NCBI GenBank assembly: GCA_002746275.1
Contig: NVWR01000004.1
Span: 233,377 to 260,202 of the forward strand
Length of the DNA: 26,826 nucleotides
Reading direction: 5' to 3'
Source of the DNA: Rhodobiaceae bacterium
GTDB lineage: Bacteria; Pseudomonadota; Alphaproteobacteria; Parvibaculales; Parvibaculaceae
The notes under the pieces are model-generated. The model was given only the letters and a program-made list of their open reading frames with translations. It was not told the DNA's origin and did not search any database. Positions 1 to 26,826 of the stretch are shown one piece after another. The translations under genes and the position numbers were made by a program. Each line of letters begins with the position of its first letter. Position 1 is the first letter of the stretch.

Positions 1-49
1 TTGTTATCAATGATATTTTTCAAATTGGCGTGGTGAAGGAATAGGGCAA

Positions 50-1534
50 GTGGCACGTATTAGCGTATTGGCATCGAATTCAGTTGTGCGAGACATTCGG
101 ATTATTAAGGAAGCTGACTCGCTCTCAAACGCTGGCCATGATGTCACCGTCGTAGGACTAATGGATAATCATGCAACAGAGTCTGAAACACGGCGTGCCA
201 GCGGTGCTTTCATCTCACGCCGAGATTACCGAAAATATATTCTTGCAATAAGAGTACTTGGGCGAGTTGCAATACGGTCCACCTTACTCGCCGCCGCAGC
301 GGCGGCGATCTTTGCAGCCGGATTTTTTGCCGCCCCCCCCTCTAATGAGTTAGCAATTTGGGTTGACAAAAATTCAATCGTCGGCGGCCCTATTGTGGGT
401 GGTGTTGTCGCAACTGCAGTTTTGGCTTTGTTCTACTTCCAGATAGCTGGCCCTCAAATCGCCACGATATTTCGTGGTATACTGCTGCTGTTCGGTGTCC
501 TCTTACCTGATCCCAAAAATCCTATTGTGCAACCAAAGCCTCCCGCCCTAAAGAAAATTAGCACCATCCTTCTTAGGGCCATTGGGAAAATTATTCTTCG
601 CTCCGAACTGGCTATTGGCGCAATAAAGGCAAATCCTGAGATCATTCACTGCCATGACCTAGGCACTCTTCCCTCTGGCGTTAAAGCAAAAGAAAAGACT
701 GGTGCTCGTCTCGTATTTGACGCCCATGAAATTTATGAAGACCTTGCGCAAGCCAATGCAAAAATGAAACGCGCGAACCAACAATTGCTAAAGCGCTATG
801 AAGGAGACGTCGATGAATTCATTACAATCAATGACAGCATCGCCGACTTCTATGCAAAACATTACCCGAAGCTACCGCCCGCAGTAATCATAAAAAATGC
901 TACACTAAAGGCCGATCCCTTCGAATATGATGGCCGCATGCACGAAGCAGCTGCATTACCTCGAGAACAAAAAATCCTACTATACCAGGGCGGTTTTGCA
1001 ACGAAGCGTGGGCTAGATATACTCGTTCAATCAGCTCAATGGTTGCGCCAAGACTGGACGCTGATCATGATGGGCTGGGGCGGTCACGAAGAAATTTTGC
1101 GCGATGCAGGTGCCAGTGTGCTGCAGGCCACCAGAGCCACACGTAAATATCCCGCTTTGGTTTTTCTTCCACCAGCACCACACGAAGAACTTGCTCAATG
1201 GACGGCAGGTGGCAGCATCGGAGTGATCCCCTACGAGCGGGTCGGACTAAACCATCTCTTTTGCACGCCAAACAAACTTTGGGAATATCCGAATGCGGGT
1301 GTCCCGATCTTGTGCAGTCCACTTGTTGAGATGACGAAAACTGTCAATGAAAACGGAATAGGCTGGCTCTTACCTCAGGATTTGACACCGGAAAATTTGG
1401 CCGCCACCGTCAACGCGTTGAGCGATTCAGACATCGCAAAAGCAGGTGATGCGTGTCGTCCCTATTTAGAACGTGACAATTGGACTGTTTACGAAAAACG
1501 TCTTCTTGATCTATACACCAACCTGTTAAAATAG
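50..1534 (+). CDS. Family 4-like glycosyltransferase with inserted membrane segments
   Basis: A 494-residue protein starting at GTG 50, with a GAAGGA ribosome site about 10 bases upstream. The N-terminal Rossmann half opens with a typical strand (RISVLASN) and carries HCHD near residue 200 and FDAHEIYED near 223-231. The C-terminal half has YQGGFATKRG and a PNKLWEYPNAGVP motif, the acidic nucleotide-sugar site of GT4 enzymes. Between residues about 70-95 and 110-152 lie two hydrophobic stretches, interrupting the N-terminal domain, so the enzyme is probably anchored at the inner membrane. Known relatives build exopolysaccharide, capsule or O-antigen. The sugar specificity cannot be read. Base composition is visibly AT-richer than in the genes right of 2348. 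With the tRNA fragment that follows 4 bases later, this suggests the gene is the last of an acquired surface-polysaccharide island. Confidence 0.85.
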   Translation: MARISVLASNSVVRDIRIIKEADSLSNAGHDVTVVGLMDNHATESETRRASGAFISRRDYRKYILAIRVLGRVAIRSTLLAAAAAAIFAAGFFAAPPSNELAIWVDKNSIVGGPIVGGVVATAVLALFYFQIAGPQIATIFRGILLLFGVLLPDPKNPIVQPKPPALKKISTILLRAIGKIILRSELAIGAIKANPEIIHCHDLGTLPSGVKAKEKTGARLVFDAHEIYEDLAQANAKMKRANQQLLKRYEGDVDEFITINDSIADFYAKHYPKLPPAVIIKNATLKADPFEYDGRMHEAAALPREQKILLYQGGFATKRGLDILVQSAQWLRQDWTLIMMGWGGHEEILRDAGASVLQATRATRKYPALVFLPPAPHEELAQWTAGGSIGVIPYERVGLNHLFCTPNKLWEYPNAGVPILCSPLVEMTKTVNENGIGWLLPQDLTPENLAATVNALSDSDIAKAGDACRPYLERDNWTVYEKRLLDLYTNLLK

Positions 1535-1538
1535 GTCA

Positions 1539-1569
1539 GTCGCAAGTTCAAATCATGCCACTCCGACCA
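1539..1569 (+). repeat. 3' fragment of a tRNA-Pro gene; probable island attachment scar
   Basis: The stretch reads as a tRNA T-arm (GCAAG-TTCAAAT-CATGC, one A-A mismatch), then an acceptor strand CACTCCG, discriminator A and encoded CCA. An acceptor strand ending in G72, pairing with C1, together with A73, is the hallmark of tRNA-Pro. The D-arm and anticodon arm are absent: the upstream bases belong to the glycosyltransferase. Islands that integrate by tyrosine recombinase into tRNA 3' ends leave such a duplicate at the far side. As the fragment lies on the plus strand, the island should extend leftward to an intact tRNA-Pro outside the window, and DNA to the right should be backbone. The T-stem mismatch suggests some decay. 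Confidence 0.7.
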
Positions 1570-1642
1570 GGCCCTCACATCGCGTACGTTGGCACGTTTG
1601 CACTTCTAAAACTTGCTCCAAAAAGCCAATTGCCTATATGGC

Positions 1643-1656
1643 TTGACCCAAATCAA
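1643..1656 (+). promoter_or_regulatory. FNR/FixK-type box
   Basis: TTGACCCAAATCAA matches the FNR/FixK consensus TTGAT-N4-ATCAA at 9 of 10 fixed positions. Its centre (1649.5) is about 42 bases before the expected start at about 1691-1692, and a -10-like TACTTT lies at 1680-1685. That is class II activator geometry, where the protein replaces the -35 element. The transcript would run into the hairpins and terminator ending at 1845. Box and spacing are seen; activation by oxygen limitation is inferred. Confidence 0.55.
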
Positions 1657-1691
1657 GGCACGGGTGTCACCGAACTGGCTACTTTAAACCT

Positions 1692-1845
1692 CAAGACATG
1701 ATGGCTTCGTGATGATGGGCCGTATTGGGTTACCTGCCTATTGCGCCACCACATACACTAGCTGCCTTGGCGTCTAAGTCCTCCAGTTCAGACGCCAAAA
1801 CCGAGGGCGTCCTCTCCCATTTATTCGGGAAGGGGCGCCTTTTTT
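1692..1845 (+). ncRNA. Candidate FNR-controlled small RNA
   Basis: A transcript of roughly 154 bases is bounded by the FNR-type promoter on the left and a strong intrinsic terminator on the right, and holds no convincing reading frame. Hairpin 1 (1767-1798) has a perfect 9-bp stem TTGGCGTCT/AGACGCCAA with a 14-base loop containing TCCTCC, complementary to the Shine-Dalgarno core. Hairpin 2 is the terminator. CU-rich anti-SD loops are known in several alphaproteobacterial trans-acting sRNAs, and the enterobacterial FnrS sRNA is a functional analogy for an FNR-driven sRNA. I recognise no named family, so membership is unknown. The 5' end is estimated from promoter spacing. It could instead be a leader or remnant unit. 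Confidence 0.5.
1806..1845 (+). terminator. Strong intrinsic terminator
   Basis: The arms at 1806-1818 and 1827-1839 form a 13-position stem with two G-U wobbles and one mismatch around an 8-base loop, followed directly by six T residues (1840-1845). No gene on the plus strand ends just before it, so it most likely terminates the candidate small RNA. It could also stop read-through from the glycosyltransferase, which ends about 270 bases earlier. Confidence 0.8.
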
Positions 1846-1881
1846 GTCTAAACATGAAGCGAGCCTGCCCATGTCATCAAT

Positions 1882-2330
1882 ATGCCTTCCACCCCTATTT
1901 TGTGGGCAGCAAAAAATGGGAGAGGATGGCATCCCGTTATCCAAAACGATCAGGATGACCCGACAGCGGATGTCTCTGAGCCGTTTTGGATACCCGCTTG
2001 GCTTGAACAGCACAATCGCCTCTTGTCCGAATATAGTTCGTATAAGGATTATTAATTTTTCTTTGTCGGTGAGTATTTGCACGCAACAGACGCGGGGCAA
2101 ATAACAAGGAGCAGTTCGCTCGACCTGACAGACTACCCGCCCCTCTCTCAATTGAAGCTGAGGAATAGGTACTGGTACTCGAGGAGAATGGTTTTTCTCT
2201 TTTCGACATTACATCCGATACCGTTACGGCATCACAATTCCGTTGGTTGCCACGCGACGGCGAGGATGCCATTGATAGTTTAGAACCGTTTGTTACCAAG
2301 AAGTTCAAACGCACGGTCAGTGGTGTCTAA
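1882..2330 (+). pseudogene. Broken gene remnant with phosphatase-like C-terminal tail
   Basis: One reading frame from ATG 1882 gives 57 protein-like residues (with FWIPAWLEQHNRLL) and meets TAA at 2053. The same frame then continues without a stop through DLTDYPPLSQLKLRNRYWY to about 2175. There, loss of one G (TGG|GTA reduced to TGGTA) would explain a shift into the frame that reads VLEENGFSLFDI, then FRWLPRDGEDAID, and ends at TAA 2328. Across the joined frames the text reads like one protein carrying an in-frame stop and a -1 shift. From memory the tail resembles the end of PhoD-like or other metallophosphatase proteins, but this is weak. The front of such a protein is missing. Alternatively, 1882-2055 is a genuine 57-residue gene. 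It sits just right of the tRNA scar, where decayed genes are common. Confidence 0.5.
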
Positions 2331-2347
2331 GGCAAGGAGAGCACGAG

Positions 2348-3025
2348 ATGGTGAGCGCAACCGAAAAAATAGTCCCGGGCAAGCGCGAACAAAATCGAAA
2401 TGCACGCAGAAGTAGTATCTTGGATGCAGCCCGCAGTATACTGATGTCCGGTGGTGCTGAAGCCCTCGTTATTCGACGTCTCGCTGACATGGCAGAAACA
2501 ACTCCGCGAACGATCTATGCCATTTTTGGATCAAAGGAAGGTGTGCTGCTCGCCCTTTATCTGGATGTAAGTGATCTTCCCCTCGCCTTCTCGAACGCCA
2601 AATCGAAAACCCTTGAGCAAATACTGGCTAATTTTGGATCGGCTATGGATCGGATCACGGCAGAGGCGTCTCTCATGCGTCCGCTTATCTACGCATTGCA
2701 ATATGCCGGACTCACCAGTGAGCGTGTCACCATGGAAGATGATGTCGCGGAGGTCCTTTCTCGATCGCTCGAGATATGTCGCCTACGTGGCGAACTGGAG
2801 GGCCTTGTCGCACCGCGCATGCTTGCCAGACAGATTGTCCTCACGTTCGTTCAAGGCCTGCGCCGTTGGTCTCAGCAGAAGGTGCCGGACGGCTCGCTTT
2901 GCCCGGACACCTTGTTCGGTATCACCCTGCTGATGATGGGTGCAGCAACGCCTGGCTGCCGTCAGCAACTACAACTCCATCTCAAAGCGCGGCAAGCCGA
3001 AATGGTTCAGTACGACTTGACCTAG
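2348..3025 (+). CDS. TetR family transcriptional regulator
   Basis: A 225-residue protein with an AAGGAGA ribosome site 7 bases before ATG 2348. Residues about 19-65 form the TetR DNA-binding domain: helix 1 with ILDAARSIL, a helix-turn-helix with IRRLADMAETTPRTIYAIFGSKEGVL, then a helical ligand-binding and dimerisation domain. Family members repress nearby or their own genes until a small hydrophobic ligand binds. The ligand cannot be told. The methyltransferase gene 150 bases downstream on the same strand is one likely target; the crotonase and acyl-CoA ligase genes further on are others, since many TetR proteins govern fatty-acid metabolism. The family call is firm, the role inferred. Confidence 0.85.
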   Translation: MVSATEKIVPGKREQNRNARRSSILDAARSILMSGGAEALVIRRLADMAETTPRTIYAIFGSKEGVLLALYLDVSDLPLAFSNAKSKTLEQILANFGSAMDRITAEASLMRPLIYALQYAGLTSERVTMEDDVAEVLSRSLEICRLRGELEGLVAPRMLARQIVLTFVQGLRRWSQQKVPDGSLCPDTLFGITLLMMGAATPGCRQQLQLHLKARQAEMVQYDLT

Positions 3026-3175
3026 GTTTCCCTGCTGGGTTCGTTGCCTTTGCCGTTTCCCTCATCCTCCTCACACGGCTCTCATTCCACAATGCAACGT
3101 CCGATTTTGGCGAGCACGCAATGACGCTGCACGCTAGTTTCCGCCCACAAAAATATTTCATGAGGCGGGAAAATT

Positions 3176-3985
3176 TTGGACAAAACATATGTGCTTGGCA
3201 CTGATGATGAGGAAATTGCGCGCTTAGGTGTGCAACACAATGTGTGGCGACCACGCATGTTGGATGCCTGGCGCCGGGCTGGCATTACGACCGGGCAGAC
3301 GATCATCGATCTGGGAGCTGGCCCCGGATACGCGACACTCGACCTTGCGGAAATCGTCGGCACAGAGGGACATGTTATGGCCGTAGAGCGGTCGCAGAAT
3401 TTTCTTGATGCCCTTGAAGAAAAGGCTGCTCATCGCAAGATCAGTAACATTTCGTATCACTGTGTCGACATTGATCTCTCCACCTTAGATGACCTCAGTG
3501 CCGACGTCGTTTGGTGCCGCTGGTTGCTCTCTTTTGTCACCGCCCCGCGAAGCACCGTGCAGAAGATTTCCAACACTCTGCGTTCTGGAGGGATCGCCGT
3601 ATTCCACGAGTATCTCGACTATGGAACATGGAAGCACTCCCCCCCGATACCGGAGGTAGAAACATTTGTCACAGCCGTTATGTCCAGTTGGCGAGACACG
3701 GGCGGAGAGCCTGATATCGGCCGCTGGCTACCGGGCTTCCTTGCCGAAGCCGGATTTAAAATCCTTGACGTGCGGCCCTTGATTGATGTGGTTGCCCCCT
3801 CGAGTTTCGTCTGGCAATGGCCGGCAGGTTTTGTTGAGGGAAACCTTGATCGATTGGTGGAGGCGGGCCGCCTGTCTCCGGAACAAGCATCAGCCACCCA
3901 CAACGCCCTTGCTCTCGCGGAAGCGTCACCTGACAGCCTGGTGACGACACCTTGCGTTCTGGAAATTATCGCGCAGCGTCTTTGA
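3176..3985 (+). CDS. SAM-dependent class I methyltransferase
   Basis: The protein has 269 residues. Motif I for S-adenosylmethionine is clear (IIDLGAGPGYATLDLAE, about residues 43-59), and an acidic residue at 71 (VERSQ) would bind the ribose. A post-motif region with VWCRWLLSF follows. The family transfers a methyl group from SAM to a small molecule or lipid; the substrate is not evident. The start is TTG 3176, chosen because an AGGCGGGA ribosome site lies upstream and the ATG at 3160 is in another frame; a later start cannot be excluded. It follows the TetR gene and converges on the crotonase gene with an 11-base gap, with no terminator visible. Confidence 0.8.
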   Translation: MDKTYVLGTDDEEIARLGVQHNVWRPRMLDAWRRAGITTGQTIIDLGAGPGYATLDLAEIVGTEGHVMAVERSQNFLDALEEKAAHRKISNISYHCVDIDLSTLDDLSADVVWCRWLLSFVTAPRSTVQKISNTLRSGGIAVFHEYLDYGTWKHSPPIPEVETFVTAVMSSWRDTGGEPDIGRWLPGFLAEAGFKILDVRPLIDVVAPSSFVWQWPAGFVEGNLDRLVEAGRLSPEQASATHNALALAEASPDSLVTTPCVLEIIAQRL

Positions 3986-3996
3986 GTTTCGCTCTT

Positions 3997-4845
3997 CTAT
4001 TTTCCGGTGAAGTTGGCGCTGCGTTTTTCAACAAAATGCGCAACGCCCTCTTTGAAATCGTCACTCGCGAAACTTGACTGCATTTCCGCGTCGGCCATCG
4101 CGGTTGAGGAATTGAAATTCTGAAACAATGACTTGTAGACTTGACGCTTCATAACGGTGAGAGATCGTGGCGAAACGGTTTCCACCATATGTTTTGCGTA
4201 ATCCCGCACCTCGGCCAGCAATGCATTTCCGGGAAACGACCGATTGACCAGGCCAAGGTGAGCCGCCTCATCGCCGGTAAACTTGCGCGCAGACATGAGA
4301 ATATCGAGCGCATTGGCGGACCCGATTAGCTTGGGCAAGAGCCAGGCAATGCCATGTTCAGCAACGAGCCCCCGTTGAGCAAAAGAGGTTGTGAATTTGG
4401 CAATGTCACTTGCAAAGCGCATATCGCAAAACATGGTCATGACCAGCCCAATCCCTGCTACCGGCCCGTTGATCGCTGCGATGATGGGCTTGGGGCATTC
4501 GAACATATAGCCAAACCGCCCTTCAAAATGTTCAAGGACAGATGGGCCAAGATCATTGTCGAAAGAGACTTCTGCTTCCTCGCCCTCCTCTACAATGCGT
4601 TTTCGGCCATCTCCTTTGACATCTATTTTTTGCAAGCCCCCCATGTCGGCACCTGCACAAAAGCCGCGACCTGCACCCGTGACAATGATCACTCGTACAT
4701 CATCATCTTTGGCGGCATCGTTGACGGCACTGCGGACACTGTTCTCCATTGTCGCCGTCCAGGCATTGAGCTTTTCTGGCCGGTTTAGTGTGATCGTCGC
4801 AATATGATCTGCGACGTCATACAGAATTTCATCGTAGGTGCTCAT
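3997..4845 (-). CDS. Crotonase-fold protein annotated as enoyl-CoA hydratase/isomerase
   Basis: The protein has 282 residues. Start ATG 4845 has a GGGGAGA ribosome site; the frame stays open further upstream, but that part is not crotonase-like and overlaps the divergent gene. NRPEKLNA (21-28) and GRGFCAGADM (59-68) form the CoA and first oxyanion-hole segments, and AAINGPVAGIGL the second. The two catalytic glutamates of classical hydratase do not appear at their usual places: the segment reads AQRGLVAEHGIAWLLP where PE...IPGAGG is expected. It may therefore be an isomerase, hydrolase or other crotonase activity. Transcribed divergently from a second crotonase gene, with 114 bases between the chosen starts, suggesting a shared control region and roles in acyl-CoA turnover. 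Confidence 0.85.
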   Translation of the reverse strand: MSTYDEILYDVADHIATITLNRPEKLNAWTATMENSVRSAVNDAAKDDDVRVIIVTGAGRGFCAGADMGGLQKIDVKGDGRKRIVEEGEEAEVSFDNDLGPSVLEHFEGRFGYMFECPKPIIAAINGPVAGIGLVMTMFCDMRFASDIAKFTTSFAQRGLVAEHGIAWLLPKLIGSANALDILMSARKFTGDEAAHLGLVNRSFPGNALLAEVRDYAKHMVETVSPRSLTVMKRQVYKSLFQNFNSSTAMADAEMQSSFASDDFKEGVAHFVEKRSANFTGK

Positions 4846-4959
4846 TCTGTTCTCCCCTGTCTCTATCAACCGATTGTGGCATTCTTCGGTGTTTGCTTTA
4901 ACGTATCCTTTCAGGTGCCCACAGAAGGCACAAGCAACAGAATGATCTTGGGGGATGAC
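4846..4959. promoter_or_regulatory. Divergent promoter region between two crotonase genes
   Basis: The 114 bases between the opposing start codons must hold the promoters and ribosome sites of both genes. Good ribosome sites are visible at each end (GGGGAGA for the minus gene, GGGGGA for the plus gene). I see no clear palindromic operator. The plus gene has an alternative in-frame ATG at 4942, which would shorten the region. Confidence 0.5.
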
Positions 4960-5769
4960 ATGAGCGGATACAGCCAGATTCTTGTGGATAGCCCCGCAGA
5001 CGGCGTGTCGCGGATCACCCTCAATCGACCAGACAAACTCAATGCCTACACAACCCAGCTCTGTGCTGAGGTCGTAGACGCCGTGGAGCACTATTTGCGC
5101 GACGATGAGAGCCGCGTGTTGATCCTGACAGGGGCCGGCCGCGGATTTTGTTCGGGCGGCGATATTAGCGGTCATGGCGACGCGGAGCACGCTGCGTTGA
5201 TGGCCAGCCAGCTCTCCCACGGTCGCGAGATGCGCGATGGGATGCACCGGGTTATCCTTGCGCTTCAACGGTGCGACAAACCTCTTATCGCGATGATCAA
5301 TGGGGCTGCCGTGGCCGGGGGTCTTGCCTTGGCCTTGGCTTGCGATATTCGGGTGGCTTCTGACAAAGCCAAACTTGGCGATACAAGTGGCCGTTTCGGC
5401 TTGCTGCCTGACGAGGGCGGCGCCTGGCTTTTCCCCCGCGCGATGGGTCTGGACCGTGCGCTTAAGATGACACTGCTGGCAGAGGTCTATGACGCGCAGA
5501 CGGCGTGTGATCTCGGTCTGGTCACACAGGTTGTGGCGCATGATGACCTGGAGGCAGAAACACTCAAACTCGCCTCAGCGCTTGCAAAGAGCGCTCCTTT
5601 GGCTGTGCGCCTTGCCAAACAGATGATGGTTCGGGCGAGTACTCTTTCCCTGGAACAGTCGCTTGGCGACGCCGCACTTTCCGTTATGATCACCAACCCA
5701 TCCGACGATGTCCGTGAGGGCACAAAGGCATTTTTCGCCAAACGTGCGCCTCAATTCGAAGGAAAATGA
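4960..5769 (+). CDS. Crotonase-fold enoyl-CoA hydratase/isomerase family protein
   Basis: The protein has 269 residues. ATG 4960 is preferred because GGGGGA lies about 6 bases upstream; an in-frame ATG at 4942 has poorer support. NRPDKLNA and GRGFCSGGDIS (about 61-70) make the first oxyanion segment, and MINGAAVAGGLALALACD the second. The usual PE...PGAGG acid/base segment reads TSGRFGLLPDEGGAWLFP, so the canonical first glutamate is absent while an Asp-Glu pair sits in the GG loop. This pattern is common in crotonase members annotated as hydratases whose reaction is untested. The C-terminus (FFAKRAPQFEGK) is typical of the family. It lies 48 bases before the PLP enzyme on the same strand, probably in one operon. 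Confidence 0.85.
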   Translation: MSGYSQILVDSPADGVSRITLNRPDKLNAYTTQLCAEVVDAVEHYLRDDESRVLILTGAGRGFCSGGDISGHGDAEHAALMASQLSHGREMRDGMHRVILALQRCDKPLIAMINGAAVAGGLALALACDIRVASDKAKLGDTSGRFGLLPDEGGAWLFPRAMGLDRALKMTLLAEVYDAQTACDLGLVTQVVAHDDLEAETLKLASALAKSAPLAVRLAKQMMVRASTLSLEQSLGDAALSVMITNPSDDVREGTKAFFAKRAPQFEGK

Positions 5770-5817
5770 AAACCACAAAGAACCGCACCGCAAGAGTGAG
5801 CGTGCAAGGAGGATTGT

Positions 5818-7056
5818 ATGAGCTTCAAAATGCCAGAGCAGGGAAGTGACTGGGAAACACTTTCAAAGGATATGCTGGCCCGCGGTGGTGGGGATGTGAA
5901 ATGGCGGGATGGCAAGACAGCGGTCTATGTCTTCAACGCCGGTCCCGACGTCGCCCGCGTGCAAAAAGAAGCCTACACGATGTACATGTCGGAAAATGGC
6001 CTCGGACCTCTGGCCTTCCCCAGCCTCGCGAAGATGGAAGATGAAGTCATTTCGATGGCTCTCGATCTTCTCCACGCGCCAGAGGGAGCTGCAGGAAACA
6101 TCACGTCAGGTGGCACAGATTCCATCACCATGGCAATCAAGACCGCGCGCGATTATGCCCGCGCGGAAGGCACGCTGAAGGGCCAGGCCAACATTGTGGC
6201 TCCCTGGTCAGCGCATCCGGCCTTCGACAAGGCCTGCAAAATGATGGACATCGAAATGCGTCGCGTCCCTTGCGGGGCAGACTATATGGCCGACCCTAAA
6301 GCCATGGGCGCTCGGATCGACGCCAGTACCATCATGATGGTTGGCTCAGCCCCGTGCTTTCCCTATGGGTTGATGGACCCGATCAAAGAGCTTGGGAAAA
6401 TTGCCGACGCGCATGGCGCTTGGCTGCATGTGGATGCCTGTGTGGGAGGATATTTTGCACCGTTTGCCAAGATGAACGGCGTGCCTCTTGATGCCTTTGA
6501 TTTCGAGGTATCTGCGGTTAAGTCCATATCCGCCGACCTGCACAAATATGGCTACACCGCCAAAGGGGCCTCGACTGTTCTGTTCCGGTCCGCCGAGCTG
6601 CAAGCACACATGATCTTTGATTGTGCCGACTGGCCGGGCGGTCGCATGATCACCCCTACCCTGGCGGGAACGCGCCCCGGCGGGGCCATCGCTGCAGCCT
6701 GGGCCGTGATGAATTATCTCGGCGTCAAAGGCTACCGTGAGAAACAAGGCATTGTGTGTGCGGTGCGCGCGCATATTGAAGCAGGCGTGAAGAAAATGGG
6801 GTTCAAGATTGTTGGCGAACCGCAGCTTGGGCTTATCGCTTTCTATCACCCCGACTACGACGCGTTTGCGCTGTGGGGCAAAATGATGGAACGGGGCTGG
6901 TTTACTTCCGTCACGAGCGAACCGAAATCGCTTCACCTCATGCTCTCGCCATTTCACGCGGCGGTACAGGATCAGTATCTGGCCGACCTGCAAGCGAGCA
7001 TGGCGGAAATTGATGCCGGCAATGCGGGTGAAGTCAAAGAAGTGCGCTACAGCTAA
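5818..7056 (+). CDS. PLP-dependent group II decarboxylase / sphingosine-1-phosphate lyase-like
   Basis: A 412-residue fold-type I PLP enzyme. The cofactor lysine is K243 in SADLHKYGYTAKG, and the ring-binding aspartate is D206 in HVDACVGGYFAPF; the 37-residue spacing is normal. NITSGGTDSITMAIK is the phosphate-binding stretch. Of group II decarboxylase relatives, these motifs are closest to sphingosine-1-phosphate lyase, which splits a phosphorylated long-chain base into a fatty aldehyde and phosphoethanolamine. Unlike the eukaryotic enzyme it has no N-terminal membrane anchor, as in bacterial homologues. An AAGGAGG ribosome site precedes ATG 5818. Next to crotonase genes, a role in sphingoid-base or other amino-lipid breakdown is possible; amino-acid decarboxylation or aldol cleavage is the alternative. 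Confidence 0.8.
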   Translation: MSFKMPEQGSDWETLSKDMLARGGGDVKWRDGKTAVYVFNAGPDVARVQKEAYTMYMSENGLGPLAFPSLAKMEDEVISMALDLLHAPEGAAGNITSGGTDSITMAIKTARDYARAEGTLKGQANIVAPWSAHPAFDKACKMMDIEMRRVPCGADYMADPKAMGARIDASTIMMVGSAPCFPYGLMDPIKELGKIADAHGAWLHVDACVGGYFAPFAKMNGVPLDAFDFEVSAVKSISADLHKYGYTAKGASTVLFRSAELQAHMIFDCADWPGGRMITPTLAGTRPGGAIAAAWAVMNYLGVKGYREKQGIVCAVRAHIEAGVKKMGFKIVGEPQLGLIAFYHPDYDAFALWGKMMERGWFTSVTSEPKSLHLMLSPFHAAVQDQYLADLQASMAEIDAGNAGEVKEVRYS

Positions 7057-7064
7057 CTGGATGG

Positions 7065-7094
7065 AGGCAGCGGTCTTGGATCAGGTCGCTGCCT
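7065..7094 (+). other. Inverted repeat after the PLP enzyme gene
   Basis: AGGCAGCG (7065-7072) and CGCTGCCT (7087-7094) form an 8-bp perfect stem with a 14-base loop, starting 9 bases after the stop codon. There is no T-run after it, so it is at best a weak terminator or an mRNA-stabilising 3' hairpin. The rest of 7057-7256 shows no gene. Confidence 0.35.
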
Positions 7095-7256
7095 ACCTGT
7101 CCATAATCATGACGCCAAAGAGCCCACCGACATGGCAACCCAGGCTGGGTTCTGTTCGTCGCGCTTCAAAAACAACCATAAAAGAACGAAAATCAACGTG
7201 TTTTCGACAATATTTCCGGGCCGGTGAGAAAAATGCACTTCGCCTCTTGCATTTAT

Positions 7257-7269
7257 TGTGCAGTGCACA
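7257..7269. promoter_or_regulatory. 13-bp palindrome, possible operator
   Basis: TGTGCA-G-TGCACA is a perfect odd-centred palindrome, 103 bases before the start of the 68-residue protein and 24 bases before a second palindrome. The regulator is unknown. Confidence 0.35.
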
Positions 7270-7292
7270 TATTTAGGCTTCATAAGAAGAAA

Positions 7293-7309
7293 ACTGACAA
7301 ACAGTCAGT
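7293..7309. promoter_or_regulatory. 17-bp TetR-type operator candidate
   Basis: ACTGACaaacaGTCAGT is a perfect inverted repeat, 6+5+6. The TGAC...GTCA shape matches many TetR-family operators. It lies in the leader of the 68-residue gene, where a bound protein would block transcription. The TetR protein at 2348-3025 is a possible but unproven binder. Confidence 0.45.
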
Positions 7310-7353
7310 ACATATCTGGAACGCTTTTAGTAGGGACACTATCCGTAACCCTT

Positions 7354-7372
7354 TGATCTTGGAGAAAGATCA
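7354..7372 (+). promoter_or_regulatory. Shine-Dalgarno in a hairpin loop at the start codon
   Basis: TGATCTT-GGAGA-AAGATCA forms a perfect 7-bp stem with the ribosome site GGAGA exposed as the 5-base loop. The last paired base is the A of ATG 7372. Ribosome loading would need the stem to open, so translation may respond to temperature, a protein or an sRNA. The structure is seen; its function is inferred. Confidence 0.45.
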
Positions 7373-7578
7373 TGCTCTTTTCAGACCTGAAGCATAACCC
7401 CGATGCAACCTATTCAACCTTGGTGAATTCCTTCGCATTTGCGAAATCTCACCTGTCAAAGCGGTTGAAGACGCTCGGAATCGAAGATGTCAGCGACTTT
7501 GCCACACGTGTTGGCTACCTGATCGTTGGCACCTACGGTGTGGCCATGGTGATCAACCTCACTGGCCTCTACGCCTAA
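7372..7578 (+). CDS. Small protein with C-terminal hydrophobic segment
   Basis: A 68-residue protein of unknown function, not recognised. The first 40 residues are polar and basic (FAKSHLSKRLKTLG), followed by IEDVSDFATRVGY and one hydrophobic segment with YLIVGTYGVAMVINLTGLY near the C-terminus. This suggests a single-pass or membrane-associated protein. The ribosome site GGAG sits 7 bases before ATG. Two palindromes and an SD hairpin precede the gene and a hairpin follows it, so it appears to be a separately regulated single-gene unit. The reading frame is short, but the leader and codon use favour a real gene. Confidence 0.65.
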   Translation: MLFSDLKHNPDATYSTLVNSFAFAKSHLSKRLKTLGIEDVSDFATRVGYLIVGTYGVAMVINLTGLYA

Positions 7579-7590
7579 CCGTTGCTCGCG

Positions 7591-7614
7591 AGCGCTCATA
7601 GAAATATGAGCGCT
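7591..7614 (+). terminator. Hairpin after the small membrane gene, possible terminator
   Basis: AGCGCTCATA-GAAA-TATGAGCGCT is a perfect 10-bp stem closed by a GAAA tetraloop, 12 bases after the stop codon. No proper T-run follows (a TATTTT occurs about 10 bases later), so termination may be inefficient; 3' protection of the mRNA is the alternative. Confidence 0.55.
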
Positions 7615-7787
7615 TGAGGGCCTCTATTTTCACAAAAATCGGGGTGTAAAGCACTTGTGTGTTTATGCCCCAAAGGTCATTCTGCCCGCCGTTTAGTGCG
7701 ATTTAGCTCTAAGCTCATATATTGATGTGCTCTAGCTCCCGGTAGCTGATCTTAGCCCCCGTGACAGCACTTCATTTAGGAGGCGGT

Positions 7788-8690
7788 ATGGCGGTCACAA
7801 TTCCTTTCGTGCGCAACATCGACATCGACTATGGGCGGTGCGACCAGGTAACACCGTTGATCCGACGGATTACCGCCAACAATCCAAGCGGGTTCACGTT
7901 CCTTGGAACAGGAACCTACATTATCGGCACGGGCACCGTGGCCGTCGTCGATCCCGGCCCGCTCGACGATGCACATCTCAAGGCATTGCTTGATGCGGTG
8001 GAAGGCGAAACCGTCAGCCACATTCTGATCACCCATTGCCATATGGACCACTCTCCCGGCGCGGCACCCTTTAAGGCGGCCACCGGTGCCAAGACATACG
8101 CATTTGGGCCGCACGGGTCGGGCAAGCCTCAAGATGGCATTCAGAGCGAAGAAGGGGCTGATCGCGCTTTTGTGCCGGATGTCGAAGTACGTCACGGCGA
8201 CATCCTCGACGGCCCCGGCTGGACGATCGAATGTGTCTTCACCCCGGGTCACACATCAAACCACATGAGCTTCTGTCTGAAGGAAGAAAAGGCGCTCTTT
8301 ACCGGTGACCATGTGATGGGCTGGTCCACCAGCGTGATAAGCCCGCCAGATGGAGACATGGTGACCTATGTGGCATCGCTTGAACTTCTGTTGGACCGCG
8401 ACGATGCCATTTACTGGCCGACGCACGGGCCCTCCATTACTGAGCCTAAACCCTTCGTGCGCTCCTTTATCGCGCATCGCGAAGACCGGGAACGCCAGAT
8501 CGTTGAACAATTAAAGGCGCACCGCACGACGATCGAGGACATGGTGCCGGTAATGTACGCAAGCGTTGATAAACGGCTTTATCCGGCTGCCGCGCGCTCT
8601 GTCCTCTCTCATCTCATCAAGATGGAGAGCGAGGGGAAAGTTGCTTGCGACGGGACGCCTGCCATCACGACAAAGTTTCGGCTTCCGTAA
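7788..8690 (+). CDS. MBL-fold metallo-hydrolase
   Basis: A 300-residue metallo-beta-lactamase-fold hydrolase. The metal-binding HxHxDH motif is at residues 83-88 (HCHMDH), followed by GHTSNHMSF, FTGDHVMGW and WPTHGPSI, which give the remaining His/Asp/His ligands of a two-zinc site. A C-terminal helical region (VPVMYASVDKRLYPAAARSV) resembles the winged-helix tail of LACTB2-like proteins. Family members hydrolyse thioesters, lactones or phosphodiesters; the substrate here is unknown. ATG 7788 is chosen over GTG 7761 because AGGAGG lies 5 bases upstream. The gene overlaps the convergent SRPBCC gene by 26 bases. It is not an obvious AHL lactonase, though that chemistry is possible. Confidence 0.85.
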   Translation: MAVTIPFVRNIDIDYGRCDQVTPLIRRITANNPSGFTFLGTGTYIIGTGTVAVVDPGPLDDAHLKALLDAVEGETVSHILITHCHMDHSPGAAPFKAATGAKTYAFGPHGSGKPQDGIQSEEGADRAFVPDVEVRHGDILDGPGWTIECVFTPGHTSNHMSFCLKEEKALFTGDHVMGWSTSVISPPDGDMVTYVASLELLLDRDDAIYWPTHGPSITEPKPFVRSFIAHREDRERQIVEQLKAHRTTIEDMVPVMYASVDKRLYPAAARSVLSHLIKMESEGKVACDGTPAITTKFRLP

Positions 8691-9159
8691 CTTCGCGGGG
8701 CTTGCCGACAAGAAAATCGTCGAGATTGTCGAATGTGCCGCCCCAGCCGAGGCCATGCCCATCGCGGTCTGCCTTTGACGTGAGGGAGGCCTGGTGCAAA
8801 TGCACCTTTGTGCCCGCCTTAACCTCGTCGAACTGAACGGTTACAATCGACTCGTGAGAGCGCACGCCGTCAATCGTCCAGCCCCATGAAAACACCACAC
8901 GCTCCGGGGCGGAGATCTCTTTGAACTCACCGCTGACAATGTGATCGGTTCCTTTGGGCGAGCGCAAAATAGCCCGCCATGCCCCACCCTCGCGCACATC
9001 AAAATCATGCTCAGGGATGCCATGTCCTTTTGGGCCCCACCAAGATCCTAGATGTTCCGGTGTCGTCCAAGCCGCGAAAACACGATCGCGCGGCGCTTTG
9101 AAAATCCGCGTGATCTCCAGAACAAGATCATTTTCGGGTTGTGCTGCTGCGAGAGCCAT
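8665..9159 (-). CDS. SRPBCC (AHSA1-like) domain protein
   Basis: A 164-residue START/Bet v 1-like protein. ITRIFKAPRDRVFAAWTTPEHLGSWWGP, then GAWRAILRSPKG, and EFKEISAPERVVFSWGW are typical of the AHSA1 group, which form a hydrophobic ligand cavity. No enzymatic role is established for most members. The start is ATG 9159, with GGGGAGAAGG upstream. Its beginning overlaps the end of the ArsR-type gene by 32 bases, so the two are translated in series; ArsR-SRPBCC pairs of this kind are widespread. Its end overlaps the MBL-fold gene on the other strand by 26 bases. Ligand and function are unknown. Confidence 0.8.
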   Translation of the reverse strand: MALAAAQPENDLVLEITRIFKAPRDRVFAAWTTPEHLGSWWGPKGHGIPEHDFDVREGGAWRAILRSPKGTDHIVSGEFKEISAPERVVFSWGWTIDGVRSHESIVTVQFDEVKAGTKVHLHQASLTSKADRDGHGLGWGGTFDNLDDFLVGKPREVTEAETLS

Positions 9160-9511
9160 CTGCCTTCTCCCCTTCTGCTTCGACCTGCCCGGATTCTTGC
9201 CTGGCCAGCAGAGCGTCAAGATTGCCAAAGCTGTCGTCCCAGAAGGAGGCCACCTCACTCATGTAGGTTCTGGCCTGGGTCAGCCCCTGGGGTGTCAGGC
9301 TGCATCGCCGACGCTGAGCATCGACCTCGCGCACAATCAGCCCAGCGCGTTCCAACACCTTCAGATGGTTGGAAATCGCCGGCATTGTCATGTCGAACGG
9401 TTCGGCCAGTTCGCCGACCGTTGCTTGGCTTTTGGCCAGCCGTGAGAGGATGGCCCTCCTTGTCGGATCAGCCAACGCCCCAAACGCCAGACTCAATGCA
9501 TCGCGCACCAT
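9128..9511 (-). CDS. ArsR family winged-helix regulator
   Basis: A 127-residue protein. LSLAFGALADPTRRAILSRLAKSQATVGELAEPF and MTMPAISNHLKVLERAGLIVRE give the classic ArsR winged helix over residues about 5-75. The metal-binding ELCVCDL-type motif is missing, so it belongs to the non-metal group that pairs with SRPBCC proteins. A ribosome site AAAGGAA precedes ATG 9511. It is the first gene of a two-gene unit with the SRPBCC gene, probably autoregulated through the A/T-rich repeat just upstream. Confidence 0.85.
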   Translation of the reverse strand: MVRDALSLAFGALADPTRRAILSRLAKSQATVGELAEPFDMTMPAISNHLKVLERAGLIVREVDAQRRRCSLTPQGLTQARTYMSEVASFWDDSFGNLDALLARQESGQVEAEGEKADGSRSSTTRK

Positions 9512-9528
9512 CGTCAGTTCCTTTTATT

Positions 9529-9542
9529 TAAGTATTTTCTTA
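9529..9542. promoter_or_regulatory. A/T-rich inverted repeat, candidate ArsR operator
   Basis: TAAG-tatttt-CTTA lies 18 bases before the ArsR start, inside a longer A/T-rich stretch where TTATTTAA also occurs twice in direct orientation. ArsR proteins commonly bind such repeats over their own promoter. Confidence 0.4.
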
Positions 9543-9604
9543 TTTAATGGAATTGTCAAATCAATGCACGTAAAAACTGCTCTCGCCTGGACGTATCATC
9601 CCCC

Positions 9605-10339
9605 TCACCGAGATAGAATTTCGGCTCGTAAAGCTCTGATACGCGCAGCATTCTTCCCCAGATCACTTTCCCCAACGCGCGAGGCAGAGCGGATATCGAT
9701 GAGGGCTTTTCCCTCTTCCTCTCGCACACGCACCACAACGTCATCTTTGAAGCCCATCACGAGGGTCGTATCAGTTGCCTCAACCCGACCTTCTTCGACG
9801 GCTATGGAAACCACTTCCCATCCAAGCGCCTGCACAGCGGCAACCACGTCCTCAAATGCCTCGCCCGGGTGACGGTCCAGCAAAAGAGGCTGTAGGTCTG
9901 GATAGGCGGCCTGCTGTAGTGCAGCCAAATCTTCCGGCGTCGTGCGATCAAGAGAATTATGAGCGGGCGTGCGCTGAGCAAGAATAGCCACAAAGATCGG
10001 CGGGTCCTGCAGGTCCGTCGAGATGTCGTGAATGCGGGGCGCGGAAGAGTTCCCCAACACCGCCCCCCCGATTGGTCCGACCACGGCCAGGCTCAAAAAG
10101 ATGGCCGCAAGTGCTGTTCCCCTGCCCGGGCGACCGGACACCAAAGTCATAATCAGGCCGATGGCTGAAATGACAATCGCGATCACCCCGATGACGGCAC
10201 CCCCGCCAAGCCCGGCGAACAAAGCAAGGGCAAGGGGCATGACCCCCAGCCGAAGACCCAGCACCGCCAAAATTGCAATCACAGCGGATAGAAGGGCCAA
10301 ACGGAACCCCCACTTTACCAATGCCGACCGGTCTTCCAT
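9605..10339 (-). CDS. DUF1499 domain membrane protein
   Basis: A 244-residue protein. Residues about 5-28, 33-69 and 74-96 are strongly hydrophobic and form three or four membrane segments. The rest matches DUF1499, with IHDISTDLQDPPIF at the domain start and IDIRSASRVGESDLGKNAARI near the end, the best-conserved part of that family. The soluble domain is probably outside the inner membrane. Function is unknown. ATG 10339 has GGGGA upstream. It follows the acyl-CoA ligase gene by 29 bases on the same strand and may be co-transcribed with it. Confidence 0.85.
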   Translation of the reverse strand: MEDRSALVKWGFRLALLSAVIAILAVLGLRLGVMPLALALFAGLGGGAVIGVIAIVISAIGLIMTLVSGRPGRGTALAAIFLSLAVVGPIGGAVLGNSSAPRIHDISTDLQDPPIFVAILAQRTPAHNSLDRTTPEDLAALQQAAYPDLQPLLLDRHPGEAFEDVVAAVQALGWEVVSIAVEEGRVEATDTTLVMGFKDDVVVRVREEEGKALIDIRSASRVGESDLGKNAARIRALRAEILSR

Positions 10340-10368
10340 CTTTGTCCCCTTTTGAACGTGTAACGTGC

Positions 10369-12009
10369 TTACTCAGCCGCAGCGGCTGTTGGCAGCGTGT
10401 AATCTTTGAATGTCTGACGAAGAGTCAGTTTTTGAATTTTGCCCGTCGCGGTGTGCGGGATTTCGTCGACGAACACAACATCGTCCGGCATCCACCATTT
10501 GGCGATCTTGCCTTCCATGTAACCCAGGACATCTTCCTTGGTGAGGTTTGACCCTTCCTTGGCGATAACAATCAATAAGGGGCGTTCGTCCCATTTCGGA
10601 TGCACAATACCGATAACGGCAGCTTCGACCACATCCGGGTGGCCAACGGCAGTGTTTTCAAGTTCGATTGAGGAAATCCACTCCCCACCCGACTTGATCA
10701 CGTCTTTTGCCCGGTCGGTGATCTGCATGAAACCAAGCGGATCGAGTGTTGCCACATCGCCGGTGTCGAACCAGCCATCCTTATCCAGAATGTTGCCCCC
10801 TTCATCCTTGAGGTAAGCGCCAGCCATTGCGGGACCGCGCACCATCAGATGCCCAAACGCAACACCATCACTGGGCAGTTCCTTGCCATCATCATCGGTG
10901 ATTTTCATTTCCACCGTATAGATCGCGCGGCCCTGCTTGACCTTTATGTCGAGTTTCTCGTCGAAGGATAGATCTTCCATACCCGCTTTGAGAGCACCGA
11001 GCGTTCCCATGGGGCTCAGTTCTGTCATGCCCCAGGCGTGCATAACGGTCACGCCGTAGTCGCGCTCAAATGCCTCGATCATGGTGCGAGGGGCGGCCGA
11101 GCCACCAATGATAACGCGCTCAAGCTTGGGCAGCTTTACGCCCGTCTCCTGCAAATGCTGCAACAGCATCAGCCACACCGTCGGTACGGCGGCTGTTACG
11201 GTAACCCCTTCGGTATCCAACAATTCGTAGATGCTGGCGCCATCCATATTTGCACCGGGCATCACAATCTTGGCACCGGCAGCTGGGGCGCTGAAAGTGA
11301 TCGACCAGGCGTTTGCATGGAACATCGGTACCACGGGCAGCACCGCATCGACGGAGCGCATGCCGAGCGCGTCGGCTGAATTGGCGGCAAGTGCGTGCAG
11401 CACATTGGAGCGGTGCGAATAAAGAACACCCTTAGGGTTCCCCGTCGTGCCGCTGGTGTAGCAAAGACCGCAGGCATCGTTTTCATCGACATCTGCCCAG
11501 GCAAAATCACCATCCTCAGCGTCGATCAGATCTTCATAGCAGTGCACATTCTTGAGACTTGTTTCGGGCATGTGCTCCCGGTCGGTCATGATGACATAGC
11601 CCTTCACATCCGGCAGCGTGTCGGCCACGCCCTCAAGCACAGCGACGAAACTTGTGTCGAGGAAGATGAGCTTATCTTCAGCGTGATTGATGATGTAGGT
11701 CAGTTGCTCTGCGAACAGCCTTGGGTTGAGCGTGTGACAGACGGCACCAAGCCCCATGATGCCATACCAAATTTCCATGTGGCGATGCGTGTTCCACGCC
11801 ATGGTTGCCACAATGTCGCTCTGCTTCATGCCCAATTTCACAAGCGCCTGCGCACATTTGCGCGCCCGCAGATGAATGTCGGAATAGGTGCAGCGGTGGA
11901 TTGGCCCTTCGACGGTCCGCGTCACGATCTCCCGCTCGGCATGGAACCGGTTTGCGTGATCGATAATGCTCATGACCGTAAGTGGCCAGTCCTGCATCAA
12001 TCCCTTCAT
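10369..12009 (-). CDS. Acyl-CoA synthetase (AMP-forming fatty-acid-CoA ligase)
   Basis: A 546-residue enzyme of the ANL superfamily: it activates a carboxylic acid with ATP and joins it to CoA. The P-loop [12 protein letters not shown] spans about residues 183-194, followed by [25 protein letters not shown] and the C-terminal [11 protein letters not shown], with the catalytic lysine near 524. The N-terminus ([19 protein letters not shown]) is like medium-chain AlkK-type and methylthiopropionate-CoA ligase (DmdB-type) proteins, so a medium- or short-chain acid is as likely as a long one. The start is ATG 12009, with GGGAGA upstream; an upstream extension is not ligase-like. It is divergent from the GST gene. 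Confidence 0.88.
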
Positions 12010-12024
12010 GGTATTCTCCCTGTT

Positions 12025-12038
12025 TGACCTTTGGGTCA
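12025..12038. promoter_or_regulatory. 14-bp palindrome before the acyl-CoA ligase
   Basis: TGACC-tttg-GGTCA is a perfect 5+4+5 inverted repeat, 15 bases upstream of the ligase start, where a repressor could block transcription. No regulator can be assigned. The remaining 12039-12214 is a divergent promoter region with no gene seen. Confidence 0.35.
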
Positions 12039-12214
12039 GGCGTCTGGTTTTCCAGTTCATCGACCCATAGCAGTGCGATCTGAGCCCTTCGTCAGCCCCG
12101 CAAACGTCGCGGAAATTGAGCCTTTGAAGTGCCAGACAACACGTATGTTCCCATTTCAAAAGTCTAAAGGTTTCAGATGGCTCTAACAATGCCCGCAAAA
12201 TGGGGTAAAAATGT

Positions 12215-12254
12215 CCAGCCTTCTACGGCCAAGACCAGCCTCCTGCGGCCAAGA
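12215..12254 (+). repeat. Tandem duplication of a 20-base unit
   Basis: Two adjacent 20-base copies (12215-12234, 12235-12254) differ at two transitions. Each copy ends in CGGCCAAGA. They lie 37 bases before the GST start, in its leader. It is too short to be a satellite or CRISPR and is likely a local slippage event or a duplicated binding site. Confidence 0.7.
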
Positions 12255-12290
12255 CAAGGCCGCGCCGCAGCATTCAAGGACATTTGCCGC

Positions 12291-12962
12291 ATGAAACTCT
12301 ACCAGACGTATCTGTCTCCCTTCCCCACCCGGGTTCGTGTTCTCCTTTATGCGAAGAATATTGATGTCGAAATTATCGAACCGGAGGGGTTCCATGGCTC
12401 GCAGAAGTCCAAAAGCTCCTACGAGGAGGTCAACCCGATCGGTCGCATACCCGCCCTTGTTCTGGATGACGGGCGGGTGTTGCCGGAATCCGAGGTGATC
12501 TGCGAATACCTTGAAGACGCTTTTCCGGAACCATCGCTTCGGCCGACTGACCCCTGGGCCCTGGCGCAAGTTCGTCTTTTGTCCCGCATTTCAGACTTCT
12601 ATGTGGTGATGGCCATGGTCCCTCTTTTCAACGAGTCGGGAAAGAGGCGTGCGGACTGGAACCGCGAGCGGATCGACGCCGCGGTGGTAGAGGTCTTCAA
12701 ATCCCTTGAATATCTGGAAGAGTATATTGGCGAGGACGGCTACGCGGTCGGTACCAGCCTGACCCAGGCGGACGGGGTTTTGCTGCCCATCTTAATGCTG
12801 GCGTCCAAGTGGGCACCGGCTCTCTTTGGCACAGACAACCCTTTTGATAGGCTGCCGAAACTGGCCGCGTACTACACAGCTGTGCAATTGGACCCCATTG
12901 CCAAACGGGTGATGGACGAAACTCTCGAGGCCATTGGCGCGAGCCAGGGTCGCCGTAAGTAG
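12291..12962 (+). CDS. Glutathione S-transferase family protein
   Basis: A 223-residue protein with the two GST domains. The N-terminal thioredoxin fold has YLSPFPTRVRVLLYAK and EVNPIGRIPALVLDDGRVLPES; the cis-Pro and the ES pair bind glutathione. A helical C-terminal domain follows from about residue 85, with LTQADGVLLPIL as the conserved N-capping region. The family conjugates or removes glutathione, or isomerises, on electrophilic compounds. ATG 12291 begins the recognisable fold; the frame is open back to 12177, but that part looks non-coding and repetitive. It is first in a rightward unit with amidase and aminotransferase, 48 bases apart. Confidence 0.85.
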   Translation: MKLYQTYLSPFPTRVRVLLYAKNIDVEIIEPEGFHGSQKSKSSYEEVNPIGRIPALVLDDGRVLPESEVICEYLEDAFPEPSLRPTDPWALAQVRLLSRISDFYVVMAMVPLFNESGKRRADWNRERIDAAVVEVFKSLEYLEEYIGEDGYAVGTSLTQADGVLLPILMLASKWAPALFGTDNPFDRLPKLAAYYTAVQLDPIAKRVMDETLEAIGASQGRRK

Positions 12963-13010
12963 CAACAACACCCAATCCATAAAAACAATATGACAGCCGG
13001 GGAGGCACTC

Positions 13011-14468
13011 ATGACAAATTGGCACCACAAGCCTGCATCCCATCTACTCGACGCTATGGCCAGCAAGGAAGTGAGTTCTGCGGAACTGACCCAGCATTTT
13101 CAGGACCGTGTTGAGAGCAAGAATGCCGACATCAATGCCGTCATCGCGACGAATTTCGAGGGTGCCCACGCCCGTGCCCGTGAAGCCGATGAAGCCCGCG
13201 CGCGCGGTGAGAGCTGGGGTCCGTTGCATGGGTTGCCCATGACCATCAAAGACGCGCTGGAGGTTGCTGGCATGCCGGCAGTCGGTGGTGCGCCGATATG
13301 GAAAGACCATCGCCCCACACAGCACGCAGACGCGGTTCAGCGCATTGTGGACGCCGGTGCTGTCATCTTTGGCAAGACCAACGTGCCTTTCATGTCGGGC
13401 GACCTGCAGACTTACAATGATGTCTATGGCACCACGAACAATCCGTGGGATGCCTCCTGTGGTCCTGGTGGCTCATCAGGGGGCGCGGCGGCGGCCCTTG
13501 CCGCTGGCCTCACGCCGCTTGAACTTGGCAGCGACATTGGTGGCTCGATCCGCACGCCCGCACATCTCTGTGGCGTCTTTGGGCACAAGCCGACGTACGG
13601 CATTGTCTCCAAGCGTGGCCATTTGCCTGGCCCGCCTGGATCACTATCAGAAAGCGACCTCACGGTTGTGGGGCCGCTTGGTCTTTCAGCCAAGGATTTG
13701 TCGCTCTTGCTCGGTGTGGTCGCTGGTCCTAATCCAGCCAAGGCCACCGGCTGGCAACTTGCCCTGCCAAAGCCTCGCGCCACCTCCCCCAAGGACCTGC
13801 GCGTTGCGGTCTGGTTGGATGACCCCTATTGCGACATTGACACCCAGTCGGCAGCACTCATCACCAATGCGGCCAATGCGTTGAGCGATGCAGGTGCCAA
13901 TGTTGATTTTGCAGCACGGCCCGACTTCACGCTGGCGGAGATCACAGAGGCCTATCTCATTTTGCTGCACTCGGTGGTAACGACGGGAATGCCGGAAAAG
14001 GTCCGGGAAAAATGGCGCACTCAACTGGCGCAGGCGGCTCCCACCGACAAGTCTCACGAGATATTGCAGGCGCGCGGGGGGTTGCTCACCCACGCAGATT
14101 GGCTGACATGGCATGAGGTGCGCGAACAGATCAATGCCAAATGGGCAAGCTTCTTCCAGAGCTATGATGTGGTGCTGGCCCCAACGCTGATGCGCCCGGC
14201 CTTCCCCCACGACCAGACCCCCAACTGGAGCAAACGGGAGCTCACCGTCAACGACAAGCAGCGCCATTATATGGATGTGCTGATCTGGGCGGGACCGGCA
14301 GTGCTGAGCTCCCTGCCTGCCTCTGTCGCTCCTGTGGGGCTCACCCAGGAAGGACTGCCGGTTGGGGTCCAGATTATTGCCCCCTACCTTGAAGACTACA
14401 CGTCCATCGCGGTGGCAGGCATGATAGAAGACCTTGTTGGCGGCTTTCGGTCGCCCCCCGGCTTTTGA
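13011..14468 (+). CDS. Amidase signature family hydrolase
   Basis: A 485-residue enzyme with a complete amidase catalytic set: K80 in MTIKDALEVAG, the cis serine S155 in GPGGSSGGAAAA and the nucleophile S179 in GSDIGGSIRTPA. The 24-residue spacing between the serines is that of characterised members. It hydrolyses an amide C-N bond to acid and ammonia or amine; the substrate is unknown. GatA is a relative, but no gatB or gatC is near. ATG 13011 has GGGGAGG upstream and is preferred over the earlier ATG at 12990. It lies 55 bases before the aminotransferase, in the same operon. Confidence 0.88.
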   Translation: MTNWHHKPASHLLDAMASKEVSSAELTQHFQDRVESKNADINAVIATNFEGAHARAREADEARARGESWGPLHGLPMTIKDALEVAGMPAVGGAPIWKDHRPTQHADAVQRIVDAGAVIFGKTNVPFMSGDLQTYNDVYGTTNNPWDASCGPGGSSGGAAAALAAGLTPLELGSDIGGSIRTPAHLCGVFGHKPTYGIVSKRGHLPGPPGSLSESDLTVVGPLGLSAKDLSLLLGVVAGPNPAKATGWQLALPKPRATSPKDLRVAVWLDDPYCDIDTQSAALITNAANALSDAGANVDFAARPDFTLAEITEAYLILLHSVVTTGMPEKVREKWRTQLAQAAPTDKSHEILQARGGLLTHADWLTWHEVREQINAKWASFFQSYDVVLAPTLMRPAFPHDQTPNWSKRELTVNDKQRHYMDVLIWAGPAVLSSLPASVAPVGLTQEGLPVGVQIIAPYLEDYTSIAVAGMIEDLVGGFRSPPGF

Positions 14469-14523
14469 AACAGACCATTCTGATCCCTATATCCGTCCCT
14501 TTCGAACAACAGGACCGAGACTT

Positions 14524-15906
14524 ATGTCCACTCTAAGTAATGCTGCGACGCGCGACATTGAGACCATGATCCACCCCTATACGAACCTGGATGCCTTCCG
14601 CACCACGGGTCCGCTCATTCTCGAAAAAGGTGAAGGCATTACGGTCTGGGACACGGACGGAAAAGACTATATTGAAGGCATGGCAGGCCTTTGGTGCACG
14701 GCGCTTGGCTACTCGGAGCAGGAGCTGATTGACGCTGCCACAAGCCAGATGGAGCAACTTCCCTTCACCCATGTCTTTGGCGGCAAGAGCCACGAAAAAG
14801 CTGCGGAGCTCGCCGAACGCCTGAAAGCCATTGTGCCCCATGACGCGTCCAAGGTTCTTTTTTGCGGATCGGGCTCAGAAGCCAATGACCAGCAGATCAA
14901 ACTGGTCTGGTACTACAACAATGCGCGGGGCAAGCCGAACAAGAAGAAAATCATTTCGCGCATCCGGGGCTATCACGGCGTAACCGTTGTCACCGCCAGC
15001 CTGACCGGCCTGCCCGCCAACCATGCGGAGTTCGACCTGCCGCTGCCGGGCATCCTTCATGCAGACTGCCCGCACTATTACCGTTATGCGCAGGACGGGG
15101 AAAGCGAAGATGAATTCACCACAAGGCTTGCCAACAATCTGGATGAGATGATCCAGCGGGAAGATCCGGAGACGATTGCAGCTTTCATCGCCGAGCCCAT
15201 CATGGGTGCAGGCGGAGTTGTTATTCCGCCCGAAAGCTACTTCCCCAAAATCCAGGCGGTGCTGGGCAAATACGACATCTATTTCATCGCCGATGAAGTG
15301 ATCTGCGGATTTGGCCGGACCGGCAATATGTTTGGCTCCGAAACCTTCGGCATCAAGCCTGACACGGTTTCAGTCGCCAAGGCGCTATCGTCTGCCTACA
15401 TCCCCATCGGGGCTGTTACGATCGGTGGCGACATGTACGAAGCAATGCTGGAGCAGAGCCGCAAGATCGGCACCTTTGGCCATGGCTTCACTTACACCGC
15501 GCATCCGGTCGCCGCCGCCGTTGCCTGCAAAACGCTGGAAATTTATGAGAAGCGCGACATTGTGGGCCATGTGCGCACCATGGCACCAACCTTTGAAAAG
15601 CGTGTTGCCGCCCTCGCTGACCATCCCCTCGTTGGCAATTCCCGCGCCAAGGGTTTGATCGGAGCTGTGGAACTGGTTGCCGACAAAGCCACCAAACGAG
15701 CCTTCGAAGCCTCTCAGGGTGTGGGTGCAACGTGCATGAACAATGCGCAAAACCACGGCCTCATCGTGCGCGCTATGGGGGGGGACATCGTTGCCTTCTG
15801 CCCACCGCTTATTATCAATGATGCGCAGATCAACGAGATGTTCGACCGGTTTGAGAAGGGTCTCGATGACACGGAAGCCTGGGTCCAAAAAGAAGGCCTT
15901 CGCTGA
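14524..15906 (+). CDS. Class III (omega) aminotransferase
   Basis: A 460-residue fold-type I PLP enzyme. The cofactor lysine is K286 (VAKALSSAYIPIGA) and the ring aspartate D257 (FIADEVICGFGRTG), 29 residues apart as usual. LFCGSGSEANDQQIKL binds the PLP phosphate. The N-terminus IHPYTNLDAFRTTGPLILEKGEG is like that of the omega-amino acid/pyruvate and putrescine-type group. It moves an amino group from a terminal amine or beta-amino acid to pyruvate or 2-oxoglutarate. With the amidase before it, one plausible route is amide hydrolysis followed by deamination of the amine, which is inference. The next gene starts only 4 bases after its stop. Confidence 0.88.
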   Translation: MSTLSNAATRDIETMIHPYTNLDAFRTTGPLILEKGEGITVWDTDGKDYIEGMAGLWCTALGYSEQELIDAATSQMEQLPFTHVFGGKSHEKAAELAERLKAIVPHDASKVLFCGSGSEANDQQIKLVWYYNNARGKPNKKKIISRIRGYHGVTVVTASLTGLPANHAEFDLPLPGILHADCPHYYRYAQDGESEDEFTTRLANNLDEMIQREDPETIAAFIAEPIMGAGGVVIPPESYFPKIQAVLGKYDIYFIADEVICGFGRTGNMFGSETFGIKPDTVSVAKALSSAYIPIGAVTIGGDMYEAMLEQSRKIGTFGHGFTYTAHPVAAAVACKTLEIYEKRDIVGHVRTMAPTFEKRVAALADHPLVGNSRAKGLIGAVELVADKATKRAFEASQGVGATCMNNAQNHGLIVRAMGGDIVAFCPPLIINDAQINEMFDRFEKGLDDTEAWVQKEGLR

Positions 15907-15910
15907 ACAC

Positions 15911-16330
15911 ATGAGCACCTATCGTTACAACCTCCGCTTTGAAGGCAAGGTCAGCCCGCAGGATGAGATGGGGGAAAATATGGGAATTGAAGCCACGGCC
16001 ACACTTGGCCTGGGCTCCGACCCTGCCATTGGCGCGCCAGGCGCCAGCGTTCAATTCAATGCGCTGGTGACCAATGACATGGACGGGAGTTTCACAATTC
16101 ACGGTGAGGTCGTGCTGGCTGGGGGCACACTTGCCCTTACCAGCGCGGGTTCTGGCACCATGAAAGAAACGCCCGATCCCACGCTTCAACAGGGCACATT
16201 GACGTGCCAGGTGGAGAGCGGCACAGGATCGTTTTCCGGCGCCTCTGGCACGGTGACCCTCAACTTCACCGTCGGCGAAGATGCCCGCTTCACAGACTTG
16301 CAAACGGGATTGGTGTTTGTAACGGACTGA
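15911..16330 (+). CDS. Hypothetical beta-rich protein at the end of the operon
   Basis: A 139-residue protein I do not recognise. It has no signal peptide or membrane segment. Alternating Thr/Val/Gly runs (GEVVLAGGTLALTSAGSGTM, then FSGASGTVTLNFTVG) point to an all-beta fold. The GTGSFSGASGTVTL phrase resembles strands of allene-oxide-cyclase/dirigent-like barrels, a weak guess only. The start is ATG 15911, 4 bases after the aminotransferase stop, with an AGAAGG site inside the end of that gene; this implies coupled translation and a link with the amidase/aminotransferase pathway. It converges on the S24-like gene with a 15-base gap. Confidence 0.7.
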   Translation: MSTYRYNLRFEGKVSPQDEMGENMGIEATATLGLGSDPAIGAPGASVQFNALVTNDMDGSFTIHGEVVLAGGTLALTSAGSGTMKETPDPTLQQGTLTCQVESGTGSFSGASGTVTLNFTVGEDARFTDLQTGLVFVTD

Positions 16331-16345
16331 TCGGGTGGTTATCGA

Positions 16346-16918
16346 TCAATGATATGGTTGGTAGTGCCCCACGACCAATGCTTGGATGGTTACCTCACAA
16401 TCATCGTTGAGGATGAGCCCATTCCGAACGGTGATGGGAGCCCGATATTGATCATCGTCCGACCGTGACAATAAAATAACATCTCCGTTCTCATCCGCCT
16501 CAACCTGCTTGAGTGTGGTCTCTGTGAGACCCTGCCAACACCGCTGGATGACAATGATCATCTCGTGTTCCAGCTCCCAAGCAACCTCTTTCCAGTCTAC
16601 ACAGTGAACATAATCCCCGTGCTGAACAAGCTGGTTCATAGATTGACCCTGGACTTTGAGCGCATATTGATGCCGCTTGGCGTAACGTTGGTCGAGAGTG
16701 ACAGGTACCGTTCCAGCTTTTTCTGGGTCTACCCGTTCCATCCATGCGCCCGCCTGCAATACACCTACGACAGGCAGATGATATGGCTCAATTAGCCCCA
16801 CGCTCACTTCACCTCCACAATCTTCGCCCAGAGTGCTTGGCGCACACGTGTTGATTTTTGGGTGAGTGAAAATGGCCGATGTGACATAGCTCATTGCCTC
16901 CTTCTTGTGGAGATCCAT
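16346..16918 (-). CDS. S24 (LexA/CI C-terminal) peptidase-like protein without DNA-binding domain
   Basis: The protein has 190 residues. From residue 50 it matches the S24 fold: VLQAG (Ala56-Gly57, at the expected autocleavage site), YALKVQGQSMNQL with serine S93, and LTETTLKQVE with lysine K137. The 44-residue Ser-Lys spacing is like lambda CI. Residues 85-190 are clearly paralogous to the XRE-S24 protein at 18364-19068, sharing QYALK, TTLKQVE/TTIKQVE and ALVVGH. The N-terminal 50 residues hold no helix-turn-helix, so it cannot bind DNA like LexA; it may act like UmuD or form mixed dimers with the full repressor. It lies 39 bases after the LuxR gene on the same strand. An in-frame ATG at 16894 is an alternative start with an AGGAGG unusually close to it. 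Confidence 0.75.
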   Translation of the reverse strand: MDLHKKEAMSYVTSAIFTHPKINTCAPSTLGEDCGGEVSVGLIEPYHLPVVGVLQAGAWMERVDPEKAGTVPVTLDQRYAKRHQYALKVQGQSMNQLVQHGDYVHCVDWKEVAWELEHEMIIVIQRCWQGLTETTLKQVEADENGDVILLSRSDDDQYRAPITVRNGLILNDDCEVTIQALVVGHYQPYH

Positions 16919-16957
16919 TGGGCTATGAGTTTTACATCTTTAGATAGATGAGGTTTC

Positions 16958-17701
16958 TCAGGTTCGCATGACGCCTGCACGTTCGAGATAAGCCAAGAGC
17001 GCAGCCGTGTTGCCTTTCCCGAACCGGCGACGAAGGTCCGACATCACATTATTGATATACCCTTCGGTGAGGCCGAACTCGTTGGCCACCTGCCGTGATC
17101 GAAGCCCTGACTTGATTGCTATCAATATTCTTAGTTCGCTGGGACTAATGCCAACTTCCCTGGCACGGGTTTCCGTGAATTCTGCGTCAGCCAGCAGATG
17201 AAAAGCCTTGACCGCTGACAGCACACCCAGGATGACCGCTTCACTCGGCACCTCATCCCGCTCAACCGCCCCGAACCCACTTTGTCCGCCGCCAGCCGAC
17301 GGTAGGGCGAAACAAAGCCCGTTGTGCTGCTGGCCATCTACGCGCGCGCGATCCATGAAACGGGCCTGCGCATTATTGAAAATTGGGGCATGCTCGTACA
17401 AGATTGGGGTGTATTGGTCCCGCGTTGCAAGTCGAACGGGATCATGTGCAGCAAGACCACAGGAATTATATTCCTCCACCCAGTGGCGATCTCGAAAATC
17501 AACCGCAATGAAATTAGATGCATCGTGTGGTGCCGGGTGGCTTGGGTCTTTCATCCACAAATAGACAAATTGCTCAAATCCAAAGGATCGGACGATCGCC
17601 TCAAGGGCCAGGCACCGGTCTTCGAATATTGTCGAGAATGCCAGCTCCTCGAAATATTCAGCGAATGCATGGAGAGGAAAACCGGGGACGGTTAGAGACA
17701 T
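16958..17701 (-). CDS. LuxR family receptor with autoinducer-binding domain (second copy)
   Basis: A 247-residue protein. Residues about 15-165 form an autoinducer-binding domain with W74, Y78 and D87-P88-V89 (WVEEY...HDPV), all conserved in AHL receptors. Residues about 183-245 form the LuxR/GerE helix-turn-helix (ISPSELRILIAIKSGLRS, LTEGYINNVMSDLRRRFG). It probably activates or represses genes on binding an N-acyl-homoserine lactone, perhaps the product of the synthase at 19248-19874. ATG 17701 is chosen over TTG 17737 because an AGCAGGCG site precedes it. It is divergent from the 148-residue protein gene and precedes the DNA-binding-free S24 gene in the same direction. Confidence 0.85.
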   Translation of the reverse strand: MSLTVPGFPLHAFAEYFEELAFSTIFEDRCLALEAIVRSFGFEQFVYLWMKDPSHPAPHDASNFIAVDFRDRHWVEEYNSCGLAAHDPVRLATRDQYTPILYEHAPIFNNAQARFMDRARVDGQQHNGLCFALPSAGGGQSGFGAVERDEVPSEAVILGVLSAVKAFHLLADAEFTETRAREVGISPSELRILIAIKSGLRSRQVANEFGLTEGYINNVMSDLRRRFGKGNTAALLAYLERAGVMRT

Positions 17702-17783
17702 AATTCGCCTGCTCGCTTGCGATAATAAAATATGCAATTTAGTATTTGTAGATCACATAAAGAAAGCACGAATGGAGGGCTCA
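17702..17783. promoter_or_regulatory. Divergent promoter region, LuxR and 148-residue protein
   Basis: 82 bases, clearly AT-rich, between the two opposed starts. Promoters for both must be here or overlap the genes. I do not see a convincing lux-box dyad. Confidence 0.4.
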
Positions 17784-18230
17784 ATGGGGAGCGATATTGT
17801 ACCGATCAGACCCGGCCTGGAAATCCAAAGCAAAGCCCACTCTGAGTTAATTCATCTTTACGACTCCCTGAGTTCCAAGAAGCAGAATAAAATCAGAGGT
17901 ATTCTTCAACAGTTGGTCGATTTGGAGCAAGAGCTCGTTGAGCCCCATCCAGAGATCGACACGCACGACCAACCTGCTGGCTACTTTCTCAAGGGAGACG
18001 GTGACCATTTGCTCTACTGTGTCCCGATCAACCCTGGTGCCAAAATCCATGATGGGGAGCTTGTGCTGGTTCCAAATGGCGAAAAAGCAGGCATGACACC
18101 CGGCGCCCGCGCGTTACGAATTGAGATCAAAGACAATCGAGTTCTTCTCGGTACAGACTCAGATTTTCGCAAAAGAGACCCTACTGAAGCGGTTTGGGCT
18201 GTCACCACAGGACACTACACGCAACTTTGA
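17784..18230 (+). CDS. Hypothetical protein, possibly a degenerate S24-like C-terminal domain
   Basis: A 148-residue protein with no firm family. The first 60 residues are helical (SKKQNKIRGILQQLVDLEQELVE). The second half, LLYCVPINPG, DGELVLVPN, ARALRIEIKDNRVLLG and AVWAVTTGHYTQL, follows the strand order of the S24 domains on either side: YAFCVDW, GQFVVVRR, IKQVEIDGKGSVILT, IAALVVGHTELFY. The GxSM serine and the lysine are missing, so it could not self-cleave. This alignment is by eye and tentative. ATG 17784 has GGAGGG upstream and is preferred to ATG 17772. It is divergent from the LuxR gene and lies 133 bases before the XRE-S24 gene. Confidence 0.6.
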   Translation: MGSDIVPIRPGLEIQSKAHSELIHLYDSLSSKKQNKIRGILQQLVDLEQELVEPHPEIDTHDQPAGYFLKGDGDHLLYCVPINPGAKIHDGELVLVPNGEKAGMTPGARALRIEIKDNRVLLGTDSDFRKRDPTEAVWAVTTGHYTQL

Positions 18231-18363
18231 TGGCCCCAGCGCGCAGCAGGGGAGTAAACCATCTATTGCAGCCGCCTGCTTTCCGGGGGCACCTGTTTTT
18301 TTCCTGGCCCTATCGAGGGCCTCGTTCTTCGGTTTCACGTCCAATTGAAAGTATATTTTTCAT

Positions 18364-19068
18364 ATGAGTGAAAATTCCGCTCGCGGCTTGCGTATTATGC
18401 TGGCGCGCGAAGCAGCCGAAATGACGCAGGAACAACTGGCTGAGAAAGTCAGCGAGGCCAAACGCGCACGCACGCCAGCCGCGGCGGTGATATCGCACAG
18501 TGCGGTCGAAAATTGGGAGCTAGGGCTCGGCTTTACAACTGAGACCCTTCGCGGTCTCAGTGACGCCCTGAATGTCACCAGAGAGTGGATTTTGTACGGC
18601 TCAGACGAGAGCACCGAAATCGAACCGCAATATTTGCGGGTGCTTGGCTGTGCCCAACCCGGGACTTGGCTTGAGGAAATAGATCAGCCTTCCGACGAGG
18701 TAATACCAGCTGTGCCCGACCCTCGCTATCGGGGGAAAAGCCAGTACGCCCTGAAAATGGTAGGTCCCTCTATGAATTCATTCATCAAGGATGGATCGTA
18801 CGCCTTCTGTGTCGATTGGGACGATCTTGATATTGACCTGGCGACCGGACAGTTTGTCGTAGTGCGACGCTGTCGCGCAGGCCTGTTCGAGACCACCATC
18901 AAACAAGTCGAAATTGATGGAAAAGGCTCGGTCATCCTTACGCCAAAGTCAGATGATCCAAAATTTCGAACACCACTTGAGGTCGATGCCGGACTGGAAG
19001 TGGGCCGCGAAGATACCAAGGTCATCATCGCAGCCCTTGTGGTGGGTCACACCGAACTTTTCTATTAG
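18364..19068 (+). CDS. XRE family repressor with S24 peptidase-like domain (CI/LexA-like)
   Basis: A 234-residue protein. Residues about 8-79 are an XRE helix-turn-helix domain (GLRIMLAREAAEMTQEQLAEKV, HSAVENWELG). Residues about 90-234 are an S24 domain with S136 in MVGPSMNSF and K180 in TTIKQVE, a CI-like spacing of 44. At the usual cleavage position it reads CAQPGTW, Pro99-Gly100 instead of Ala-Gly, so cleavage may be impaired. The family represses promoters until RecA-stimulated self-cleavage. There are no phage structural genes nearby, so it may be a domesticated repressor of the quorum-sensing block. No ribosome site is visible before ATG 18364, hinting at a leaderless mRNA. It ends 3 bases from the convergent 58-residue gene. 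Confidence 0.8.
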   Translation: MSENSARGLRIMLAREAAEMTQEQLAEKVSEAKRARTPAAAVISHSAVENWELGLGFTTETLRGLSDALNVTREWILYGSDESTEIEPQYLRVLGCAQPGTWLEEIDQPSDEVIPAVPDPRYRGKSQYALKMVGPSMNSFIKDGSYAFCVDWDDLDIDLATGQFVVVRRCRAGLFETTIKQVEIDGKGSVILTPKSDDPKFRTPLEVDAGLEVGREDTKVIIAALVVGHTELFY

Positions 19069-19071
19069 AAG

Positions 19072-19248
19072 TCAGTTCAGTGTCTTTGTCCCGACGATGT
19101 CCTTTGCCGCCATCAGTTTTACTGCAAGCTCGTCACAGGTGCCATCTTCCCGAAACCGATCGTTAAACAGGATCAACATATCCAGTGTTGTCGCCATCTG
19201 TTTCAGATGTTCCTCCGGTGTGTCCGGCCATTCGTTTGAAGCATTCAT
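19072..19248 (-). CDS. 58-residue protein translationally coupled to the AHL synthase
   Basis: A small, acidic, helical protein (WPDTPEEHLKQMATTLDML, ELAVKLMAAKDIVGT) with no recognised family. Its ATG shares one base with the stop codon of the AHL synthase (TAATG), so ribosomes finishing the synthase can re-initiate here. Codon use is normal. Such tight coupling suggests that it acts with the synthase or on the signal, for example as a modulator, but nothing in the sequence shows how. It is too short for most gene finders. It ends 3 bases from the convergent XRE-S24 gene. Confidence 0.65.
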   Translation of the reverse strand: MNASNEWPDTPEEHLKQMATTLDMLILFNDRFREDGTCDELAVKLMAAKDIVGTKTLN

Positions 19249-19874
19249 TACGCTGCGAGCTCCTCTTCATCGTCCCTCAAAATCTCACCGCCGATTTGCA
19301 GCAGATTCCGAAGCTTGCCTGTAAATTCCGGTGCGACAGAGTAATGGCCTGCAAGAAATTTCTCCTCACCAAACCCCATGGGCGGGCCATATGATGTCGG
19401 TTCCAATCCCATGTTTGACAGCGCCTTGATTGCCCACGGGTATGTAACGAAACAAAAGCGTTCAATACCTCTGTCCCACGCCCATTCCATGGCAGCAAGA
19501 GTTATGACGGTATGGTAGAGGGCTCTGTCCTTGGCCGACACTTCTGGGTCGACACACATGCGGCTGCCTTCAGCCCATTTTGGCCCGGAAGGTAGTTCGG
19601 CGCCGTATGCAAGATCCGGCCAAAGCTTCTTCAGCATGTAAGGGTGATCGCAGCGGATGTTCCGTCCTGTCGCGCGCATCACGCCATCGTCGTCGTACAA
19701 TGCGAAATAGTGGGTCCACAACGCGGTATCGAACTCATCAGCCTCGCGCTCGGCCCAGGTCGGTATTGCCCACTGGGCATCGCGTACAAAGACCTTGTGA
19801 CGCAGTCGCAGCATGTCGTCTATGACATTGCCGAACCTGTGTGCGGACAGAAGTGTGAAATGTTGAACGTGCAT
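19248..19874 (-). CDS. LuxI-type acyl-homoserine-lactone synthase
   Basis: A 208-residue protein. All hallmark LuxI-family residues are in place, one position along from LuxI numbering: R25, F29, W35, E44, D46, D49 (RHKVF, QW, EADEFD), R71 (ATGR), and E102 and R105 (AEGSRMCVD). The family makes an N-acyl-homoserine lactone from S-adenosylmethionine and an acyl-ACP or acyl-CoA donor in the cytoplasm. The acyl chain cannot be predicted. ATG 19874 is preferred, with AAGGAG 6 bases upstream; the frame stays open further up. It lies 45 bases after the LuxR gene in the same operon. Its ribosome site can be folded into a short hairpin. Confidence 0.9.
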   Translation of the reverse strand: MHVQHFTLLSAHRFGNVIDDMLRLRHKVFVRDAQWAIPTWAEREADEFDTALWTHYFALYDDDGVMRATGRNIRCDHPYMLKKLWPDLAYGAELPSGPKWAEGSRMCVDPEVSAKDRALYHTVITLAAMEWAWDRGIERFCFVTYPWAIKALSNMGLEPTSYGPPMGFGEEKFLAGHYSVAPEFTGKLRNLLQIGGEILRDDEEELAA

Positions 19875-19879
19875 CGATC

Positions 19880-19896
19880 GCTCCTTTGGTTGGAGC
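19880..19896 (-). promoter_or_regulatory. Hairpin covering the synthase ribosome-binding site
   Basis: On the minus strand GCTCC-aaccaaa-GGAGC can pair, with the Shine-Dalgarno GGAG inside the 3' arm. A 5-bp stem is modest, but in this 45-base gap between receptor and synthase it could lower synthase translation. Confidence 0.35.
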
Positions 19897-19919
19897 AACA
19901 AACATCATCCGTCAGTGGG

Positions 19920-20678
19920 TTACTTTGTACTATCCGACCGGATAGGTACGAGGATATCGGATGGGTCCAAGCTGATCTGTTTGGTGTAAACGGCCTTCAG
20001 AACAGCTGGAATCCGGGCATTTACCCCTAGTTTTCGAAAGCAATTCGCGATGTGGAATTTCACGGTCGCTTCTGAAATCAACAATATCTCGCCTATGTCC
20101 CATGACGATTTACCACGGGCGACCAGCGTAAACACCTCTCGCTCACGTTTTGTGAACGGAACTATTCGTTCGTCCCATTCTGATAATAGCGATATGTGGG
20201 CCCGATGCATCACACACGTCACCGCGTAGATTTCAGCCATATGCCGATCCATGTCGAAATCAGCCTGCTCAGACGCAGCAGAAAAACACGCCAATATGCC
20301 GGGCTCGGAAAAGAGTGAGGAAGACATCCCGACTTTCATCCCGGCGTCAGAACTGTCTTCAAATAGAACCAGTTCGTTTTTCGACCACTCCCCCTGGGTT
20401 TTCAATCTGTCCCAGGTAAACGGTCCAGCACCCCTTTCAGCGAACTGATACGCTAGGTCTTCAGCCGCCCTGTCTCGCTCTGCATAGTCATCCAAAAAAG
20501 AACTATCAAACGTCGAGGCGAAATATTGATCGCGACCTGGCAGGGCCCCTTTGATGAAGTAGCCATAGGTGGCGCGTATTGGACCCAAGTTTTCGTTCAT
20601 GTAGCCGCCCCACGCCATCACGATCTCGTCTGGCGTGCGCATAGTTTGAACGGCTTCAACAAATTCAGGAAAATTCAT
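19920..20678 (-). CDS. LuxR family AHL receptor, partner of the synthase
   Basis: A 252-residue protein. Residues about 10-165 look like an autoinducer-binding domain, with FASTFDSSFLDDYAERD and GPFTWDRL (W89), though the usual D-P pair is not preserved, so ligand fit may differ. Residues about 174-233 are a LuxR/GerE helix-turn-helix (FTKREREVFTLVARGKSSWDIGEILLISEATVKFHIANCFRKLGV). ATG 20678 has GGGAG upstream and is preferred over TTG 20696. Its start overlaps the end of the HTH-only gene by 14 bases, and the synthase follows after 45 bases, so receptor and synthase form a standard quorum-sensing pair in one transcript. Confidence 0.88.
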   Translation of the reverse strand: MNFPEFVEAVQTMRTPDEIVMAWGGYMNENLGPIRATYGYFIKGALPGRDQYFASTFDSSFLDDYAERDRAAEDLAYQFAERGAGPFTWDRLKTQGEWSKNELVLFEDSSDAGMKVGMSSSLFSEPGILACFSAASEQADFDMDRHMAEIYAVTCVMHRAHISLLSEWDERIVPFTKREREVFTLVARGKSSWDIGEILLISEATVKFHIANCFRKLGVNARIPAVLKAVYTKQISLDPSDILVPIRSDSTK

Positions 20679-20934
20679 CTGGATCTCCCAAGTCAATGAG
20701 TTCCAGATAAATTGCCTTGGCGAGCGCTTCGTATGTGGATTTCACTTCCAGCTTCTCGCGAACCCTTTTCAACCTGGCATTGATTGCAGCAAGTGATTTG
20801 TTCAAGTGGCGAGCAGCACCCTTGCCACCTCCCCCACCAGCACCTGTGGCCAGCGCGACCAGTGTCATCTGCTCTCCAACAGTGAGAATATTTTTTCGGG
20901 GTTGGCATTCTTTTATTGTTTTGTGCAATTCCAT
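20665..20934 (-). CDS. Small HTH-only LuxR-type protein with glycine-rich insert
   Basis: The protein has 89 residues. Almost all of it is a GerE-like helix-turn-helix: LTVGEQMTLVALAT, then AARHLNKSLAAINARLKRVREKLEVKSTYEALAKAIYLEL. Between the first two helices, residues 31-39 read GAGGGGGKG, an unusual glycine loop. There is no signal-binding domain. It could compete for lux-type sites or pair with full LuxR proteins, as single-domain LuxR proteins such as TraM-like or GerE do in different ways; its action is not known. GAGGGGA precedes ATG 20934. It is first in the receptor-synthase operon, overlapping the receptor by 14 bases. Confidence 0.75.
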   Translation of the reverse strand: MELHKTIKECQPRKNILTVGEQMTLVALATGAGGGGGKGAARHLNKSLAAINARLKRVREKLEVKSTYEALAKAIYLELIDLGDPDEFS

Positions 20935-20965
20935 CCCTGTCCCCTCTCATGATGAAATTCGACAT

Positions 20966-21220
20966 TCAAATTAAACGCGAACCGTTGGAAAACATCAAGA
21001 CATGGACGCTGAGCAAAATCGCGAATCGGCGGATCACTTTGTGCAGCTCACCGCCAAACCAGACAGCTATTTTTTGGTTAGAAAGCCGGCTACTCATCAA
21101 GAGGAACACCAGAAAAAGACCCACTCCAACATACATTTTCTGTTCAAAAAGCCGGTTTTTCACCTGAACCACCGGACAGAGCGGCCACGAGCGACCATCA
21201 AATTGTTGGCTGTTTTCCAT
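20966..21220 (-). CDS. Possible small membrane protein
   Basis: An 84-residue frame from ATG 21220. It has a hydrophobic stretch YVGVGLFLVFLLMSS in the middle and a second, FAILLSVHVLMF, near the end, suggesting two membrane passes. No good ribosome site is seen and no family is recognised. It would sit directly upstream of the HTH-only LuxR gene, 31 bases away, in the same direction. The opposite strand also has a 75-residue frame with an unlikely composition. Either could be chance; the membrane pattern favours this one slightly. Confidence 0.35.
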   Translation of the reverse strand: MENSQQFDGRSWPLCPVVQVKNRLFEQKMYVGVGLFLVFLLMSSRLSNQKIAVWFGGELHKVIRRFAILLSVHVLMFSNGSRLI

Positions 21221-21619
21221 CGTCTTTAGGGTCAGAAGCACTTCGAAAACTAGTAAAAGTCTAGCCTGGCAGGCAAATTGAAAGAATCGTTTTCATTTCG
21301 CTCACACGGACATGAAAGTCCTATTTTCAAAGTTTGTCGGCTGGTGGAGAACATCCCGTGTCAGCGACACCGGCATAGACGGATGCATACTTATCGACAG
21401 AAAACTTCTTGGGAACCGGGAAATCATCACCGTCACAAGAGTGTGCAGCCACTGAGGTAGGCACGGGCGCCAAAACCCTGGGCGGGTCACAACACATCTT
21501 TTTATTTTTGAGCCGCGGCCCGCCGCAGTAGGAACCTCTCAGCCGTTTCATACAGCCACACACAAGGTGGTTGTTCTCATGGGCCGAAAGGGGGATATCC
21601 GTTAAGTCATTGAAAGGAA
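21221..21619. other. Intergenic stretch with no firm gene
   Basis: About 400 bases between the quorum-sensing block and tRNA-His. A 47-residue plus-strand frame (21312-21455, starting MKVLFSKFVGWWRTSR) reads somewhat protein-like but lacks a clear ribosome site. A GC-rich palindromic patch lies near 21514-21530 beside an A/T-rich run, but in neither direction does a T-run follow a proper stem. This stretch should also hold promoters for the leftward block. Confidence 0.4.
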
Positions 21620-21696
21620 TGGTACAGCTGGGGGGAATTGAACCTCCGACCTCTTGATCCACAATCAAGCGCTCTAACCGACTGAGCTACAGCTGC
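21620..21696 (-). tRNA. tRNA-His (anticodon GTG)
   Basis: 77 bases including an encoded CCA. The anticodon arm is CTTGA-TTGTGGA-TCAAG, giving GTG, which reads CAC/CAU. The D-arm TAGCTCAGTCGGTTAGAGC and T-loop TTCAATT are normal; the T-stem has one A-C mismatch. The acceptor pairs GCAGCTG with CAGCTGT, so position 1:72 is G:U, the discriminator is A73, and the base before G1 is T. Normal bacterial tRNA-His has an extra G at -1 opposite C73. The G-1-less, U72/A73 form is known from a group of Alphaproteobacteria with a matching histidyl-tRNA synthetase. This is the best lineage marker in the window. Confidence 0.95.
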
Positions 21697-21706
21697 ACAT
21701 CAGGCA

Positions 21707-21728
21707 AAATGGCCGAATTGGCCCATTT
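21707..21728 (-). terminator. Weak hairpin between transporter gene and tRNA-His
   Basis: AAATGGCC and GGCC(C)ATTT pair around GAATT with one bulge; on the minus strand four T residues overlap the 3' arm. It may end the transporter mRNA before the tRNA gene, or be chance. Confidence 0.3.
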
Positions 21729-21855
21729 CAGTCCCTTTATGCTCTGGGCGGGTGCCGAAGCACTCTCCCTGAGACGCCGGAACTTAATTCCCTTAGCCGC
21801 CCCACGCAAGGGCAGAAGAAGGTTCTTTTGCGGGCCTTATCAGCCGCTTTTGCTC

Positions 21856-23271
21856 TTATCCGCCGCTGGAGGGCATCAGGGAGGCGACGAGCTCTGGCCA
21901 GACAGCTCCCGCGAAGACAAACAACACGGCGAGAGGGCAGACAACTCGTATCAGGAAGGTCCAGAAGCGGAACCAGAGCGCAGTGGGGTCGTCCACGTTC
22001 AACGCTTCCGCCACGGTCTCCTGGCTCAATGCCCAGCCCACAAAAACCGCCATCAAAATACCAACTCCTGGCTGCACCCAGCTGGTGGCAACAAAATCGA
22101 GCACATCGAAAATCGTTTTGTCGACCAACACGCCAGACGAGGCCAACGGATAAAAGCTGGACCAGTCATTGAAGGAAAATGCTGTGGCGATCCCCACCAT
22201 CCAGCACGCTGTTCCCACCAGGATGGCCGTGGTGCGGCGCGACAGCACAAACGCTTCTTCGATGTAGGCGACCGCTGGCTCCAACAATGAAATTGCGGAG
22301 GTGACAGCAGCGACCGACAACAGAATGAAGAACATGGTGCCCACCAGATATCCTGCTTCCATCTGCGCAAAGGCGATCGGGACCGTCACGAAGATGAGCC
22401 CGGGGCCTGCAGACGGTTCCAACGCGAAGGAAAAAACAAGTGGGAAAATCGCCAGCCCCGCCAGCAAGGCAACGCTGGTATCGGCGATAACGATGATCAC
22501 TGCTGATTTCGGGATATTGATATCCTCATCCAGATACGCGCCGTAAGTCATCATCGACCCCAGCGCAACGGAGACGGAGAAGAAGCCCTGTCCAATAGCC
22601 ACCAGAAATGTGTTGGACGTCACCTTTGAAAAATCAACGGTGAATAGGAAATCCACCGCCTGGTCGAAACCTGGCGTCGATACGGCATAGACCACCATGC
22701 CTATGAGCAGGAGAAACAGCAGCGGCATGAGAAAGACCACGGCGCGTTCAATGCCCTTGTGAAGCCCCCAGACAACAATACCGACATTGATGGCCATGAA
22801 GGCCGTATGCCATCCGATGAGGGAGACGGGGTCAGCTGTGAAATTCCCAAAGAGCGTGCCTGATGCCGCCGGGTCTAGGTTTGCAAAACTATCCGTGACT
22901 GCCAACAACGTGTATTTGAGCGCCCACCCCCCAATCACGCTGTAGTAAGACAGAATAACAAAAGCCCCGAGCGTGCCACCCCAGGCCAGCACCACCCACA
23001 GCACAGACTTTTTGTGTTTACGGACAATAAGCATCATGGACTGGATGGGACTTTGTCCGCCCATCCGCCCCAACATGATCTCCGCTATCAAAATGGGGAG
23101 CGCAATGACTGTGGTGGTGAAGACATAAATGAGAATGAAGGCACCCCCACCATTCTCGCCTGTGATGAAGGGGAAGCGCCAAATATTGCCGAGCCCCACC
23201 GCCGACCCAATAGCTGCCATCAGAAATGCAAACCGCGATGACCAATGCTCGCGCGCCACACTTACTGCCAT
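21856..23271 (-). CDS. Sodium-dependent transporter, NSS/SNF family
   Basis: A 471-residue inner-membrane protein with about eleven or twelve hydrophobic helices. The first helix carries the family signature SAVGLGNIWRFPFITGENGGGAF, the broken helix that binds sodium and substrate in LeuT-type transporters. Helix 6 has GQGFFSVSVALGSMMTYGAYL, the second broken helix. The family imports amino acids or related amines with sodium (and sometimes chloride), suiting a marine lifestyle. The substrate is not readable. ATG 23271 has AGGGGA upstream. It is divergent from the hydrolase gene across 127 bases. Confidence 0.9.
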   Translation of the reverse strand: MAVSVAREHWSSRFAFLMAAIGSAVGLGNIWRFPFITGENGGGAFILIYVFTTTVIALPILIAEIMLGRMGGQSPIQSMMLIVRKHKKSVLWVVLAWGGTLGAFVILSYYSVIGGWALKYTLLAVTDSFANLDPAASGTLFGNFTADPVSLIGWHTAFMAINVGIVVWGLHKGIERAVVFLMPLLFLLLIGMVVYAVSTPGFDQAVDFLFTVDFSKVTSNTFLVAIGQGFFSVSVALGSMMTYGAYLDEDINIPKSAVIIVIADTSVALLAGLAIFPLVFSFALEPSAGPGLIFVTVPIAFAQMEAGYLVGTMFFILLSVAAVTSAISLLEPAVAYIEEAFVLSRRTTAILVGTACWMVGIATAFSFNDWSSFYPLASSGVLVDKTIFDVLDFVATSWVQPGVGILMAVFVGWALSQETVAEALNVDDPTALWFRFWTFLIRVVCPLAVLFVFAGAVWPELVASLMPSSGG

Positions 23272-23398
23272 GTTATCCCCTGCCTTCTTCTCTCGTTCCG
23301 GAGCATCCCCTCTCCGCTTGGCAATGGTAGCGCGCTTTTCTGGCTCTGTCAGGCTGCCTGCCTATGCCCTATAGTTCGCTCAAAAATATGGGGCGCTC
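23272..23398. promoter_or_regulatory. Divergent promoter region, transporter and hydrolase
   Basis: 127 bases between opposed starts. A -10-like CTATAGT near 23367-23373 could serve the hydrolase, leaving a short leader; no operator is evident. Confidence 0.35.
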
Positions 23399-24319
23399 AT
23401 GAACAGTACAACGATAAGAACAGAAATGGTCGAGGCAAACGGCCTGACCTTCGAAACCGATATGTGTGGCGAGGGCGACAAACTGGCGCTCTTCCTGCAC
23501 GGGTTTCCTGAAAACAAGTTCTCCTGGCGGTTCCAGATGCCCCTGCTCGCGGAGCTCGGATACACCGCCTGGGCGCCGAACCTTCGGGGTTATGGAGGCA
23601 GCTCGAGACCACCCCGCGTGGCTGACTACAGTCTCACTCACCTGATGGACGATGTAGCAGGGCTCATGGATGCCGCAAAAGCCCGGGGCATCACCGGGCC
23701 CGTGACCCTCATATCCCACGACTGGGGTGGCGCGATTGCCTGGAGCTTTGTGCTTTCCGCGCTCCGCCCTCTGGACAAGTTCGTCGTCATGAACCTTCCG
23801 CACCCCACCCAGTTCATAAAAAGCGTCGGGACATGGGCGCAACTCAAACGCTCCTGGTATATTTTCTTTTTCCAGATCCCCTGGTTGCCCGAAAAACTGA
23901 TGACAGCGCGCGGCGCCAAGGCGATCGGCGATGCCTTCTACAATATGGCCGCGGATAAAACGAATTTCGCCCCGTCCGTTCTCGACCAATATCGTCAGAA
24001 TGCCCTTATCCCCGGCGCTATGAAGGCGATGATCAACTACTATCGCGCCTCGTTTCGCCGCAATCCGATGAAGGAAATCTGGGAAAATCCGCCCAAAATC
24101 AAAGTACCCACCCTAATGATCTGGGGAGAAGAGGATGTGGCGCTAGGCAAAGAACTGACCTATGGCACAGAGGAATTGGTGGACGATTTCACACTCAGAT
24201 ATCTTCCGAACGTGTCACACTGGGTCCAGCAGGAAGCACCGCAGATTGTGAACCCTATCCTAAAGGCGTGGATCACGGGCCAACCGGTGCCGGAAGCAAA
24301 CGAAGTGAGTAGCAAATGA
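23399..24319 (+). CDS. Alpha/beta hydrolase, epoxide-hydrolase-like
   Basis: A 306-residue protein. H34 starts the oxyanion motif HGFPE. The nucleophile is aspartate D108 in SHDWGG, with D246 (GEEDVALG) and H274 (VSHWVQQEAP) completing an Asp-His-Asp triad. An aspartate nucleophile with HGFPE and a tyrosine-rich cap (YYRASFRR) is typical of soluble epoxide hydrolases, which open epoxides to diols; haloalkane dehalogenases share the triad, but the halide-binding tryptophan next to the nucleophile (W109) is common to both. The exact substrate is unknown. Its stop overlaps the next start by 4 bases (ATGA), so the two are co-translated. Confidence 0.85.
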   Translation: MNSTTIRTEMVEANGLTFETDMCGEGDKLALFLHGFPENKFSWRFQMPLLAELGYTAWAPNLRGYGGSSRPPRVADYSLTHLMDDVAGLMDAAKARGITGPVTLISHDWGGAIAWSFVLSALRPLDKFVVMNLPHPTQFIKSVGTWAQLKRSWYIFFFQIPWLPEKLMTARGAKAIGDAFYNMAADKTNFAPSVLDQYRQNALIPGAMKAMINYYRASFRRNPMKEIWENPPKIKVPTLMIWGEEDVALGKELTYGTEELVDDFTLRYLPNVSHWVQQEAPQIVNPILKAWITGQPVPEANEVSSK

Positions 24320-24564
24320 GCAACGGGATAAACACCCAGACCGATGACAGTGGCGAGATACAGATCGGCCCAACTTCTCTAGGTATGGTTCGCCTCTTCT
24401 TCCGCACGGGAGCATTTGAGTTGCCAATGGATTTTTCGCCCGAAGAGGCTGAGGAAATCGCAGCAGAACTCACGGAGGCCGCCGAGCTTGCCCGCCAATC
24501 AGGCTCAAAAGCCAAAACCCGGCAGCCCTCCTCTTCCCTAAAAAAGAGCGCCCGCAAAAAATAG
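24316..24564 (+). CDS. Small conserved-looking protein overlapping the hydrolase
   Basis: An 82-residue protein. IQIGPTSLGMVRLFFRTGAFELPMDFSPEEAEEIAAELTEAA forms a compact beta-beta-alpha unit, followed by a basic Ser/Lys tail. From memory it resembles a small alphaproteobacterial family of unknown function (DUF6324-like), which I cannot confirm. The ATGA overlap with the hydrolase gene indicates translational coupling. It has no signal peptide or membrane segment. Confidence 0.65.
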   Translation: MSNGINTQTDDSGEIQIGPTSLGMVRLFFRTGAFELPMDFSPEEAEEIAAELTEAAELARQSGSKAKTRQPSSSLKKSARKK

Positions 24565-24690
24565 GGTACAACGCTGCCTTCAATATAGCGCACCAACCAA
24601 ACAAGGCTGCTGGACCTCCCCCCTTCGGTAAGGCTAGGGTTGAGGGGACGCTCATGTGCAGAGCGCGGGTTGCTCCTGGGGGGACAGTGA

Positions 24691-26826
24691 GTGAGCGCCG
24701 TGACGACAACGCCAACCATTGACGATCTTGTCGGCCATTCCGACCCGGCATGGCTGTGGGATGTCGACCGGCGCCGGATTTCGTGGGGCAACCCCGCAGC
24801 CGTCACTTTCTGGGGAGAGCAAAGCCTGCTTGATCTGATTGAGTTGGAGTTTGATCCCGACGACCCCACACTTCTTAAACTGAACCGGCTCGCCACTGAG
24901 TTTGACGAGGGCACCTCCCTTACCCGCAAGCTAGAATTCGACCTTGCGACCGGACGTCAGTGGACGACCTGCCTCTGTTACCCCTCAGTGCTGGATGATG
25001 GTCGCCCCGGGCTTTTGATCCGGCTGGACCAAAGCAGTGAAGCCTCTGCAACGTTCTCCCGGTTTGGGGAAATGGTTCAGGAAGCACCGATTGCGATGGC
25101 ACTTTTTGGTAGCGATGGGGTTTTGCTGCATCAAAATATCGAGGCCGAACGGCTGTTCGGTGTTATTGCGCGGGCTGGCGGGTTGAGTGCCTTGTTGGAG
25201 AAGCCAGACGACGCCCTGCCATTGATCGCGCGGACCATCCGATCGGGGACGGTCAGCCGTGCGCTGACACTCACGACCCGCAATGGCCCCCGTGCCCACC
25301 GCGTCACTTTCAGGCGGATGCACGACCCTGACAGCCAGTCCCACGCCTTGCTGGTTCTTTTCCGCGACATTGCAGACCGCCGCGCGCGAGAAAAAGACGC
25401 GGAGCAGCAGCGGACCCAGATGCAAGCCATGCTCGATTTGGTGAGTGATTTTCAATGGCGCCTCGACAAGAACTTGCGCTTCACCCAGATCACCGGCGAT
25501 TTTTATGGCGCGACAGGAGTTCGTGTCGAAGCCCTGCTGGGTAAAAGTTGGGATGATGTGGTGCAGCAATTTGGCCTGGGACCCAGTGCCTCTTTGGGCA
25601 AAGCTCTCGCGTCTCAAACAGCATGGCGGGATGAAGAACTCCTCTGGCCCAAACACGGACCTGAGGGTCGCGAAGAAGTTGTGCGCCTTGCGCTCGGGGC
25701 CCTTCCCCTCACCGATGCATTGGGAAACTTCAAGGGCTGGAACGGGTTGGCGATAAAATCACAACGACATGCCCCGGCAGCGGTCACAAATTCGACCCTC
25801 TCACCCGCAACGTCCCTGGCGCAAGAACCGGAAACGTTGCTTGCGTCGGTCACCGATGGGGTTTTGATGCTGGATGCTCAGGGCATCGTCATTCGAGCGA
25901 ATGACAATGCTCAGAAAACGCTTGGCACGATTACGGGGAAATCCCTTGCGAGCGTTCTGCACTCTGCCAATCAAAAACAGATCGAAGACTATCTGGCCAG
26001 CCTGATCCGCGATGAGAGAGACGCGCTTTCGCCCACCGATGACAGTGGGTTGGAGGTCAGAACCGCCAGCAAGCCGACCCGACACTTGCTTTTAGTCATG
26101 CAAGCGTTGGGAGATGATTATGCGGGGGCTGCTTTTACCGCGGCGCTCCGAGACATCACCCAGGCCAAACACACAGAAGTGGAATTACGTGAGGCCCTGA
26201 CCCAGGCGCGTGCTGTGAGTTCACAGAGAACTAGTTTTCTTGCAACCGTTGCCCACGAACTCAGAACACCCCTAAACGCCATCATCGGCTTTTCCGAAAT
26301 CATGCGCGACGAGCGGTACGGCGCTCTCGGCGACGAACGCTACCTTTCCTATGCCGGGGATATTCATGACAGCGGCGAATTGTTGCTGAGCCTGATCAAT
26401 GACCTGCTGGACCTGTCCAAGGTAGAAGCGGGGAAATTTGAACCCGAATTTGAACAAGTGAGCATCGCCTCCCTCGTGGAGCAGTGTGTGAACATGGTGA
26501 AGCCGGGCGCCGCGGACGAACGGATCGCGATCCGCACACACATACCCGCAACACTCCCGGGCCTTGTCGCGGACAAGCGCAGCCTGATGCAGATCCTGCT
26601 CAACCTTCTCTCAAATGCTGTGAAATTCACCCGCGCGGGGGGGCAAGTTACTGTCACCGCGACGGTTTCCTCCGACGGGGACCTCACCCTTGCCGTCCAC
26701 GACACGGGTATTGGCATGTCCGACGAAGATCTGGAACAGGCGCTTACCCCGTTTGGACAGGCGCGCAATGCCGTCACTCACGGGCGCAAAGGCACCGGTC
26801 TGGGCCTGCCGCTTGCCAAAGCGCTG
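24691..26826 (+). CDS. Sensor histidine kinase with PAS domains (3' truncated by window)
   Basis: 712 residues are visible and there is no stop before the window end. The start is GTG 24691, with a GGGGGGA ribosome site 6 bases upstream; an ATG start is not available nearby. The first 500 residues hold two or three PAS-like modules (MVQEAPIAMALFGSDGVLLHQN, LASVTDGVLMLDAQGIVIRAN) and no membrane helix, so the protein looks cytoplasmic. The HisKA box is FLATVAHELRTPLNAIIGFSEIM, phospho-acceptor H522. The ATPase part has the N box (LLSNAVKFT), DTGIGM and GTGLGLPLAKAL. The H-box wording is that of PleC/DivJ/PdhS-like kinases of Alphaproteobacteria, which steer cell cycle or development, but the sensing part does not fix the role. 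The last part of the ATPase domain lies outside. Confidence 0.9.
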   Translation, partial: MSAVTTTPTIDDLVGHSDPAWLWDVDRRRISWGNPAAVTFWGEQSLLDLIELEFDPDDPTLLKLNRLATEFDEGTSLTRKLEFDLATGRQWTTCLCYPSVLDDGRPGLLIRLDQSSEASATFSRFGEMVQEAPIAMALFGSDGVLLHQNIEAERLFGVIARAGGLSALLEKPDDALPLIARTIRSGTVSRALTLTTRNGPRAHRVTFRRMHDPDSQSHALLVLFRDIADRRAREKDAEQQRTQMQAMLDLVSDFQWRLDKNLRFTQITGDFYGATGVRVEALLGKSWDDVVQQFGLGPSASLGKALASQTAWRDEELLWPKHGPEGREEVVRLALGALPLTDALGNFKGWNGLAIKSQRHAPAAVTNSTLSPATSLAQEPETLLASVTDGVLMLDAQGIVIRANDNAQKTLGTITGKSLASVLHSANQKQIEDYLASLIRDERDALSPTDDSGLEVRTASKPTRHLLLVMQALGDDYAGAAFTAALRDITQAKHTEVELREALTQARAVSSQRTSFLATVAHELRTPLNAIIGFSEIMRDERYGALGDERYLSYAGDIHDSGELLLSLINDLLDLSKVEAGKFEPEFEQVSIASLVEQCVNMVKPGAADERIAIRTHIPATLPGLVADKRSLMQILLNLLSNAVKFTRAGGQVTVTATVSSDGDLTLAVHDTGIGMSDEDLEQALTPFGQARNAVTHGRKGTGLGLPLAKAL

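Follow-up and report, generated by a model that had tools for sequence, protein, structure and literature searches.

Within the window, the whole 26,826-nucleotide stretch of DNA from a Rhodobiaceae bacterium, a block at 16346-20934 carries quorum-sensing genes together with genes for two S24-domain proteins, which raises the question of whether a CI-type repressor governs AHL signalling there and, if so, what would release it. Our leading answer, held tentatively and rated a little short of evenly balanced, is that this quorum-sensing locus is under a phage-derived CI-type repressor, XRE-S24, which would be relieved by S24noHTH, an S24 protein devoid of an HTH.

Gene content and layout of the block

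The AHL synthase gene luxI (19248..19901, minus strand; PF00765, E=5.2e-14) lies next to the receptor gene luxR1 (19920..20696, minus strand), whose product exceeds the cut-offs for PF03472 and PF00196 and matches CviR (E=1.5e-17). With an AHL synthase domain and an adjacent receptor bearing AHL-binding and GerE domains, the two form a LuxI/LuxR pair in which LuxR1, judged by gene position, would be the cognate receptor; a profile of the luxI product and its counterparts in two relatives (G038 and G039) matched LasI. The ATG of a 58-aa ORF (19072..19248, minus strand) overlaps the luxI stop by 1 base; this ORF had no match in a Pfam search, and the small ORFs behind luxI showed no mutual similarity by BLASTP. 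On the other side of the pair, an 89-aa protein (20665..20934, minus strand), whose gene overlaps the luxR1 start with its end, had been described as an HTH-only LuxR. We recovered the ORF and a weak LuxR/response-regulator HTH (GerE, E=0.14; PHROG 3282, E=2e-4; best NCBIfam match, E=0.004), but nothing, a LuxR family match included, above the curated cut-offs of Pfam, PHROGs and NCBIfam, and BLASTP found no similarity to LuxR1. A possible 84-aa membrane ORF of uncertain existence follows upstream (20966..21220, minus strand), with a hydrophobic segment and no convincing family in an NCBIfam search.

The second receptor gene, luxR2 (16958..17737, minus strand), encodes a protein of the AHL-receptor type (PF03472, E=7.9e-15), whose HTH stays under the Pfam cut-off (GerE, E=0.12) and whose residues 36-255 align with RhlR in an alignment made with RhlR and LasR. 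S24noHTH (P1; 16346..16918, minus strand; 190 aa; PF00717, E=2.5e-10) is encoded 39 bp behind luxR2. The CI-type repressor XRE-S24 (P4; 18364..19068, plus strand) has HTH_3 and PF00717 over cut-off and matches PHROG 4, a phage-repressor type (E=1.7e-20). The first-pass annotation had presented the block as one operon free of phage genes. Its inventory of luxI, luxR1, luxR2, XRE-S24, S24noHTH and the 58-aa ORF was confirmed, but the single operon was not: there are at least three transcription units, with P3 and XRE-S24 on the plus strand splitting two groups of minus-strand genes. The absence of phage genes likewise held only in part: none encoding a phage structural protein or integrase was recognised in the block, yet XRE-S24 is itself of phage-repressor type. 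Promoters and terminators sought by consensus occurred at chance level.

P3 (17772..18230, plus strand), a 152-aa orphan protein encoded divergently from luxR2, had been taken for a possible third S24 relic. Relic status is not borne out, as the ORF is intact and a homologue (P0003) shares 67% identity with it. Searches of Pfam, PHROGs and NCBIfam returned neither an S24 match nor any family above cut-off. Profile comparison by hhalign gave its C-terminal part a 49% probability against S24, and an S24-like character of this part is possible; the structure model was poor (pLDDT 37.5) and was not used for a fold search. P3 was found in 1 of 385 genomes sampled from the class, that of the window itself; outside this sample, P0002 is a P3 of near-identical sequence whose longest contig measures 133 kb.

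An insertion hotspot and a recurring dyad

The block occupies an insertion hotspot, a variable site that adjoins, and is bounded by, tRNA-His (21620..21696, minus strand). At the same site, relatives carry an RND pump or an FMO-like gene, and one genome (G008) has an xre-luxR-luxI-like cassette that includes a LuxR2 relative; a divergent hth was not seen in it, and no RND pump remnants were found in our block. That genome and the present one were the only two of 385 sampled from the class with luxR2 (E<=1e-12). An integrase-bearing island does use this tRNA-His in a further genome (G003). We rejected a prophage edge as the identity of the block, which holds no att-like tRNA-His copy (exact matches <=11 bp) and no recognised structural phage genes.

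The genes could accordingly be chance neighbours, a Tepidicaulis-type luxR-luxI pair and a separate phage-derived S24 cassette that share one tRNA-His hotspot with no interaction. Differing hotspot contents among relatives favour this explanation, as do the luxR1-luxI relatives in G038 and G039 (56% identity for LuxI, 40% for LuxR1), which have no S24 gene nearby. S24 stood beside luxI in 1 of 77 LuxI matches sampled, and in 0 of 76 outside this locus. Relatives of this S24 (E<=1e-8) occurred in 9 of 385 class genomes, its own included; two of the other eight had a LuxI match on another contig and six had none, and one related S24 repressor sits in a prophage. S24 and LuxI are not a conserved system, and the present locus is the sole instance of their linkage to date; the S24 genes lie apart from luxI in these eight relatives, an outcome that the first-pass annotation had itself named as refuting its new S24-luxI circuit. 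In the named genomes, LuxI alone as query gave no match and the LuxI alignment retrieved two loci. Viral contigs yielded no LuxI, P3 or LuxR2 match and three weak matches to the S24 query. LuxR2 was absent from the phage and plasmid records searched, in which XRE-S24 had distant matches only; LuxI had two distant matches in phage records, and P3 none in plasmid records.

Chance neighbourhood is nevertheless unlikely in our estimate, given that an identical, exact 17-bp dyad, TGAAAG-N5-TTTTCA, precedes XRE-S24 and recurs upstream of the quorum-sensing genes. O1 (18346..18362) stands one base before the XRE-S24 ATG, which must be the start, as the HTH is already matched from about residue 10 onwards. 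O2 (21279..21295) and O3 (21313..21329), spaced by 34 bp, are found upstream of luxR1-luxI and about 345-395 bp from the HTH-only gene, in keeping with an earlier guess of sites upstream of 20934. The first ORF behind this tandem is the uncertain 84-aa one, and a link from O2/O3 to the quorum-sensing operon would depend on a promoter upstream of it. Across the 3.45 Mb of the genome the exact dyad has four copies: three fall in a 3-kb span of this block, and the fourth is inside an unrelated coding sequence. A looser form was expected 0.04 times in the window and reached three copies in none of 100 shuffles, and 200 shuffles of the block (6-nt arms, <=1 mismatch, gap 0-9) produced no dyad recurring three times. 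Allowing one mismatch gave the looser motif no further copy in the window, and three copies arose in 13 of 100 shuffles; genome-wide, 26 one-mismatch dyads against 17 in the reversed control were not far above it. The recurrence of the dyad is beyond chance, and these candidate sites suggest that XRE-S24 controls its own gene and the quorum-sensing genes. The three shared dyads lend support to a physical regulatory link between S24 repressor and quorum-sensing genes, as previously suggested; the promoter named at 17702-17783 carries no site, the best match across the luxR2/P3 promoter (17690-17800) having five mismatches.

The dyad could belong to a LuxR protein instead. If the sites were LuxR-type boxes for LuxR1, LuxR2 or the HTH-only protein, XRE-S24 would be a target of quorum sensing and not its controller; two copies occupy the place expected of a lux box, upstream of the luxR1-luxI operon, and besides two LuxR proteins the block encodes a third, weak HTH. 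However, lux boxes usually have CT...AG ends, which this odd 17-bp dyad lacks, and O1 suits repression, not activation, since a protein bound one base before the ATG can hardly activate. Boxes of the form CTG-N10-CAG numbered five in the block, four of them coding and the fifth, at 21164, inside the doubtful 84-aa ORF. We consider LuxR-type boxes improbable.

The two S24 proteins and DNA damage

S24noHTH and the S24 domain of XRE-S24 share 44% identity; the two proteins are paralogues whose kinship is beyond chance. They were sisters with moderate support (94/66) in a tree with long branches left out; in the tree of all rows, the long-branch P0022 fell inside the pair. The Ser and Lys are invariant in all 26 aligned rows, as Ser136 and Lys180 in XRE-S24 and Ser93 and Lys137 in S24noHTH. 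The scissile column, aligned with the Ala-Gly of LexA, holds Ala in 24 of 26 rows and Gly in one, with Pro only in XRE-S24 (Pro99-Gly100); S24noHTH keeps Ala56-Gly57. Like the LexA/CI family, XRE-S24 combines an HTH and an S24 domain having the Ser/Lys dyad with candidate operator dyads; unlike that family, it has Pro in place of a small-residue scissile bond (Ala-Gly or similar), and its candidate target is a quorum-sensing operon. Pro99 weakens the case for a self-cleaving repressor, not that for CI-type repressor function.

These residues bear on an alternative source of release, in which XRE-S24 and/or S24noHTH would self-cleave with RecA on DNA damage and couple SOS to quorum sensing. The invariant Ser and Lys in both proteins and the Ala-Gly of S24noHTH speak for such coupling, as does a LexA gene at another genomic location (L001; TIGR00498, E=8e-55), which makes an SOS system probable. 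Pro99 opposes it, as do the absence of any exact GTTC-N7-GTTC LexA box from the window, where one-mismatch boxes were at chance level (24 against 22 expected), and of umuC from the block's proteins. We hold SOS coupling to be rather improbable. The DNA-damage or proteolytic derepression originally proposed is weakened: for XRE-S24 it lacks support, given the scissile Pro and the missing exact box, and S24noHTH, with Ala-Gly, Ser and Lys kept, may still self-cleave. A UmuD-type identity for S24noHTH was rejected: an S24 domain without an HTH fits, but the gene is flanked by luxR2 and a small ORF, not by umuC. In Dinoroseobacter shibae, an alphaproteobacterium like the present host, traits regulated by quorum sensing, CtrA and LexA overlap, and in the relevant excerpt of that report LexA sites were not found in silico at the quorum-sensing operon promoters (PMC6473078).

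A decaying prophage or island switch remnant with no present function is very unlikely. In its favour, the block lacks a recognised structural phage gene or integrase and an att-like tRNA repeat, and the excerpted account of degraded or cryptic prophages that have retained luxI/R modules (PMC13345283) offers a precedent. Against it, the listed ORFs are open, Ser and Lys persist in both S24 proteins, all three sites are still exact, and the 67%-identical homologue of P3 exists elsewhere.

A proposed switch and its known counterparts

In the repressor reading that we favour, an XRE-S24 dimer would bind TGAAAG-N5-TTTTCA, with O1, over the start of its own gene, conferring negative autoregulation and O2/O3, at their 34-bp spacing, permitting cooperative repression of the operon with luxR1-luxI. 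Given its Pro-Gly scissile bond, XRE-S24 probably escapes self-cleavage after DNA damage. Relief would come from S24noHTH, made from the luxR2 transcript and predicted to pair with XRE-S24 via their common S24 domain; S24noHTH may instead have a role other than antagonist. On sensing AHL, LuxR2 (and LuxR1) would increase S24noHTH and so derepress luxI, giving a switch-like signal. A mobile cassette of QS and repressor genes at the tRNA-His hotspot may be the ancestor of the locus.

The joining of quorum sensing to an XRE/CI switch has already been published for phages (PMC10432266, PMC13345283, as excerpted). In a Phaeobacter inhibens prophage, an xre-luxR-luxI / hth switch likewise places LuxI/LuxR and XRE-type regulators side by side in the context of a mobile element, and the G008 cassette at our hotspot resembles the xre-luxR-luxI layout of such prophage switches, as described in the available part of that report (PMC13345283). 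Our locus departs from the P. inhibens switch as described there in showing no phage, in having an XRE protein with an S24 domain whose gene is oriented against luxI and does not head the luxI operon, and in encoding an S24 paralogue that lacks the HTH. In the window, xre, luxR and luxI do not form one operon with a divergent hth, and the block has a hotspot location only, with no recognised structural or integrase gene. According to the same excerpts, quorum-sensing cassettes exchange with cI modules, which replace quorum-sensing modules and are not joined to them (PMC13345283). Aeromonas phages ARM81ld and Apop encode XRE-LuxR with a counter-oriented smORF antirepressor, and antirepressors under LuxR and XRE inactivate cI without proteolysis, a route from AHL receptor to CI antagonist like the one proposed here; their antagonist is small and has no homologues, whereas ours would be an S24-domain relative of the repressor, and the excerpt on these modules does not mention LuxI, which is present here (PMC10432266). 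In the excerpted work on Cereibacter sphaeroides, CerN is an HTH-less antagonist in quorum sensing; as with CerM/CerN, an HTH-less relative would antagonise a full-length regulator in an alphaproteobacterial quorum-sensing network, although CerM and CerN are both LuxR homologues and ours are S24 proteins (PMC11655674).

A more specific version, which we regard as doubtful, is a bistable quorum-sensing locus in which an uncleavable CI-type repressor holds the AHL operon off until an AHL-induced, HTH-less S24 relative releases it, as an SOS-independent switch of the lysogeny type. Coupling of AHL receptors to XRE/CI regulators is known from prophages; a chromosomal CI-type repressor acting on a luxI operon, with a relative consisting of its S24 domain alone as the likely antagonist, if real, would show such switches turning into host circuits. 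Quorum sensing would then gain a form of memory that does not depend on DNA damage, and a lysogeny-type switch would have been reused to time the cell's joining of a signalling population.

Content of the tRNA-His site

The window spans G000:C7:233377-260202 of a 3.45-Mb genome, and its quorum-sensing (QS) and S24 genes at 16346-20934 lie between conserved flanks. An amidase and a class-III aminotransferase form the left flank; the right one consists of tRNA-His, a sodium symporter and an alpha/beta hydrolase. Both flank proteins are present in all six other genomes of the genus; in G004 and G007 the aminotransferase is divided between contigs. We compared the stretch from the left flank to tRNA-His in five of them (G003, G004, G005, G006 and G008). 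It held an RND pump gene (PF00873) in G006, an RND gene and another ORF in G005, an FMO-like gene in G004, and an RND remnant with an xre-luxR-luxI-small-ORF cassette in G008. In G003 it held the G005-type ORF and an RND gene, along with a roughly 70-kb island that was read at its two ends only; this island carries a phage-type integrase and a partial copy of tRNA-His (94.5% over 55 bp). No RND remnant was found in the window, where the block occupies that place, and no att repeat was found there. Given this variable content at the tRNA-His site among relatives, the block is accessory and sits within an insertion hotspot. The G003 island sets the flanks apart (loci L054 and L055); at L054:9307-10717 the partial tRNA-His copy comes first and the integrase after it, and L055:1185-5996 is a very large ORF (1603 aa), helicase/nuclease-like by eye.

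Transcription units and candidate operators

Strand and spacing delineate a minus-strand unit of luxR2 (16958-17737) and the gene of an HTH-less S24 protein, S24noHTH (16346-16918); the plus-strand genes of P3, an orphan 152-aa protein (17772-18230), and XRE-S24, a CI-type repressor (18364-19068), which are 133 bp apart and perhaps separate units; and a second minus-strand unit running from an HTH-only gene (20665-20934), possibly preceded by an 84-aa ORF (20966-21220, or from a GTG at 21241), through luxR1 (19920-20696) and luxI (19248-19901) to a 58-aa ORF (19072-19248). As no transcript can hold both strands, the "interleaved operon" of the first-pass annotation is not literally right. Coupled translation is suggested for two gene pairs because they overlap: HTH-only and luxR1 share 14 bp, provided that the ATG at 20678 is the luxR1 start, and the 58-aa ORF shares one base with the luxI stop. 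Small ORFs also directly follow luxI at L023:9311-9559 and L024:9298-9546 (82 aa each) and L052:3975-4163 (62 aa); BLASTP among those of the window, L023 and L052 detected no similarity.

A dyad first noticed as a 21-bp repeat in two copies was generalised to TGAAA-N7-TTTCA, and the third copy played no part in this definition. The window contains three matches against 0.04 expected, a number reached in 0 of 100 shuffles; allowing one mismatch returned the same three, and 13 of 100 shuffles then reached that count. All three share TGAAAG-N5-TTTTCA, which has four exact matches in the whole genome, three of them in the block, and 26 with at most one mismatch, versus 17 for the reversed control. 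Thus, exact copies cluster in the block, but the loose form is unremarkable. The fourth exact copy (G000:C1:280370-280386, or L187:1501-1517) is probably due to chance, since it lies inside an NtrC-like gene (866-2308). Furthermore, when every dyad in the block with 6-nt arms, at most one mismatch and gaps of 0-9 was counted without a preset motif, this dyad alone (also in a second register) reached three copies, and none of 200 dinucleotide shuffles did so for any dyad. O1 (18346-18362) ends one base before the XRE-S24 ATG; O2 (21279-21295) and O3 (21313-21329), 34 bp apart, precede the possible 84-aa ORF by 38-110 bp.

The S24 pair and a proposed switch

The S24 domain of XRE-S24 is 44% identical to S24noHTH. 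In a 33-row tree, both grouped with the long branch P0022 (99/92), so that the pair alone did not form one side of a branch; in a 22-row tree, which left out four long rows and seven class-genome rows, they were sisters (94/66; 96% of 200 bootstrap trees). Ser and Lys are kept in both proteins and in all 26 aligned rows. The scissile position, whose column falls on the Ala-Gly of LexA in a PDB profile alignment, is Ala in 24 rows, Gly in P0004 and Pro in XRE-S24 alone, followed by Gly in 23 rows and Ser in three. This Pro would be expected to block self-cleavage of XRE-S24, for which the previously proposed link to DNA damage is not supported. LexA of the genome is at L001:1480-2178, and a further S24 protein (PF00717), with no Pfam match in its N-terminal half at 1e-5, is at L002:1177-1875.

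An HTH protein sitting on O1 would obstruct the promoter or start of XRE-S24, as is usual in CI-type autoregulation, and the tandem O2/O3 would fit cooperative repression of the QS operon. XRE-S24, the neighbour of O1, would be the natural candidate binder. The S24 domain forms dimers in the S24 repressor family, and S24noHTH would compete through this domain. CerM/CerN provides a reported case of an HTH-less antagonist (PMC11655674), and LuxR-XRE modules of Aeromonas phages are reported to drive production of an antirepressor, which inactivates cI in a non-proteolytic way (PMC10432266). P3, divergent from luxR2, is positioned like the smORF of those phage modules. Its C-terminal part may be S24-like, judging by eye, though without Ser/Lys; profile comparison gave this part a probability of 49%, and the structure model of P3 had a pLDDT of 37.5. 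Its homologue P0003 is 67% identical. The near-identical P3 recorded as P0002 comprises two member sequences from three contigs of up to 133 kb; the locus may thus exist in a second genome.

Relationship to other QS and S24 loci

The closest family relatives of LuxI (55-56% identity) and LuxR1 (40%) are in G038 and G039; in both, a small ORF comes after luxR-luxI, and no S24 gene was detected in the vicinity. In the search that identified these relatives, five of the six other genus genomes had no LuxI match and G008 a distant one elsewhere. Across the class, 59 of 385 genomes contained a total of 77 PF00765 matches. The DNA surrounding each of the 76 matches outside the window was taken, as 73 stretches with 74 matches and two further stretches, to about 5 kb on either side or to the contig end, which was often nearer. 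An S24-domain profile, positive in the window and in eight loci fetched for their S24 genes, detected S24 in none of these neighbourhoods; a rough XRE profile found XRE genes near several luxI genes. Relatives of S24noHTH (E<=1e-8) occur in nine of the 385 genomes, the window's own included. Six of the eight others lack a LuxI match, and in G010 and G081 the S24 gene and the LuxI match are on different contigs. The combination is therefore a single case so far. The G010 relative, 41% identical to XRE-S24 over the S24 part, lies among the exonuclease, methyltransferase and terminase genes of a prophage; the S24 parts of the locus are therefore phage-like.

LuxR2 has relatives (E<=1e-12) only in the window and G008 among the 385 genomes, at the same tRNA-His site and with 33-35% identity. 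The two genes would thus appear to descend from one cassette, the XRE and LuxI partners of the window having since been replaced. The G008 cassette (L052:3975-6273), adjoining the truncated RND pump gene, agrees in layout with published prophage QS operons, and no prophage was visible in the 11 kb read. At E=9e-4 its luxI-like gene misses the Pfam cut-off; PF03472 is matched by its LuxR (2e-11), and the HTH matches of its XRE exceed the cut-off.

Judged by title and abstract opening, none of the best-ranked open papers (the top 2-15 per search, of up to 31,199 matching) described an S24 repressor that controls a luxI operon and is accompanied by an HTH-less S24 protein, and such a paper may exist outside this set; the nearest work among them is a 2026 preprint on prophage QS switches (PMC13345283). 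Collectively, the locus is a real, unusual and accessory QS locus, and sequence evidence points to its control by a CI-type repressor. It represents a variant of the phage QS/XRE switch already described.
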